Assembly (NCBI RefSeq): GCF_001552785.1
Contig: NZ_KQ959484.1
Span: 1 to 64,000 of the forward strand
Direction: 5' to 3'
Source: Atopobium deltae
Lineage (GTDB): Bacteria; Actinomycetota; Coriobacteriia; Coriobacteriales; Atopobiaceae
Length of the DNA: 64,000 bases
The translations under genes and the position numbers were made by a program. Shown here one piece after another: positions 1 through 64,000 of the stretch. A model generated the notes under the pieces. That model was given only the letters and a program-made list of their open reading frames with translations, ran no database searches and had not been told where the DNA came from. The first letter of the stretch is position 1, and every line of letters begins with the position of its first letter.

Positions 1-54
1 ATTTACAGCAAAGATGAAGATGAGGATTTGTGGCGGAAATGTGTTGTACAGTAA
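1..54 (+). CDS. possible 3' end of an upstream gene (partial)
   Basis: Frame 1 is open from the window edge to a TAA at 52-54 and encodes an acidic tail (IYSKDEDEDLWRKCVVQ). A second frame is also open to about 62, so the choice rests only on acidic composition. The product is not recognisable from 17 residues. Confidence 0.3.
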   Translation: MYSKDEDEDLWRKCVVQ

Positions 55-93
55 AGAAAAATAAAGCGTGCGCCTTACGCAAAAAAGAATGAA

Positions 94-166
94 AAAGCGG
101 GTAATTCCTGACCTTTTTCCTGACCCGCTTTTGGTCAGGAATTTTTTATCAGAAACTACCCGCTTT
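94..166 (-). terminator. nested inverted repeat, probable terminator of tRNA-Val
   Basis: Two nested stems are visible: AAAGCGGGTA (94-103) pairs with TACCCGCTTT (157-166), and AATTCCTGACC (103-113) pairs with GGTCAGGAATT (133-143). Read on the minus strand, the structure ends in GCTTTTTC followed by a second T-run (positions about 96-81). This fits a Rho-independent terminator just downstream of tRNA-Val. The repeated GGTCAGG/GCGGGT elements allow alternative pairings. Confidence 0.6.
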
Positions 167-177
167 ACCTGCTCAAA

Positions 178-252
178 TGGTGGGCGATACCAGATTCGAA
201 CTGATGACCCCTTCCGTGTGAAGGAAGTGCTCTACCACTGAGCCAATCGCCC
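178..252 (-). tRNA. tRNA-Val (anticodon CAC)
   Basis: The reverse complement folds as a full cloverleaf with acceptor arm GGGCGAT/ATCGCCC, discriminator A and an encoded CCA (178-180). The anticodon stem CTTCC/GGAAG encloses the loop TTCACAC, giving anticodon CAC, which reads GTG valine codons. Confidence 0.95.
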
Positions 253-306
253 AGACGTAGATACTATAGCAGAATCCCTCACGCTGCAGTACCGATTCAC
301 AAAAAT

Positions 307-744
307 TTACTCGGTAAGCATGGCCTTGATCATCCAAATTTGCTTGTTGTAGTCATTTACATGATCCTCAAGCAAATCAACGGTGCTGAACCAGCCTTCT
401 TCGTCAGCAGCGTTACGCAAGTCGGTAGCAGTCTTACGAACGAGCTCAAGGTCAGACAGCAAGGTGTCCAAAACCTCTGCGCAGGTGTACTGCTTGGAAG
501 GAACTTCCTTAACATGTGCAAGCTGCAGATACTCAGCCATGGTAGAAGCGGGAACCAAGCCAAACATGCGGATAAGCTCAGCAACCTCGTCCATGCGCTC
601 CTGTGCTTTTTCGTACTCAGCCTCGGTGTACTTGTGAACAGCCAGGAAATTCTTGCCAACAACGTTCCAGTGCAAGTTCGAAATCTTAATAGAAAGTACA
701 GCCATATCTGCTAAGTACTCGTTGAATTCTTTTTCAAGTTTCAT
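307..744 (-). CDS. dps: Dps-family ferritin-like DNA-binding protein
   Basis: This 145-residue protein is a Dps/mini-ferritin. The family oxidises Fe(II) with H2O2, stores the iron in a 12-subunit shell and protects DNA. The intersubunit ferroxidase residues can be followed: H25 in NLHWNV, H37, D52 and E56 in RMDEVAE, with E41 where many homologues have Asp. There is no long lysine-rich N-terminal tail, so direct DNA binding is less certain. The ATG at 744 has a strong AAGGAGG ribosome site seven bases upstream. It appears to be monocistronic and fits oxidative-stress defence in an anaerobe. Confidence 0.93.
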   Translation of the reverse strand: MKLEKEFNEYLADMAVLSIKISNLHWNVVGKNFLAVHKYTEAEYEKAQERMDEVAELIRMFGLVPASTMAEYLQLAHVKEVPSKQYTCAEVLDTLLSDLELVRKTATDLRNAADEEGWFSTVDLLEDHVNDYNKQIWMIKAMLTE

Positions 745-791
745 ACAAACCCCTCCTTAGGTAGACGCCGACATCCTTGTTGCTGTCAATT

Positions 792-819
792 GTTAGTGTT
801 GTTACGTTAGTGTTGTTAC
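792..819. repeat. perfect 14-bp tandem repeat
   Basis: GTTAGTGTTGTTAC occurs twice head-to-tail (792-805 and 806-819). The second copy contains the stop codon of the small gene at 816-938, and the repeat lies just upstream of dps. A possible -35-like TTGACA for dps sits at 789-784 on the minus strand, without a convincing -10. Confidence 0.9.
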
Positions 820-938
820 TTCTTTTTTGACTTACGTACCACAATGGCTCCTACAATAACAAGCACGGCGATAAGACCGATGACAATAGGAATAATGACG
901 TTAAAATCATCCATTGTGTAAGGCAGCAATCCAGACAT
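816..938 (-). CDS. small single-pass membrane protein, 40 aa
   Basis: A 40-codon frame runs from ATG (938-936) to TAA (818-816). A polar N-terminus (MSGLLPYTMDDFN) is followed by an unbroken hydrophobic helix (about residues 14-34, rich in V, I, L, G and A) and a basic tail RKSKKK. By the positive-inside rule the C-terminus should be cytoplasmic. An AAAAGAG stretch precedes the ATG, and a second Met at residue 9 is an alternative start. It lies upstream of dps on the same strand, so co-transcription is possible. I do not recognise a family. The composition is convincing for a real small membrane protein, but this cannot be proven from sequence alone. Confidence 0.55.
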   Translation of the reverse strand: MSGLLPYTMDDFNVIIPIVIGLIAVLVIVGAIVVRKSKKK

Positions 939-1258
939 AAAACATCTCTTTTCCAACTACTTGTGTACCGAACGTACACAAGTACTGTATTCCCCGTCTG
1001 AGACTTCTCAAACAAAATATTTTTATTTGTGACACGCTTGTGTATGACAGGTCGGACACAAGCAGAGACTTTGTTCTCTTCGCTCTTAAACCTTTGAACA
1101 AGACTACTCATTTTGAATGGGAGTTAAGAAAGTTTATATCGTTAAACCAGCCGGACTAATAAAGTAGAGGATTATTCAAATGTAGAGGATTATTCAAATT
1201 TCTAAACACAACAAATAACAACAGGATGATAGAAAGAGAAATTAGTGGAATTCTATGC
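939..1258. other. AT-rich intergenic region
   Basis: Apart from the 18-bp tandem repeat at 1164-1199, I see no supported gene. Minus-strand frames here lack a ribosome site and have erratic composition. One frame next to the TM2 remnant encodes a short hydrophobic stretch (IPLISLSIILLLFVVF), which may be residual coding sequence. Confidence 0.5.
1164..1199. repeat. perfect 18-bp tandem duplication
   Basis: GTAGAGGATTATTCAAAT is present twice in direct succession (1164-1181 and 1182-1199). It lies in the AT-rich region next to the decayed TM2 gene, and no coding role is apparent. Confidence 0.9.
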
Positions 1259-1536
1259 CTATTTAAAAAATTGGATAAGTCTTCTTCTTTTTTGAGAAAA
1301 ACGGATCTTTAGTACTCCCATACCCGTATCGCCCAGCATAAAGCGGGCAACTCCTAAGGAACCTAGAAAAATAGACACTAGTAGTATGGTAGTCGGATCT
1401 TTAAATTCTGTAGCCTGAATACTTAAAAAGTATCGTCATCAGCTCTTTCTAATTTTTGTCTGATAATCGGAATTGAAGCAGACTCAAAGTATTTTGCATT
1501 AGTAGTCAAAAATAGGTCGATTTTTTGCTTGTCCAT
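1259..1536 (-). pseudogene. frameshifted and truncated TM2-domain protein
   Basis: The locus starts well: AAGGAG (1551-1546) lies nine bases before ATG (1536), and the frame reads MDKQKIDLFLTTNAKYF, as in TM2-domain proteins of gut bacteria. It hits TAA at 1425-1423 after 37 codons. Adding one T to the run just before that stop restores a frame reading IQATEFKDPTTILLVSIFLG and then RFMLGDTGMGVLKI, the TM2 signature (FKDPTT..RFMLGDTGLG). After VLKI the usual second half (cysteine/glycine-rich turn and second membrane helix) is missing and a basic sequence runs to TAG at 1259. I infer a pseudogene with a one-base loss in a homopolymer plus C-terminal loss. The frameshift alone could be a sequencing error; the missing C-terminus could not. 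Confidence 0.75.
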
Positions 1537-1818
1537 AAAATCCGTCTCCTTTTAAGCTTTGTAGTCGAGTTTTACTAACTTTTCACGGGAAGAATAGCAT
1601 TTGGAGGGTGAGTCAAGTCTGATTTTGTGAAGTCCGACTTTTGGTTTAAGAACGCAAATTTTCTAAATTCTCAGACTCATTTGTACGCTTAGCAAACTCA
1701 TCAGTACGTGTACACATGAGTTTAAAAATTAACAGGAAAAGAAAAAAATACGATAATTTAAAACTGCTACTTGACCCACGGGCAAGCTCTGCTATAGTGT
1801 TTAATGCAATCAAGCCAC

Positions 1819-1894
1819 GGGGAATTAGCTCAGCTGGGAGAGCGCATGGCTGGCAGCCATGAGGTCAGGGGTTCGATCCCCCTATTCTCCACCA
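1819..1894 (+). tRNA. tRNA-Ala (anticodon GGC)
   Basis: The acceptor GGGGAAT pairs with ATTCTCC, followed by discriminator A and encoded CCA (1892-1894). The anticodon stem CATGG/CCATG encloses CTGGCAG, giving anticodon GGC for alanine. The D and T arms are regular. Confidence 0.95.
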
Positions 1895-1903
1895 ATGAAT
1901 ATG

Positions 1904-1936
1904 AAAGCGGCGGCTTTTTTAACCGCCGCTTTTTTT
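1904..1936 (+). terminator. Rho-independent terminator after tRNA-Ala
   Basis: AAAGCGGCGG (1904-1913) pairs with CCGCCGCTTT (1923-1932) around an AT-rich loop, and the T-run continues to 1936. It separates tRNA-Ala from the next tRNA. Confidence 0.9.
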
Positions 1937-2005
1937 GAAGACCTTTTGAAGGTTTTGAAACCTTTTGAAACGTGAAACGCTTTTTTGAAGGTTTGTTGGG
2001 TAAAT

Positions 2006-2081
2006 GGGCCCATGGCGCAACGGTTAGCGCAGGGGACTCATAATCCCTGGGTTGGGGGTTCAAATCCCTCTGGGCCCACCA
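2006..2081 (+). tRNA. tRNA with CAT anticodon (Met or Ile2)
   Basis: The acceptor GGGCCCA/TGGGCCC, discriminator A and encoded CCA form a complete cloverleaf. The loop CTCATAA gives anticodon CAT. The acceptor starts with a G-C pair and no initiator-type mismatch, so this is elongator tRNA-Met or a lysidine-modified tRNA-Ile2. I cannot decide between these without comparative identity elements. Confidence 0.93.
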
Positions 2082-2165
2082 TTTACCAGTTCATCACAAT
2101 TTAAAACTAACCTCGGGCAGCATCGGCCTTCTCAAATCGCACCGCGTCGGGCTTCTCTGTACACA

Positions 2166-3881
2166 CTAATCCCGCGCAGAGGCGACCTTCTCTGCAAGAT
2201 ACGAAACAACCTCATCAAGCGCTATCTCGACACGCTCGCCCGTCTGGCGACACTTGAGCTCCACCTTGCCATTCGCGAGGGCCTTTTTACCACAAATAAG
2301 CTGATACGGAATGCCGATAAGATCGGCGTCGGCAAACTTCACACCAGGCCGCTCCTTGCGGTCGTCGACAAGCACTTCGACTCCGTGTGCGGCAAGCTGC
2401 TGCGCGAGGCGTTGCGCTGCGGGCCACACCAGATCATCGTTCGTGTCCAGCGGGACGATTTCGACCTCGTACGGCGCGACGCTCATGGGCCAGTAAATAC
2501 CGTGCTCATCGTGGCACTGCTCAATAATAGCCGATAGCGCGCGCGACACGCCGATACCGTAGCAGCCCATGACAAACGGCTTCTCTTTGCCGTCTTCATC
2601 CATGAAGTAAGCGTGCATAGCCTCGGAATACTTCGTACCAAGCTGGAAGACCTGCGCAACCTCGATGCCGCGGGCAGCCTTGAGCGGCGCGTCACATTTG
2701 GGGCAGCCGTCGCCAGCCTTGGCCGAAATAAGGTCCGCCCAGCTGTTAATGCTAAAGTCGCGACCCTGTTGGGCGTGAATCAGGTGGTAGTCCTTCTCGT
2801 TAGCGCCACAACACCAAAATGCTTTGTCTTGCAGGGTTTTATCGGCATACACCACCACGTCGGCACTCAGACCTACGGGGCCGATAAACCCTTTGATGAG
2901 CTGGGCTTGCTCAAGCTCTTCGTCAGTCATGAGATGGTAGTCACCAAAGAGCTTCTCGGCCTTGCAATCGTTGAGGTCGTGATCCCCTGGGACAAAAACG
3001 ACCACTGGGGTGCCCTTCTCGTCGAGAAGGGCAAGCGCTTTAACGGTCGCCGCTTCGGGAAGCTGCAATGTGTCTGCAAGCTCGGCAATCGTGGTGACGC
3101 CAGGGGTGTGGACTCGCACAAGCTCTCCTTCGCCCGCGCTTGCAAGCGTCACGTTGGCGGTAGCGGCCTCGACATCGGCTGCCCAGGAGCAGGCGTCGCA
3201 GTAGACGAGCTCGGCCTCACCAGCATCGGCCAAAGCCATAAACTCAACTGAGGTATCGCCACCAATTTGACCAGAGTCGGCCACAACGGGAAGGCAACGT
3301 AGGCCGATGCGCTCGCAAATATGCGCATAGGCGTCTTTTTCCTGATCGTAGCATTCCTGCAGGCTGACCTGGTTGGCACTGAAGGAGTAGCCGTCCTTCA
3401 TAATAAACTCGCGCCCGCGCATCAGACCAAAACGAGGACGGCGCTCGTCGCGGAACTTATCTTGAATCTGATACAGGGTCACGGGCAGCTGCTTGTACGA
3501 ACGCAACTCGTTGCGCACGAGGTCCACAAAGGTTTCTTCGTGGGTGGGACCCAGTGCAAAGGTGTGCTCGTGACGATCGTGCATACGCATGAGCTCGGGG
3601 CCGTACACATCCCAACGGCCCGACTGCTCCCAAAGCTCGGAGTCGGTCAGGATGGGAACCAGCATTTCTTGTGCATCGATGGCGTCCATCTCTTCACGAA
3701 TGATGGCTTCGATTTTGAACAAACTACGCCATGCTAGAGGCAAATAGCTGTACAAACCAGAGGCAGATTTACGAATCATACCCGCGCGAAGCATCAGGCG
3801 ATGGCTTACCAACTCCGCGTCGGCGGGGTCCTCTTTGAGCGTGGGTGCATACAGTTTACTCATGCAATGAAATGACTTCAC
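2166..3881 (-). CDS. proS: prolyl-tRNA synthetase
   Basis: Class II synthetase that attaches proline to tRNA-Pro. The bacterial-type N-terminus (MSKLYAPTLKEDPADAELVS) is followed by the catalytic core with the TH-EETF segment (GPTHEETFVDLVRNEL), a central insertion domain resembling a YbaK-like editing module (roughly residues 225-385), and the C-terminal anticodon-binding domain. I choose GTG at 3881 because AAAGGA lies six bases upstream; this gives 571 residues, normal for the bacterial type. The Met at 3863 has no ribosome site. It is the last gene of the rpsB-to-proS block, 46 bases after ispG. A perfect palindrome of two CGAGAAGGGC words lies inside the gene at 3012-3032. Confidence 0.95.
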   Translation of the reverse strand: MKSFHCMSKLYAPTLKEDPADAELVSHRLMLRAGMIRKSASGLYSYLPLAWRSLFKIEAIIREEMDAIDAQEMLVPILTDSELWEQSGRWDVYGPELMRMHDRHEHTFALGPTHEETFVDLVRNELRSYKQLPVTLYQIQDKFRDERRPRFGLMRGREFIMKDGYSFSANQVSLQECYDQEKDAYAHICERIGLRCLPVVADSGQIGGDTSVEFMALADAGEAELVYCDACSWAADVEAATANVTLASAGEGELVRVHTPGVTTIAELADTLQLPEAATVKALALLDEKGTPVVVFVPGDHDLNDCKAEKLFGDYHLMTDEELEQAQLIKGFIGPVGLSADVVVYADKTLQDKAFWCCGANEKDYHLIHAQQGRDFSINSWADLISAKAGDGCPKCDAPLKAARGIEVAQVFQLGTKYSEAMHAYFMDEDGKEKPFVMGCYGIGVSRALSAIIEQCHDEHGIYWPMSVAPYEVEIVPLDTNDDLVWPAAQRLAQQLAAHGVEVLVDDRKERPGVKFADADLIGIPYQLICGKKALANGKVELKCRQTGERVEIALDEVVSYLAEKVASARD

Positions 3882-3927
3882 GAAGGGTCCTTTCTGGTTA
3901 CGTAGTGCGTTGTAGCACGCATCAACA

Positions 3928-5064
3928 TTATGCATCTGAGATTTTATCAGCATCAAGGCGTTTGGTGTCAGCAACGAAACGCTTATCAATTTCTTCAAAC
4001 AATGCGTCAATAATTTGATCCTCGGGAACGCGTCGCAGAGTTTGTCCTTTGACAAACACGACGCCCTGGCCCACACCGCAAGCCACGCCAATATCGGCCG
4101 TGCGCGCCTCTCCAGGGCCGTTAACCGCGCAGCCCATGACCGCCACCGAAATGGGAACTTTTATCTTTTGCAGCCGCTGCTGCACTTCTTCGGCAATGGG
4201 AATCAGATTTACTTTGGTTCGTCCGCAGGTAGGACAGCTCACGAGCTCGGGATTGCGACGGCGCATCCCCAGCGACGCCATAATTTCCCAAGCAACCTTG
4301 ATCTCGTCGGCAGGATCGGCTGTCAGCGACACACGCATCGTATCGCCAATACCCTCTTCGAGCAGCGCACCCAAGCCCACGGCCGATTTTATCGTCCCCT
4401 GGAATTTGGTGCCTGCCTCGGTAATGCCGATATGCAGTGGCACACAGGGCAGCTCGCGCGAGAGCTGGCGATAGGTTTGAATGGTGGTCACCACGTCATG
4501 CGCCTTGGCCGAAACGACAACGTCTTCGAAGCCCTTCTCGGCAAAATGCTGCACAAATGAGAGCGCGGACGCCGCCAGTTTTTGAGGAAGCGTCATGTCC
4601 TGGCGCGTGTCAAACTCTCGCGCGAGCGAGCCTGCGTTGACACCAATGCGAATGGGAATATGAGCGCTTTGCGCCTCGTCGATAATAGCGTCGACCTTGA
4701 CAAACGAACCGATATTGCCAGGGTTAATGCGCAGCGCCGCAGCGCCTGCTGCGGTTGCCGCCAGCGCGAGCCGATAATCAAAATGAATGTCGGCTACAAC
4801 GGGCAGCGGCGAGTTCGCGCAAATCTGCTTGAAGCCGTCCAACACATGCTTGGTGGGCACGGCAACACGGATGATTTCGCAGCCAGCATCAGCAAGAACG
4901 CGGATTTGCTCGAGGGTTTGAGCGGCGTTGGCCGTATCGGTTGTGGTCATCGATTGCACACTCACGGGTGCTCCCCCACCAACCGCAACAGGACCAACAA
5001 AGACCTGCCGCGTGAGGGCACGAGGAATTCTGTGAAGGTTCGAAACAATCATGACGCATATCAC
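3928..5064 (-). CDS. ispG: 4-hydroxy-3-methylbut-2-enyl diphosphate synthase
   Basis: IspG/GcpE converts 2-C-methyl-D-erythritol cyclodiphosphate to HMBPP in the MEP isoprenoid pathway, using a [4Fe-4S] cluster. At 378 residues it has the TIM-barrel N-terminus (VGGGAPVSVQSMTTTDT) and the C-terminal cluster ligands in CPTCGR and MGCAVNGPGE. The start is ambiguous between GTG at 5064 and ATG at 5052. The gene follows rseP directly, and dxr lies two genes upstream, so two MEP-pathway steps share this operon. Confidence 0.95.
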   Translation of the reverse strand: MICVMIVSNLHRIPRALTRQVFVGPVAVGGGAPVSVQSMTTTDTANAAQTLEQIRVLADAGCEIIRVAVPTKHVLDGFKQICANSPLPVVADIHFDYRLALAATAAGAAALRINPGNIGSFVKVDAIIDEAQSAHIPIRIGVNAGSLAREFDTRQDMTLPQKLAASALSFVQHFAEKGFEDVVVSAKAHDVVTTIQTYRQLSRELPCVPLHIGITEAGTKFQGTIKSAVGLGALLEEGIGDTMRVSLTADPADEIKVAWEIMASLGMRRRNPELVSCPTCGRTKVNLIPIAEEVQQRLQKIKVPISVAVMGCAVNGPGEARTADIGVACGVGQGVVFVKGQTLRRVPEDQIIDALFEEIDKRFVADTKRLDADKISDA

Positions 5065-5066
5065 AC

Positions 5067-6476
5067 CTACAGCAAGCGCAGGATGTCGTTTCCGACCACC
5101 GCAATAAAGAGCAGGAAAAACAGAGCAACGCCAACGTACGAAAAGTACATCTGCGTTTTCTCACTCAGGGGTCTACCCATAAGTGCCTGGATGCATTCAA
5201 TGAACAGCTTGCCACCGTCCAAAGGTGGTATGGGCAAAATGTTCATCAGCGCAAGCGAAATAGAAATCATTGCCGCAAAGATGAAGAGCTCCGAAATGCC
5301 CGATGCTGCAGCTTGCGAGGCCATGAGCGAAATACCGATGACCGATGACGACTGAGATACGACCCCGATGGTCTGCGTCGGCGTGATCAGTTTGAGGGCG
5401 AACTTCCCCACCTGAACTACATAATCAAAGGTAAATGCTACCGAGTCGGCCAGCGACAAACGAACATGCTTTACAGGCGCGCGGATGCCCAAAACTTTGT
5501 CATGTTCCGTCGGCGTGATGGTGACGGTTTTTTGTGCAGCGACATCCTTGGCACCACCGCCAGGCGTATACGTTATGGTAAAGGGCTTTTTTGCCGAGAA
5601 GCCCGAGCGTAAAGCCACAGAAATATCCGAGAAGGACGAAACCTTGGTATCGTTTATCGCGACGATCGTGTCACCCGAGGCAAGACCAGCCTTAGCTGCC
5701 AGCGAATTGGCATCCACGGTCCCCAGTGTGTTGGTGTTGACGCCCATGCTGCGGCCCAAAACGCTCATCGCCAGCACCATGAGCAGCACACCCGTAATAA
5801 GGCTCGCTACGGGACCCGCAAAAATCATGGCAAAGCGCTGCCAAAAGCCTTTTCCGCAATACGTGTTTGCACGCTCACACTGCAAAAACTCTTCTGCTGG
5901 CATCGGGAGCGGCTGCAAGCTACCAGGCTCATACAACCGAGAAGACCGATCAAAACCATCGTCAAATTGCGTACGCAGTGCGGCGTCACGAAGTGTTGTG
6001 CGATAGGTTTCGGGAAGTGTGGCGCTGCTGGTAGTGGGCACGGCAGCAGGCTGTTCGCTAGGCTGCTCGTCAGCAGCGGCTTCCAGCGACGCCCAGTCAA
6101 CAAGCAGCTCAAATGCGTCGTATGCCTCATCTTCTGTACAACCAAGCGCAGCAACGACTTCGCTCACGCTTGCACGCCCGTGCTCCTGCACGTAAGCAAA
6201 AATTTCGGCAAGGTAGGGCTTATTCGCTGCACCCATGCCGCAAATGCGCGTATAGCCGCCAAGCAGGATGGGCGTTATGCCAAACTGCGTGCCATGCTTT
6301 TTGCTGCGATATGCTAAGCGCCAGCGCGATGGAAGCCCGATGAAGAATTCAGTGACGCGAGCATGACAGCCTCGTGCTGCAAAATAGTGACCTGCCTCGT
6401 GGGCGGTTACCAGCAGCGAGAGCACGAGCACGCCCCAAAAGGCGGCCGAAAGTATAGTCAGCAATTGTTGTGTCAT
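5067..6476 (-). CDS. rseP: RseP-family site-2 metalloprotease with an inserted domain
   Basis: Intramembrane zinc protease of the RseP/site-2 family. HEAGH (residues 26-30) in the first membrane helix is the zinc site, a PDZ domain spans about residues 250-325, and NILPIPPLDGGKLF carries the third ligand. At 469 residues it is longer than usual. Between the first GGY loop and the FAGP helix (about 84-205) lies an extra segment of about 120 residues. Its first part (about 87-133) looks like a small winged-helix fold, followed by a Pro/Ala/Glu-rich linker. The start overlaps the dxr stop by four bases. By family knowledge it cleaves membrane-embedded anti-sigma factors or signal-peptide remnants; the substrate here is unknown. 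Confidence 0.9.
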   Translation of the reverse strand: MTQQLLTILSAAFWGVLVLSLLVTAHEAGHYFAARGCHARVTEFFIGLPSRWRLAYRSKKHGTQFGITPILLGGYTRICGMGAANKPYLAEIFAYVQEHGRASVSEVVAALGCTEDEAYDAFELLVDWASLEAAADEQPSEQPAAVPTTSSATLPETYRTTLRDAALRTQFDDGFDRSSRLYEPGSLQPLPMPAEEFLQCERANTYCGKGFWQRFAMIFAGPVASLITGVLLMVLAMSVLGRSMGVNTNTLGTVDANSLAAKAGLASGDTIVAINDTKVSSFSDISVALRSGFSAKKPFTITYTPGGGAKDVAAQKTVTITPTEHDKVLGIRAPVKHVRLSLADSVAFTFDYVVQVGKFALKLITPTQTIGVVSQSSSVIGISLMASQAAASGISELFIFAAMISISLALMNILPIPPLDGGKLFIECIQALMGRPLSEKTQMYFSYVGVALFFLLFIAVVGNDILRLL

Positions 6477-7762
6477 AGGGCAACCTCATGCGTGTATTCA
6501 GTCGCAAGCTTTCGAGCCTGCTGATCGAGCTCCAGCGCCTGCTCCAAAGACGTAAGCGCCTGTGCGTCCATACGGTTCATCACGTGTTCGACAACGTCGG
6601 CGATGTGCAAAAACGAGATCCTCCCCTGTCGAAATGCTAGGTTCGCGATTTCGTTTGCAGCATTCACAACGCAAGGAACAGATCCTCCAAGTCGTCCCGC
6701 TTCGCGGGCAAGCGCTAAACAGCGGAAGGTCTTCTCGTCAGGCTTACCAAACTCAAGGGGTGCCATCTGACAAAAATCCAGCGGCTTTGCGGGTGGATCC
6801 CAGCGCTCGGGATAGCTAAAGGCGTACTGAATGGGATTGCGCATATCCGAGGGGCCAAGCTGCGCGATGACCGAGCCATCGGTGTTTTCGATCATGGAAT
6901 GAATGCTGCTTTGGCGCTGGATCAGCACGGTGATGTCGTCGACGGGCACACCAAACAGGTGATGCGCCTCGAGCACCTCGAAGCCCTTGTTCATCAGCGT
7001 CGCCGAATCGATGGTGATTTTGGGACCCATGCGCCAGTTGGGGTGCTTCAGCGCTTGCTCGGCAGTAACATCACGCAGTTCATGGGTGGTTTTTCCGTAA
7101 AACGGGCCGCCCGAACAGGTCAGCCAAATGCGTGCCAGTTGCGATGCCGGAACACCCGCCAGACATTGAAAAATGGCGGAATGCTCGGAGTCAACAGGGA
7201 TGAGCTTACCTGGCCTTACTAACGGCATGAGAAGATCGCCAGCGCAGACGAGCGCTTCTTTGTTGGCGAGTGCGAGGATCTTATCGTTGATAAGAGCGGT
7301 GTAGGCTGGCAAAATACCTGCAGCTCCAACCACGCTTACCAGCACGAGGTCCACCTCCTCAAGCGCAGCAAGGTCTGCCACAGCTTGCGAACCAAAGCCG
7401 ATTGCGAGCGACGACATCTGCGGCGCGGGCACAGATGTCGTCTGCGGTGTGGCTACGGGATGCTGCCGTTGAGAGTCAGCCCACTTCAAAATCGCGGGAT
7501 TATCCTTTTGCGCCTCGTCTGAAAACGCCAACTGAGTGACGCCAAACTCCTGTGCTAACGAAAGTAGCTTTTCAACCGAATTGCGCGCCGACATTGCCAC
7601 AACCTGCAGTTTATCGGCATGTTTGCGGCAGACGTCCAACGCTTGCAAGCCCACCGAGCCTGTCGCACCAAGAATGGCGACATGCAAGGGCTGCGATGCA
7701 TCTTGCAACGTATGCTGCGACGCAAACTGCGATGCATCTTGCGGTGTATGTAAAATACTCAA
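6473..7762 (-). CDS. dxr: 1-deoxy-D-xylulose 5-phosphate reductoisomerase
   Basis: DXR is the NADPH-dependent step from DXP to MEP. It has the Rossmann motif GATGSVG, the metal/substrate segment PVDSEHSAIFQ and a normal C-terminal helical domain (429 residues). The start is TTG at 7762 with a GGTGGGG ribosome site, overlapping the cdsA stop (TTGA). The N-terminus contains imperfect repeats (QDASQ..HTLQDASQ), and a Gln/Pro-rich insertion of about 25 residues interrupts the NADPH domain. Both are encoded by short direct and inverted DNA repeats and are probably surface loops. Confidence 0.95.
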   Translation of the reverse strand: MSILHTPQDASQFASQHTLQDASQPLHVAILGATGSVGLQALDVCRKHADKLQVVAMSARNSVEKLLSLAQEFGVTQLAFSDEAQKDNPAILKWADSQRQHPVATPQTTSVPAPQMSSLAIGFGSQAVADLAALEEVDLVLVSVVGAAGILPAYTALINDKILALANKEALVCAGDLLMPLVRPGKLIPVDSEHSAIFQCLAGVPASQLARIWLTCSGGPFYGKTTHELRDVTAEQALKHPNWRMGPKITIDSATLMNKGFEVLEAHHLFGVPVDDITVLIQRQSSIHSMIENTDGSVIAQLGPSDMRNPIQYAFSYPERWDPPAKPLDFCQMAPLEFGKPDEKTFRCLALAREAGRLGGSVPCVVNAANEIANLAFRQGRISFLHIADVVEHVMNRMDAQALTSLEQALELDQQARKLATEYTHEVAL

Positions 7763-8664
7763 ATTACCCCACCTAGAAGTAAAACAAAAAGTGCGGCAGC
7801 TAGACCAAACAACAGAGAGTCAGAGCGGTCGAGCATGCCACCATGTCCGGGCATTATATTACCCGAATCTTTTACGCTCACACCCCGTTTAATGCGAGAT
7901 TCAAACAAGTCCCCACATACGCCCATAAAGCCTGCTACAACCCCCGTCATCACTGCGAGGTACAGGTTCATGGGAAGTAAGGTGTACGACAGCAAGACCC
8001 ACACGGCCACTGAGCCGAGCATGCCCGCGATAAAGCCCTCCCACGATTTTTTGGGCGAAATCCGAGGAGCCATTTTGTGTTTGCCAAGGCGCGTACCCAC
8101 CAGATAGGCCAAGCTATCGTTTATCCAAATCGATGCGAGCGCTATAAAGGTCAGCACGCCGCCCACGGCAGATGGATTAACCACGCGAATGCGGACGATG
8201 GCCGATAAGAGCAAGCCAGTATACAGAGCACCAAAAATGGTGACCGAGACATCAAAAATATTGGCGCGTGGGGTGACGACAAACCAAATACCTGTTGCAA
8301 TGATCAGCAGATAAAAAACGATGGCGATCCAGTAAAGCGAAAAATGCGTCGCGATGGGAAACGCTACGGCTGCGCCCACGCCGAGAAGTTCGTTGGGCAT
8401 GCGACCGTGCATGCGTGCAAGTTTAAAGAATTCCCAGCTACAAAGCGCACTAAAGCTACAGGTAAGCACCACGGTTGGCCAAGTGCCCAGCACTAATGCC
8501 AAAAACGTAATGCCCGCATAACCAAGGCCGTAGGCGCTGCGAACGATCAGCTGGCGATCGAGAACAAAGCCTTTGAGTTGGTGGTCGGCGGCACCCTGCG
8601 GGCGCTTCGTCATGCGCTGTTCGGCGGTCTTCTCGCCCGTGCGTCCAAACGAAGATGAGCTCAT
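7759..8664 (-). CDS. cdsA: phosphatidate cytidylyltransferase
   Basis: Integral membrane enzyme that makes CDP-diacylglycerol from phosphatidic acid and CTP, the entry point to phospholipids. After a polar N-terminal tail of about 40 residues there are several membrane helices. The family signature is intact near the C-terminus (SRIKRGVSVKD followed by PGHGGMLDRSDS). The ATG overlaps the uppS stop (TAATG), so the two are translationally coupled. Confidence 0.95.
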   Translation of the reverse strand: MSSSSFGRTGEKTAEQRMTKRPQGAADHQLKGFVLDRQLIVRSAYGLGYAGITFLALVLGTWPTVVLTCSFSALCSWEFFKLARMHGRMPNELLGVGAAVAFPIATHFSLYWIAIVFYLLIIATGIWFVVTPRANIFDVSVTIFGALYTGLLLSAIVRIRVVNPSAVGGVLTFIALASIWINDSLAYLVGTRLGKHKMAPRISPKKSWEGFIAGMLGSVAVWVLLSYTLLPMNLYLAVMTGVVAGFMGVCGDLFESRIKRGVSVKDSGNIMPGHGGMLDRSDSLLFGLAAALFVLLLGGVI

Positions 8665-9446
8665 TACACACCCACCTTCCCAAAGCGACGATGCCGCTGC
8701 TGAAAGCTCTGAATCGCGCGCAGCAATTCCCAGCGATCAAAATCGGGCCAAAAAGTATCTGTCACATAAAACTCGGTGTAGGCAAGCTGCCACAGCAAAT
8801 AGTTCGAAAGACGAAGCTCACCAGAGGTGCGCACGAGAAGCTCGGGATCGGGCAAGTCCGCCGTATACAAATGGGTCGCAACGCAATCCTCGTTGATATC
8901 GTCAAGCGAAAGTGACTCGTTTTGTACATCGCGGGCGATGAGCTTTGCTGCGCGCGTCAGCTCTGCGCGAGCGCCATAATTGACTGCCAGCGCAAGCATC
9001 ATGCCTGTATTATGGCAGGTACGTGCAAGGCCCAATTCAAACGTTTGACGTGTTTTTTGCGGAAGCGCAGTTAAGTCGCCCAAAAAGACAAGACGGACAT
9101 TCTCTTCCTCAAAAAGAGGCAGTTCTTGGATGAGCGTTTTTGCAAACAATTGCATCAGAAGGTTCACTTCATGCTGCGGACGCTGCCAGTTTTCTGTCGA
9201 GAAGGCATACGCGCTCAGCACTTCTATGCCCAAACGAACGCATGAGGTGATAATTTCGCGCAAGGACTCCACGCCTGCTTTGTGGCCTTGGGCTCGATCC
9301 ATATGACGAGCTTGAGCCCAGCGACCATTGCCATCCATAATGATGGAAATATGCGAAGGCAGACGTTGCTGGTCAATGCTTGCAAGCGAAATATCGGTGG
9401 GAGCATCGGCAAAGTATGCACGAAGTTTAGCTTCATCTCTGTGCAC
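8664..9446 (-). CDS. uppS: isoprenyl (undecaprenyl) diphosphate synthase
   Basis: Cis-prenyltransferase that builds the C55 lipid carrier for peptidoglycan. It shows the diphosphate-binding motif IMDGNGRWA, the FSTENW segment and RTSGELRLSNYLLWQ. I place the start at GTG 9446, immediately after the frr stop, because GGAG lies seven bases upstream. A longer reading to 9494 would overlap frr by about 47 bases. Length is 260 residues, normal for the family. Confidence 0.93.
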   Translation of the reverse strand: MHRDEAKLRAYFADAPTDISLASIDQQRLPSHISIIMDGNGRWAQARHMDRAQGHKAGVESLREIITSCVRLGIEVLSAYAFSTENWQRPQHEVNLLMQLFAKTLIQELPLFEEENVRLVFLGDLTALPQKTRQTFELGLARTCHNTGMMLALAVNYGARAELTRAAKLIARDVQNESLSLDDINEDCVATHLYTADLPDPELLVRTSGELRLSNYLLWQLAYTEFYVTDTFWPDFDRWELLRAIQSFQQRHRRFGKVGV

Positions 9447-9447
9447 G

Positions 9448-9993
9448 CTAGATCTCCATGACCTCAGACTCTTTGGTTTTGAGCATTTCGTCAATCTTCT
9501 CGATATAGTTGTCGGTCAGCTTTTGGATCTGATTTTGCTGGCGATGGACATCATCCTCCGAAAGCTCCTCGTCGCGCTCGATTTTGCCATTGGCGTCGCG
9601 GCGGGCGTTACGGATAGAAATACGTGCCTCTTCGGCGAGTTGGCGGCACTCGCGTGCAAGCTCACGACGGCGCTCCTCCGTCGGCTTCGGGAACGGTAGA
9701 CGGATGCAAGCACCATCGTTACCTGGGGTAATGCCAAGATCGGAGCTTTCGATTGCTTTGGAAATGGCGTTAAGAACCGATTTGTCCCAAGGCTCGACAA
9801 CCAACATGCTCGCCTCGGGCACCTTCACGGCCGCGAGCTGCGTAATCGGCGTGGGCACGCCATAGTAATCCACCATAATGGAGTCCAAAATGTGGGGATT
9901 CGCGCGGCCCGTGCGAACCTTAGAGAAGTTTGAAGCCAAAGCGTCAATACACTTCTCCATATTGCTTGTGGCCTTGTCAATATATTCGCTCAT
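9448..9993 (-). CDS. frr: ribosome-recycling factor
   Basis: RRF splits post-termination ribosomes together with EF-G. The 181-residue protein has the conserved KVRTGRANPHILD segment, the GDNDGACIRLPFP-type hinge region (GNDGACIRLPFP) and the C-terminal helices. It lies between pyrH and uppS, the usual neighbourhood, about 100 bases after the pyrH stop. Confidence 0.96.
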   Translation of the reverse strand: MSEYIDKATSNMEKCIDALASNFSKVRTGRANPHILDSIMVDYYGVPTPITQLAAVKVPEASMLVVEPWDKSVLNAISKAIESSDLGITPGNDGACIRLPFPKPTEERRRELARECRQLAEEARISIRNARRDANGKIERDEELSEDDVHRQQNQIQKLTDNYIEKIDEMLKTKESEVMEI

Positions 9994-10021
9994 GATTCAC
10001 TCTTTTCTTCGATTGACGTGT

Positions 10022-10041
10022 CGAGAAGATCGCCCTTCTCG
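10022..10041. repeat. abutting head-to-head pair of the CGAGAAGNNC word
   Basis: CGAGAAGATC (10022-10031) is followed without a gap by its inverse GCCCTTCTCG (10032-10041), between pyrH and frr. In the transcript this can fold as CGAGAAG-GGCGAT-CTTCTCG, but no T-run follows, so it is not a standard terminator. It is the clearest intergenic inverted pair of the word found throughout the window. Confidence 0.85.
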
Positions 10042-10050
10042 GCAGGTTTG

Positions 10051-10115
10051 TCGGCACCGTCTTCGATTCGCTATTCGGCACCGCTATTCGATGCGCTATT
10101 CGGCACCGTCTTCGA
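10051..10115. repeat. duplicated 3' end of pyrH
   Basis: TCGGCACCGTCTTCGA occurs at 10051-10066 and again at 10100-10115; the second copy encodes the last codons of pyrH (VEDGAE). A related repeat, GCTATTCGGCACCG, lies at 10070-10083 and 10095-10108. The terminal coding sequence has thus been copied beyond the stop codon. Confidence 0.85.
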
Positions 10116-10824
10116 CAACCGTCGTACCAACATTTTTACCCTTTAAGGCGTCTTCAAAGACACCTTTTTGATCGATATTAAATACCAGCATAGGCATATT
10201 ATTGTCGCTGCATAGAGCCGTTGCGGTGGCGTCCATCACCTTCAGGTTTTTGGTCAGCACCGAGTGATACGAAATCTCGTCGAACTTTTGCGCGTCGGTG
10301 TGCACCACGGGGTCTTTGTCGTAAATGCCATCGACCTTGGTGGCCTTCATGAGGACCTCAGCGTCGATTTCACAGGCGCGCAAGGCTGCAGCCGTATCGG
10401 TTGTAAAGTAGGGATTGCCGGTACCTGCGGCAAAGATGACGATACGACCTTTTTCGAGGTGGCGAATCGCGCGGCGACGAATGTAGCTTTCGGCAACTTC
10501 ATGCATCTCGATGGCGGTCATCACGCGGCACATCATCTGATGGCGCTCAAAACAGTCCTGCAAGGCCAGGCTATTCATGACCGTTGCAAGCATGCCCATG
10601 CTGTCGGCCTGTGCTCGGTCCATGCCTGAGGCAGCACCTGCAAGTCCGCGGAAAATGTTGCCGCCGCCCACGACAATAGCAACTTGAACGCCCTTATCGT
10701 AAGCGGGCTTAATCTCTTGCGCTAGGCGATCGAGCACCTCGGCTTGGATACCGTATTCACCCGTACCCATTAACGCTTCGCCAGACAGCTTAAGCAATAC
10801 ACGCTTATACTTATAGTCAGACAA
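10096..10824 (-). CDS. pyrH: UMP kinase
   Basis: Hexameric bacterial UMP kinase (amino-acid-kinase fold) that makes UDP from UMP and ATP. Visible motifs are the N-terminal [10 protein letters not shown], the glycine loop [10 protein letters not shown] and the [12 protein letters not shown] segment. The 242 residues begin at TTG 10824 behind a strong AAGGAGG site nine bases upstream. It sits after the terminator downstream of tsf and heads the frr-uppS-cdsA segment. Its last codons are duplicated downstream. Confidence 0.95.
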
Positions 10825-10925
10825 GACTTACGACCTCCTTAAGCGCTCAGGTATACATCTAGCTCATTCTATCAAAGCATGCGACGTAAAGGGCACTAAG
10901 ACCCATAAGCGGACACTTTACATAG

Positions 10926-10960
10926 AAAAAGAGCCGACATCCACACGGACGCCGGCTCTT
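10926..10960 (-). terminator. Rho-independent terminator between tsf and pyrH
   Basis: A 14-bp stem (10929-10942 with 10947-10960, including G-U pairs on the transcript) and a four-base loop are followed on the minus strand by a T-run at 10930-10926. It should end or attenuate rpsB-tsf transcription before pyrH. An A/T tract on the other side could make it bidirectional. Confidence 0.88.
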
Positions 10961-10978
10961 AAAAAAGGCAAAAAGAAT

Positions 10979-11854
10979 TTAGTTCTCGTCACCAAAGGCA
11001 TAGCGATCAAATGCCAAAACCTGGATGTCATCACCCGCGGCCTTGGAAACCTTCTTTGCAAGCTCGGAAACGGTGACCGAACCATCCTTGATGAACTGCT
11101 GCTCGGTCAGGACGGTCTCCTTGTAGAACTTCTCGAGCTTACCCTGTGCCATGCGCTCCTGGATAGCCTCGGGCTTGCCAGACTCGGCAGCCTGTGCCAT
11201 GTAGATGGACTTCTCGTGAGCAATTACGTCAGCGGGAACGTCCTCACGGCGTGCTGCTACGGGAGCCGCAGCGGCAACCTGCATAGCAACGTCATGCGCA
11301 AAGGCCTTGAACTCGTCGTTGTCAGCGGTTGCAGTGTTGTTAAAGCCAAAGGTAACGATGTCAGCGAGCTTGCCATTGCTGTGAACATAGCTTGCCAAAG
11401 CACCAGACTCAACGCTTACGCGCGTAAAACGAGCGACCTTCATGTTCTCGCCGATGACGTGAATCATCTCGGTGAGCTCGGCGTCAACGGTAGAGCCGTC
11501 AAGCTCAGCTGCCTTAAGGGCGTCAACATCAGCGGGATTTTGCTCGGCAACAACCTGAGCAAGCTTAGTGGCAAAGCCAGTAAACTTAGGGTTGGTGCCA
11601 ACAAAGTCGGTCTCGCAGGTGAGTTCAAGCAATGCACCCGTCTTGCCATCAGCAGCGATAAAGGCAGCAATGGTGCCTTCGTTGGTGTCACGACCAGCAC
11701 GCTTTACGGCCTTGGCAACACCCATTTTACGCAATACATCAACGGCCTTCTCGAGATCGCCATCGGCCTCAACAAGCGCCTTTTTGCACTCCATCATAGG
11801 AGAGTCGGTCATCTCACGAAGCTGCTTAACAAGAGCAGCGGTAACCTGTGCCAT
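10979..11854 (-). CDS. tsf: translation elongation factor Ts
   Basis: EF-Ts recycles EF-Tu by nucleotide exchange. The 291-residue protein begins with the UBA-like segment (LVKQLREMTDSPMMECKKAL), followed by the TDFVGTNPKF region and the core dimer domain. The ATG at 11854 has AAAGGAG upstream. It lies downstream of rpsB, the near-universal arrangement, and upstream of a terminator. Confidence 0.96.
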   Translation of the reverse strand: MAQVTAALVKQLREMTDSPMMECKKALVEADGDLEKAVDVLRKMGVAKAVKRAGRDTNEGTIAAFIAADGKTGALLELTCETDFVGTNPKFTGFATKLAQVVAEQNPADVDALKAAELDGSTVDAELTEMIHVIGENMKVARFTRVSVESGALASYVHSNGKLADIVTFGFNNTATADNDEFKAFAHDVAMQVAAAAPVAARREDVPADVIAHEKSIYMAQAAESGKPEAIQERMAQGKLEKFYKETVLTEQQFIKDGSVTVSELAKKVSKAAGDDIQVLAFDRYAFGDEN

Positions 11855-11930
11855 ACAAATCTCCTTTAGGTCTTCGTAATCAATCTTCGTAACGTAATTC
11901 GTCGTGCGGAATCAATCGTCGTAGCAAATA

Positions 11931-12743
11931 CTACTCAGCAGCTGCATCAGTTTGAGCGTCTGCGACGACCTCGTCGGTCTTCTCGCCAGCGGTGGCTGCG
12001 GCGTCATCAGAAGCATCAGTGCCGGCAGTGCCAGTCATCTCGGCCTCAGAGATCTGCTCTTTGCCGCTACCAGCAAGAACAGCGTCAGCCATAAGCTCAG
12101 CCATCAAAGAAACCGAGCGGATAGCGTCGTCGTTGGCAGGAATACCGTAGTCAATAACGTCAGGGTCAGAGTTGGTATCGATAAGACCAACGACAGGAAT
12201 GTGCAAACGATTTGCCTCGCGGACAGCAAGCTCTTCACGCTTGGTGTCAACGACAAAAATGGCCTGAGGAACAGACTTCATGTCGCGAACGCCACCAAGG
12301 TTACGCTGGAGCTTCTCGAGCTCCTTGGTCAAAACGGCCTGCTCTTTTTTAGGAAGGGTTGCCATACGACCATCTTCAACCATGGCCTCGAGCTCTTCCA
12401 TACGATCGATACGAGAACGCATGGTTACAAAGTTGGTGAGCATACCACCGAGCCAGCGCTGGTTGATGTAGGGCATATTAGCGCGAGTTGCCTGCGTAGC
12501 GATGGACTCTTGCGCCTGCTTCTTGGTACCAACAAACAAAACGGTGCCACCCTTGGAAGCAAGGTTCTTCAAGAAAGTGTAGGCCTTATCAGCACCAATG
12601 ATGGTCTGCTTCAAGTCAAGAATGTAAATGTCGTTGCGCTCGCCAAAGATGTATGGTTTCATCTTTGGGTTCCAGCGACGAGTCTGGTGACCATAGTGGC
12701 AACCGGCCTCGAGCAAAGTCTTTACGCTAATCTTTGCAGCCAT
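11931..12743 (-). CDS. rpsB: 30S ribosomal protein S2
   Basis: S2 is a small-subunit protein of the head/body junction. The ATG at 12743 ([20 protein letters not shown]) has GGAGG eight bases upstream; the frame extends further but without a ribosome site. The core is normal and the last 35 residues form an acidic Ala/Asp/Glu/Thr-rich tail. It is the first gene of the rpsB-tsf unit. Confidence 0.96.
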
Positions 12744-12883
12744 AATATAACCTCCAGTTGGTTTGCCTCCGCATGGTATCAACCCTGTTTAACCACCTCA
12801 AACGTGGCTTGTCGCTTAAGGCACCAGGCAAACAGGTCGCCATGCGTGTGTAATGAATGTGTGCAGGTTTGCACAACTTGATG

Positions 12884-12912
12884 AGTATACCAGCTCGAAG
12901 CCCATTTATAAA
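12884..12912 (-). promoter_or_regulatory. promoter of rpsB-tsf
   Basis: On the minus strand an extended -10 (TGGTATACT; hexamer at 12889-12884) lies 17 bases downstream of TTTATA (12912-12907). This leaves a leader of roughly 135 bases before rpsB, long enough for S2 autoregulation, though I recognise no defined leader fold. Confidence 0.6.
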
Positions 12913-13014
12913 CCGTTAGTTTTATCCACACATTTATTTCGGTTTTGCGGCGATTTTGCGGGTGTGACTGGCACAGGGAGCTGCTACTTCGACGTTGGTT
13001 GCGGATACGAGCTG

Positions 13015-14076
13015 CTATCGTGGTTTAGTCTGCGAGCGCGGATGTGCTTGCAAGGTTGCTTGCTTCAAACGATCGATCGAAAGGTGCGTATAAATTTGCG
13101 TTGTCGATAAGCTCTCGTGGCCGAGAAGTTCTTGCACGCTGCGAAGATCCGCTCCTCCATCCAGCATAAGCGTTGCAAAGGTATGACGCATGGCGTGCGG
13201 CGTGAGCGAGGGGTCAAGACCCGCTTGCATAACACGCTGTTCAAATACCTTGCGTAAGGCCGCCGCAGACATGTTGTTCCCTCGAGAAGAGATAAACAGC
13301 TTTGACGGCTGCGCTTGTCGCCGAGAAGACCCTTGTTTGGCAAGACGTTTGGTTAGCGTCTTTGCGAGAAGATCGCCACGGGCATCGTGCAAGTAGATTT
13401 TTACAGCGTCAAGCGCCTTTTGATACAACGGAACAATACGCTGTTTTGAGCCCTTACCAAACAGTGAAACCTGCCTTTGCGAAAAATCAATATCCGCAGG
13501 AATGAGGTTTGCGATTTCGGATATACGAGCACCGCTGGCATACAAAAGCTCTAAAAAGGCCTTATCACGAAGATTTATGGCATCTGTACCAACACAGCTA
13601 TCCAACAGTTTTCCTACGGAGGAAAGATCCATGACCTTGGGCAGGGTCTTCGGGATTTTGGGGCTTGTCATCGCATTTGCGGGATCATGGACACACAGAC
13701 CCTCTCGTTGTAACCACTTGTATAACGAGCGCATAGCCGAAAGGTGCCTGTTAATCGTACGTTCTGAATATGCTGCTCGCGTAAGCTCCAGCAAGTAGAG
13801 CCTCAGTTGACGATGAGAAATGTTATACGGATCAATCCCCTCTCGCGAGATCCATCCCATAAAGGCATCCAGATCTGACGCGTAAGCCTTAATCGTGTGC
13901 TCGGAAAGCTTGCGAATGGTTTGCTCAAAATTTATAAATTGCGCGATGCACGTTGTAAATTCTTTTTGGCGAGCATCGCGCAGCAGTGCCGCATCATGTT
14001 GCGCTGAGGGCTGCTGTGATGCATCATGTTGCGCTGCTTGCTGCGTCATATCACGCTTCTCCACATCGTCACTCAC
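13015..14076 (-). CDS. XerC/XerD-type tyrosine recombinase
   Basis: Tyrosine recombinase of 353 residues. The SAM-like N-terminal core-binding domain (about 45-130) is followed by a catalytic domain with the R-K-HxxR-H-Y set visible in GARISE, GKGSKQR, HAMRHTFA, LGHES and IYTH. The location next to trmFO and dprA and the absence of element genes favour a chromosomal Xer recombinase (dimer resolution at dif) over a phage integrase; XerC versus XerD is not decidable here. The start is GTG 14076 behind GGGGAGGTGA. The first 30 residues are a repetitive Q/H/A/S segment (AQHDASQQPSAQHDA) and a second insertion (about 255-270) lies in the catalytic domain. Confidence 0.9.
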   Translation of the reverse strand: MSDDVEKRDMTQQAAQHDASQQPSAQHDAALLRDARQKEFTTCIAQFINFEQTIRKLSEHTIKAYASDLDAFMGWISREGIDPYNISHRQLRLYLLELTRAAYSERTINRHLSAMRSLYKWLQREGLCVHDPANAMTSPKIPKTLPKVMDLSSVGKLLDSCVGTDAINLRDKAFLELLYASGARISEIANLIPADIDFSQRQVSLFGKGSKQRIVPLYQKALDAVKIYLHDARGDLLAKTLTKRLAKQGSSRRQAQPSKLFISSRGNNMSAAALRKVFEQRVMQAGLDPSLTPHAMRHTFATLMLDGGADLRSVQELLGHESLSTTQIYTHLSIDRLKQATLQAHPRSQTKPR

Positions 14077-15448
14077 TGAGCATCACCTCCCCCGCAAGAT
14101 CGGATATATTGCTTCGCCACGAAGGATCAAAGATATCGTCGCGGTGAAGCATGTAGGCCTTCAAATCCGCAAGAGCACGATCTGCATAGGCAGCATAACG
14201 CTGCTTTTTATTCTTTATTGGCTGCGCTAAAGGCTGGAAAATGCCAAAATTAACATGCATTGGCTGATAATTTTTTGTAGCCTGATCTGTGGCGTAGCTC
14301 ACCAACGATCCAAACGCGCCCGTTGTGGGAAGCACAACAGAAGGCTTGCCAGTAAGCGCAGCATAGCTATTTAGTCCCGCCAACAAACCCGAGGCGATTG
14401 CTTCCACATAGCCTTCGGTTCCCGTAATTTGTCCTGCAAAACGTAGCGACGTATTCGGTAAGGCAAAGGTGGCATCTAGGACGTGCGGCGCATCAATAAA
14501 CGAATTTCTATGCATAACACCGTAGCGGAAAAATTCTGCCTGCTCTAAGCCTGGAATCATACGAAATACCTCTTTTTGTGCAGGCCAGGTAAGATTCGTC
14601 TGAAAGCCAACGATGTTGTAAGCCGTCTTGTGCTGATTTTCGCAACGAAGCTGCACCGCCGCCCAGGGGCGCTTTTGGGTGCGAGGATCAACCAACCCCA
14701 CAGGCTTCATTGTGCCAAAACGCAACGAATCAATGCCCGTACGAGCTATTTCTTCGACCGGCTGACACGCTGAGAAGAGATCTTTTTGTTCAAACTCTTT
14801 GCTAATGACGCGTGGTGCTGCAAGAAGCTCTTCAATAAATGCTTCGTATTCCTGTTTTGTAAAAGGACAATTTAAGTAGTCACCTGTACCGACCGTATCG
14901 TAGCGTGACTGCTCAAAAATAATGTCTCGATTAAAGGAATCCGCATCCACAATGGGCGCAGCGGCATCATAAAACGAGCTTGCCTGAATACCCACACGTC
15001 CAATAATGGCCTCAAAGAGTTTATCTGCACACAAAGGCCCCGCCGCAATAATGCAGGGCTCATCAGGAATGCGTACAACCTGCTCAGAAATAACTTCGAT
15101 CTTTGGATGCTTCGTGATTGCCCCGGTAACCAATGAAGAAAATTTGTCTCGATCAACAGCAAGAGCACTACCAGCATCAACACGTGCCTGGAGCGCAAAT
15201 TCCATAAGATAGGAATGCATATGCAGAAGCTCATGTTTAAGAAGTCCTGCTGCCGAGGTGGCACGCAACGATTTAAAGGAATTCGAGCAGACGAGCTCGG
15301 CAAAGCCATCGCTATGATGCGCAGGGCTCTTCTCGTGAGGTTTTTGTTCACACAGCGTCACCTGCACCCCACGATTCGCCAGCTGTAATGCACATTCACA
15401 ACCAGCAAGGCCTGCTCCTACAATCGTTACTGTTGGCACTGGACTCAT
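14069..15448 (-). CDS. trmFO: methylenetetrahydrofolate-tRNA (uracil-5-)-methyltransferase
   Basis: FAD- and folate-dependent enzyme that forms m5U54 in the tRNA T loop. It begins with the FAD-binding GAGLAGCECALQLA and carries the family segments ELVCSNSFKS, CPFTKQEYEAF and TGTEGYVEAIASGLLAG. I prefer ATG 15448 (MSPVPTVTIVGAG), which has GGGAAG upstream and starts where the family normally starts; a longer frame to 15493 overlaps dprA. Its stop overlaps the recombinase start by eight bases. Confidence 0.95.
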   Translation of the reverse strand: MSPVPTVTIVGAGLAGCECALQLANRGVQVTLCEQKPHEKSPAHHSDGFAELVCSNSFKSLRATSAAGLLKHELLHMHSYLMEFALQARVDAGSALAVDRDKFSSLVTGAITKHPKIEVISEQVVRIPDEPCIIAAGPLCADKLFEAIIGRVGIQASSFYDAAAPIVDADSFNRDIIFEQSRYDTVGTGDYLNCPFTKQEYEAFIEELLAAPRVISKEFEQKDLFSACQPVEEIARTGIDSLRFGTMKPVGLVDPRTQKRPWAAVQLRCENQHKTAYNIVGFQTNLTWPAQKEVFRMIPGLEQAEFFRYGVMHRNSFIDAPHVLDATFALPNTSLRFAGQITGTEGYVEAIASGLLAGLNSYAALTGKPSVVLPTTGAFGSLVSYATDQATKNYQPMHVNFGIFQPLAQPIKNKKQRYAAYADRALADLKAYMLHRDDIFDPSWRSNISDLAGEVMLSE

Positions 15449-15479
15449 AGACTTCCCATCGTTACGTATGTACGCATCA

Positions 15480-16397
15480 TCACGTATCATCATGCTTTTC
15501 TAAATCAGCTTCCAAAAACTGTGGTGGCATATAGGTTTGAGCCGTTGCACACCACCGCCCATCTGGTAAACGCTGCACCAGACGTTTCGCTTCATACTCG
15601 GTAAGCGTACGAATAATCGTAAGAATATTTTGATCCAAACGCAACGCAAGCTCATCAGGTCGCATAGGACTTGCGATAAGGGCACTTAACATTTTACTGA
15701 CTTGCTGTGGTGTATTTTGAGCAACCAAACGACTTTTACCAAAATCTAAACTCAGTCTTGTTTCCAAGGCAACCTCATCGGTAATAATGCACGCTCCCGA
15801 TTCTATTAAATTATTTGTTCCCCGCGACTGAGGCGAGAAGATCGACCCTGGTGCCGCATATACGGTCTTTCCAAAATCATTCGCAGCCTGCGCAGTACTA
15901 AAAGTACCTGAAGGCATTCCCGCTTCGGTTACCAACAAACAACGACAAAGTGCTGCAATAAGCTTGTTACGCTTGGGAAACGCATAGCGTCGAGGTGCTT
16001 GACCCCACGCTTCGCAAGAAATGACAACGCCTTTTCCTGCTTTTACTTCATTAAAAATGTCGCTTGAGGTCTTGGGGTAAATAGCATCGGCACCACAACC
16101 CGATACAATAATCACCTCCCCTGACGCATCAAGCGCAGCACGGGTCGCAGCATAATCGCAACCCATAGCACCACCAGAAACCACCACAACCCCACTCTGA
16201 GCAGCAATGCGACCCGCCATCTGTGCGATAGCAATACCATACGGCGTGCAGCGCCGAGCACCAATAATGCCAAGCGCGGGCTTACCGAGAAGTTCTTGCT
16301 TGCCACAACCACGTAACACCGTATACGACTCGGGAAGTACTTCTAGCACAGAAGGCCACTCCCTCTCATTTCGATAAAGGATAAACCTACTACTCAT
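15480..16397 (-). CDS. dprA: DNA-processing protein DprA
   Basis: DprA/Smf loads RecA onto incoming single-stranded DNA during natural transformation. The Rossmann core shows IGARRCTPYG, VSGGAMGCDYAA, FPKRNKLIAAL and the GTFSTAQAA region. A C-terminal winged-helix-like domain of about 70 residues follows (LALRLDQNILTIIRTL). The ATG overlaps the comM stop by four bases. With comM upstream, and the frequent CGAGAAGNNC word, this supports a competence capacity, although no uptake machinery is inside the window. Confidence 0.94.
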   Translation of the reverse strand: MSSRFILYRNEREWPSVLEVLPESYTVLRGCGKQELLGKPALGIIGARRCTPYGIAIAQMAGRIAAQSGVVVVSGGAMGCDYAATRAALDASGEVIIVSGCGADAIYPKTSSDIFNEVKAGKGVVISCEAWGQAPRRYAFPKRNKLIAALCRCLLVTEAGMPSGTFSTAQAANDFGKTVYAAPGSIFSPQSRGTNNLIESGACIITDEVALETRLSLDFGKSRLVAQNTPQQVSKMLSALIASPMRPDELALRLDQNILTIIRTLTEYEAKRLVQRLPDGRWCATAQTYMPPQFLEADLEKHDDT

Positions 16398-18043
16398 AAA
16401 CTACCGCGCATTCTGTAAGATACGGCTTCGATAACATCATCAGCTTCAATAGTCATACGTTCATCCAAATCGGCAATGGTGCGCGCAACTCCAATGGTAC
16501 GAGTAATGGCACGTCCACCAAGGGCATACGAATCACAAAGCGCTGCTAAAGCATGACGAGCCTCATTGGAGAAGTCCTTTGTGGGAGAATCCTTTTTTGC
16601 TTTTGTTGGGTTTCGAGCGCTGACAACACTTGCAGCGTTTGCAACGGTGTTGACCGCAGCAGCGTCCGAGGTCTTGCTGAGTGTATCTTGTTCTCGCGTT
16701 GCCTTCATGGAACACTCTTGCTCCAAGCGTTTTTTTCTAAACGCTACTCCGCGTAACACCTGCTCCCGCATAGCTTGTGTACTTAAACCCTTTTGCCCTG
16801 TAATCACTTTTTTGGAGTCTGGGCGTGCCACATCTACCTGCAAATCAATACGATCCATAAGAGGGCCGCCAAGCTTGCCTAGGTACTTTTCTATGGTACT
16901 CGTAGAACACGTACAACGATGTTTTGAATCACCGTAATAACCACAAGGACAAGGGTTCGCAGCAGCAATGAGCACAAAATCACAAGGGAATTCATAGATG
17001 CCATCCACCCGAACGAGTCGTATGCTTTTTTGCTCCATGGGCTGCCGCAAGGCTTGCAAGGTGTGAGAAGGAAATTCGGGGATCTCGTCTAAAAACAAAA
17101 CACCTTTGTGAGCAAGGGAAATCTCTCCAGGCAACATGGGTCGTCCTCCCCCAACCATACCTGCAAGTGAAATAGCGTGATGAGGCGCCCGAAAGGCACG
17201 TTTTCCCTCCTGAAGGCTTTGTATGGGAATACCTGCAACAGAATGAACCAGCGTTGCCTCTTGTATTTCTGCTGCATCAAGCGAAGGTAAAATGCTTGGC
17301 AAACGACGGGCAAGCATTGTCTTTCCCGCTCCTGGAGGCCCAATCATTAAAAGACCATGTTTTCCCGCAGCGGCAATCACAAGTGCGCGTTTGACGAGTT
17401 CTTGCCCGAACACTTGGTTGTAATCCCCGAGCTCTCGTCCATCCTTTTCACCCAACTCATGTCCATACATACTTCTGGCGCTACCACGTGCATCGTTGTC
17501 ACCATGCAAGGCGACCTCAGAGCTTAGGTTGTTTCGTATTGCGGAAGCATTCTCTATACGCGGCTTGCTCCGTAAATCAGCTAATGCATGGATACACCAG
17601 GCTTTTTGTGCATCCAGCACAGCACCACACAGCGTTAATGCTTGCTGTTGACACAGCAGCTCATATGCCGCTTCCCCACGAACAGGACACACCGTTCCAT
17701 CGAGGGAAAGCTCGCCAACAAGCAAAAAATCCTTTATTGTATCTGCTCTAATTTGCTGTGTTGCACACAAAATACCTGCGGCAATAGGAAGATCAAGGGC
17801 TGTGCCCGTTTTTCGTATATCGCTGGGCGATAAATTAATCGTGATATGAAGGCGTGGAATGTGAAAGCCCGATGCACGAAGCGCACAGCGGATGCGAGAA
17901 CGAGCTTCCAGCACTGCGACATCGGGCATCCCCACGATGGTAAGCCCTGGAATCCCACGAGAGGTTCCCACCTCTACTTCAATGGGTATGGCCTGAATAC
18001 CTCGTAAAATTGCTGTGTGAATACTTGCACTCATGCTACTCAT
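16394..18043 (-). CDS. comM: ComM/YifB-type AAA+ helicase (Mg-chelatase-like)
   Basis: ComM is a hexameric helicase that promotes branch migration of transforming DNA. The N-terminal ChlI/Lon-C-like domain (MSASIHTAILRGIQAIPI) precedes the AAA+ core with Walker A GPPGAGKTML, Walker B LDEIPEF and the CPCGYYGD cysteine pair. A Ser/Ala/Lys-rich segment of about 45 residues is inserted before the C-terminal lid. The start is ATG 18043 or 18034; either overlaps yraN. It is coupled to dprA. Confidence 0.93.
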   Translation of the reverse strand: MSSMSASIHTAILRGIQAIPIEVEVGTSRGIPGLTIVGMPDVAVLEARSRIRCALRASGFHIPRLHITINLSPSDIRKTGTALDLPIAAGILCATQQIRADTIKDFLLVGELSLDGTVCPVRGEAAYELLCQQQALTLCGAVLDAQKAWCIHALADLRSKPRIENASAIRNNLSSEVALHGDNDARGSARSMYGHELGEKDGRELGDYNQVFGQELVKRALVIAAAGKHGLLMIGPPGAGKTMLARRLPSILPSLDAAEIQEATLVHSVAGIPIQSLQEGKRAFRAPHHAISLAGMVGGGRPMLPGEISLAHKGVLFLDEIPEFPSHTLQALRQPMEQKSIRLVRVDGIYEFPCDFVLIAAANPCPCGYYGDSKHRCTCSTSTIEKYLGKLGGPLMDRIDLQVDVARPDSKKVITGQKGLSTQAMREQVLRGVAFRKKRLEQECSMKATREQDTLSKTSDAAAVNTVANAASVVSARNPTKAKKDSPTKDFSNEARHALAALCDSYALGGRAITRTIGVARTIADLDERMTIEADDVIEAVSYRMRGSL

Positions 18044-18542
18044 CCAAGTTGTAGGCATCAATCATGTGATGAACGTGTGCAAGATTATTGCTCAAAATCT
18101 GTATGGATATAACATCAAAACGAACACTCGTAATCTCATCAAAGGTATTCTCAAAATACTGGGCAGCTTTTTTATAGCGCTTGTACTTTTTCTTGTCGAC
18201 AGCAATCTCTGGAAAGACGCTCTTCTCATCGCTGTCTAAACACAGCCTTGTCTTGACTTCTACCAGCACATGTTCGCCGAGCTGCACCGAATCATCAACA
18301 CACACGCCAGCGCAAACCTCTTTATGAATACGATCATCATGATTACTTCGAGCAAAAATATCGACTTCCACGCCTTGAATACGCAGATTGATGCCCCGAA
18401 TGGTATAGCCGCGCTGCATCAAGTATTGCTGTGCAATATGTTCACCTTCACGACCGACTTCAGCAGCGCTGTACTTCTCGATGTATTTATCGAATAGGCG
18501 ACCTTTGGTAATAGACAAAGCCTCAGGCAAGGTAATTTCCAT
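18036..18542 (-). CDS. yraN: UPF0102 (YraN-like) predicted nuclease-fold protein
   Basis: Member of the UPF0102 family, which has a restriction-endonuclease-like fold with unproven function. The signature elements are GEHIAQQYLMQRGYTI, GVEVDIFARS and LVEVKTR, followed by KKKYKRYKKAAQYF. About 168 residues, longer than the usual 120 because of a Val/Cys/Asp-rich insertion and a C-terminal extension. I favour ATG 18542 over 18548 because AAAGAGG abuts the latter. It sits between rnhB and comM, as in many bacteria. Confidence 0.9.
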   Translation of the reverse strand: MEITLPEALSITKGRLFDKYIEKYSAAEVGREGEHIAQQYLMQRGYTIRGINLRIQGVEVDIFARSNHDDRIHKEVCAGVCVDDSVQLGEHVLVEVKTRLCLDSDEKSVFPEIAVDKKKYKRYKKAAQYFENTFDEITSVRFDVISIQILSNNLAHVHHMIDAYNLDE

Positions 18543-18616
18543 ATCCATCCTCTTTCTTAAGCGCTTTACAGCAAACGTTCTTAATCAGAGGATGACAGGG
18601 TTATCTAACACATTTC

Positions 18617-18700
18617 CAACAACCACAAACACTGGTTGCCGACAGATAAGACCACAGGCGGTGAGGGAACAACAGACAACAACCACAAACACTGGTTGCC
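18617..18700. repeat. 24-bp direct repeat pair with internal hairpins
   Basis: CAACAACCACAAACACTGGTTGCC-type units (24 bp) start at 18617 and 18677, exactly 60 bases apart. Each contains a CAACCA/TGGTTG hairpin. They fill the region between rnhB and yraN. Only two copies exist and there are no cas genes nearby. Confidence 0.8.
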
Positions 18701-18744
18701 ACCAAACAATCATAGGCAAGGCCTGCCGAAAGCCATGCACCGCC

Positions 18745-19683
18745 TTAAAACAGCGACGGTGTTTCAAGAAAATTGCCGCAGAACGACACGCGATGCAGCG
18801 GCGTTAAACCATAGGCTTTAATCGCGGCAATATGCTCGGCCGAACCATAGCCCTTTGAATGGGCGAAGTGATACTGCGGATACTTCGCGTCATATTCCAC
18901 CATGAGCGCATCTCGGGTGACCTTGGCAACAATGGATGCAGCGGCGATGCATGCGACCTGCGCGTCACCCTTGACGATGCAGTGCTCTTTGGGATGAATA
19001 TGCACGGGATTGCCATCGATCAACACCACGTCGGGCTCGAGCTGGGTGTCCTTCAAAGCTTGCGCCATTGCGAAGCGTACGGCGGCACCCATGCCAATTT
19101 CGTCTATGCGTTGCGGCTCGACATGTGCTGTACCAATAGCAAGCGCGCGTGCAGAGATTTGCGCAGCTAAAAGCTCTCGTTTGTGGGGGGTCAACCGCTT
19201 GGAATCATTAAGGCCCCAGATAATCGGATCCGCAGGTAGTGCGACCGCACACACGGTTAATGGCCCCGCAAGCGCCCCTCGTCCAACTTCATCAATTCCC
19301 ACAATAATAGTGGAGGAGGCTGACGAATCCGATGACGCAGTTGGTGCAAACGCCTCCATACGCTCGTACATGGCGCGCACCCGCGCACGCTCGGCTTGCT
19401 CCTTATCGTAGCGACGTCGCGCCGAGGCAAGTGCATGTTTTACCTGCAAGCGAGGATCTTCTCGGTAACGTTTGCATAATTCTGGAATCTGTTCGAGCGT
19501 CGCATCAGAGAAAAGCGCAACTATCTCGCGGGCGGTGCCTGGATGCGCTCCACCTAGGCGAGAAGAACCTGGATGCGCTCCGCTTGTACGAGAAGTTCTT
19601 TGACTTGTGGTTGTTGTGTGCGTGCTTGAGCCAGCACTCCCCAATTGCGCGGCATCTAATTGTTCAGCATTAAAACGTGACAT
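18745..19683 (-). CDS. rnhB: ribonuclease HII with repetitive N-terminal extension
   Basis: RNase HII removes ribonucleotides from DNA and RNA-DNA hybrids. The catalytic domain starts about residue 125 (VGIDEVGRGALAGPL) and includes LNDSKRL, VVLIDGN and AAASIVAKVTRD, covering the D-E-D-D set. Upstream is an unusual extension of about 115 residues: a Thr/Ser stretch, a duplicated GAHPG unit and a helical region (LFSDATLEQIPELCKRYRED) as in other long actinobacterial versions. The GAHPG duplication comes from a 30-bp DNA repeat in which each unit carries CGAGAAG (19559 and 19589). Start ATG 19683 follows a GGGGAT site; a GTG at 19710 lacks one. Confidence 0.93.
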   Translation of the reverse strand: MSRFNAEQLDAAQLGSAGSSTHTTTTSQRTSRTSGAHPGSSRLGGAHPGTAREIVALFSDATLEQIPELCKRYREDPRLQVKHALASARRRYDKEQAERARVRAMYERMEAFAPTASSDSSASSTIIVGIDEVGRGALAGPLTVCAVALPADPIIWGLNDSKRLTPHKRELLAAQISARALAIGTAHVEPQRIDEIGMGAAVRFAMAQALKDTQLEPDVVLIDGNPVHIHPKEHCIVKGDAQVACIAAASIVAKVTRDALMVEYDAKYPQYHFAHSKGYGSAEHIAAIKAYGLTPLHRVSFCGNFLETPSLF

Positions 19684-19778
19684 ACGATCCCCATATGATT
19701 GCCTATTCACATTGTTATGCTACCACACCAAAATGAGCAGCGGCTGTTGCGCGTGGCGAGATAATCAGACTCGCTTAT

Positions 19779-20298
19779 ATGCATCCGCTTATATGCAACT
19801 ATTTGGTTAAAACTCCTTCTGGATACGCCTTCGAGCATGCCCCCACCCGTACAATAGTCCAGACCGCCCAAGATGCGCGCCGCACGCCCAATCGTTTATC
19901 ACGAACGACACGCCCGAGATTCGGCGCATTAACAACAATGCTAATTCTGAGCACTACGCCCTTCTGAGCAGGGGCTCCGTATTTGAAGTTATTGAAAGGG
20001 CTGGTAGTTGTCCCGTTCCACTGCAATTTTTTATCGACTTTGGCGAGAGTAGTTTTTTGACAAGCGCGCGGGATGAGTCCTATCCGTATGAGTCGGTGGG
20101 TGTGGCGAAGCTCAAAAACGGAGTTATTATTGCGGAATTCGTCATCAGTTTAAGAACACCGACGCGGGTCTTGAGGCAAAAACGCTCGTGGAGTTTCCCG
20201 CGCTCTATCCCTCGTATATCGTGCGCGACCATTGCCTGCATTTGGCTCTCGAGTGGAAAAATTGGCTGGAGGCTGCAAAGGCGATCATCTCATCCTAA
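19779..20298 (+). pseudogene. disrupted gene of unknown family
   Basis: Coding-like sequence is spread over shifting frames. It begins MHPLICNYLVKTPSGYAFEH (19779), shifts near 19900 to a frame reading TNDTPEIRRINNNANSEHYA and later LQFFIDFGESSFL..LKNGVIIAEF, and shifts again near 20142 to KNTDAGLEAKTLVEFPALYP and HLALEWKNWLEAAKAIISS, ending in TAA at about 20298. Composition of the segments is protein-like and they join logically, so I infer one gene with at least two frameshifts. I do not recognise the family. The direct repeat CGCTTATATGCA lies at its 5' end. Confidence 0.6.
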
Positions 20299-20300
20299 TT

Positions 20301-20334
20301 GACCTTTTAGAGCACGGCCGACCTTTTAGAGCAC
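20301..20334. repeat. 15-bp direct repeat
   Basis: GACCTTTTAGAGCAC occurs at 20301-20315 and 20320-20334, just after the disrupted gene and before the Sel1 gene. It includes a TTGACC that could act as a -35, but I see no well-spaced -10. Confidence 0.8.
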
Positions 20335-20501
20335 TGGGTCATGATAAGAAGAGATCTGTCTTATGCGCATGGCATACTATAAACTAGCGTGTAAGAACGT
20401 GTAAGAGCACGTAAAATATAAAGATGCAAATCACGGCGCACAACAACATCGTCTCGCGCGGCACCACACGTAAGCGTAACATTCGCAGTAAGGAGCATAA
20501 G

Positions 20502-21461
20502 ATGGCACTTCAGGACTTCAAAGCAACCGAACAGGATGTCGAATTTATCCGCCACTATGAGCAAATCAAAACGGCGCGCCCTTTTAGCACGCTTGACGAG
20601 CTGAATGTGCGCTACAAAGAGGACGTACACATTCTCCTTAAGCAGCTGGCGCACGTGACGCTTGCGGGAAACGTGGAGGACTTTTTTCATTTTATTGACG
20701 AGGCGCACGTGCTGATCGGCGAGGCAGGTCAAGATAACGCGCAGGTTGGCACCTTGGTGGTCAACTGCCACAAATATTACATCCTGCAGGAAGAGAACCC
20801 CGACTGCCTGAACAACCTCGGCTCTATGTATTATACTGGCGACCTTATCGAGCAAAACTACGAGACCGCTGCCGAGCTGTATGCGCTGGGAGCCGAGCGC
20901 GGTTGCATTCAGGCGGCTATTAATCTGGGCTACATTTACGAATACGGACGCTGTGGCAAACGCGATTACACGAAGGCTTTTCAACAATACGCCTACGCTG
21001 CGGCGATTTCTTGCCATCCAGAGGCGCTCTACAAGCTCGGTGATATGTACGCTGCAGGACATTTTGTCGAGCAGAACCCCACGAAGGCAACGCGTCTGTG
21101 GCGGCGCAGTTATAGCGAATCCGAGGACATTGAGTTTGATGCGCAGGCCGCTTTCCGCCTGGCAAAGCAGATTGTCGACTCCATTCCGCCGATTATCTTT
21201 GAGAACGATTCGCAGGACGCTGAGCCCGACGACCCCACTGGCGATGTTTCTGCTGATAGCGCGTCTACTGATGAAAGTTGCCTTCCCCGCATTTCGCAGG
21301 CTGATTTATTGGAGGCACTGCACCTGCTTTCTGTCGCCGAAATTGGGTTGCGCATTTCTATCGAGAAGGGCATGAGCTATTATCAAAATCGCCTGCGTCA
21401 GACGATTGACCTGCAAGAACGTGTGCGTGACGAACTCGACGGATTTTTGTACATCCGCTAG
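20502..21461 (+). CDS. Sel1-like repeat (TPR-type) protein
   Basis: This 319-residue protein contains Sel1-like repeats, helix pairs used for protein-protein contacts: CLNNLGSMYYTGDLIEQNYE, AAINLGYIYEYGRCGKRDY and ALYKLGDMYAAGHFVEQNP (about residues 105-215). There is no signal peptide or membrane helix, so it should be cytoplasmic. The C-terminal third has an acidic linker and a final helical segment. ATG 20502 follows AAGGAG. It is the only intact gene in a stretch flanked by disrupted loci. Function is unknown; scaffold or adaptor is an inference from the fold. Confidence 0.85.
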   Translation: MALQDFKATEQDVEFIRHYEQIKTARPFSTLDELNVRYKEDVHILLKQLAHVTLAGNVEDFFHFIDEAHVLIGEAGQDNAQVGTLVVNCHKYYILQEENPDCLNNLGSMYYTGDLIEQNYETAAELYALGAERGCIQAAINLGYIYEYGRCGKRDYTKAFQQYAYAAAISCHPEALYKLGDMYAAGHFVEQNPTKATRLWRRSYSESEDIEFDAQAAFRLAKQIVDSIPPIIFENDSQDAEPDDPTGDVSADSASTDESCLPRISQADLLEALHLLSVAEIGLRISIEKGMSYYQNRLRQTIDLQERVRDELDGFLYIR

Positions 21462-21576
21462 CGTCGTCCCACCGAGAAGGTCACTACTAACGATAAGTTT
21501 GCGGCTGGCGAGAATATCACTACCTCGCCTGCTAAGCTTCGCCAACCACTAACGAGAACTCATAGAAAACATGCAA

Positions 21577-21608
21577 CAACCTCTGAGCTCGAAAGAACTC
21601 AGAGGTTG
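21577..21608 (+). terminator. strong hairpin downstream of the Sel1 gene
   Basis: CAACCTCTGAG (21577-21587) pairs with CTCAGAGGTTG (21598-21608) around an inner GAGCTC-like extension and a GAAA tetraloop. The T-tail is poor (TATTTC), so it may be a terminator or an RNA-stabilising hairpin shared with the minus-strand remnant. Confidence 0.55.
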
Positions 21609-21661
21609 TATTTCATCTAGCCGTGTAAGAATTCACATATATAGGAGAAGATCTCCTGCCA

Positions 21662-22413
21662 CTACTTTGCATCAACAAATTCTACTTTATACTCGACACC
21701 ATAAGCCTTATTAACGCGTTTAACATACTGCTCCAACAAAATTTTTGCATGCTCTTTGGTTTGATCTAGCAAATTCTGATTGCTTTCTGCAGCTTTTTTC
21801 ATCTCTTTTTGAACTAATTTATATGCCTCAGTATGTTCTGAAGAGGTAATGGGTGTGAAGAATAACTTATCAGAATAAACATCGGAAAAAGATCCAACAT
21901 CCGCATCAGGCTTACCAAGCACTTGCGCATTGGGAATCGCGATTGCACCACATTGTTTTTACCAGACTTGCTGATTTTAACTTTTTTGACATCAATTCCG
22001 AGTGTAATTTTTCCATCATACTCGAACCAAGCTTTTTTGTAACTCAGATTAATAGTGCCAAAAAGGAGATTTGTGCCTAGGTTTTTAATTTCCGCTACAT
22101 TATGAAATGCACAATCAAGGTTGCAAGTTCAGCAATTTTTTATAACCCTAAAAATTTGCAGCTGGGTCAGGAACACAAGCCAACAACCTAGCAACAATAA
22201 AGGTAATTGCAAAAATCTATCAGCAATACCATGGTAGACATAGTCTACAGTTGAAAGTTGTTGGATGTTAACAGCATTTTTAAGATCAGATATCGCAAAA
22301 TATTCTGTAGGATGAGAATCGAATTTTAGAGGAAGGACAACACCAACTAGAACAAACATACTGCCCACATTGTACGTGGTATTGAGACCTGTACAAGACC
22401 TAAAACCGTTCAT
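21662..22413 (-). pseudogene. decayed DUF4230-family gene(s)
   Basis: Three or more frames carry DUF4230-like pieces in order. From 22413: a hydrophobic N-terminus and SDLKNAVNIQQLSTVDYVYH. Near 22137-22115 in another frame: IAELATL. Next (about 22115-21945): DCAFHNVAEIKN..EYDGKITLGIDVKKVKI. Last (from about 21945 to TAA at 21662): AIPNAQVLGKPDADVGS..LDQTKEHAKILLEQYVKRVN. DUF4230 proteins are secreted or membrane-anchored and of unknown function. Two N-terminal signatures of the family (NI-LST and IAELATL) appear, so the remnant may come from two adjacent paralogues fused by deletion. The 86-codon end piece is the longest intact part. Not expected to be functional. Confidence 0.72.
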
Positions 22414-22448
22414 AATCTCTCAGTGGCGCATTCTGGCGAGCTAACGCA

Positions 22449-22475
22449 AAACCGCCCCGAAAATCGAGGCGGTTT
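22449..22475 (-). terminator. Rho-independent terminator of rplS
   Basis: On the minus strand AAACCGCCTCGA (22475-22464) pairs with TCGGGGCGGTTT (22460-22449), with a TTT loop and a short T-tail. It lies about 100 bases after rplS. Confidence 0.82.
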
Positions 22476-22575
22476 ATTGCAAACAAATCTAATGGGCTCG
22501 TAGCGGAGTCAGATCGCAAAAAAGAGTCTGCGCGATGAGTGCTACACGCTACACGCGGCACAAGCGCAAAAAACC

Positions 22576-22917
22576 TTAGCGCTTTTCACGAATACGAGCA
22601 GCCTTACCAACGCGGTTGCGCAGGTAGTAAAGCTTAGCACGACGAACGTCACCGTGACGAACGACCTCAAGCTTAGCAATCTTGGGGCTGTGTACGGGGA
22701 AGGTACGCTCAACGCCAATACCAAAGCTAATCTTACGAACGGTAAAGGTCTCGCGAGAACCAGCGCCACTCAAACGAATGATGTCGCCCTGGAAGACCTG
22801 AATACGCTCACGATCGCCTTCCTTAATGCGATAGTGAACCTTTACATTGTCACCAACACGCAAGGTGGGAACATCCTCGCGAATCTGCTGGCGCTCAAGA
22901 GCACGAATATAGTCCAT
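22576..22917 (-). CDS. rplS: 50S ribosomal protein L19
   Basis: L19 lies at the subunit interface. The core [21 protein letters not shown] and [15 protein letters not shown] are typical. I prefer ATG 22917 ([11 protein letters not shown]), which has GAGG six bases upstream and gives 113 residues; ATG 22929 would add four residues. It is monocistronic and followed by a clear terminator. Confidence 0.95.
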
Positions 22918-23113
22918 GAAAATCCTCATCTCTAGAGGTGCCGAGTAGCGTTAAAAGCAACATCGGAAAGTACCGCGCAGCAGCAAGACAAAATGCATGT
23001 CAAGAGCAGCGCGCACACGATCGCTTAAATACAACGACACATAGGTTTACACACGATTGCTTAGTATACCCAAGACAATCCTTCAAACGCAAGCATAAAA
23101 ACTCGGACGGCGC

Positions 23114-24094
23114 TTAAATGCAAAAACCTACCACAACACCGTGTTTCTCGCTCGGAACGGAATAGGCATACGGATACCCCGTCGGCAGTGCGTTATAAAA
23201 GTAACGCTGCTTGAGGTTCTTATACACAAAGGCAAACGGCGAACGATACCACCAGGCAACATCCTGTCTCTGATAACTCTTGATTAACGTCTGATGTGGA
23301 TCGGAATACGCGCTCACACCTGCAGCGCGATAGCGCTCATACTGCGTTCCCTCGGCATTAATGACCTGGTCAAGGTGGCCTAGCTTCTTACCATATTCGT
23401 GACTAAACCAATCAAGCGTGCCACAAACTTCGGCTGACGATAAGAGCCACAGCTTGTCATCGGTAGTGGTGACCTGCGATGCATCACGCGCATCGCCCGA
23501 ATTGTTCGTCGACTTTTTAACAGCAACGATATGCTTTTGCAGGTCGGCGGGCAGCAGCTCGAACTGCTCCTTGTTGACCCAGGCACGCATGGCGCTTTTT
23601 TCCCAACCGCCAGCCGTGTCATTGGTGTCGTTCATAGCATGCAGATCCTTCGCGTCAGTCGTCACAAACGTAAGGCCTGCCTTGCCCGCGCCGTCGGCCT
23701 TCTCGTCATGACGAATACCCACGAGCTGCGCCTGCATCACACGCCCGTCCTGCAGGTTAAGATTAATGCCCTCATTGGTAAGCGACCCATCTTCGTTAAG
23801 CAGATGATAGTCCTTCGCAATGGCGCGCGCCTCCTCGTCAGACGACGCTGCGGCGATGCGCTTCGAGATAGCCGCCAGTTCATCAAAACTGTAGGCATAA
23901 ATGTGCTGCTTCTTTTCGTCTTTTGGCTTTGGTGCGGCGGGCGTGTCCGCGCGCTGCTGCGAGAAGACCTTGTCGATGTATGGCTGCACAAAGGGTATGG
24001 GTTGGCCAGTAAAACCTATGTACGCTGCATAAATGCCGCACGAGACAAAGAGTAGGCCAATAACGAAGTGAATGATTTTTCCTGCTTTTTGCAC
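23114..24094 (-). CDS. membrane-anchored DUF6273-domain protein
   Basis: A 326-residue protein with one N-terminal membrane helix (about residues 8-27) and an extracellular part, based on the positively charged N-terminus. The C-terminal half matches the DUF6273 pattern: NDTAGGWEKSAMRAWVNKEQ, LPADLQKHIVAVKKSTNN and DDKLWLLSSAEVCG. Such domains occur in surface proteins of gut Firmicutes and Actinobacteria; the role is unknown. A charged Pro/Lys/Asp linker separates helix and domain. The start is GTG 24094 with AGAGG upstream. It follows dgt by about 120 bases on the same strand. Confidence 0.75.
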   Translation of the reverse strand: MQKAGKIIHFVIGLLFVSCGIYAAYIGFTGQPIPFVQPYIDKVFSQQRADTPAAPKPKDEKKQHIYAYSFDELAAISKRIAAASSDEEARAIAKDYHLLNEDGSLTNEGINLNLQDGRVMQAQLVGIRHDEKADGAGKAGLTFVTTDAKDLHAMNDTNDTAGGWEKSAMRAWVNKEQFELLPADLQKHIVAVKKSTNNSGDARDASQVTTTDDKLWLLSSAEVCGTLDWFSHEYGKKLGHLDQVINAEGTQYERYRAAGVSAYSDPHQTLIKSYQRQDVAWWYRSPFAFVYKNLKQRYFYNALPTGYPYAYSVPSEKHGVVVGFCI

Positions 24095-24217
24095 GGTAAA
24101 CCTCTTCTCAAAAACGCTTTTTGCTTAGCGTGTCGCACACGAGCACTGACGCCAAGCATGGCGCTTACGCTGCTGCCCGCGCCGCTGTAGTCGCCGTCAC
24201 AGACGACACCACTACCA

Positions 24218-25333
24218 TCACACTGAACCACCCATGCACCATGAGCGAGGAACCATCATTTTTTGGAAGGTTCTGATGGCGTAGCGATCCGTCATGCCTG
24301 CAATAAAATCTGCAACCTGCACCTCGGGTTTATCGGCATCGTGAATTCGATACTCATCGGGCAACTGATCCACGTGGTCGATAAAGTAAAAGAACAAGTG
24401 CTCGAGCAGCTGATCGGCCTTAGGCTCCTCGACCTTAGCATCGCTATTGCTGTAAATGGTGTCGGTGAGATAGGCTCGCAGGGTCATCATAGCATCGTAC
24501 ACGGCATCTGACATGCGAATGGTATCGTGACCAGCGCTAGCGGCAATCATGTCCTCGATCATCGTTTTGATGCGCGCAGATCCCGTCGAACCCAAAATTT
24601 CGCAGGCGGCTGCGGGCAGTTGATCTTCTCGCAAAAGCCCCGCACGGCAGGCATCATCAATGTCGTGCGTCACGTAGGCAATGCGATCCGCCAAGCACAC
24701 GATTTGCCCTTCGAGCGTGGCTGCCTTAACAGGGCCCGTATGGCACACAATGCCGTTGACAACTTCCCAGCTCAGGTTAAGACCGCGACCGTCCTTCTCC
24801 AGAAGTTCGACGATGCGCCCACTTTGTTCGTTATGCTTAAACAGCGTCGGCTCGTCATGAGCGGTGAGCTCGGACGGCTCTAGGCCGCGATACTGCTCGA
24901 GGGCACGTGATAAAGTGCGCTCCCCCGTGTGCCCAAACGGAGTGTGACCCAAGTCGTGCCCCAAGGCGATTGCCTCGGTTAAATCCTCGTTGAGGCACAG
25001 ACCACGCGCACAGGAGCGTGCAATTTGCATCACTTCGAGCGAATGCGTCAAGCGCGTACGATAGTGATCGCCCTCGGGTGCCAAAAACACCTGCGTCTTG
25101 TGCGCCAGGCGCCGAAAGCTCTTGCTATGCAGGATACGATCTCGATCGCGTTGAAAATTCGTTCGGTAGCAATCGGACTCTTCGGCGCGAGAACGACCGC
25201 GGCTTTGATCAGAAAAAGCCGCCCAGGGCGATAAGATCTGGTGCTCGCGGGCTTCAAGCAGCTCACGCGTGGCTCGCGTGGGGCGTGCGACTCGAACAGC
25301 GAGGATTAAGCCGTCATCGGCGGTATCTGTCAT
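24218..25333 (-). CDS. dgt: deoxyguanosinetriphosphate triphosphohydrolase-like protein
   Basis: HD-superfamily dNTP triphosphohydrolase that releases triphosphate and a deoxynucleoside, controlling dNTP pools. Metal ligands are visible in HSLEVMQIAR, LGHDLGHTPFGHTGE and the later CLADRIAYVTHDIDD. Length is 371 residues. ATG 25333 is chosen because AAAGGAG lies five bases upstream. In many actinobacteria dgt precedes dnaG; here the next gene is the DUF6273 protein. Confidence 0.93.
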   Translation of the reverse strand: MTDTADDGLILAVRVARPTRATRELLEAREHQILSPWAAFSDQSRGRSRAEESDCYRTNFQRDRDRILHSKSFRRLAHKTQVFLAPEGDHYRTRLTHSLEVMQIARSCARGLCLNEDLTEAIALGHDLGHTPFGHTGERTLSRALEQYRGLEPSELTAHDEPTLFKHNEQSGRIVELLEKDGRGLNLSWEVVNGIVCHTGPVKAATLEGQIVCLADRIAYVTHDIDDACRAGLLREDQLPAAACEILGSTGSARIKTMIEDMIAASAGHDTIRMSDAVYDAMMTLRAYLTDTIYSNSDAKVEEPKADQLLEHLFFYFIDHVDQLPDEYRIHDADKPEVQVADFIAGMTDRYAIRTFQKMMVPRSWCMGGSV

Positions 25334-25457
25334 AAGCACTCCTTTCGCTGGTCTCTCCCTACAAAAGTATATACATGCCTCCTACCAAGCGCGATGACGT
25401 GCATTGATAAGAGGCATGAGGTAGTACAAACATCTAACAGACGTCTAACAGGGGTTT

Positions 25458-25509
25458 ACGCCCTTGCGCGCCACCGTTGGAGCTCAACGCCCTTGCGCGC
25501 CACCGTTGG
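25458..25509. repeat. duplicated 3' end of ppdK
   Basis: A 23-bp sequence (ACGCCCTTGCGCGCCACC plus GTTGG) occurs at 25458-25480 and 25487-25509. The second copy encodes the last codons of ppdK (NGGAQGR); the first lies just past the stop codon, separated by six bases. Confidence 0.9.
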
Positions 25510-28255
25510 CTTTGATCTTGGCTTGCGCCGCCGTCAAGCGCGCAATGGGCACGCGATACGGCGAGCAACTCACGTAGTCGACGCCGTCGTCGTAATACAT
25601 GTAAATGGACTCGGGATCGCCGCCCGTCTCGCCGCACACGCCGCAAACAATCTTCGGGTTGGAAGCATGCCCACCCTCGAGCGCAATCTTGACGAGCTTA
25701 TTGACACCCGTGTCGAGCGTTTCAAACGGATTGTATGCAAGGATCTTGCGGCGCAGGTAGGTGGGGATAAAGGCGCTTTCGACATCGTCGCGCGAAAAAC
25801 CAAAGGCTGTTTGTGTCAGGTCGTTGGTACCAAAACTGAAGAAGTCAGCATGTTTGGCAATCTCTTCGGCCTCAAGCGCTGCTCGTGGAAGCTCGATCAT
25901 GGTGCCAATGGGAATCGTTAAATCAAGGCTAAAGCGTGCTCCGATGTCGGCAATGAGGTTCTCGATCTGCTCACGCAGCTGCACCAGCTCTTCGGCGGTC
26001 GAAATAAGGGGCACCATAATTTCGGGCTGCGGATCCAGACCACGGCTGCGAAGCTCGGCAGTTGCGGTAGCAATAGCACGAACCTGCATATCAACGATGC
26101 CAGGATACAAAATGCCCAAGCGGCAGCCACGCAGACCCAGCATGGGGTTGGCCTCGCTCATCGCATCAATACGACGAAGCAAATCGCGCTTGGGCGCAAG
26201 CTCCTCCTTAGAGGCACCGCGCTCCTCCATGCGTGCAATGTCGCAGGCAAGCTCTCGAGGATCGTCCAAAAACTCATGCAGCGGCGGATCAAGCAAGCGT
26301 ACAATAACGGTCTTGCCATTCATGACCTCAAACATCTTGAGGAAGTCGCCCTTTTGTGCATCGAGCAGCTGCCCTAAGGCGTTTTCCTTCAAGCCCTCGC
26401 TTTCGGCCAAAATGAAGGACTGAATAATCTGCTTGCGTTCACCCAAAAACATGTGCTCGGTGCGGCACAAGCCAATGCCCTCAGCACCAAAATCGCGAGA
26501 GAGCTGCGCGTCGGCGGGGTTATCGGCATTTGCGCGAACACCAATATTGCGTCCGCGAGACGAATCCATGCAGATCTCGTCCGCCCAGCTCAAAATGGTC
26601 TCCAAATCGCCCGTCAAATCGGGACGTACCAGCGCAACGGCGCCGAGCACCACGCGGCCCGTCGTACCATCGATCGTGATGACATCGCCCTCATGCAGCA
26701 CCACCTTGGTGCCCGCCACACGAGCCTCTTTGCGCGTTGCATCAATCCTGAGCGCTTCAGCACCGCAAACACAGGGCGCACCCATACCGCGGGCGATAAC
26801 CGCAGCGTGGCTGGTCTTGCCGCCGTGGCTGGTCAGAATGCCTTCGGCTGCGACCATGCCTTTGAGGTCGTCGGGATTGGTTTCCCAACGAACCAAAATG
26901 CAGGGTCGCCCTTGCTCAGCGAGCTTCACTGCTTCATCTGACGAGAAGACCACCTCGCCCACGGCAGCACCAGGACTGGCATTAAGACCCGTTGCAAGCA
27001 CATCAAGCTTGGCCCTGGGATCGAGTTGCGGGTGCAAGAGCTGGTCGAGCTGGGCAGGGTCGACGCGCAAGATGGCCTCTTCTCGGGAGATGCGGTCTTC
27101 TTTTTCCATATCAAGTGCGACCTTTAAGGCCGATAAGGCCGTGCGCTTACCAACACGCGTCTGGAGCATCCACAATTTGCCCTGCTCAATCGTGAATTCG
27201 ATGTCCATCATGTCGCGGTAGTGATCTTCCAGCACCTCAAAAATGTGGAAGAGCTCTTTACCCGCCTTTTTGAGTGCGGGAACCTTCAACAGGTCAGCAA
27301 TGGGCTCGGTGTTGCGAATACCAGCAACAACGTCCTCGCCCTGGGCATTAATCAAAAAGTCACCATAGCGTTCGTTGGTGCCGTCGGCGGGATTGCGTGT
27401 AAAGGCAACGCCTGTGGCCGAAGTGTCCCCCTTGTTACCAAAGACCATGACCTGCACGTTGACCGCGGTGCCCAGGTCATCGGGAATTTTATTTTGTTTA
27501 CGGTACAAAATTGCGCGGGCATTATTCCAGCTGCCAAACACAGCCTCGATCGCGAGCCTGAGCTGCAGCTTTGGATCCTGTGGGAACGATACTTTGCCTG
27601 TGGCATCGGCAACCTCGGGATGCTTTTTGCCATCAACATGCTTCGCAAAAATCTCTTTAAACTCGCTTGCCAAGTCTTTGAGATCATCGGCAGACAAGTC
27701 CGTGTCGCTCTTGACACCCTTCGCGAGCTTGCGAGACGTAAGCGCATTCTCGAACAAATCGGCGTCCACACCCATCACGACATTGGAAAACATTTGAATA
27801 AAACGACGATACGAATCCCAACCAAAGCGGGCATTGTTGGTCTGGGCGATAAGACCTTCGACCGAGACATCGTTTAAGCCCAGATTTAATACGGTATCCA
27901 TCATACCTGGCATGGAGAAAGGAGCACCCGAACGAACGGATACCAGCAGGGGGTCATCTACGTCACCAAGCTTTTTACCCATGCGCTTCTCAAGATCTTC
28001 GCGCGCAGCATCAATCTCGTCCAAGACTGCTGAATCGTTCCAACGGTTACCTGCGGACGAAAACGCAACACAGGTCTGGCACGTGATCGAAAATCCTGGA
28101 GGAACAGGGAGGCCAATGCGCGCCATCTCGGCCAGGTTAGCACCCTTACCGCCAACAATAAATTTGGCTTCATCAACAGTTGCGCCTGCTGCTTCGGTCA
28201 CATCAGTGCCTGATGCGTCATTACCAAAACAATAGACATGCTTTGTGCCGGTCAT
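25484..28255 (-). CDS. ppdK: pyruvate, phosphate dikinase
   Basis: PPDK interconverts pyruvate, ATP and Pi with PEP, AMP and PPi. The 923-residue protein has the N-terminal ATP-grasp domain (FIVGGKGANLAEMARIG), the phosphohistidine domain with LTSHGGKTSHAAVIARGMG, and the C-terminal PEP/pyruvate barrel (GLCRTEHMFLGERK, SFGTNDLTQTAFGFSRDD, CGVCGETGGDP). The Thr next to the catalytic His is the target of the regulatory protein encoded just upstream. ATG 28255 follows AAGGAG. In an anaerobe it can run in either direction between glycolysis and PEP supply, and PEP also feeds the shikimate and PTS functions seen elsewhere in the window. Confidence 0.96.
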   Translation of the reverse strand: MTGTKHVYCFGNDASGTDVTEAAGATVDEAKFIVGGKGANLAEMARIGLPVPPGFSITCQTCVAFSSAGNRWNDSAVLDEIDAAREDLEKRMGKKLGDVDDPLLVSVRSGAPFSMPGMMDTVLNLGLNDVSVEGLIAQTNNARFGWDSYRRFIQMFSNVVMGVDADLFENALTSRKLAKGVKSDTDLSADDLKDLASEFKEIFAKHVDGKKHPEVADATGKVSFPQDPKLQLRLAIEAVFGSWNNARAILYRKQNKIPDDLGTAVNVQVMVFGNKGDTSATGVAFTRNPADGTNERYGDFLINAQGEDVVAGIRNTEPIADLLKVPALKKAGKELFHIFEVLEDHYRDMMDIEFTIEQGKLWMLQTRVGKRTALSALKVALDMEKEDRISREEAILRVDPAQLDQLLHPQLDPRAKLDVLATGLNASPGAAVGEVVFSSDEAVKLAEQGRPCILVRWETNPDDLKGMVAAEGILTSHGGKTSHAAVIARGMGAPCVCGAEALRIDATRKEARVAGTKVVLHEGDVITIDGTTGRVVLGAVALVRPDLTGDLETILSWADEICMDSSRGRNIGVRANADNPADAQLSRDFGAEGIGLCRTEHMFLGERKQIIQSFILAESEGLKENALGQLLDAQKGDFLKMFEVMNGKTVIVRLLDPPLHEFLDDPRELACDIARMEERGASKEELAPKRDLLRRIDAMSEANPMLGLRGCRLGILYPGIVDMQVRAIATATAELRSRGLDPQPEIMVPLISTAEELVQLREQIENLIADIGARFSLDLTIPIGTMIELPRAALEAEEIAKHADFFSFGTNDLTQTAFGFSRDDVESAFIPTYLRRKILAYNPFETLDTGVNKLVKIALEGGHASNPKIVCGVCGETGGDPESIYMYYDDGVDYVSCSPYRVPIARLTAAQAKIKANGGAQGR

Positions 28256-28501
28256 CTACACTCCTTGAGTCTTGTGCATACGACTGTATGCAACGTACCG
28301 AACAGAGGCTTTTTTGCACTGCGTTGTCGAGAAGACCGCCACCTCGAAAATCTGTCGAGAAGATCCTCGACGTGCAAACGCAATCAGCCTCCCTTTAATT
28401 TTGCAATACCGGTGCTGGTAAAAGTGTATAAACCGGTCGGAGGGGTATTTTTTCCGTAGACGGAAAAAGATAGCCAAATAAACACAAGGTCTTTATAGAA
28501 A
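28256..28501. other. intergenic region between ppsR and ppdK with two CGAGAAGNNC words
   Basis: No gene is visible. CGAGAAGACC (28328-28337) and CGAGAAGATC (28356-28365) lie in the same orientation 28 bases apart. An AT-rich palindrome TTTTTCCG-TAGA-CGGAAAAA sits at about 28449-28468. The ppdK promoter should lie here but I cannot define it. Confidence 0.6.
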
Positions 28502-28534
28502 AAGAAGAAGGTGTACAAATAACACCTTCTTCTT
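28502..28534 (-). terminator. Rho-independent terminator of ppsR
   Basis: AAGAAGAAGGTGT (28502-28514) pairs perfectly with ACACCTTCTTCTT (28522-28534) around a seven-base loop. On the minus strand the stem is followed by a T-run (28503-28497). It separates the regulator from ppdK, so the two are independently transcribed. Confidence 0.88.
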
Positions 28535-28603
28535 GCAGTTTTGATTGCGTTTTTGTGGACGCTTTGTGTTCGCGATCGCGACGCGTGGACGTGATCTTCT
28601 CGG

Positions 28604-29485
28604 CTACTTGCGCGCAGCGGCCTGACGAGACTTACGCAGCGACTCGATGTGCTCGATGATCTCGGAAGCGGTTTCCTCAACAGCTTTACCTGCGGTATTG
28701 ATGACGATGCAGCCGAGGCGCTTCATGAACTTGCGCGCGTCCTCCTGCTCCACATCGATTTCCTGCGGATCAGCGTAGGAGCCAGCGATGGCAAAGGCCG
28801 CGTCATCCGAAAGACGGCGCTGGCGAATGGCCGCGAGCACGTCGGTGGACGATACTAGGCCAAAGACGCGAGAAGGGCTTGCTTCCAGAAGTTCCACTGG
28901 GGGCTCGACGCCCAGCGCCAGAGGAACGTTGGCAACCTTAAAGCCCAAGAAAGCCAAATACATCGATAAGGGCGTCTTGGAGGTACGAGAAACACCAGTG
29001 AGAATGACATCGGCCTGGTTCAGATCCTGCGGATTACGACCGTCATCGTGCTCGACAAAGAATTCCATGGCTTCAACACGACGGAAGTAGCGATCATCGG
29101 TGTTGTGAATAACGCCAGGAATGTTTTTGGGCTCCTCGCCCGTCAAGCTGGACATAATGGTGATGGCAGGTCCCATCAAGTCGATGGAAGGAATACCACG
29201 ATGATCGAGTTCACGGCGCACATCAGCGCGTAAGCGCGCGTCGACAATGGTGTGAAACACGGCGGTCTTCTCGTTAGGATTTTCGAGATTGTCCAGGTAA
29301 TCGCGCACCTGCTCCAAACTCGAAACCTTGGCCAAGCGCTCGATGCGAATGGACTCGGATGGGAACTGGCAGGCGGCCGCGTTGACCACTTCGCTTGCGG
29401 TGTCGCCTAAGGAGTCGGACAGGATGTGCACAATGGGGATATCTTGTCCTGTCGTGTCATCGACCAAATCAAAATTTGCCTTCAC
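28604..29485 (-). CDS. ppsR: pyruvate, phosphate dikinase regulatory protein
   Basis: DUF299/PDRP-family bifunctional kinase-pyrophosphorylase that inactivates PPDK by ADP-dependent threonine phosphorylation and reactivates it with Pi. The family P-loop is ILTGVSRTSKTPLSMYLA, with HILSDSLGDTASEV at the N-terminus. ATG 29494 abuts AAAGGA, so GTG 29485 is the better-spaced start (293 residues). Location beside ppdK supports PPDK rather than PEP synthase as target. Confidence 0.93.
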   Translation of the reverse strand: MKANFDLVDDTTGQDIPIVHILSDSLGDTASEVVNAAACQFPSESIRIERLAKVSSLEQVRDYLDNLENPNEKTAVFHTIVDARLRADVRRELDHRGIPSIDLMGPAITIMSSLTGEEPKNIPGVIHNTDDRYFRRVEAMEFFVEHDDGRNPQDLNQADVILTGVSRTSKTPLSMYLAFLGFKVANVPLALGVEPPVELLEASPSRVFGLVSSTDVLAAIRQRRLSDDAAFAIAGSYADPQEIDVEQEDARKFMKRLGCIVINTAGKAVEETASEIIEHIESLRKSRQAAARK

Positions 29486-29526
29486 GTTACACATTCCTTT
29501 CTGTTGCGCTTCGTCGAGAAGGACGT

Positions 29527-31674
29527 CTAGCGCTTGTTTTTGCGATCGAGTGCTCCGATGTGAGCAACGTCAGAAAAAATACTACAGAATCGGTTGAGTA
29601 ATCTCAAACGATTGGTTCTTATCTTATCATCAGGGTCCATAACCATAATCTCATCAAAGAATCGATCGATGGGCTCTTTTAGCTGGGCCAAAGCGTGAAT
29701 GCTTGCGGCATAGTCATATGCAACAAGGCTTTCGTGCACCTGCGTGTCGACCGCGAGCATGCGATCGAGTAGGGCTTGCTCGGGTTCGGTGAGCAAGCTT
29801 GTGTCCACATCCAAACCAAGGTTTGCGTCTGCAAGGTGATCTGCACGCGTGTAGGCAGCTGCCAAGTCAAAAAAGAGCTCGGGCTGGTAGTTGCGCGCTT
29901 CGTCCAAGGCCTGCGTACGTGCCAAAAATTCGGATGGATTGATGACGCCTGTTGCGCTCACGGCTTCGACTGTGTCGGGAGCGGCGCCTTCGTCCTTTGC
30001 GATGGTTGCCAAGCGTCCCGCGATAAATTGCGCAATCTCGGTGCGAACCTCGTCTCGGGCGCGACCCAGCTCAAACGCAATCCCTTGCTGCGCCAGCGCA
30101 TCAAGACCGGCGTCGATAAGAGCAGCGGCATCGAGCTTCGGCAGCTCGCGCAAAATGGCAATGCAGCCCAATGCGGCGCGACGCTGCGCAAAGGGATCGG
30201 ATGAACCCGTCGGTGGCTCACCCACTGCAAACAAACTAACAATCGTGTCGAGTTTATCGGCAAGGGCCACAAGCTGGCCATACAGGTTGGCAGGAATCGC
30301 ATCGCCTGCAAAACGAGGGCGATAGTGCTGGGCAATCGCAGCACTGACCTCAGAATCTTCTCCCTGCGCACCCGCGTAGTAACCACCCATAACGCCTTGC
30401 TGCGAGGTAAACTCCACAACGGCCTGGCTGACAAGGTCGGCCTTGGCCAAGTGCGCTGCACGAAGCGCGAGTTTTGTTTGAGCGCCGTCAAGCTCGAGCT
30501 GCGTTGCGGCAGCACCGACGAGCGCTTCAATACGCGTGACCTTTTGCAACATAGTACCAAGCTTTTTTTGGAAGACGACGCGGTCAAGGCGCTGCACAAA
30601 CTCGTCGAGCGGCACCTTCATGTCCGACTCGTAGAAGAATTTCGCGTCCTCCAGACGCGCACGCACAACACGCTCGTTGCCATTCACGATGGTCTTCTCG
30701 CACGCGGGGTCACCATTCGAGACAATGACAAATTCGCGCGTCAGCTTGCCATCCTTATCGTAGGTAGGAAAATAGCGCTGATTCGAGAGCATCGACTCAC
30801 AAATAATTTCGTGCGGGACGGCCAAAAACTCCTCGTCAAAGGTGCCGACCATTACGGTGGGCCACTCACAAAGGTTGACGACTTCGTCAAAAATTTTGGC
30901 GGGTGTGTCAACACGGGCGCCTGGGCGGGTCTGCTCGATCTCGGCAATTTGCGCGCGGATGGCCTCGCGACGCGCCTCGGCGCTCAGAACATGCGCCTGC
31001 TTGAGGACCGATTCATAGACCACGGGCGAGCTCACCTCATAGACGCCATTGGACAGCACGCGATGGCCACGCGTCGTGGGAGCCGAAATAACGTCGGCAT
31101 AGCGCACCTCGACGGGCGTGGTGCCAAACAGCGCACAAATCCAACGGATAGGGCGCACAAAAGTTTCGGTGGCACTCCCCCAGCGCTGGCTGCGATAATT
31201 GGGCCATTCAATGCTGGCAATAAGATCGTGCGAAAGTGCAGATAAAATCGGCAAGGCATCGCGCGACGCAACAAATACCTCGGCAAACACATACTCGCGT
31301 CCGTCGCTATCCGTTTTGCGCACGAGCCGCGAGGCATCAAGGCCGCATTTACGTGCAAAACCCTCGGCCGCGCGGGTGGGTGCACCATTGTCGTCAAAGG
31401 CAATTGAAGCAGCGGGTCCACGCTTCGAAGAGTGAATCTCATCGGTTTTACTCGCTACAGCATCGACAATGATCGCAAGGCGGCGCGGCGAGCTGATGAC
31501 GCGCATCGCGCCATGCGCAAGTCCTGCTGTGTCCAAGGCTTGCTTTGCAAGTTTAGGAAGCTGCTTTGCGGCGTTAATCAGCGGCGCAGAAGGCATTTCC
31601 TCGGTGCCAATTTCCAGCAAAAAATCCTGAGCTGCGGTGGGTTGTGTTTCGATAGGAGCGGTGATCGCTTTCAT
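29527..31674 (-). CDS. glyS: glycyl-tRNA synthetase beta subunit
   Basis: Beta subunit of the heterotetrameric (alpha2beta2) bacterial GlyRS, which provides tRNA recognition. The N-terminal FLLEIGTEEMPSAP and the internal KRGPAA and HRVLSN segments are typical; the C-terminal DALR-type anticodon domain is present. 715 residues. ATG 31674 has GGGAG upstream, five bases after the glyQ stop. Confidence 0.95.
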   Translation of the reverse strand: MKAITAPIETQPTAAQDFLLEIGTEEMPSAPLINAAKQLPKLAKQALDTAGLAHGAMRVISSPRRLAIIVDAVASKTDEIHSSKRGPAASIAFDDNGAPTRAAEGFARKCGLDASRLVRKTDSDGREYVFAEVFVASRDALPILSALSHDLIASIEWPNYRSQRWGSATETFVRPIRWICALFGTTPVEVRYADVISAPTTRGHRVLSNGVYEVSSPVVYESVLKQAHVLSAEARREAIRAQIAEIEQTRPGARVDTPAKIFDEVVNLCEWPTVMVGTFDEEFLAVPHEIICESMLSNQRYFPTYDKDGKLTREFVIVSNGDPACEKTIVNGNERVVRARLEDAKFFYESDMKVPLDEFVQRLDRVVFQKKLGTMLQKVTRIEALVGAAATQLELDGAQTKLALRAAHLAKADLVSQAVVEFTSQQGVMGGYYAGAQGEDSEVSAAIAQHYRPRFAGDAIPANLYGQLVALADKLDTIVSLFAVGEPPTGSSDPFAQRRAALGCIAILRELPKLDAAALIDAGLDALAQQGIAFELGRARDEVRTEIAQFIAGRLATIAKDEGAAPDTVEAVSATGVINPSEFLARTQALDEARNYQPELFFDLAAAYTRADHLADANLGLDVDTSLLTEPEQALLDRMLAVDTQVHESLVAYDYAASIHALAQLKEPIDRFFDEIMVMDPDDKIRTNRLRLLNRFCSIFSDVAHIGALDRKNKR

Positions 31675-31678
31675 AACT

Positions 31679-32557
31679 TTATCTCCCTGCTACTTCTGCT
31701 AAATACGACTCACAACAAAGCTTCGCAAGCGTGCGAACACGCAAAATGTAATTCGCGCGCTCGGTGGCCGAAATGGCACCGCGTGCGTCCAAAATATTAA
31801 AGGCATGGCTGCACTTCATGACACAGTCATAGCCAACTAGGGGAAGCTTTTTGTCAAGGCAGGCATGACATTCCTGCTCGTACTCATCAAATTTGCGGCG
31901 CATCATGTCGATGTTGGCAAGCTCAAAATTGTAGGTCGAAAACTCGCGCTCGTTTTCCAAGAACACGTCACCGTAGTGCATGGGCGTGCCGTCGGGCAAA
32001 TAACTCCACACAATGTCATAGACCGAGTTGACGCCCTGCGCGTACATGGCAATGCGCTCCAAACCGTAGGTTATCTCGACAGGAACGGGATTGACTTCAA
32101 TGCCGCCAACCTGCTGAAAGTACGTAAATTGCGTAACTTCCATACCGTCCATCCAGACTTCCCAGCCAAGACCCCAAGCACCCAGCGTGGGGCTCTCCCA
32201 GTCGTCCTCAACGAAGCGCACATCATGCTTGACAGGATCCAGCCCAATTGCCTTGAGCGAGTCCAGATACAGATCTTGCGCGTTAGTCGGCGAAGGCTTA
32301 ATAATCACCTGGAATTGATAATAATGCTGCATGCGATTGGGGTTCTCGCCATAGCGACCATCCGCCGGACGACGACAAGGCTGGGGGTACGCGCAACGCC
32401 ACGCGGACGGTCCCAGCGAGCGAAGCAAAGTGGCGGTGTGGAAGGTACCTGCGCCAACTTCGCTATCGTAGGGCTGGATAAGCGTACAACCCTGCTGCGC
32501 CCAATACTGTTGGAGCTCCAAGATCATATCTTGGAACGTAAGCGCTCGTGTGCTCAT
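31679..32557 (-). CDS. glyQ: glycyl-tRNA synthetase alpha subunit
   Basis: Catalytic alpha subunit of class II GlyRS. Family segments are [31 protein letters not shown] and [20 protein letters not shown] start at ATG 32557 (MSTRALTF), which has GGAAGAGG upstream; the longer frame begins in low-complexity sequence. 292 residues. The spacer to lepB contains CGAGAAGGGC (32615-32624) and a repeated GTTCGGTCG. Confidence 0.95.
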
Positions 32558-32638
32558 ATTCGTAGTACCTCTTCCTGTCGTTTGTTTGGTTGGTCGTTTT
32601 GTTCGGTCGGTTGCCGAGAAGGGCAATGTTCGGTCGTT

Positions 32639-33613
32639 TTAAAGGGGCATCGCGTCATGAAGCGGCCAGTAAATGCACAGAACGCGCGAGGTAATGCTTT
32701 GCGTCGGCACCGCCCCAAAATACCGAGAATCCAGCGAGTTCGTGCGATTATCGCCCATAACCCACACGTGATCCTTCGGCACCTTATACGGATACGTGAT
32801 TCCACCAGGCACGATGCTTTGATTTAACGGATACGATTCTTTTCCAGAAGTATACGGCTCATCAAGGGGTTTGCCATCGACGTAGACTTTCCCGTCGATA
32901 AGATCGACCGTTTGACCCTCGGTTGCAATCACGCGCTTCACCAAAATCGTTGAAGCGTCTTCGAGGCTCTTGAAGGTTACTACGTCACCTTTATGGGGTT
33001 TTGTGAAGCGGTAACTCACTTTTTCGCCAAGAAGGCGATCACCAAGTTGGATGGTCTGCAGCATTGATCCCGAAGGCACGATAAAGACTTCGGCAACAAA
33101 CATGCGGATAAACAGTGCTAAAAGCACAGCGCCGATAATTACCGCAGCAGTATGCAAAATTTGTCCAGTGCGCTTGTTTGGCTGCGCTTGTGCGGTGGGT
33201 GCGTCAGCGGCGGTGGCGCGCATGGTGGCTCCAGTAGCAGCGGTAGCACCGTCGGAAGCATCGTCCCACGCGTTATCCAATGCAACACCTGGCTTTAAGT
33301 GCGCAGGCCTATATCGCTTTGGCGCGACCGCATCGGCAGTATCGACGTCGGGAACGTCAGCGTTAACAGTGGGTGTGCCAGCGTTGACAGCACCCTCGCT
33401 GGTGGAAGCCAAGGCGTCAGCGCCAACGGTAGCAGCAGTGACGTCAGTCGCAGGAACAGAGTCATCAGTTCCGCCGTCGGCAGTAAAGACCGAAACAGCC
33501 GTGCTGCTCGAAACATCCTCAGGACGCGGAATGCGCTGCGACATCGAGGCATTTCTGTGCGCCGAAATACCGGGTTTATGCATATATGTATCGTGGCTAT
33601 CGTGGTCGGTCAT
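32639..33613 (-). CDS. lepB: signal peptidase I with long N-terminal region
   Basis: Membrane serine protease that removes signal peptides. One membrane helix (about 152-172) is followed by the catalytic Ser in PSGSMLQTI, the catalytic Lys in LVKRVIA and the box GDNRTNSLDSR. The first 150 residues are a cytoplasmic Ala/Asp/Thr/Val-rich low-complexity region, far longer than usual. ATG 33613 follows GAGGA and sits just after the trmD stop. Membership in the trmD-lepB neighbourhood is common in Gram-positive bacteria. Confidence 0.93.
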   Translation of the reverse strand: MTDHDSHDTYMHKPGISAHRNASMSQRIPRPEDVSSSTAVSVFTADGGTDDSVPATDVTAATVGADALASTSEGAVNAGTPTVNADVPDVDTADAVAPKRYRPAHLKPGVALDNAWDDASDGATAATGATMRATAADAPTAQAQPNKRTGQILHTAAVIIGAVLLALFIRMFVAEVFIVPSGSMLQTIQLGDRLLGEKVSYRFTKPHKGDVVTFKSLEDASTILVKRVIATEGQTVDLIDGKVYVDGKPLDEPYTSGKESYPLNQSIVPGGITYPYKVPKDHVWVMGDNRTNSLDSRYFGAVPTQSITSRVLCIYWPLHDAMPL

Positions 33614-33615
33614 TG

Positions 33616-34476
33616 CTATTCCTCATGGGTATCGTGCTGTGAGAGCCGCTCGTTTGCCGCGAATTTCTCGGAGACAAACACGGGCTTCTCGTCCTCGCCG
33701 AACCTCTCATCCTGCGCAAGTTTGTCGAGAAACTCGAGCTGCTCATCAGATAGTGTAAGGCCTTCAAGCAGATCAGGTCGACGCAAAGCGGTACGCTTAA
33801 GAGCATTTTCACATCTCCAGGTGCGAATTTTTGCGTGGTCGCCCGAAAGAAGCACGTCGGGAACGTCGAGGCCGCAATACGATGCGGGGCGGGTATATTG
33901 TTCGTATTCGAGAAGACCGTACGAAAATGACTCGTCTTGCGCGCTGGCTTGGTCACCCAAAGCACCAGGTAGCAGGCGTACAAGCGCGTCCACTACCACC
34001 ATCGTCGCAAGCTCGCCGCCTGTTAAGATGTAGTCACCAAGCGACAGCTCTTCGTCTGCGAGCGTATAGGCGCGTTGGTCAATTCCCTCGTAACGGCCAC
34101 AGACAAAAATTACATGCTCATGCTGGATGAGGCGTTCGGCAACCTTTTGGGTGAAGGGTGTTCCGGCAGGCGTGAAAAAAATCACGTATGGTTTTTGCTC
34201 GGACCCGGTCGATGTCTGCGGGGACGAAGACCGCTCTGTGCCTTGCGTCAAATCATCCAGCGCTTCAAAAATGGGAGCGGGCTTCATAAGCATGCCAGCG
34301 CCGCCACCAAAGGGCGCATCATCAACACTGCGATGCCGATCATGCGTCCAGTTGCGCAAGTCATGAGCAGTAAAGGAAAAAAGTCCACGCTCCTGTGCTT
34401 TACCCAGGATGGACGTCGAAAAATAGCTTTCAAAGACTTCGGGAAATACCGAAAGTGCTTCATAGCGAGGTTTCAT
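33616..34476 (-). CDS. trmD: tRNA (guanine-N1-)-methyltransferase
   Basis: TrmD forms m1G37 in tRNAs and prevents frameshifting. The SPOUT trefoil-knot motif CGRYEGIDQR and GDYILTGGELA are intact. ATG 34476 is preferred (AAGGA eight bases upstream) over GTG 34482. 286 residues; the C-terminus is a little extended with charged residues. It follows rimM as in the standard rpsP-khpA-rimM-trmD order. Confidence 0.95.
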   Translation of the reverse strand: MKPRYEALSVFPEVFESYFSTSILGKAQERGLFSFTAHDLRNWTHDRHRSVDDAPFGGGAGMLMKPAPIFEALDDLTQGTERSSSPQTSTGSEQKPYVIFFTPAGTPFTQKVAERLIQHEHVIFVCGRYEGIDQRAYTLADEELSLGDYILTGGELATMVVVDALVRLLPGALGDQASAQDESFSYGLLEYEQYTRPASYCGLDVPDVLLSGDHAKIRTWRCENALKRTALRRPDLLEGLTLSDEQLEFLDKLAQDERFGEDEKPVFVSEKFAANERLSQHDTHEE

Positions 34477-34530
34477 GACCACATTCCTTCAATACCCAAC
34501 AACTCTCAACGACTGCTGCGTGCGTGCCGT

Positions 34531-35148
34531 CTAGTGCTTCTCACCTTCGTCGGGCTTCTCGATAAGCCCAGTGGGAGTGCACACACGAATACTGCCAGCC
34601 TCGTCAAATCCTTCGATGAATTCGTCGACCGCAGGAAGCAAAATTTCACCATAGCGACCCTGGATAACCCATACGTTTTGCGTGGGGCCAAACAAAATGT
34701 CATCGATGGTACCAAGCTCGCCATAGTTTGCATCAATGACACGAGTTCCGATAAGATCGGCGGCGTTGTAACGCACCACGTCTTCAGGAAGCGCGTGTGT
34801 GGGAACGCAGATAGTTTTTCCCACTAAGGTTTGCGCCTGATTCATGGTGGTCACTTCGTTAAAGCTGACTACCACACCCGACCTTGCGTGAAACGCATCG
34901 TGAGCGGTGGCACCAACAGCGGCGGAAGCATCATTATGAGCGTCATCGTGGGCATCATTATGAGCGTCGTCGCCTTGGATGGCCTTAACCGTAAACCATC
35001 TATGTCCCGTAAGCTCAGGTGGCAAAATACACACGCGCATATGTTGCGCTAAAAGAAAAGGAAGGTTATTCGTAGTTGCTACGACAACCTCCCCTTTGCT
35101 TCCATATGTTTTTGCTACGCGGGCTACTGCAGTAAGCTCTTCAAACAA
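34531..35148 (-). CDS. rimM: ribosome maturation factor RimM
   Basis: RimM helps assemble the 30S head and binds S19. The N-terminal barrel (VARVAKTYGSKGEVVV) and C-terminal PRC-barrel (LIGTRVIDANYGELGTIDDI) are present. Between beta strands of the N-terminal domain is an Asp/His/Ala/Asn repeat (DDAHNDAHDDAHNDA) of about 25 residues, encoded by a tandem GCATCATTATGAGCGTC-type DNA repeat. TTG 35148 is the start, with AAGG upstream. 205 residues, about 30 longer than usual. Confidence 0.92.
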   Translation of the reverse strand: MFEELTAVARVAKTYGSKGEVVVATTNNLPFLLAQHMRVCILPPELTGHRWFTVKAIQGDDAHNDAHDDAHNDASAAVGATAHDAFHARSGVVVSFNEVTTMNQAQTLVGKTICVPTHALPEDVVRYNAADLIGTRVIDANYGELGTIDDILFGPTQNVWVIQGRYGEILLPAVDEFIEGFDEAGSIRVCTPTGLIEKPDEGEKH

Positions 35149-35157
35149 AACAATGCC

Positions 35158-35616
35158 TTATCCTAAAACTTCTACGTCAACGGATGTACCCACGCGCTGA
35201 CCTAAGGCACGAGCAAGGGTACGGATTGCTTTGATGGTACGTCCACGACGACCAATGACTTTGCCCGTATCCTGCTCGGAGCAGGTCACTTCAATGAGCG
35301 TGCCCTGCGCGCTATCGATCACATCAAGTGAGACAGCGTTGACGTCGTCAACAAGGCCACACACCACGTATTCAACAAGGTCGGCAACACGATCAGAAGG
35401 CAGTGCCTCGCCGGGGGTAACGACATCTGCGTCAGCAGTTGCGACATCTGCGGCGGGTGCGTCGTCAGCGACTTCGTCGTTCTTCTTGTACGCGTCATCA
35501 TACACAACGTCGCTAGCCGCATCATCATACGCGACATTAGCGTCGTACAAATCGTTTAGCTGCTCTTGCTGCTCAAAAGTGTCGGTGTGCTCCTTTTGCG
35601 CATCAAAATCCATCAT
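35158..35616 (-). CDS. khpA: KH-domain RNA-binding protein KhpA with acidic extension
   Basis: The last 75 residues are a KhpA/YlqC single KH domain with the loop GKVIGRRGRTIKAIR, which binds RNA and in other Gram-positives partners KhpB in cell-elongation control. The first 75 residues are an extremely acidic Asp/Ala/Val/Tyr-rich tract not found in the usual 75-80-residue protein. The ATG overlaps the rpsP stop (TAATG), so the two are coupled. The acidic arm could compete with RNA or mediate protein contacts; this is inference. Confidence 0.9.
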   Translation of the reverse strand: MMDFDAQKEHTDTFEQQEQLNDLYDANVAYDDAASDVVYDDAYKKNDEVADDAPAADVATADADVVTPGEALPSDRVADLVEYVVCGLVDDVNAVSLDVIDSAQGTLIEVTCSEQDTGKVIGRRGRTIKAIRTLARALGQRVGTSVDVEVLG

Positions 35617-35933
35617 TATTCAGCGTTCTTCTCGGCAGCGTCCTTAGCGATCTGCTTTTTGGACTTCTTGTCCTTCTTGACAGGCTCGGGAGCATTGCCA
35701 CGAGCGATGTCAATAAGGTGAGAAACGGCATTGGTAGGCTGAGCACCCTTAGCAACCCAAGCGTCTACCTTCTCAAGATCGATCTCGATAGTCTTAGGGG
35801 TGGTAAGAGGGTTGTAACGACCAACCAACTCAATGTAGCGACCATCGCGAGGCATGCGACCATCAGCGACAACAACACGGTAAAACGGACGCTTTTTGGC
35901 ACCGTGACGTGCCAAACGAATCTTGACTGCCAA
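35616..35933 (-). CDS. rpsP: 30S ribosomal protein S16
   Basis: S16 is an assembly protein of the 30S body. [24 protein letters not shown]-type sequence (first half seen as [15 protein letters not shown]) and GRYNPLT are typical, and a Lys-rich tail closes the 105 residues. The start is TTG 35933 with GAGGAG eight bases upstream. First gene of the rpsP-khpA-rimM-trmD-lepB group. Confidence 0.95.
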
Positions 35934-36286
35934 AGTAAAACTCCTCTTAAACGAATGCGGCGCGGGTAGTAAGGATGAATTGCCGCCATACAGTATGGTA
36001 CTTTATAAAGCATTTCTCCATAAAGCAATAGACAATATTATGACAAATACCTGCGAATGAAAAGTATTGTTTTTGAAACACGATGTGAATCACAAAAAAT
36101 GTAAGGAACGTCCTGCGCAGTGTCCTAAGGAGCGCCCCACGCCCTAAGTGCGGAAAACTCACGGGAACAAATTTAAGAAAACTATTATTTATTTGATGGT
36201 TTTACATAACTGAAAAAGTACTAGAATTTTTGGCGGTTTTGTAGTACCTTATAAAAGGTTTATAACAGGTTTATTTAATATAGTGC

Positions 36287-36300
36287 TATAATGGTATAAT
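36287..36300 (+). promoter_or_regulatory. two overlapping -10-like elements upstream of the response regulator
   Basis: Two extended -10 boxes, TGCTATAAT (hexamer 36287-36292) and TGGTATAAT (36295-36300), lie 23-36 bases before the ATG. No good -35 is seen, as is common with extended -10 promoters. The rest of the 36.0-36.3 kb gap is AT-rich divergent regulatory DNA between rpsP and this operon, with no other gene visible. Confidence 0.55.
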
Positions 36301-36322
36301 ACCTACTGGACAAGGGGGTACT

Positions 36323-37003
36323 ATGAACGTTTTAGTGTGTGAAGACGAGAAAAACATGTCTGACGCCATCTGCAAAATCTTGGATGACTGTGGCTTTAAG
36401 ACAGAGGCCACGCACAACGGCAAAGCGGGCTTTGAACTTGCCATGAGCGGTAAGTTTGACGCTATGGTGCTGGACATCATGCTTCCCGAAATGGATGGCA
36501 TGACGTTGGTATCCAAGCTGCGTGAGAAGAACAATTCTCTTCCCGTCCTCATGCTCACGGCTCGTACACAAATTGCCGATAAGGTCGAGGGCTTGAACGC
36601 TGGCGCGGATGATTACATGACCAAGCCTTTCGAAAGCATCGAGCTTGTCGCGCGTGTGCGTGCGCTTACCCGTCGTCAAGGCGAAGTGGTAGTCGATAAG
36701 ATCGACTTCGGTGACTTGCTTTTGGATGTCTCGACCCATGACTTGAGCTGCGGCAAGAATTCGGTGCACCTGTCACAAAAAGAATATGAAGTGTTGTCCA
36801 TGCTCATGAATGCAAAGGGTCGTATCACCTCAAAGCAGGATTTGCTTTCGCGCGTCTGGAGCATCGATGGCGAGTCTTCCGAGAATTCCGTTGAGGCTTA
36901 CATTTCGTTCTTGCGCAAGAAACTGACGCACCTGGAATCCAGCGTACACATCACAACGCTGCGTATGCTTGGATATCGCCTCGAGCAAATCGTTGGCGCA
37001 TAA
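36323..37003 (+). CDS. OmpR/PhoB-family response regulator
   Basis: A 226-residue two-component regulator. Receiver domain (1-115) with acidic pocket D8/E9, phosphoacceptor D51 (MVLDIMLPEMDG) and the conserved Lys in MTKPFE; winged-helix DNA-binding domain (about 125-224) with SQKEYEVLSMLM and the SENSVEAYISFLRKKL recognition region. GGGGG precedes the ATG. It pairs with the sensor kinase 96 bases downstream. Target genes are unknown. Confidence 0.92.
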   Translation: MNVLVCEDEKNMSDAICKILDDCGFKTEATHNGKAGFELAMSGKFDAMVLDIMLPEMDGMTLVSKLREKNNSLPVLMLTARTQIADKVEGLNAGADDYMTKPFESIELVARVRALTRRQGEVVVDKIDFGDLLLDVSTHDLSCGKNSVHLSQKEYEVLSMLMNAKGRITSKQDLLSRVWSIDGESSENSVEAYISFLRKKLTHLESSVHITTLRMLGYRLEQIVGA

Positions 37004-37099
37004 GCGCTTGCGTAGCGCTACGATGCGTAATTGGTATATAGATAGTTTGCTTATGGCCGCCAGATCGTAGATCAGTATATGCATAAGTAGTACGTAATC

Positions 37100-38356
37100 A
37101 TGCTTAAACGACTCAAGAGAACCTATGTAATTTTAACGAGCACGCTGCTCGGTATTATCTTGCTGTTTGTCCTTTGTAGCTCGTTTTATAACACCTACAA
37201 CCTGATGAACAACTCCATTGACCTGACCCTCGATTATGGGATCAGCGATATGAGTGGCGTGCATCTCATTATCGGTAAAACCGAACTTAACACGAAAACC
37301 GAAAGCCCAGAGAATCGACTGAGTTCGCATGCACTAATGTCAAGAGTGCTCTTTACCCCCCATGGAAAAATTGTGCGAGAGGATCCTGAGTATTCGTCTG
37401 TCAGTGACAAACTTATCCACTCAGTTATCAAAGCACATAAAGCAACAAAAAATGAGACGGGAATTATTCGTGATGCCCATATCAAATGGAAAGTGCGCCG
37501 TTTATCGAATGGTGACTTACGCATTGCCATTGTTGATACCTCCGTTTTGGACGCTACCCTGCAGCAGCATCTCTTGACCGATGTATTTTTGTTTGTGGTT
37601 ATTATGGGTATGCTCGTGGTGGTGGCACAAATTGTAGCAAGTTGGGCAACGCGTCCTATCGAGAAGGCCTGGCTCACCCAACGCCAATTTATCGCTGACG
37701 CATCCCACGAATTAAAGACACCACTCGCCGTTATTCTCGCTAATACGCAAATTTTGGACAACAATACCAATACAATTTCTGATGAGGATAAGCGCTGGAT
37801 AACGGCTATTTCTAACGAAGCGTATCGCATGAAGGAGCTCGTGCAGGCACTGCTGGACCTGGCGCGCATGGACGCCGCGAACGCCGAGGGTATTTCGGCG
37901 CATCCGCATCAGAACCTTAATTTTTCGCAGCTGGTCGAGAAGGTCTGTCTGCAATTTGAAGTGCTTGCCTTTGAGCGTGGTAATACGATTATCACTAACA
38001 TCACCGATGACCTGCACGTTTTTGGTAATGAGGAAACCTTGGAGCGCATGGTAGGCACCATCATTGACAATGCCTGCAAGTACTCTTCCCAAAACTCCCC
38101 CATTACCGTGACACTTTTGCGACGCGGAACACACTGCATCCTGCAAATCAACAATAAGGGTAGCTATATTGCCTCCGAAGAAATTCCCTACATTTTTAAT
38201 CGCTTTTATCGCACGGATAAGGCGCGCACGCTGCAACAAACCAGCAGCTACGGCCTGGGGCTATCCATCGCAGCAAACATTGTCTATGAGCACAATGGCA
38301 AGATAGCGGTCACAAGCACCAAACAGGACGGCACGACGTTTACGATTACGCTGTAG
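37100..38356 (+). CDS. sensor histidine kinase
   Basis: Partner of the upstream regulator. Membrane helices at about 10-30 and 157-178 enclose an extracellular sensor region of about 125 residues with no recognised fold. A short HAMP-like joint leads to the H-box FIADASHELKTPLAVI (His203), an N-box (TIIDNACKYSSQNSP) and G-boxes (GSYIAS, SYGLGLSIAANIV). 418 residues, complete. There is only a weak ribosome site before ATG 37100. The signal is unknown. Confidence 0.9.
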   Translation: MLKRLKRTYVILTSTLLGIILLFVLCSSFYNTYNLMNNSIDLTLDYGISDMSGVHLIIGKTELNTKTESPENRLSSHALMSRVLFTPHGKIVREDPEYSSVSDKLIHSVIKAHKATKNETGIIRDAHIKWKVRRLSNGDLRIAIVDTSVLDATLQQHLLTDVFLFVVIMGMLVVVAQIVASWATRPIEKAWLTQRQFIADASHELKTPLAVILANTQILDNNTNTISDEDKRWITAISNEAYRMKELVQALLDLARMDAANAEGISAHPHQNLNFSQLVEKVCLQFEVLAFERGNTIITNITDDLHVFGNEETLERMVGTIIDNACKYSSQNSPITVTLLRRGTHCILQINNKGSYIASEEIPYIFNRFYRTDKARTLQQTSSYGLGLSIAANIVYEHNGKIAVTSTKQDGTTFTITL

Positions 38357-38446
38357 CGGTGTTGCTGCGCGCGGCGAACTCGCGGCGTCGTTTTTTGTAG
38401 CCATGGATTATGTCAGCCCCGCTGAAAACTGCTGTAAACTAGAAGT

Positions 38447-39748
38447 ATGAAACATACTTCTGACATACCGAACAACAAAGCCGCTGGTGCGGGCGCCCTG
38501 ACTTGGGACGGTCCCGCCATCGGTCTTCTCGACCTCGACGCCTTTTTTGCCTCGGTCGAGCAGCTCGATCATCCCGAGTGGCGCAGCAAACCCGTCATTG
38601 TAGGCGGCTCCCCTGAAAAACGTGGTGTCGTATCGACAGCCTCCTATGAGGCGCGCCAGTTTGGCGTGCACTCCGCTATGCCCAGCGCGCTGGCGCGACG
38701 GCTGTGCCCCGATGCCATATGGACGCCTGGGCATTTTGACCGCTACAACGAGATGAGTCGCGCGGTGATGAGCTGCATTCTCGAAGAAACTCCGCGCATC
38801 GAGCAGGTTTCCATCGACGAAGCATTTTTTGATATAACCCCAGGTAGATTCTCTAACGAACACCCTGCCGCCATTTGTATGCGCATACAAAAGCGTGTCG
38901 AGAAACTCGGCGTCACCTGTTCCATTGGTCTGGGGCGCAACAAAACAGTCGCTAAAATTGCATCCGAACAGGACAAGCCGCGCGGATTGACCGTCATTCC
39001 TGGTGAGGCAACGACACAATTTTTGGCGCCGCTGCCCGTCCGCGCACTCAGCGGCATTGGCAAAGCTGCAGACGAAAAACTCAAGCGTATGGGCATTTTT
39101 ACCCTCGGACAACTCGCCCGCACCGACCCCGCTTTTTTACAGGCGCAGTTTGGCGTGGTCGCCCAAACGATGATCGTGCGCGCAAGTGGCAACGAGGTCA
39201 GTCACGTCAATCTTTTTGCAGATACCAGCCCCATCAAATCAATTTCGTCTGAGCGAACCTTTGCAAAGGATTTGCATACGCGCGAAGAAATTATCTCTGC
39301 CATCAGCCACATCGCGGGCCTGGTGGCAGCGCGTTTGCGCGAAAAAAAGCTTGCAGGGCATACCGTAACCCTCAAGCTTAAATTCCATGTGGGCCAGCAA
39401 AAAACCGCGCAAATGCAACTCAAAGAAAACAGCTGCATGCAGTCTGTGCTTGCCGCGAGCGCTCAAAAGCTCCTTGACCACCTGTGGAAGCCAGGCTATC
39501 CCGTGCGTCTTATTGGCATTAGTGTGAGTGACTTTGGCGATCCGCGCGAGTCACGCCCACAGCAGCTGTCGCTGTTTGACGCAAATCTTGATGCACTTTC
39601 TGACGAGAAGACCAACGATGCTGCCCACCAACAAAAACTTGCAAAAACCTATGACGAGCTGCGTAAACGTTTTGGTTCGCAGACCTTATCCTATGGCTAT
39701 GACCTGCGTTATAAGCACATGACGAGCGATACGCCTAAGCAAAGCTAA
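38447..39748 (+). CDS. dinB: DNA polymerase IV
   Basis: Y-family translesion polymerase. LLDLDAFFASVEQLDHPE holds the first catalytic Asp, YEARQFGVHSAMP the fingers and VSIDEAFFDIT the second Asp/Glu pair. The little-finger domain follows, and the near-C-terminal QQLSLFD is a beta-clamp-binding motif. 433 residues. The last 14 bases overlap the convergent rsfS gene. No SOS box is obvious upstream. Confidence 0.94.
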   Translation: MKHTSDIPNNKAAGAGALTWDGPAIGLLDLDAFFASVEQLDHPEWRSKPVIVGGSPEKRGVVSTASYEARQFGVHSAMPSALARRLCPDAIWTPGHFDRYNEMSRAVMSCILEETPRIEQVSIDEAFFDITPGRFSNEHPAAICMRIQKRVEKLGVTCSIGLGRNKTVAKIASEQDKPRGLTVIPGEATTQFLAPLPVRALSGIGKAADEKLKRMGIFTLGQLARTDPAFLQAQFGVVAQTMIVRASGNEVSHVNLFADTSPIKSISSERTFAKDLHTREEIISAISHIAGLVAARLREKKLAGHTVTLKLKFHVGQQKTAQMQLKENSCMQSVLAASAQKLLDHLWKPGYPVRLIGISVSDFGDPRESRPQQLSLFDANLDALSDEKTNDAAHQQKLAKTYDELRKRFGSQTLSYGYDLRYKHMTSDTPKQS

Positions 39749-40085
39749 GCTGAGGAGCATCGCCCCAGAGCTTTTCTAAACGATAATATTCACGCTGCTC
39801 AGGCAAGAAGATATGCACTAAGACGGCGCCGTAATCCATCAAAATCCAGCTACCCTCGGTGCGACCTTCAATAGCCGCGGGCTTCTCGGCACAATTGATA
39901 CGAACTTTTTTCTCGATTTCGTCAACGAGTGCGTCCGCCAAGCGCTTATTTGCTGCGGTGCATACCAGAAAAATGTCAGCGACATCCGAAACCTTACTCA
40001 GATCGAGCATGACAATGTCGGTCGCTTTTTTCTCGTCTGCGGTAAGGGCCGCAACTTTTGCAAGCTCAAAGGGGGTTACACTCAT
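39735..40085 (-). CDS. rsfS: ribosomal silencing factor RsfS
   Basis: RsfS binds L14 and blocks subunit joining under nutrient stress. The 116 residues carry DIVMLDLSKVSDVADIFLVC and SWILMDYGAVLVHIFLPEQR, the family hallmarks. The ATG overlaps the yqeK stop (ATGA) with AAGGAG upstream; last gene of the obg-nadD-yqeK-rsfS series. Confidence 0.95.
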   Translation of the reverse strand: MSVTPFELAKVAALTADEKKATDIVMLDLSKVSDVADIFLVCTAANKRLADALVDEIEKKVRINCAEKPAAIEGRTEGSWILMDYGAVLVHIFLPEQREYYRLEKLWGDAPQLSFA

Positions 40086-40816
40086 GAAAACTCCTTCGTG
40101 TGTTGTTGTACTAAGTCGTTATACAGCGTTAGGGTAGCAGGATACAAATAGCGCTTCGTTTGGAGCACGTAGATAATGCCCTCGACAAACGTATCCCAAA
40201 AAATGTCATCGAGCGGCGCTTTTCCAATGCGCTCGCGGATGCGCACTAGATTAGGAATATTCCCACGCAGGGGGTCGAGTGCGTCCGCACTAAACACGAT
40301 CTTATCGAGATCGCTCATATCATGAGCGCCAACCGTGTGTCGATCAATCGCCTGCACGGTATCGGCCGATAGCCACGGATAGACTTTGGGCAACAGGCGC
40401 GCCGCGATTGGGCCATGCAGCAAAGGCACCACCAACTGGTGCGGCACACCAAAATCAAGCTTGAGCGAATCGGCCAGCGCCAGCTGCTCCTCATGGGACA
40501 ACACCTTGGCCCAATCGTGCAAAATCCCTGCTACACCCGCGTGAAAGACATCAACACCGTAGGTCTGCGCCATGGTTTGCGCGAGGCGCCCAACCGAAAA
40601 ACTGTGCGCAAGGCGCTGCTGGTGATGACACATACGTAATTTCATATCCACTTCAAGCTGGTCGAGAAGTTCTGCGTGCTCGGAATTCTCGTCACGAATA
40701 AGGGGAAGCAAGGAGCCGAAGATAAAATTTTGTTGCTTGTCAGTCGACTGCTCGTTACTCACCTGCACGCTAGAGACAGTGTGTTGTTCGTTACTCAATT
40801 GCTTGTTACTCGACAT
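40082..40816 (-). CDS. yqeK: HD-domain protein YqeK
   Basis: YqeK-family HD hydrolase; characterised members are symmetrical Ap4A hydrolases. Metal ligands appear in HSFSVGRLAQTMAQ, GILHDWAKVLS, HGPIAARLLP and DRHTVGA, with DKIVFSADALDP near the end. The start is probably ATG 40816. The first 45 residues contain a degenerate SNEQ repeat absent from typical YqeK. It is located between nadD and rsfS as in Firmicutes. Confidence 0.92.
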   Translation of the reverse strand: MSSNKQLSNEQHTVSSVQVSNEQSTDKQQNFIFGSLLPLIRDENSEHAELLDQLEVDMKLRMCHHQQRLAHSFSVGRLAQTMAQTYGVDVFHAGVAGILHDWAKVLSHEEQLALADSLKLDFGVPHQLVVPLLHGPIAARLLPKVYPWLSADTVQAIDRHTVGAHDMSDLDKIVFSADALDPLRGNIPNLVRIRERIGKAPLDDIFWDTFVEGIIYVLQTKRYLYPATLTLYNDLVQQHTKEFS

Positions 40817-41468
40817 ATAAACCACGCTTTGCAATATAGCCAATAACCGAAGGGGGCGTCAGATACGACAGCGACTGCCCCTGCTTGATTCTGTCGCGCA
40901 AATAACTCGATGAAATCGCCAGCGCCGGCACCTCAAGGTAGGTCACGTCGAAAGCAATCTTGGAATTAAAGATGACGTCGGTGGCGTAGTCCAGATTATA
41001 CCCAGGGCGGGTCGCCGCCACTAAGCGCGCAAGCTGGGCAATCTTATGTGCTTCATGCCATTTGACGATGTCAATAATAGCGTCGGCGCCCGTAATAAAA
41101 TATAGCTCGACATTTGCGGGGTACAGCTCGCGCAAGGCCTGCAAGGTGTGCACGGTATAGGTCACACCACTGCGGTCGATTTCGAAACGACTTGTCACAA
41201 AGTGGGGGTTATCGGCGGTTGCAAGCAGGGTCATGGCGTAGCGATCAAGAGCAGGTGTTATGCGAATGTCCTGCTTAAAGGCAGGGTTACCTACAGGCAT
41301 GAAGACCACACAATCGAGCTGCAAGTCCCCAAAGGCTTGTTCTGCAGCAACAAGGTGTCCATTGTGAATGGGATCAAACGTGCCGCCCATAATACCCAAG
41401 CGATAGATTCGCGAGGTATCTTCGCCGAGCACGGGCAGATCAAGTGCTTCTAGTTCATGCTGCAACAC
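40806..41468 (-). CDS. nadD: nicotinate-nucleotide adenylyltransferase
   Basis: NadD adenylates nicotinate mononucleotide in NAD synthesis. The nucleotidyltransferase motif LGIMGGTFDPIHNGHLVAAE and the C-terminal ISSSYLRDRIKQG are clear. GTG 41468 has GGGAAG upstream. 220 residues; about 20 residues precede the catalytic motif. Confidence 0.94.
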   Translation of the reverse strand: MLQHELEALDLPVLGEDTSRIYRLGIMGGTFDPIHNGHLVAAEQAFGDLQLDCVVFMPVGNPAFKQDIRITPALDRYAMTLLATADNPHFVTSRFEIDRSGVTYTVHTLQALRELYPANVELYFITGADAIIDIVKWHEAHKIAQLARLVAATRPGYNLDYATDVIFNSKIAFDVTYLEVPALAISSSYLRDRIKQGQSLSYLTPPSVIGYIAKRGLYVE

Positions 41469-41479
41469 GAAAAGCTTCC

Positions 41480-42880
<1,401 letters not shown>

Positions 42881-42913
42881 TCAAACGAGCTCAAACGCTG
42901 TCTATATCATACA

Positions 42914-42945
42914 ACAAGACCCCCGAGATGCTCGGAGGTCTTGTG
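42914..42945 (-). terminator. hairpin between rpmA and obg
   Basis: ACAAGACC..CCGAG (42914-42927) pairs with CTCGG..GGTCTTGT (42931-42945) around ATG. The following minus-strand sequence is TTGTTGTATG, a weak U-tract, so partial read-through into obg is likely. Confidence 0.65.
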
Positions 42946-43056
42946 TCATTCATACATATTTTGCCTGAGCACACAGCGCGCGGTTGGCGTGATTGCGCAA
43001 TTGCGAGACTTGTACGCCTTGCGCGACTCGAGCTCAAGCGGCGCTCATCGGCGCTC

Positions 43057-43311
43057 TTAAGCCTCAGCGGGAATAACGGATACCGTGTGCTTAAGACCCT
43101 TTTTGAACTCAACCTTACCGTCAACGAGGGCAAAGAGTGTATCGTCCTTACCGCGACCTACATTGACACCAGGGGTGATGTGGGTGCCGCGCTGACGAAC
43201 GATGATCTGACCAGTTTTAATTGCTTGGCCACCATAAATCTTAATGCCAAGACGCTGTGCTTGAGAGTCGCGGCCATTACGAGAGGAGCCGAGACCTTTC
43301 TTGTGAGCCAT
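43057..43311 (-). CDS. rpmA: 50S ribosomal protein L27
   Basis: L27 reaches the peptidyl-transferase centre. It begins [17 protein letters not shown] with no cleavable N-terminal extension of the Firmicute type. 84 residues, located directly after rplU. Confidence 0.96.
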
Positions 43312-43349
43312 ATTAAACCTACCTTCTACTCAACGAGGAAATACTCGAA

Positions 43350-43724
43350 CTACTCTGCCTTTAGGGCTGCATCAGTTTTTGCTGCATCGCTTGTTGCAGT
43401 CTTTGCAGCGCGAGGTTTAGCAGGAAGCTTCACGATAGAAAGCTTTGTAAGATTCTGACGGTGACCCTTCAGGCGGTGATAGCGCTTACGCTTGTGGAAT
43501 TTAAAGACAAGCTGCTTTGTGCCCTTAAATTGCTCAACTACCTCTGCCTGTACCGTCATCTTCGAAACTTTTTCGGGATCCACAACAATGGATTTACCAT
43601 CGTTGAAAAGCAAGACGTCAAGCTTAACCTTATCGCCAGGCTGCGCGTCGAGCTTCTCTACGTCGATGACGTCGCCCTTGGCAACCTTATACTGCTTGCC
43701 GCCAGTCGTAATGATTGCGTACAT
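43350..43724 (-). CDS. rplU: 50S ribosomal protein L21
   Basis: L21 binds 23S rRNA. The N-terminus MYAIITTGGKQYKVAKGD and KFHKRKRYHRLKGHRQ are typical. An Ala/Lys/Thr-rich C-terminal tail extends it to 124 residues from the usual 100 or so. First gene of the rplU-rpmA-obg group, with a clear promoter upstream. Confidence 0.96.
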   Translation of the reverse strand: MYAIITTGGKQYKVAKGDVIDVEKLDAQPGDKVKLDVLLFNDGKSIVVDPEKVSKMTVQAEVVEQFKGTKQLVFKFHKRKRYHRLKGHRQNLTKLSIVKLPAKPRAAKTATSDAAKTDAALKAE

Positions 43725-43767
43725 GTTTAATGCCCTTCATTGCTATGAGTGAGTGCAACAGCTGGTA

Positions 43768-43796
43768 ACTTTAACATCGCTAGCCAGCGAGGTCAA
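43768..43796 (-). promoter_or_regulatory. sigma-70-type promoter of rplU-rpmA
   Basis: TTGACC (43796-43791) and TAAAGT (43773-43768) are separated by exactly 17 bases on the minus strand, with a T-run upstream. A start near 43761 gives a leader of about 37 bases. Confidence 0.8.
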
Positions 43797-43948
43797 CAAA
43801 AAAATACACCTAACTTATGGTATTCACTACAAAAACTCATTTGTGCGAGCCTGTGTGCGTCGTGCAACCCTTTTAGTATGCGTTTTGCGAACCTTCATAA
43901 GGATAACGAGAAACGCTTTTTGAGAAAACACCTCATAGATAAGGTTCA

Positions 43949-44884
43949 TCAGACATCCACGACTAAGTCGCCATCGTTACTCGTGCGCTCAAAATACGCC
44001 TCCAGCGTGCGTCCCGTCGAAATGGTGCCACCATAGCCCACCGACGCTTTTATGAGCGGTCCTACCACGGGAAGCACCCCTACCAGCGAACGTGCAATGC
44101 CTCGGTACACAACACCTGCTCCCACGACGCAGCCCAACTCTGGTAAGCGGCTCGCGTCAAGAGGCTTGTCATAGAGCTGTGCAATGTCCAGCGCAAGACG
44201 AAGCTGATTAGCGGTTATGACAGGCATATCGGCTCCGGGAATAAACGCGACTGCCCCAACCATAGCATTTTGCGAAGCGCAGTTTGCGACCAGCTGGCGG
44301 ATTTTTTCCTTGCGCGCAAAGGGAAACGCCTGCACAAATGCGCTGATTTTCTCGTCAAGGGTATCGACCACCCAACACGCGAGTTTTTGCGTCAGGGTTT
44401 CGGGGTCGGTTCCGCACACGATACCTACCGTGTTGTGCACAGCGCCTGCAATGGCATGTGGAGCCTCAACGCTCGTACGTGCCACAACAGCGGTCGGAAC
44501 GCCGTATTTGGCATAGCAGCTCACGAGCGTAGCAACATCATCAAGCTCGCGTGCGCTCAGAACGAGGCAGACATCAGCCGTGAGGGGATGCAGCTTTGGT
44601 TCTGCGGACGCTGTAGTACCAGCGACGGGGTCACTGGCGTCTGCAGTCGATGTTGTGGTCGAGGCCGATGTCGCAGTCGCGCCAGCCGAGAAATGCTGCG
44701 GCACGCGACGTACCACCACCTGCGCGTGGATACTCTGTGGAATAAAAAGCTCCTTGATAGTCTCACGAAGGGCGCCATCAACCGTGGAGTCCACAAAAAT
44801 ATGTACTGAGATCTGACGTGCAGCCTGCTTTTGGGTAAGCTTTTTTGCCGCCTGAAACATCGTCGAAGACAACAAATTGTGCAT
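43949..44884 (-). CDS. DUF697 (YcjF-like) membrane protein
   Basis: A 311-residue protein whose C-terminal 120 residues match DUF697: MVGAVAFIPGADMPVITANQ, LRLALDIAQLYDK and GIARSLVGVLPVVGPLIKA. These hydrophobic stretches probably sit in the membrane. The first half has an alpha/beta look (ISVHIFVDSTVDGA, VCLVLSARELDDVATL), perhaps a degenerate nucleotide-binding domain, interrupted by a Thr/Ser/Ala insertion (about 68-95). GGGGAG precedes ATG 44884. It lies 12 bases after rodA at the end of the mre operon, so a link to cell-envelope growth is possible but unproven. Confidence 0.75.
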   Translation of the reverse strand: MHNLLSSTMFQAAKKLTQKQAARQISVHIFVDSTVDGALRETIKELFIPQSIHAQVVVRRVPQHFSAGATATSASTTTSTADASDPVAGTTASAEPKLHPLTADVCLVLSARELDDVATLVSCYAKYGVPTAVVARTSVEAPHAIAGAVHNTVGIVCGTDPETLTQKLACWVVDTLDEKISAFVQAFPFARKEKIRQLVANCASQNAMVGAVAFIPGADMPVITANQLRLALDIAQLYDKPLDASRLPELGCVVGAGVVYRGIARSLVGVLPVVGPLIKASVGYGGTISTGRTLEAYFERTSNDGDLVVDV

Positions 44885-44896
44885 GACTCCCCTTTC

Positions 44897-46132
44897 CTAT
44901 GCGGCCTTGGTGCGATGCAGATACACACTCTGCACAATGCCCACCGCTAAGAGCTGCGCCACCATCGAGGAAGATCCAAAACTGATAAAGGGCAGCGGAA
45001 TACCCGTAATGGGCATGATGCCAATGCACATTCCCATGTTTTCGAGCAGCTGAAACGACCACATGGCAACAATACCAACGAGTACAAGCTTACCAAAAGG
45101 AGCTTCCACCGCGAGCGCCAAACGAATGGTCGAGAAGATTAACACGGCATACAGCGCTAACAACACCAGCGCACCCGCAAAGCCAAAGGTTTCGGAGAGC
45201 AGGGCAAACACGAAGTCCGTATGGGCCTCGGGCAAAAATCCTCCACCCGCCTGCGTCGCATTCCCGATGCCTTTACCAAAAAAGCCACCCGAACCCACCG
45301 CAATTTTTGACTGTAAGAGGTTGTAGCCGTCGTCGGTGGGACTCAAGTTGGGGTCCACAAATACCAGCAAACGATTGAGCTGGTAGGGTTTGAGCAGATG
45401 CGGCAAACCTGGAGTCATAGACGTGATAATAATCAAGGCAGAACCCGCAATGATCAACGCAATCGTAACCAACACCCACGAGCGCTTCGCTCCCGAACAG
45501 ATAATAATAGCCGCGCCCGACACCAAAATGACCAAACCCGTACCCAGGTCGGGCTGCGTCAAAATAAGCGCAAAGGGCACAAGCAAATAGGCGCAAAGGC
45601 GCACGTAATCCTTAAGAGTCTCGATTTTGCCATTGTACTGCGCACCGAGGGCCGCCATCAAAAAGACGGTGACCAGTTTGGCGAGCTCAGAGGGCTGGAA
45701 GCGCATGTGAATAAAGGGAATCTGCACCCAACCCGTCAGACCCTTTGCCGAATAGCTCAAGCCTGGCACTTTGGGCAGAAGCATGAGCACAATATCGAGT
45801 ATGAGCAGCAACGTCGTCACATTAGCGAGATTTCGATAATCGTAGCGACACATAAAGAAGGCGCCGAGAAGGCCGATGACAACGCCCACCAACTGGCGCG
45901 GCCAGGAGGCTTCGGGAATCATCAAAGAGGCGCTCCACACGACGATAAGACCGTATAAACACAGCAACAAGGTCGCAATAGCGTTCGGTAGATAGATATT
46001 CTCAAGGCGACGACTTTTGGGCCGTATGCGTGCATGTTCGGGAGCGTTACCTGCTTTTCCACCAAACAGGGATGACAAGACGCTACCTACGCCTACATCC
46101 GAAAGACTATCTTTTGGTGTTTTCATCGCCAT
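44897..46132 (-). CDS. rodA: RodA-type SEDS peptidoglycan polymerase
   Basis: SEDS glycosyltransferase that builds glycan strands with PBP2 during elongation. There are about ten membrane helices; family segments are QPDLGTGLVILVSGAA, SKIAVGSGGFFGKG and GIPLPFISFGSSSMVA. 411 residues with a cytoplasmic N-terminus of about 45 residues. Position next to mrdA and mreBCD marks it as RodA rather than FtsW. CAGGAG precedes ATG 46132. Confidence 0.94.
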   Translation of the reverse strand: MAMKTPKDSLSDVGVGSVLSSLFGGKAGNAPEHARIRPKSRRLENIYLPNAIATLLLCLYGLIVVWSASLMIPEASWPRQLVGVVIGLLGAFFMCRYDYRNLANVTTLLLILDIVLMLLPKVPGLSYSAKGLTGWVQIPFIHMRFQPSELAKLVTVFLMAALGAQYNGKIETLKDYVRLCAYLLVPFALILTQPDLGTGLVILVSGAAIIICSGAKRSWVLVTIALIIAGSALIIITSMTPGLPHLLKPYQLNRLLVFVDPNLSPTDDGYNLLQSKIAVGSGGFFGKGIGNATQAGGGFLPEAHTDFVFALLSETFGFAGALVLLALYAVLIFSTIRLALAVEAPFGKLVLVGIVAMWSFQLLENMGMCIGIMPITGIPLPFISFGSSSMVAQLLAVGIVQSVYLHRTKAA

Positions 46133-46230
46133 GTTAGAGCTCCTGCTTCATGGAAAGACTCGCGTGTGCGACCAAGGCCCTGCAGGACACAGCATTCACG
46201 CTCAAGTAGATCGCAGCCCCCAGACACGTA

Positions 46231-48270
46231 CTAGTGCAAGCTAACATCATTGTCTCCTGACGCGGTGTCGGGAACGCCGTAGATAGCTCCCAGCGTATCA
46301 CGAACGGCATACATGGCAGACGTTGCACCAAAGCCGCCCTTCTCGACAACTGCTGCAACAACATACTTGGGTTTATCGGCAGGAGCAAAAGCACACAGCC
46401 AACCCGTGGGGTCCTCGCCCTTGCGCTCGCCCGTACCCGTTTTGCCTGCGACACGCACGGGAAGGTTTGTGAAGTGCGATGCAAAGGAGCGATCCTCTTC
46501 GTAAATGACGCCCTCGAGCGCGCGCTGTAATAGCGCATACTGCGCGTCTGTTTGCTTTACTTCCAGGCGCACTTTGGTCTTGGACTGCAAAATCGTGCCA
46601 GAACCCGAATGCGACTGCACGCTTTTGAGCAGGTGAGGCTTGTAGATGGTGCCTCTATTTGCTACGCCCATGTAGGCGCTTGCAAGCTGGATCGGTGTGA
46701 CCAACAGGTCGCCTTGGCCGATCGCGAGGTTGGTATTATCGCCACCTTTCCAGCGACGATCCCCCTCGGCAGCAGAGTTATAAAATGAGTATTTCCACTG
46801 CGGATCGGGAACGCGACCCTGCTGCTCGTGCGGAAGGTCAATCTGAGTTTTGGCACCGAGGCCCCAGTTTTTCATGGTGGTTTGCATGCCCCATTTATGC
46901 GTCTCGTCGGCCTGCCAAAACTTTTTTCCAATCTCGTAAAAGACGACGTCGCACGAAAACGTAATACCTTTTTGCAGGGTCATATAGCCGTGGCCGCGAT
47001 GGTTCCAACAATACTGACCTGCGGCTTTGCCAAAGCCAGTCCAAAAACCAGAGCAGTTGTAACCAGAATCCTCGCTGGCAATGCCATTATCGAGCGCCGA
47101 CAGGGCAATAAAAGGCTTGATAGTTGACGCTGCCATGTAAGCACCATCGACCGCGCGATTCATGAGGGGATACGCGTGATTTTTATCGGACAGCTCGGCC
47201 CAGTCATCGTTCGAAATACCACCGATAAACACACTGGGGTCGTAGGTGGGAGCACTTGCCATCGCAAGCACTTCCCCATTGGTAACGTCCATAACCACCA
47301 CGGCACCCGCCTTGCAATCCTTATTGCCCCGTTGACGAGAGCGCTCGATGGCATGCGCGAGGCCCTTCTCGGCACCCGCTTGAATGGTGGCATCGATGGT
47401 TAGCGTGATGTCGGAACCAGGAATAGCGGCGACCGATGTTGAGTAGTCAATAACTTTGCCGCGAGCATCGACGTAGACCTTTTGCTCGCCGTGAACGCCC
47501 TGCAACACCGACTCGTACTGATACTCAATGCCCGACTGACCCACAATATCGCCGAGCTCGTAGTGCGGCGCGCTGGAATCTTTTTTGTCGACCTTATCGA
47601 TAAGATCTTGGGTAACAGCACCCGTGTAGCCAAGCACGTGCGCGGCAAGGCTGCCCTGCGGATAGGTGCGCACCGAGCGATCCTCGACCGACACACCCTC
47701 AAAAAAGTCAGCATGTTCGCCCAGATAGGCCACCACTTGACGGCTGACGTCAGTCGCAACCACACGCAGGCTTTGTGCGCCTGCCGAGGTATCTTGAATT
47801 TTGCGCTTGACCGCGATCTTAGGCATACCCAACAGATTGGCCAAAAGCTGCAGCGTTACGTCGTTATTGAGCACATCGCTTTTTGCAACCACCGTCAATG
47901 ACGAACGATTGGTGACGAGCTCAACGCCATTACGATCCAAAATGCGCCCGCGTTGTGCTGGCGTGGCAATGGAGCGTGTGCGGTTCTTTTCGGCCAGCTT
48001 GGTGTACTCCGTTGAGGATACCAGCTGCATGCTCCAGAGCTTGGCGAGAAGGGCAGCAAAAATGCCGCCCGAGAAGAGCGACAGCCCGTACAGGCGGGTC
48101 TTGAAGCCTTTTTCGGACGACTGGTCCTGCCCGCCTGAGGCGTGCGGCGCTTGACCGCCAATATCGAAGGTAAAGCGCGTGTTTGAGCCATGCATGATGA
48201 ATAGCGCGATAAGCCCTAAGATGACGAGCGAGCATATGATGATGGTGACAATGATGGAGGCAAGTGACAT
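46231..48270 (-). CDS. mrdA: penicillin-binding protein 2 (class B transpeptidase)
   Basis: Elongasome D,D-transpeptidase. An N-terminal helix (about 5-27) and a second hydrophobic segment (about 50-75) precede the pedestal domain and transpeptidase domain. Active-site boxes are AASTIKPF (SxxK), FSCD (SxN-type position, here SCD) and AGKTGTGE (KTG). 679 residues. It is the cognate partner of the adjacent RodA. Confidence 0.93.
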   Translation of the reverse strand: MSLASIIVTIIICSLVILGLIALFIMHGSNTRFTFDIGGQAPHASGGQDQSSEKGFKTRLYGLSLFSGGIFAALLAKLWSMQLVSSTEYTKLAEKNRTRSIATPAQRGRILDRNGVELVTNRSSLTVVAKSDVLNNDVTLQLLANLLGMPKIAVKRKIQDTSAGAQSLRVVATDVSRQVVAYLGEHADFFEGVSVEDRSVRTYPQGSLAAHVLGYTGAVTQDLIDKVDKKDSSAPHYELGDIVGQSGIEYQYESVLQGVHGEQKVYVDARGKVIDYSTSVAAIPGSDITLTIDATIQAGAEKGLAHAIERSRQRGNKDCKAGAVVVMDVTNGEVLAMASAPTYDPSVFIGGISNDDWAELSDKNHAYPLMNRAVDGAYMAASTIKPFIALSALDNGIASEDSGYNCSGFWTGFGKAAGQYCWNHRGHGYMTLQKGITFSCDVVFYEIGKKFWQADETHKWGMQTTMKNWGLGAKTQIDLPHEQQGRVPDPQWKYSFYNSAAEGDRRWKGGDNTNLAIGQGDLLVTPIQLASAYMGVANRGTIYKPHLLKSVQSHSGSGTILQSKTKVRLEVKQTDAQYALLQRALEGVIYEEDRSFASHFTNLPVRVAGKTGTGERKGEDPTGWLCAFAPADKPKYVVAAVVEKGGFGATSAMYAVRDTLGAIYGVPDTASGDNDVSLH

Positions 48271-48278
48271 AGCTGCCC

Positions 48279-48899
48279 CTACAGTTTCTTGCCCAATGAG
48301 AATTTGGACGAGCCCTTCGGGGATGCACCCTTGGAGGACAGGCCCTGACCACCACGATGCAAGGTTTTTGTCGAAGAAATTTTGGCGCTAAAGAAGGCTG
48401 CCGACGAGCTTATTCTGGAGAAAATACCTACTACGACCAGCGCAAATACAAGCACTTCCATAAGGATTGCGGGCAGGGTGCGCCACAGAAGGAGCCCCAC
48501 GATATCGTGAGTATGTCCCAGCATCAACAGTACGAGGCTATAGATAAGCTCAACGAGGACAATAGCAAGTGCACTTTTTTGAATGAGAATGCTCTGCGAT
48601 GACGAGAGCTTGTTTTGCTCTTGCGAGCCAAAGGCAAAACTCAACAGCGTCAACTCAAAAGCCATAAGTCCAACGGGGCCTGAAGTCGTAAGGTCATACA
48701 AAAGCCCAAAGCAAAAACCCGCAACCACGCTGGTGGTGCCACCAATATGCAACGAACACCACAGACCGACCAGCAAGCACACGTTGATGCGTGCTGCAAA
48801 AATGCCAATATGAGGCGCAAACACCAGGTGCAGCACTATGCAGAGAAGAGCAGCGATAATCAGCCTTCTACGATTTTTGTTTGTATCATGTACCTGCAA
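48279..48899 (-). CDS. mreD: rod-shape-determining protein MreD
   Basis: Small integral membrane protein of the elongasome with about five helices (for example IIAALLCIVLHLVFAPHIGI). The C-terminal 45 residues form a basic Ser/Lys/Gly-rich cytoplasmic tail. TTG 48899 is the start, preceded by AAAGGAGGTG. Identity rests on topology plus position between mreC and mrdA. Confidence 0.85.
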   Translation of the reverse strand: MQVHDTNKNRRRLIIAALLCIVLHLVFAPHIGIFAARINVCLLVGLWCSLHIGGTTSVVAGFCFGLLYDLTTSGPVGLMAFELTLLSFAFGSQEQNKLSSSQSILIQKSALAIVLVELIYSLVLLMLGHTHDIVGLLLWRTLPAILMEVLVFALVVVGIFSRISSSAAFFSAKISSTKTLHRGGQGLSSKGASPKGSSKFSLGKKL

Positions 48900-48913
48900 C
48901 GCTTACACCTCCT

Positions 48914-49858
48914 TTAGGATTTGCGTCCATCAGCAGCCTGTACCTCTTCGGCACTGGCATGTTGCTCGTCGCTCACAGCCGTAACCACGAGCACTTCCTC
49001 AAAGGAGCCATTCGAAGAAATTGGCTTGACGGCAATGTCATAGTAATTGCCATTGGCGCTCTTCTCGACAGACGAAACAGTGCCCAAAGGAAGGCCTTTG
49101 GGGTAAACGCCACCCAAACCGCTGGTTACAACGGTATCACCCACCGAAACACTTTGATCGACCGACACGAGCGTCATGCGCAGACTTCCGTCGGCCGAGC
49201 CCACCAACATACCCTGCGCTCGACTTGATTGAATCATGGCCGACACTGACGATGACTCATCGCTTACGAGTCGCACCGTTGCAGAGTTTGGCCCCACCGA
49301 AGAAATTTGCCCAATCACAGCCGTCGAATCAGTGACAGGCATCCCAACGCTTAAGCCCGAGGTAGAGCCCTTATCGATCGTAATGGTCGACGTCCAGGAA
49401 TCGGTCGAGCTCGAAATGACATGCGCCGCAAGAGATTGCAATTTGTAGGCACTCTTGAGTTTGAGAAGATCTTGCAGGCGATCGGCGGATTTTTTTGCCT
49501 CCACGAGCTGCGCGTTTTGCGCGCGCAGTGTTGCGTTTTCCTGCTGCAGCTCACTGAGAGTATTCTCGCTCGCCGTAATATTGGTAAACACACGAGAAAG
49601 TCCCGTAAACGGAGAACAGATAAACGCACCAACCTGGCGCACGGGTGTGGTCGCAACACTGAGAAATGCTTTAGTCGTGTGTATGGGGCCTTGCGGCGCT
49701 TCACGAGCGCTTAAGGTAAAAACGATAAGCGAAATGACACATAACACTATGGTTACACGACCCGATGCGCCGCTGCCAGAAGCACCAGCACCACCATGTT
49801 TTATATGCTTGAATGTTTTGACGCTGCCGACGCCTTTTGTACGCGAGAAACTCACCAT
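48914..49858 (-). CDS. mreC: rod-shape-determining protein MreC
   Basis: Periplasm-facing elongasome scaffold. A membrane helix (about 29-47) is followed by a coiled coil (LSELQQENATLRAQNAQLVE) and the double beta-barrel with VISSSTDSWTSTITIDKGS and DTVVTSGLGGVYPKGLPLG. 314 residues. It lies between mreB and mreD. Confidence 0.93.
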   Translation of the reverse strand: MVSFSRTKGVGSVKTFKHIKHGGAGASGSGASGRVTIVLCVISLIVFTLSAREAPQGPIHTTKAFLSVATTPVRQVGAFICSPFTGLSRVFTNITASENTLSELQQENATLRAQNAQLVEAKKSADRLQDLLKLKSAYKLQSLAAHVISSSTDSWTSTITIDKGSTSGLSVGMPVTDSTAVIGQISSVGPNSATVRLVSDESSSVSAMIQSSRAQGMLVGSADGSLRMTLVSVDQSVSVGDTVVTSGLGGVYPKGLPLGTVSSVEKSANGNYYDIAVKPISSNGSFEEVLVVTAVSDEQHASAEEVQAADGRKS

Positions 49859-49884
49859 ACGCGAAAGTCCACCTTGCGCGATTG

Positions 49885-50931
49885 TTATTTGCCTGCAGTT
49901 TGAATAAATCCACCCGACAGGGCATTCGCATCAAGGACGCGTGCGCAACCATTGACGACATTCTCGAGCGCTGTTGGGCTCACGTTGACAGGCACGCCCG
50001 TCTCGTCACGCAAACGAGAATCCAAACCACGCAGCAAGCCGCCGCCGCCCGTAAGCAAAATGCCGTAATACATCAGGTCACTGGCAAGATCAGGCGGGGT
50101 CACGTCCAGTGCATCTTTTACAGCTTTGGTCACCTCGTCTAAGGGACGATCCAGCGCGCGGCGAATCTCCTCGGACTCAATACGCACCGACTTTGGAAGG
50201 CCGTTAATGACATCGCGACCGTTGACCTCGACGTCAAGCTCTTCTCGCAAAGGCGCGGCTGAGCCAACCTTGATTTTAATGTCTTCGGCGGTGCGCTCAC
50301 CAATCGAAAGATTGTAGGCATCACGTACATGCTCAAGAATGGTTTGGTCAAACTCGTCGCCCGCTGTGCGGATGGATTGCGACACCACGATGCCGCCCAT
50401 AGAAATAACGGCGACTTCGGTGGTACCGCCGCCGATGTCGACAACCATCGAACCTGTTGGGTCCTCGATGGGCAAATCGGCACCAATAGCTGCGGCCATG
50501 GGCTCTTCAATCAGGTAGGCCTGACGAGCACCCGCCGAAATAGTGGCCTCAAACACTGCGCGCTTCTCGACAGAAGTAACACCCGAGGGAACGCACACGA
50601 CCACACGCGGGCGTGGCGACCAGGGGTAATGACGAGAACCACGGGCCTTCTCGATAAAATAACGGAGCATAACTTCGGTCACGTCAAAGTCGGCGATAAC
50701 ACCATCTTTGAGGGGGCGCACAGCCGTGATGGAACCAGGGGTACGACCAACCATGCGCTTCGCGTCAGAGCCGACGGCCAGAACGCGCTCAGCATCTTTA
50801 TCGATGGCAACAACAGAGGGCTCGTTGAGGACGATGCCCTGTCCGCGCACCGACACGAGGGTGTTTGCGGTGCCAAGGTCAATGGCGAGATCGCCACCAT
50901 ATTCACCAAATAACGAATCAAAAAAGGACAT
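49885..50931 (-). CDS. mreB: rod-shape-determining protein MreB
   Basis: Bacterial actin that orients wall synthesis. ATP-site segments are AIDLGTANTLV, VVDIGGGTTEVAVIS and GILLTGGGGLLRG. 348 residues, complete. AAGGA lies nine bases before ATG 50931. The presence of a full mre set argues for a rod or elongated coccobacillus. Confidence 0.96.
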   Translation of the reverse strand: MSFFDSLFGEYGGDLAIDLGTANTLVSVRGQGIVLNEPSVVAIDKDAERVLAVGSDAKRMVGRTPGSITAVRPLKDGVIADFDVTEVMLRYFIEKARGSRHYPWSPRPRVVVCVPSGVTSVEKRAVFEATISAGARQAYLIEEPMAAAIGADLPIEDPTGSMVVDIGGGTTEVAVISMGGIVVSQSIRTAGDEFDQTILEHVRDAYNLSIGERTAEDIKIKVGSAAPLREELDVEVNGRDVINGLPKSVRIESEEIRRALDRPLDEVTKAVKDALDVTPPDLASDLMYYGILLTGGGGLLRGLDSRLRDETGVPVNVSPTALENVVNGCARVLDANALSGGFIQTAGK

Positions 50932-50987
50932 ATCTGGTATCCTTCATGCGAGTTACAACAACAAACCTACTACTATTACGACAAAAG

Positions 50988-52442
50988 CTAGCGTGAAGAA
51001 GAGCTCGCATCAGACGTGCCACCCTGCTGCGAGGAGCCACCCTGTGACGGCGAACCTGCGTCGGAGGAGCCTCCCTGCTGCGAGGAGCCCGCTTCAGAAG
51101 ACGACTCCGCCTCGGACGAGCTGCTCGAATTCGACGAAATTGCGCTCGAGTTCTTGAGTTCAGAAGCGTACTGCGGCTTCACAGCGCTGACCTTCCACGA
51201 AATGCCATCGCGCACAAACTCAACAATGAAGTCCTGCGTTCCACCTTGCGGCAAGGTAGCCGTCAGGTGCACCTTACTGGAGCTCATCGAGCGATCAACA
51301 CCAGAGATAGACACCTTGGAGCTTTCGGGGAGAAGCGCCATGATCTCGTTACGCGCATCATCCGACAGCGCAGTCGCTAGCAAAGGCTTGATCTTCTCTT
51401 CAGAAACAGGAGACGAGAAGAGCTGTGTCGCGATGCTTTCCTGTGTGGGGTAACCATAGCCCTTGTAGAAGGCAAAGCACCCAGCCGCCGCAGCGAGCAG
51501 AAGAAGCACAAACAAGGTGATAAGAATCTTTCGGCCCCAGTGGCGGTGCTTACGGCGCACCTTTTTGTTGTCCTTCTCGGCAGCAATAAGCTCACTTTCG
51601 CTGACCGAGAAAAAGCCCGTATCCTCGGGGGAAGGCATCATTTCGCCTGATTTACCCAGCGGATCGAGCGGATCATAGGATCCCGTACCACCGTAACCTG
51701 CTGCCTGCAAAAGCGCGTCGGTCTCGGACGGTTGACGATTGGTGATCGCTGTCATCGCCTTTTGTGCTGCCTCGTAGGCTGCCTGCTGAGAAGGCGTCAA
51801 GGTCAGGGTCTTATCGGCAGTGGCATTATTGAAGGCGTCAAGCGCCTCGGACATGCGGTTAGCGGCAACGTAGGCATCTCCGAGCTGCGCATAAATAGCA
51901 TTTTGATTCGCCAGAGGCGTCGAGAAATCAAGGGCGGTGCGATAGGCCTCAATGGCATCGATGGGACGACCAAGTTGCATAAAGCACGAACCCAAGCTAG
52001 TCAGGGCATCGGCAGGATTAGGGTTTGCCTCATCGATAGCAGCATTACGAAAAGCAATGCCCGCCTCACGCACATTGCCAAGACGCAGGTGTGCGGCACC
52101 AAGCGCGAGCTGGGCTTTATAGGGCGTCTTGTAAGCGGTGTCCTGCAAAGCCAAGTTCAAAACTGCCACGGCCTCCTGAAAGCGCGACGCTGCCATAAAG
52201 GCACGGCCCTGGTTGCAGTACAGCGCACCACGCTTGCCGTACGCCTCGTCACGCAAGGCGTCGGAATAGGCGGCGGCTGCCTCATCAAAACGACCGAGTT
52301 TCATGAGGGCATTACCCTTAAGGTGATCTGCTGCACCAAATAGCTCATCGGAATTTTTTACCGCTGGCAGCGCGAGAACAACTGAGGTCCAATCCCCTTT
52401 TTGATACGCCTCGCGCGCTGTTTTATATGCTTGCTGATCCAT
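50988..52442 (-). CDS. TPR-repeat membrane protein with Ser/Gly/Gln-rich tail
   Basis: A 484-residue protein. TPR units cover about residues 5-235 (for example LGAAHLRLGNVREAGIAFRN, YAQLGDAYVAANRMSEALDA), a basic stretch (KKVRRKHRHW) precedes one membrane helix (about 300-323), and an extracytoplasmic domain follows (about 330-435). The last 45 residues are a Ser-rich tail with repeated SQQGGSS-type units. Cytoplasmic TPRs tethered to the membrane suggest a docking role. It is the first gene before mreB (56-base gap), so it may belong to the elongation operon. The function is not known. Confidence 0.8.
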   Translation of the reverse strand: MDQQAYKTAREAYQKGDWTSVVLALPAVKNSDELFGAADHLKGNALMKLGRFDEAAAAYSDALRDEAYGKRGALYCNQGRAFMAASRFQEAVAVLNLALQDTAYKTPYKAQLALGAAHLRLGNVREAGIAFRNAAIDEANPNPADALTSLGSCFMQLGRPIDAIEAYRTALDFSTPLANQNAIYAQLGDAYVAANRMSEALDAFNNATADKTLTLTPSQQAAYEAAQKAMTAITNRQPSETDALLQAAGYGGTGSYDPLDPLGKSGEMMPSPEDTGFFSVSESELIAAEKDNKKVRRKHRHWGRKILITLFVLLLLAAAAGCFAFYKGYGYPTQESIATQLFSSPVSEEKIKPLLATALSDDARNEIMALLPESSKVSISGVDRSMSSSKVHLTATLPQGGTQDFIVEFVRDGISWKVSAVKPQYASELKNSSAISSNSSSSSEAESSSEAGSSQQGGSSDAGSPSQGGSSQQGGTSDASSSSR

Positions 52443-52559
52443 AGCGCTCCTTTTAGGTATTGTGCCTACATAGTGTATGCTACACCATCATCTGCGTACA
52501 CCGTATGCGTTGCGTGTGCGGGTGTACAGGCGGACGTGTTGGCACTGTGTGCGTGCACC

Positions 52560-53108
52560 TTATGCTGCACCATGCTCAATACGAATAGACTCAATCACAT
52601 CTCCGGCACGCAGAGATGCAATCACGTCAAAACCTTCGACGGTTTGCCCAAAAACGGTGTAACCGCTATCCAGCCCATGCTGTGGTCCAAGGCAAAAATA
52701 AAATTGCGAACCAGCAGAATCGGGATGAGAAGACCGTGCCATTGCAAGGGCTCCATCATTATGAAGGTTGGAAGGATTGGTGCCGTACTCGTGCTTAATG
52801 CTGTAACCAGGACCTCCCGTGCCAGGCATGCCATCGGCGCCTGCACGACCCTTTGCCACATCGTCACTCGTCATATCACGCGTGTTGGGACAGCCACCCT
52901 GAATGACAAAGCCCGGAACATAACGATGAAACTTCAGATCATCATAAAATCCCGAGCTTGCAAGTTCGCAAAAATTGGCGGCGTGAATGGGTGCGCCTTG
53001 GGTATCGAGCTTTACACGAATAACGCCTTTGTTCGTAGTAAAGACGGCATACTCGTCGCCCTGTAAAACATATTCAGGCGTATATAACGGATCCGAGAAA
53101 AAGCCCAC
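52560..53108 (-). CDS. cyclophilin-type peptidyl-prolyl cis-trans isomerase
   Basis: Catalyses proline isomerisation. The fold is recognised by FYDDLKFHRYVPGFVIQGGC, SAGSQFYFCLGPQHGLDSGY and VFGQTVEGFDVI. There is no signal peptide, so it is cytoplasmic. GTG 53108 has AAGGA six bases upstream and is preferred over TTG 53123. About 182 residues. Confidence 0.93.
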   Translation of the reverse strand: MGFFSDPLYTPEYVLQGDEYAVFTTNKGVIRVKLDTQGAPIHAANFCELASSGFYDDLKFHRYVPGFVIQGGCPNTRDMTSDDVAKGRAGADGMPGTGGPGYSIKHEYGTNPSNLHNDGALAMARSSHPDSAGSQFYFCLGPQHGLDSGYTVFGQTVEGFDVIASLRAGDVIESIRIEHGAA

Positions 53109-53218
53109 GTCATTTCCTTCCAACGCTCTACTCGTTTAAACCTATCTGAACTAGTGTACCAGCACTACCCCAGGCAAGGGTACCCCTTCATATACTGACC
53201 TTGAAAACATCACGATGC

Positions 53219-54493
53219 TTACGAAGTTGCAGGGTTCATACTCTCGTAATTCTCGTCAAACAATGCCTTGTAGCCATCTTGACCTCCCCCACCGTTGTTG
53301 CCGTGGAGAATGGCATCGATTTTATCTTTTTGTGCTTGCACATTATTGGACTTACGCACGAGCTTCCACGCCTTTACGTAGGCGTCACAACGATTGCGCA
53401 GGTAACTGCCCAGGGTTAACAGGTCCTTAATCTGCTGCACATAGGTGCCCGTCGTCGTATCCAAGGTTTTGATCTCGTTGATCAGGTTACTAGCCTCATA
53501 AGCCAAGGCGTTTGCGGCTTCGGTCTGCTTGCGGATGCTTTGCGTATCGGAACTGTAGGCAACCGAGTCAAAGCTATTGCCGTGATCATCAATTTTTTTC
53601 GCGAGGGTGCCAAGCTTTTTGTAGCACTCTTGCAGCTTCTTTTTGGTGGTCTCGTCCGCAGTGGCTGGATTGGTGGGAGCCGCAGGCTGCGTATCCTGAC
53701 CCTTTAGTTTATGTTTAACCCCGGGAAAGCCAGCCTTGGTAGTATCCATTTCGACCTGATTGCGGGGACGAAAGACATCGGGATTCCAGGGATGCCACAG
53801 CATCATAATAAACCCGCCAATAAGTGCAACCGCTGCTGCCGCGGCAATAAAGACTGCACGCAGGTGCGGGAGCCTTTCGAAGGCATAGCCATTATCGGAG
53901 CTTGAAGGCAGCGCGGATTCGATACGCGGAATAGCATGCGTGACCTCGGCTTCGCTGATGGGCTCATCCAGATCGAGGTCTGCCTTGGTATTGAAGTCGT
54001 CTTCAAGCTGTGGGGCGGCTTCGACGCGCGGGAGCGTCTGCGGAATCGTTTGCGGGAATGTTTGCGGAATTTGCTCGTCTTGCTGCAGTTCATCTTCGTA
54101 TTGATGGTCAGCGTTTTGGGTCTCTGCGCCTTGCAAAACGTCATCTATCTGTGGGAGCTGGTTAATCTGTTGTGCTCGCTGGGCACGATGCACCAATTCT
54201 GCTTTACGGAAGGCATCTTCAAGCTCAGCTTGAGCTTGAGAAGCTGGCGCGGAGCTAGGACTCGAACTTGCAGATGTTGTAACAGGTGACACTTCTACTG
54301 GTTTTGGCTTTGGCAAAGAGGGCATACCACAGGCATGGCAGGTGGTTTCGTTTACCTCGAGAAGAGCACCGCAGCTTTTGCAATAGCGCAGCTCTAACGA
54401 AGGAAACGACATAGTAGGATCCATTTTTGCGTGGCAGGCAGGGCAACGTAGACTTGCCTGCACAATATGTGTGCCACAGAATGGGCAAATCAC
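53219..54493 (-). CDS. double zinc-ribbon membrane protein
   Basis: The N-terminus carries two zinc ribbons: CPFCGTHIVQASLRCPAC and CKSCGALLEVNETTCHACG (both CxxC..CxxC). A long Gln/Glu/Pro-rich region follows, with a repeated FPQTIPQTLP-type motif, then one membrane helix (about 213-235) and a helical extracytoplasmic domain (YKKLGTLAKKIDDHGNSFDS onward). The start is GTG 54493 with GGAGG six bases upstream; TTG 54508 is too close to that site. 424 residues. Similar zinc-ribbon/helix/outer-domain proteins occur in Gram-positive bacteria with unknown roles. Confidence 0.8.
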   Translation of the reverse strand: MICPFCGTHIVQASLRCPACHAKMDPTMSFPSLELRYCKSCGALLEVNETTCHACGMPSLPKPKPVEVSPVTTSASSSPSSAPASQAQAELEDAFRKAELVHRAQRAQQINQLPQIDDVLQGAETQNADHQYEDELQQDEQIPQTFPQTIPQTLPRVEAAPQLEDDFNTKADLDLDEPISEAEVTHAIPRIESALPSSSDNGYAFERLPHLRAVFIAAAAAVALIGGFIMMLWHPWNPDVFRPRNQVEMDTTKAGFPGVKHKLKGQDTQPAAPTNPATADETTKKKLQECYKKLGTLAKKIDDHGNSFDSVAYSSDTQSIRKQTEAANALAYEASNLINEIKTLDTTTGTYVQQIKDLLTLGSYLRNRCDAYVKAWKLVRKSNNVQAQKDKIDAILHGNNGGGGQDGYKALFDENYESMNPATS

Positions 54494-54563
54494 GGGAAAC
54501 CTCCGCAAAACTAACCTACCTGGTAAACCTACCTGGCAAAAGCTTACCTGGTAACACCTTATT

Positions 54564-54639
54564 TGGTGCCCTCAGTGGGGATCGAACCCACGACCTTTCG
54601 CTCCGGAGGCGAACGCTCTATCCACTGAGCTATGAGGGC
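54564..54639 (-). tRNA. tRNA-Arg (anticodon CCG)
   Basis: Cloverleaf with acceptor GCCCTCA/TGAGGGC, discriminator A and encoded CCA (54564-54566). The anticodon stem TTCGC/GCGAA encloses CTCCGGA, giving anticodon CCG for CGG arginine codons. Confidence 0.95.
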
Positions 54640-54838
54640 ATCTCGGCCAATGCCGTCGACCACGACCGACTATCGTCAACCACGGATTGACCGCAGTCAT
54701 TAAGACACAACTGATACTTCCGTAGTCCGTAAGCTTTAGTATACCGTGATTTCCATAGCAGGCTCAGTAAAAATGTTTCATCAACGTATACGATAACCAT
54801 ATCAACGCATCTGACGATAAAATCAAGGGTATTATCGA

Positions 54839-55153
54839 ATGGTTACGTATGAGTTAAGCACAAGAAGCGCATATGATGTAAAAGCGAGCATAATGACAAA
54901 TACCAGCTATGTACCAAACACCGTCGGGCTTCTCGGCAGGATCCTACAAAGATCTAACACGCGTGGCCGTCTTAATGCGCCCATGTGGTACGAGCTGTTT
55001 TTGGCAAATGCTGACAATCTGTCGCACGAGATTGCGATGCTTATCGACAATCTACAGGCGTATAAAGATGCGATCGATGCAGGTGATGCGCATAGTTTGC
55101 AGGCGCTGCTTGCCGAGGGCAATCGTCTAAAAAGAGAGGCTGAGGCGCAATAA
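54839..55153 (+). pseudogene. C-terminal remnant of prephenate dehydrogenase (TyrA-like)
   Basis: The last 85 codons (GLLGRILQRSNTRGRLNAPM, WYELFLANADNLSHEIAMLI, LLAEGNRLKRE) resemble the helical C-terminal dimerisation domain of prephenate dehydrogenase, where MW-D-FL-NRD-L is typical. The NAD-binding N-terminal domain is absent; tRNA-Arg ends only 200 bases upstream and I see no trace of it in other frames. The TAA overlaps the aroB ATG (TAATG). Either a deletion remnant still translated for coupling, or a free-standing small helical protein; I favour the former. Confidence 0.55.
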
Positions 55154-56310
55154 TGAGCGATGTGAAGATTTCTGGGGTGCAGGTAGGAACACATACACGC
55201 ATCATTGACGTGCAAGCGACTTCGGCCAGCTATACGGTGTTTATTGGTGCACACATCCTTGAACACGCGGGCAAACTCGTGCGCGAGAGCGTTCGCTCAG
55301 CCGATGCAACAAAGGCGTATCTGGTAAGTGACACGAACGTAGAGCCGCTGTATGCAGCAACTGTCGAGAAGAGCCTGGTTGCCGCAGGCTTTACCGTATA
55401 TACACACAACTTTGCCGCAGGTGAGGCCTCTAAACGCATCAATACGCTTTCGGATCTGCTTGAAGGTCTTGCACAAGCAGGGCTTTCTCGCAAGGACGTG
55501 GTGGTTGCCTTGGGCGGCGGCGTGGTAGGCGACATTGCAGGACTTGCGGCGGGGCTCTATTTGCGTGGCATTGATGTTATCCAGATGCCCACGTCACTGC
55601 TTGCTATGGTTGATTCTTCGGTGGGCGGCAAAACGGCTATTGACCTTGAAGCAGGTAAAAACCTAGCTGGCGTCTTTTTGCAACCGCGCGCCGTCATTGC
55701 AGATGTGAGCTGCTTGGATACCCTTTCTGCTGAGCTTTTTCGGGATAGCTGCGGCGAAGTCATCAAGCATGCCGTACTTGCCGACCCGACGCTCTTCTCG
55801 CAGCTCAGCGCCAAAGCGCTGACGCAACATAATTACACGCACGATGAACTTATCGACATCATCGCACGCAATATTACGATCAAGCGAGACGTCGTCCAAG
55901 CTGACGAGACCGAAGAGGGTCTGCGGCAAGTGCTCAATCTGGGGCACACCATCGGACATGCTATTGAGGCAGCCAGCCATTTTGAATTGGGACATGGAAG
56001 TTGCGTTGCAGCGGGCCTATGCTGCATGGTTCGCGGAGCCGTGGGCTTGGGTTGGTGCACACCACAGCTGCTAGACACTATCGAGACAGTCGTGGCCGCT
56101 CACGGACTTCCCACGGACACAGCGCTGGATCACGACGTGCTCTTTACCTATGCCTGTCGAGACAAAAAGCGCCTCTCTGACAAGGCTCATCTGGTTGTGC
56201 CCACCAAGATTGGCCACGTGACAATAAAAACCGTCGGTACCGATATACTTAAACAAGTTATAGACAAGGGCTGTTTGAGTGCGAGCGCACCCAGCAGCAC
56301 AAACGCATAA
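55153..56310 (+). CDS. aroB: 3-dehydroquinate synthase
   Basis: Converts DAHP to 3-dehydroquinate, the second shikimate step, with NAD and a divalent metal. Family segments are ALGGGVVGDIAGLAAGLYLR, PTSLLAMVDSSVGGKTAID, and the metal ligands in EVIKHA and LNLGHTIGHAIE. 385 residues. It heads the intact aro genes and its start overlaps the tyrA-like remnant. Confidence 0.95.
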   Translation: MSDVKISGVQVGTHTRIIDVQATSASYTVFIGAHILEHAGKLVRESVRSADATKAYLVSDTNVEPLYAATVEKSLVAAGFTVYTHNFAAGEASKRINTLSDLLEGLAQAGLSRKDVVVALGGGVVGDIAGLAAGLYLRGIDVIQMPTSLLAMVDSSVGGKTAIDLEAGKNLAGVFLQPRAVIADVSCLDTLSAELFRDSCGEVIKHAVLADPTLFSQLSAKALTQHNYTHDELIDIIARNITIKRDVVQADETEEGLRQVLNLGHTIGHAIEAASHFELGHGSCVAAGLCCMVRGAVGLGWCTPQLLDTIETVVAAHGLPTDTALDHDVLFTYACRDKKRLSDKAHLVVPTKIGHVTIKTVGTDILKQVIDKGCLSASAPSSTNA

Positions 56311-56345
56311 TGCACAACGTATAACGCACAACAAAGGAAAGCACT

Positions 56346-57668
56346 ATGGACGTACGCATAACCCCACAACCGCTTGCTGGCACCGTTTGTGCCATTGCCT
56401 CTAAATCGATCGCGCATCGCCTACTTGTGTGTGCGGCGCTGGCCGATAAGCCCTGCGTCATTGACTGCGCCCACACATCCGACGACATTATGGCAACGGT
56501 GAGCTGCTTGCGAGCGCTCGGAGCGCGCATTACGCAAACCAAAACGGGCTTTCGCGTCATCCCCTTAAAGCGCCCTCACGGCCTTGCACGCCACCTCTGG
56601 CATCCAACCGCGCAGCTGTACTGCAATGAATCAGGCTCTACCCTGCGCTTTATGCTTCCTGTTGTCTGCGCACTCGGGACCCCCGCCGCCCTGTATATGC
56701 AGGGTAAGCTTCCAAAGCGGCCCTTATCGCCCTTGTACGAACAGTTGGTGCTGGCGGGCGCACGTTTAAGCCCACAAGGTAATAATCCGCTGGTCGTAGC
56801 AGGTTCGATACGCCCCCAAACGTTTTATATGCCTGGCAATATTTCCTCGCAGTACATCAGTGGCCTGCTCATGGCAGCGCCTTTGCTCAAGGAAGAGGTG
56901 CGTGTGGTAGTGACGAAGCCCGTCGAATCACGCCCGTATATCCAGCTCACGCTGCAAGCCATGAAGCAGTTTGGGGTAATCGTGCAAGAAACAGAAGAGC
57001 TCGATGCTGACAAGAACCCCGTCGTGGTCTATACCGTCGACAAAGATGCATGTTTTTGTTCCTGCGAGGAGGTTTCGGTCGAAGGCGATTGGTCTAATGC
57101 GGCCTTCTGGCTTTGTGCAGGCGCCGTTGGCGGCAGCGGTCTCACCGTTGATGGTCTTAATCTCACGAGTGCTCAGGGCGATCGCGCCATTATGGCAGCG
57201 CTTGCCCGCTTTGGCACACGCATTTCTCGCAAAAAACACCAGGCAACAGCCGTGCATGATCACATTAGTGCCTGTGATATTGACGTGGCACACTTTCCCG
57301 ATTTGGTACCTCCTTTGGCGGTGGTTGCCTCTGTCGGTGAAGGCACTACAACCATTAGCGGCGCAGCACGCCTGCGCATTAAAGAGTCGGATCGTTTGCA
57401 AACCGTGTGCGCGGGGCTCACGGCTTTGGGCGCTGACATTCGCATCGTGGATGACAGCCTTGTAATTCAAGGAGTGCCGCAGCTCACAGGTGGTGTGGTT
57501 GACGCGGCGCATGATCATCGCATCGCAATGATGACTGCTATTGCGGCGACTCGTTGTATGCAAGACGTTATTATCAAAAATGCTTCGTGCGTCAGTAAAT
57601 CGTATCCGCAGTTCTTTGAGGATTATCAGGCGCTGGGCGGACAAGTGCACGTCATCGACGAGTCGTAG
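56346..57668 (+). CDS. aroA: 3-phosphoshikimate 1-carboxyvinyltransferase (EPSP synthase)
   Basis: Adds enolpyruvate from PEP to shikimate 3-phosphate. CNESGSTLRFMLPV, KESDRLQTVCAGL and DHRIAMMTAIAA are present; the N-terminal KSIAHRLLVCAAL replaces the usual KS-S-R. 440 residues. AAGGAAAG precedes ATG 56346. The PEP-binding loop is the class most diverged from the Gram-negative type. Confidence 0.95.
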   Translation: MDVRITPQPLAGTVCAIASKSIAHRLLVCAALADKPCVIDCAHTSDDIMATVSCLRALGARITQTKTGFRVIPLKRPHGLARHLWHPTAQLYCNESGSTLRFMLPVVCALGTPAALYMQGKLPKRPLSPLYEQLVLAGARLSPQGNNPLVVAGSIRPQTFYMPGNISSQYISGLLMAAPLLKEEVRVVVTKPVESRPYIQLTLQAMKQFGVIVQETEELDADKNPVVVYTVDKDACFCSCEEVSVEGDWSNAAFWLCAGAVGGSGLTVDGLNLTSAQGDRAIMAALARFGTRISRKKHQATAVHDHISACDIDVAHFPDLVPPLAVVASVGEGTTTISGAARLRIKESDRLQTVCAGLTALGADIRIVDDSLVIQGVPQLTGGVVDAAHDHRIAMMTAIAATRCMQDVIIKNASCVSKSYPQFFEDYQALGGQVHVIDES

Positions 57669-57679
57669 GAGTTTACACC

Positions 57680-58804
57680 ATGGCATCGAATTTTGGTTCC
57701 ACCATACGCGTTGCCCTCTTTGGGCAATCTCACTCTGCCGCTGTCGGTGTGGTGGTCGAAGGGCTTCCCGTTGGTTTTAGCGTTGACCAGGCCCGTCTTG
57801 ACGCTTTTATGCAACGCCGCGCGCCAGGTCACTCCGCCTGGGCAACGCCGCGCAAGGAAGCCGACAAGCTGCGCATTGTTTCGGGCTTAAACCCTGCAGG
57901 TCAGACCTGTGGAGCACCTTTGTGTGGGCTTATCGAGAATACCAACACGCGCTCGCAGGATTACGAAACCCTCAAGCGCATTCCGCGCCCTGGTCACGCT
58001 GACTTTACGGCGCAGATGAAGTGGCATGGATATCAAGACGTTGCAGGTGGCGGGCATTTTTCTGGCCGTTTAACGGCGGGGTTATGCATCGCAGGAGGCA
58101 TAGCGCTGCAGCTTCTGGACGAGCGCTATGGCATTCATGTGGCAGCACACATCCAAGAGATTATGGGCATTGCCGATACACCCTTTGAAGCCTATAACAC
58201 GAGTGCCGAGAAGACCGAACTTCTTACACAGCAAATGGAACTTCTCGCACAGCTACCTGCGACCCAGCTTCCAGTCCTCAACAAAGACGCAGACCAAGCT
58301 ATGCGGCAAGCGATTGCACAGGTTAAAGAGGAGCAGGATTCCGTGGGGGGCATCATTGAATGCGTAACCACGGGTATTCCCGCTGGTATTGGTGGACCTT
58401 TGTTCGATGGGATCGAATCGGCCTTGGCACGCGCGGTCTTTGGTATTGGTGCGGTAAAAGGCATCGAATTTGGTCGAGGCTTTGCCGCTGCTCGCATGCA
58501 TGGGTCTGAACACAATGATGCCTACACCATTCATGATGGTAAACCGTGCTGTGTGAGCAATAATGCTGGAGGAAATCTTGGTGGTATTACCACAGGCGCG
58601 CCATTGCTCTTCCGCATTGCAGTCAAGCCAACTTCATCCATCGCGCGTCCACAACACTCGGTTGATATGAGCTGCAATGAACTCGCAAACCTCGAGATTG
58701 TCGGGCGGCATGACCCCTGCATTGTGCCTCGTGCAGTGCCTGTTCTTGAAGCGACAACGGCACTCGTAGTGCTCGATCAGCTGCTAAGTTTTCCTGTCGC
58801 GTAG
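57680..58804 (+). CDS. aroC: chorismate synthase
   Basis: FMN-dependent trans-elimination from EPSP to chorismate. The N-terminal signature reads FGQSHSAAVGVVVEG where most enzymes have FGESHG, so Glu is replaced by Gln and Gly by Ser while the catalytic His is kept. GGGHFSGRLTAG and GRHDPCIVPRAVPVLEA match the family. 374 residues. AGGAG lies upstream of ATG 57680, 11 bases after aroA. Confidence 0.94.
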   Translation: MASNFGSTIRVALFGQSHSAAVGVVVEGLPVGFSVDQARLDAFMQRRAPGHSAWATPRKEADKLRIVSGLNPAGQTCGAPLCGLIENTNTRSQDYETLKRIPRPGHADFTAQMKWHGYQDVAGGGHFSGRLTAGLCIAGGIALQLLDERYGIHVAAHIQEIMGIADTPFEAYNTSAEKTELLTQQMELLAQLPATQLPVLNKDADQAMRQAIAQVKEEQDSVGGIIECVTTGIPAGIGGPLFDGIESALARAVFGIGAVKGIEFGRGFAAARMHGSEHNDAYTIHDGKPCCVSNNAGGNLGGITTGAPLLFRIAVKPTSSIARPQHSVDMSCNELANLEIVGRHDPCIVPRAVPVLEATTALVVLDQLLSFPVA

Positions 58805-58888
58805 CGCCATCTCTTCGTAGATGATAGCACACGAGCAAACAACGCAAACCGATGTAAAAGACTCAAGTTCAACAGTAAGGTTAACCTT

Positions 58889-60073
58889 ATGGCAGATGTA
58901 GACAACACACCCGACGCAAACCCTACACTCGACCTCAACCATATACGCAAACGTATTGACGAGATCGACGACGGTATTCTCGACCTCTTCTTGCAACGCA
59001 TGCAATGTATTCATGAGGTCTCGGCCTGCAAAAAGGCTCACAAGCTGCCCATTCTTGATCGCAAACGCGAACGAGAAAAGCTGACATACATTGCATCTCA
59101 AACTCCAGCTGAGCTTAAGAGTTCGAGTTTGGTCCTCTTTTCCTTGCTTATGGAGACGGCGCGCACGAGCGAACACCTGCAGCTCCAAGCGTCATCACAA
59201 AGCATGCACACGCGCATCGATCAAGCGCAGGCACACACGGGGGCGCTCTTTCCCACCGATGCCTTAATCGCCTGCCAAGGTGTCGAGGGCGCCTATTCGC
59301 AACTCGCCGCCGATCGCCTTTTTAAGCGACCCAATATCTCGTTTTTTACCACCTTTGAGGGCGTTTTTAATGCCGTTGACCAGGGATTTAGTCGCTACGG
59401 TGTCATCCCTCTTGAAAACTCTACCGCAGGCTCGGTCACCAAGGTTTACGATTTGATGATGCGCTACGACTTTCATATTGTGCGCACCTTGCGCCTTAAG
59501 ATTGACCACTGCGTCCTTGCTAAGCCCTCGACCAAACTCGCCGATGTGCGTCACATTTATAGCCATCCGCAGGCCATTGCACAGTGCTCGGCATTTTTGG
59601 ATCAGCACAAAGAGATCACGGTACATGTGTGCGAGAATACCGCCGTCGCGGCACAAAAGGTTGCCGATGACCCACGCGATTGCGTGGCCGCGCTTTCGAG
59701 CAGAAGCTGCGCTGGGCTGTATGGCCTGGTAGCGCTGCAAAAAGATGTGCAGGATACTGACAACAATTACACGCGTTTTGCCTGCATAAGCAAAAAGCTC
59801 GAAATCTATCCAGGGGCTGATCACAGTTCATTGATGCTCGTGCTCGGCCATGAGCCAGGAACCCTGTACAAGACACTTTCGCGTTTTTATGCCCTCGACA
59901 TCAATATTTGCAAGCTCGAAAGCCGCCCTATCCCCCACAAAAACTTTGAATTCATGTTCTACTTCGACATCGAGTGCCCCGTAGCCTCCCCGCAATTCAG
60001 CATCCTGCTCGACACACTACAGGATACCTGCGAGGAGTTTCGCTACCTGGGCAGTTACGCGGAGTTACTCTAA
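58889..60073 (+). CDS. pheA: bifunctional chorismate mutase / prephenate dehydratase
   Basis: P-protein leading to phenylpyruvate. The AroQ-class mutase domain (about 12-100: IRKRIDEIDDGILDLFLQRM, KKAHKLPILDRKRE) is followed by prephenate dehydratase (about 125-305: CQGVEGAYSQLAA, VIPLENSTAGSV, DNNYTRFACIS) and a C-terminal ACT domain with GTLYKTLSRFYALD and LESRPI, the phenylalanine-binding motif for feedback inhibition. 394 residues. Coupled to the next gene by TAATG. Confidence 0.95.
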   Translation: MADVDNTPDANPTLDLNHIRKRIDEIDDGILDLFLQRMQCIHEVSACKKAHKLPILDRKREREKLTYIASQTPAELKSSSLVLFSLLMETARTSEHLQLQASSQSMHTRIDQAQAHTGALFPTDALIACQGVEGAYSQLAADRLFKRPNISFFTTFEGVFNAVDQGFSRYGVIPLENSTAGSVTKVYDLMMRYDFHIVRTLRLKIDHCVLAKPSTKLADVRHIYSHPQAIAQCSAFLDQHKEITVHVCENTAVAAQKVADDPRDCVAALSSRSCAGLYGLVALQKDVQDTDNNYTRFACISKKLEIYPGADHSSLMLVLGHEPGTLYKTLSRFYALDINICKLESRPIPHKNFEFMFYFDIECPVASPQFSILLDTLQDTCEEFRYLGSYAELL

Positions 60074-61500
60074 TGCCTAGCTCAAATCTACCGAGAAAAT
60101 CGCCGAAGCCCACGCCTGCGCCACAAGCGCCGCAGGCCACGAACACGCCAGCAGCGCCTGCACCCGCGCCACAAGCACCGAAGCCCACAACCCCCTACGG
60201 TCTTCTCGGCAAAACACTGGGGCATAGCTGGTCGCCCGAAATCCATCAGCAGCTCGGCAGCGCTCCCTATGCCCTCTATGAACTTCAGTCCGACCAGCTC
60301 GAACAGTTTATTCGTCACGAACACTGGCGCGGCCTGAATGTCACCATCCCCTACAAGCAACAAGTCGCGCGCCTCGCAGACAGCTGCTCTGATGCGATGA
60401 AGCACATTGGAGCTGCCAACACCCTTGTAAAGGACGAGAAGGGTCGTATCGTTGCTCACAACACCGATGCGCTTGGATTTTTACAGCTCTTGAAGCATGT
60501 CTGTACACAGCAGCTGGGCCTTCCCGATGCTCGAACACTCGTGGCACACAAAAAGGTGCTCGTGCTAGGAAGCGGTGGCGCCTCAAAAGCCATCCGCTAT
60601 GTGCTTGAGCAGCTCCAAGCGCAGGTCGTCATCATATCGAGAAACCCACCGAAGTCTAGTTGCGCAGCACAGACAGCCAACTCCCCCGTACGCTACGACA
60701 GCTACGAATCGCTCAGTCAACGCCACCGCGACGCCGTGCTTCTTGTCAATGCGACGCCCGTCGGCATGTATCCAAATACCGAAGCCAGCCCCCTAAGCCA
60801 CACGCAATTCGAGGCACTCGAGAGCGTGAAAGCCGTTATCGATAGCATTTACAATCCGCAAATTACCCGCTTGGGTCAGGACGCCCTCGCCTGCCATAAG
60901 GTTTATGCCAACGGCCTACGCATGCTCGCAGCACAGGCGTGGGCCGCCGCGCAACTCTTTTTGCACAAGGAAATTGATACCACTTGCATCGACCGTATCG
61001 TGCATAATCTTGCGCAACGTATGCAAAACGTGGCGCTTATCGGTATGCCGGGTGTGGGCAAAACAACCACAGGACAGCTCCTCGCCCAACGCCTTGGGCG
61101 CCCTTTTATTGATCTGGATGACGCTTTTACGCAAATTGTAGGCACCACACCAGCCGATTTTATACGCAAACACACAGAAGCCGCTTTTAGAGCGCGCGAA
61201 ACCGAAGTTCTGCAGGTATATGCCAAAAAATCTGGACAAATACTTTCGTGCGGTGGCGGGGTTGTATGCCGTCACAAAAACTATGAGCTCCTGAAGCAAA
61301 ATGCCACAATCGTCATGCTCAATCGCCCACTTAAGGCTCTAAGCTGCGAAAATCGACCCATCACGCAAGCGCAAAGCCTACAGGCGTTGCAACAGGCGCG
61401 CATGCCCCTTTACCAGCAGTGGGCCGACATAAGCATTCACAATCCAAGCTCTCCTGCTACAGCTACGCAAACCATTATCGATACGCTCAGCTTATCGTAA
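60073..61500 (+). CDS. shikimate dehydrogenase-shikimate kinase fusion
   Basis: Two consecutive shikimate steps in one chain of 475 residues. A Pro/Ala/Gln-rich repeat (about 10-40) precedes the AroE domain (GLLGKTLGHSWSPEIHQQLG, LNVTIPYK, VLGSGGASKAIRY, NATPVGM). The AroK domain starts about residue 315: NVALIGMPGVGKTTTGQLLA (Walker A), FIDLDDAF, CGGGVVCR, and a lid region ending ARMPLYQQWADI. ATG 60073 overlaps the pheA stop. Fusion of aroE with aroK is known in some anaerobes and would help channel shikimate. Confidence 0.93.
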   Translation: MPSSNLPRKSPKPTPAPQAPQATNTPAAPAPAPQAPKPTTPYGLLGKTLGHSWSPEIHQQLGSAPYALYELQSDQLEQFIRHEHWRGLNVTIPYKQQVARLADSCSDAMKHIGAANTLVKDEKGRIVAHNTDALGFLQLLKHVCTQQLGLPDARTLVAHKKVLVLGSGGASKAIRYVLEQLQAQVVIISRNPPKSSCAAQTANSPVRYDSYESLSQRHRDAVLLVNATPVGMYPNTEASPLSHTQFEALESVKAVIDSIYNPQITRLGQDALACHKVYANGLRMLAAQAWAAAQLFLHKEIDTTCIDRIVHNLAQRMQNVALIGMPGVGKTTTGQLLAQRLGRPFIDLDDAFTQIVGTTPADFIRKHTEAAFRARETEVLQVYAKKSGQILSCGGGVVCRHKNYELLKQNATIVMLNRPLKALSCENRPITQAQSLQALQQARMPLYQQWADISIHNPSSPATATQTIIDTLSLS

Positions 61501-61805
61501 GCATGCATACAGCAAACAGAATATTTATGCAAAAACATGGAGGTATTGTATAGATGCGTGTTCCAACAACCACTGACGGCGCCGTGCGTGTCACTTGGTA
61601 GATATTCTCGGCGCAAGGCGCGCGCGTATCGCAATCTCATGCGATAATAGGTACTCGATATTCAGATTGTACTAAGTTTTACGGTGCCTACCGCCACACG
61701 ATGACATCGCCACACAACGAGCCGCTCAGTGCGTTGGCAAAAGCAAAGCATACGTTGGCATAAACAAAGCATGATATTGGTACGTGATGAGCACAGGAGA
61801 GCGCC
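61501..61805. other. intergenic region before the EIIB-AroQ fusion gene
   Basis: No gene is visible. Near its end an imperfect direct repeat GTTGGCAWAAACAAAGCAT occurs at about 61733 and 61755, just upstream of an AGGAG ribosome site. No clear terminator follows the aroE-aroK fusion, so read-through is possible. Confidence 0.5.
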
Positions 61806-62951
61806 ATGAAATATGCAGACATAGCTTCACATATTCTTACTCACATCGGTGGCAAGGACAACGTCCGAACGAGCACCGTGTGCATGACGCGCCTGCGCCT
61901 GAATCTCACGGACATTTCGCGCATCGACGATAACGAGCTCAACATGCTCGAGAGCGTGCTGGGTATCGTGCGTCGAGGCAATCATGGCCTCGAGATTGTA
62001 TTTGGTCCTGGCATTGTCGAGAAGATCTACGAACCTTTTGCGGCCCTTGTTGGATCGAGCAATAACGAGACGGAACCTCCTGAGCACCCTCTTAGCGCAG
62101 GAACGCTTCGCGTGCAGATCGCTCGTGGTGCATATAGCGGAGGGGTCGCCGCTGGGGCGAGCGCTGGCCGCAGCGCCAGTGACGTGACTAACAACAGCGC
62201 ATCTACCAGCGCAAATGCAAACACTTCGCAGAGTTCGCACACAGCAAGCTCACAGCCAAGCGCGCAGACCTCATCAAATACCCAGGACAGCCCTTCGACG
62301 CTTGATGATGACATCGCGTCATTGCTGGCGGTGCTCGACACTCTTCAGAGCTCAAAGAAAAAGTCGGCCACTGCTGCGGAGACCAGCACAAACTCGTCTA
62401 GCAGCCGCATGTCGACCGATGATCAAACAACTGCCGCAAACAATGGCGCAGGTGGTGCCCCGTCAACTTCTGAGATCCAAAAAACATCAAACGCTGAGCT
62501 TCTCGGCATTAAAAAAATTCTTATTCTGAATGGCCCCAACATTAATATGCTCGGCATTCGCGAACCCACACTGTATGGAGCACAAACTTACGCCGATCTT
62601 ATCTCCCTGTGCCAGTGCGAAGCTAGGCTTGTTGGCTTTGGCGCCTGCAATTGCTATCAGTCGAATCATGAGGGCGCGCTTGTGGACGAAATTCAGCATG
62701 CGTGCGGGCTCTACGATGGAATTATCTTCAATCCAGGTGCCTATACGCACACGTCCATTGCGCTGCTCGATGCGCTGAACGCCGTGCAAATTCCCTGCAT
62801 TGAAGTGCATATTTCTGAGGTCGATAAGCGCGAGGATTTTAGGCAGATTTCGTATATTCGTCGCGCGTGCTTCAAAACCATTATGGGCATGGGGCTTAAT
62901 GGCTACGTTCAGGCCATTCACGATATGGCACAGCATTTACTGCAAGCGTAA
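61806..62951 (+). CDS. PTS EIIB-like domain fused to type II 3-dehydroquinate dehydratase
   Basis: A 381-residue two-domain protein. Residues 1-83 match the glucose-family EIIB fold: ILTHIGGKDNV, the phosphorylation-site segment TSTVCMTRLRLNL with Cys26, then VLGIVRRGNHGLEIVFGPGI. A Ser/Ala/Thr/Asn-rich linker of about 145 residues follows. Residues 236-381 form a complete AroQ dehydratase: LNGPNINMLGIREPTLYG (Arg252, catalytic Tyr257), CYQSNHEG, FNPGAYTHTS, EVHISE (His335) and REDFRQISYIR. AroQ makes 3-dehydroshikimate between AroB and AroE, both encoded just upstream. No EIIC or EIIA gene is adjacent, so the EIIB part is probably regulatory rather than for transport (inference). Confidence 0.92.
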   Translation: MKYADIASHILTHIGGKDNVRTSTVCMTRLRLNLTDISRIDDNELNMLESVLGIVRRGNHGLEIVFGPGIVEKIYEPFAALVGSSNNETEPPEHPLSAGTLRVQIARGAYSGGVAAGASAGRSASDVTNNSASTSANANTSQSSHTASSQPSAQTSSNTQDSPSTLDDDIASLLAVLDTLQSSKKKSATAAETSTNSSSSRMSTDDQTTAANNGAGGAPSTSEIQKTSNAELLGIKKILILNGPNINMLGIREPTLYGAQTYADLISLCQCEARLVGFGACNCYQSNHEGALVDEIQHACGLYDGIIFNPGAYTHTSIALLDALNAVQIPCIEVHISEVDKREDFRQISYIRRACFKTIMGMGLNGYVQAIHDMAQHLLQA

Positions 62952-63037
62952 AGCTATACCTGCTTCGCCGAAAAGATCAACGCGCCAGCGGTCTTTGTGT
63001 GCAGAGATGCGAAGTGAGGTGCGGCGCGCGGGTCGCG

Positions 63038-63586
63038 TTATTCCATTTTGTGCGTTGCGTAGACCTTCTCGTCCTGCCACAGAACAACCTTGTTTTGCGC
63101 GAGCGTTTTAGGAATGTCGATCAGACGCTGATTGGACGACCCGCGAAAACGCAGCGTGATGTCGTACAAATCTTTCTCGAAAGGGCCGTCGACCAGCACG
63201 TCAAGACAGGCCAGAATGCGATCCGTGACGTCGGTGTGGTGAAAACCGCCCTCGCTAATTTCTTCGTAGGTGTCGCCTGTGTAGCACCAAATGCTTTTAT
63301 GCGGATAGGCGCGACGAACACGCTCAAACAGATCCACTAGGCCGTGTTGATTTTCGGGCTCCATGGGCTCGCCGCCGAGCACCGTCAGGCCCGCAATGTA
63401 GTCGGGGGCAAGGCTGTCGATAATATCTTGCGCGGTTTTGGAGGTAAACGGTTCACCAAAGTTAAAGTTTTGAACCAAAAAGTTAAAGCAGCCTTTGCAG
63501 CCGCGACGGCAGCCCGATACGAATAAGCAGGTACGCACACCAGGCCCATTGGCGATGTCAGCATATTTTATCGTTCCGTAATTCAC
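63038..63586 (-). CDS. nrdG: anaerobic ribonucleotide reductase activating protein
   Basis: Radical-SAM enzyme that generates the glycyl radical in NrdD. The cluster motif CX3CX2C is seen in SGCRRGCKGCFN; LGGEPMEPENQ and GDTYEEIS are further family segments. 182 residues. GTG 63586 follows AAGGA by eight bases. It is about 160 bases downstream of nrdD on the same strand. Confidence 0.95.
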   Translation of the reverse strand: MNYGTIKYADIANGPGVRTCLFVSGCRRGCKGCFNFLVQNFNFGEPFTSKTAQDIIDSLAPDYIAGLTVLGGEPMEPENQHGLVDLFERVRRAYPHKSIWCYTGDTYEEISEGGFHHTDVTDRILACLDVLVDGPFEKDLYDITLRFRGSSNQRLIDIPKTLAQNKVVLWQDEKVYATHKME

Positions 63587-63744
63587 GTGCTTATTCCTTC
63601 AATATAGATTCATGTACTACCTGGCTGCGATGTGCTGCAGGCAGTTCGATGGCGCGCAGACGCTCAGGTGGATATAGATGCCAAGGCGGGCCACTTGCGT
63701 AGCCCGCACAGCGTAGTACTTACTCAGGTTGCGTCAACGTGCGT

Positions 63745-64000
63745 TTACAGGTGCAAAACGCGGTCTTTAATCTCTTCCGTACGACCCTGGTTCCAGAACT
63801 GCGTACCAATGTAGCCGCAGGTTCGGCGCGCAACATTAAGCTTGCTTTGATCGCGATTGGCGCAGCGTGGGCACTCCCATACCAGCTTACCATCGGCGTC
63901 TTCGACAATCTTGATCTCGCCATCATAGGAGCACTTCTGGCAGTAGTCGCTCTTCGTATTGAGCTCGGCATACATGATGTGATCATAAATGAAACGCATC
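63745..64000 (-). CDS. nrdD: anaerobic ribonucleoside-triphosphate reductase, C-terminal part
   Basis: Only the last 84 or so codons lie in the window; the rest runs past position 64000. The zinc site is CQKC..CPRC, and the glycyl-radical loop is RRTCGYIGTQFWNQGRTEEI. NrdD reduces ribonucleoside triphosphates without oxygen, which supports an anaerobic lifestyle together with nrdG. Confidence 0.95.
   Translation of the reverse strand, partial: MRFIYDHIMYAELNTKSDYCQKCSYDGEIKIVEDADGKLVWECPRCANRDQSKLNVARRTCGYIGTQFWNQGRTEEIKDRVLHL

Follow-up and report, generated by a model that had tools for sequence, protein, structure and literature searches.

A 104-residue open reading frame at positions 54839-55153 (+) of the window, the 64,000-nucleotide stretch of Atopobium deltae contig NZ_KQ959484.1 analysed here, is very probably a young and ordinary pseudogene of tyrA (prephenate dehydrogenase), which has suffered an internal deletion and whose leftover frame still reaches the overlap with aroB. 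The kind of event is known, namely ordinary gene decay, here caught early. Of 59 related genomes, 38 encode a prephenate dehydrogenase whose C-terminus matches the tail of this frame (with the genome studied here, 39 of 60 show a match), at up to 77% identity and with E values of 1.3e-25 to 8.7e-6 that lie far above chance similarity and bear out the TyrA remnant proposed in the first-pass annotation. All 38 relatives with a tail match also have the NAD-binding domain PDH_N (PF02153), while the genome studied here has the tail alone. In the two other genomes of the genus that we compared (G001 and G002, hereafter the siblings) an intact tyrA orthologue occupies the same place, in the order tRNA-Arg, tyrA, aroB, aroA, aroC and pheA that is also seen here, and the distance from the tyrA start to the aroB start is 854 nt (G001) and 872 nt (G002) as against 260 nt in the window.

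Structure of the remnant

The features at the locus are the following.

54564-54639 (-): tRNA-Arg (CCG), located with ARAGORN; the upstream neighbour that anchors synteny with the intact tyrA loci, the same in G001 and G002
54839-54892 (+): in-frame stretch 5' of the native tyrA start, 18 codons of the reported frame and probably untranslated leader; in the alignment with G001 and G002, tyrA starts at the equivalent of 54893
54893-54937 (+): native start of tyrA with its first 15 codons, MTNTSYVPNTVGLLG, from alignment and likeness to the N-termini of relatives
54926-54937 (+): deletion join, GGCTTCTCGGC, identical in the DNA alignment to the C-terminal (far) side of both siblings
54927-54968 (+): abandoned frame in which the conserved TyrA motif GFSAGSYKDLTRVA can still be read, from three-frame translation
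54968-55150 (+): final 61 codons of TyrA, covering roughly the latter half of its helical dimerization domain and again in frame with the native start, from similarity with the frames checked
55151-55155 (+): TAATG, in which the stop of the remnant and the start of aroB overlap, read directly from the letters
55153-56310 (+): aroB, 3-dehydroquinate synthase, with an intact frame (Pfam DHQ_synthase 1.8e-41, DHQS_C 6.7e-36)

The suggestion that only the helical C-terminal domain is left has to be revised, as the remnant consists instead of the native start with 15 codons, 10 out-of-frame codons and the last 61 residues. Survival of the whole C-terminal domain was likewise rejected, since about its second half is what persists in frame: the match to PDH_C (PF20463) covers positions 55-101 of 102 and stays below the cut-off (E 0.013, 16.2 bits, cut-off 22). 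General models are weak on this frame altogether, the NCBIfam prephenate dehydrogenase model giving E 5.3e-6 and 25.8 bits against a cut-off of 295. The overlap with aroB described earlier is present, the last base of the TAA stop (55151-55153) being also the first of the aroB ATG (55153).

With TyrA (PF02153 plus PF20463; represented by G001, G002 and the PDB entries 3dzb, 2f1k and 3b1f) the remnant shares the 15 N-terminal residues, the motif GFSAGSYKDLTRVA at the DNA level and the last 61 residues, and with the TyrA of the siblings also the genomic place and the overlap with aroB. It differs from intact TyrA in lacking about 600 nt of coding sequence, in its broken frame and in having no NAD-binding domain; this deletion and the change of frame constitute a disabling lesion. 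Comparisons of the motif and tail, the N-terminus and the overlap refer to the 19 relatives with returned loci among the 38 with a tail. The N-terminal MTNTSYVPNTVGLLG ends in the first glycine of the NAD-binding loop and can be set beside STYVPDRVGVVGLGLMGG in L005 and HTVGILSLGLIGG and HTVGVLSLGLIGG in the siblings; the N-terminal alignment took in 14 of the 19 relatives, and the N-terminal pattern missed three of the 19 (L004, L011 and L013) by one residue, a similar loop still being visible in them. The motif GFSAGSYKDLTRVA is identical in 11 of the 19.

When the TyrA of a sibling was compared with the PDB, 10 chains were returned, nine of them of the TyrA family, the best being 3dzb (E 1.2e-21) in an alignment that spans the tail. 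A phmmer search with the frame itself was uninformative, returning three chains with E values of 0.12-0.45 (PS1, Maquette 2-1ip and a di-Zn/porphyrin-binding protein), none of them a dehydrogenase. According to the parts of PMC2954222 drawn on here, the catalytic residues Ser179, His200 and Arg297 of the Haemophilus influenzae enzyme lie at the domain interface and its N-terminal domain comprises residues 92-243, so the region of Ser179 and His200 corresponds to the domain that is missing in the remnant. The predicted product is without the parts needed for the dehydrogenase and, judged from its sequence, is not an enzyme.

Several further differences from the siblings were observed around the locus. 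The tRNA-Arg (CCG) of the window is 76 nt long with its anticodon at 34, as against 77 nt and 35 in G001, G002 and four scanned genomes of g14, another genus of the family, and is thus one base shorter 5' of the anticodon. This tRNA and the tyrA start are separated by 253 nt here (54640-54892) and by some 127 and 139 nt in the siblings, and a TATTAT stretch between the two genes is common to all three. AroB has 385 residues here as against 365 and 360 in the siblings; both of its ends carry additional residues that do not align. A scan of 54500-55300 for promoters and terminators returned 0 and 0, where about one of each would be expected by chance.

Origin and age of the deletion

The favoured account has two steps. 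About 600 nt were lost from within the gene, and with them almost all of the NAD-binding domain and roughly half of the helical domain, and the ends were joined out of frame, as the comparison with the intact sibling genes shows. Short repeats may have mediated this event: the join GGCTTCTCGGC may also have formed the near side before the deletion, in which case it would represent a short direct repeat. The motif GFSAGSYKDLTRVA and the tail now sit in different frames (by translation, and as tblastn frames 1 and 3), and at their meeting point there is a one-base length difference relative to the siblings. This difference brings the last 61 codons back into frame with the native tyrA start, from which an open frame of 86 codons runs to the old tyrA/aroB stop-start overlap. 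Ribosomes on the remnant could then still pass to aroB as they would in the intact operon. A plain pseudogene would not need to stay open between its native start and stop codons, and in this respect the open frame counts against the favoured account.

The abandoned frame bears on the age of the loss. None of the 14 residues of its motif differs from the commonest form, from which we estimate a 95% upper bound of about 0.1 neutral changes per site, based on some 31 non-synonymous sites and on the assumption that the motif had its commonest form before the loss. The synonymous distance of the tail to G001 is above 2 and saturated; such values were saturated or undefined and are used only in the sense of "large". 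An undecayed abandoned motif beside a saturated synonymous distance in the tail indicates that the loss is recent relative to the separation from the siblings.

The tail itself is about as well conserved as those of intact genes. It breaks one of the 21 columns that are invariant in the 18 relatives compared (G022, with 60 codons, was left out of the 61-column comparison, which thus comprised 18 relatives and the window), and its mean identity to the tails of the relatives is 0.70, inside the relatives' own range of 0.61-0.77. The non-synonymous distance of the tail to the outgroup G030 is 0.165 (siblings 0.184 and 0.193), and that to G003 is 0.140 (siblings 0.129 and 0.163). This conservation is not evidence for selection, because the loss is too recent and recency explains it without selection.

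Tyrosine synthesis and the remainder of the pathway

The first-pass annotation had made tyrosine auxotrophy with retained phenylalanine synthesis dependent on the lack of any other tyrA, and had proposed that an intact copy be sought in the genome; none was found. PDH_N (PF02153) has no match in the genome, the control being positive in 14 of 14 genomes, and a sibling TyrA query at E values up to 10 finds only the present locus, in two pieces. With the genome 96.96% complete on 35 contigs, a second tyrA could still lie hidden in an assembly gap, and relatives hardly ever have one: PDH_N is present in 95 of the 104 genomes of the family, the genome studied here being among the nine without it, the 11 extra PDH_N rows in the family all lie below the cut-off, and among the related genomes one extra row (G052) reaches it. 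We also considered tyrosine formation from phenylalanine by phenylalanine hydroxylase and rejected it given the lack of a PF00351 match in this genome, a result to be read with a control that was positive in only one of 14 genomes.

DAHP synthase, aroB, aroA, aroC, pheA, aroE-aroK and aroQ are present in the genome. The pathway genes of the window that follow aroB are these.

56346-57668 (+): aroA, EPSP synthase, with an intact frame (EPSP_synthase 5.8e-86)
57680-58804 (+): aroC, chorismate synthase, with an intact frame (Chorismate_synt 2.7e-118)
58889-60073 (+): pheA, chorismate mutase - prephenate dehydratase, by which the phenylalanine branch is kept (CM_2 8.2e-15, PDT 1.6e-55)
59974-61500 (+): aroE-aroK fusion, shikimate dehydrogenase and shikimate kinase, with the true start probably further in than that of the listed frame (Shikimate_dh_N 1.9e-15, SKI 7.8e-33)
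62514-62927 (+): aroQ, type II dehydroquinate dehydratase domain (PF01220 2.5e-53)

With no other tyrA found and the phenylalanine genes that were sought present, the organism is expected to be a tyrosine auxotroph and a phenylalanine prototroph, i.e. the cell would need tyrosine while still making phenylalanine, which agrees with the phenotype proposed earlier.

Auxotrophy by gene loss in host-associated bacteria, as treated in PMC10665431, provides the setting for this loss of tyrA. In the parts of that study covered here, Coriobacteriaceae are given as one of the families in which more than 80% are predicted auxotrophs; the main text of the study does not use the word "tyrosine" at all, and the parts covered describe no single locus. 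Among the literature matches listed, none concerned this tyrA-remnant locus, which is no proof of its absence from print. As a separate observation, trpA (PF00290) is absent from the genome studied here and from seven of the 10 relatives tested (G001, all five g14 genomes and G034) and is present in G002, G030 and G025, so that a need for tryptophan seems common in these relatives and its synthesis is patchy within the genus. This common need is in line with PMC10665431, where, in the parts covered, Collinsella and Olsenella are given as tryptophan auxotrophs.

Possible coupling to aroB and alternative explanations

Overlapping stop and start codons of the kind that characterise coupled pairs are found in the window as TAATG, and the tyrA stop overlaps the aroB start (ATGA or GTGA) in all 19 relatives, which would make any coupling ancestral. 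In the window TAA precedes TGA by one codon, and the resulting TAATGA keeps the overlap. We read the overlap of remnant and aroB as an old arrangement that was inherited, and regard coupling, which the first-pass annotation had put forward to account for the survival of the remnant, as a possible reason for it but one that is not required.

A stronger proposal, that the remnant is being kept as a leader that is translated, the deletion having been favoured together with the frame change by selection on the translation of aroB, is in our judgement unlikely, although it draws on two observations: the overlap that is universal among the relatives is still present here, and the frame produced by the join without the second change would be closed in the DNA of the siblings after 7 and 22 codons, and before aroB in 11 of the 19 relatives, whereas in the window an open frame of 75 codons connects the join with the old overlap. 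The second length change, which avoids a stop before aroB, is suggestive in this respect. By our estimates, however, the frame would be restored by chance in about one case in three and a 10-codon junction would be open more often than not, so that the open frame is not significant, and the eight relatives with no stop in the join-only frame indicate that a second change is not always needed. The loss is, moreover, so recent that tail conservation says nothing about selection, and aroB has a GAGG of its own seven bases before its ATG, with a local RNA fold that is no stronger than in shuffled sequences (z 0.47). The narrower form of this proposal, in which a dead tyrA is kept as a coding leader, the second length change itself having been selected so that ribosomes reach the overlap and start aroB, and the remnant is thus a selected coupling device, appears slightly more doubtful still.

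The genus g14 also speaks against a need for the remnant. All five g14 genomes compared (G015 and G064-G067) keep aroB and, like the genome studied here, are without PDH_N, and tRNA-Arg (CCG) lies nearby in the four that were scanned (G015, G064, G065 and G067). They differ in that a tail search in G015 gave no match and that G064, G065 and G067 have no room for a tail, the in-frame aroB ATGs there standing 71-119 bases behind tRNA-Arg, less than the 183 nt of the tail. Evidently, then, aroB can persist in the absence of the remnant. In G015 and G066 a frame that resembles DAHP synthase, labelled by eye, precedes aroB. The aroB of G064, G065 and G067 is 42-43% identical to that of G015, and that of G066 99% (loci L138 and L140-L142), and the aroB genes of the two g14 groups may have different histories.

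That the TyrA tail now serves as a small helical protein with a function of its own, such as dimerization or regulation, would accord with the ordinary degree of conservation of the tail and with a single-sequence AlphaFold model that forms a helical hairpin (helices 30-63 and 66-85) with block-mean pLDDT of 74-93 from residue 31. The model is weak overall, however (mean pLDDT 75.3, pTM 0.49, with the other four models at 50-60), the frame holds only about half of the PDH_C domain behind an out-of-frame junction, and none of the relatives showed an orthologue of such length, all 38 with the tail having PDH_N as well; we therefore give this explanation hardly any credence. Conserved short orthologues were looked for and rejected, as the sole short tail frame (G012, 104 aa) holds an undetermined residue and is explained by an assembly gap. 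An artefact, with an intact tyrA in the cell and the junction or the one-base difference made by assembly or sequencing, is very unlikely, if a little less so: the assembly is a draft in 35 contigs with a possible short repeat at the join and a single genome stands for the species, but the flanks are collinear with those of the siblings and the sibling TyrA query found no other tyrA piece in the assembly, where a misjoined intact gene might have left one. With one genome of the species compared, the junction may be strain-specific or made by the assembly.

Implications

Read as a young pseudogene, the locus would represent an early stage of a loss of tyrA that another genus of the family, g14, has completed. 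Its two-step frame history would offer a small and clean test of whether translational coupling holds pseudogenes open within operons. The reading also predicts a tyrosine requirement in this species; the two others compared in the genus carry an intact tyrA.
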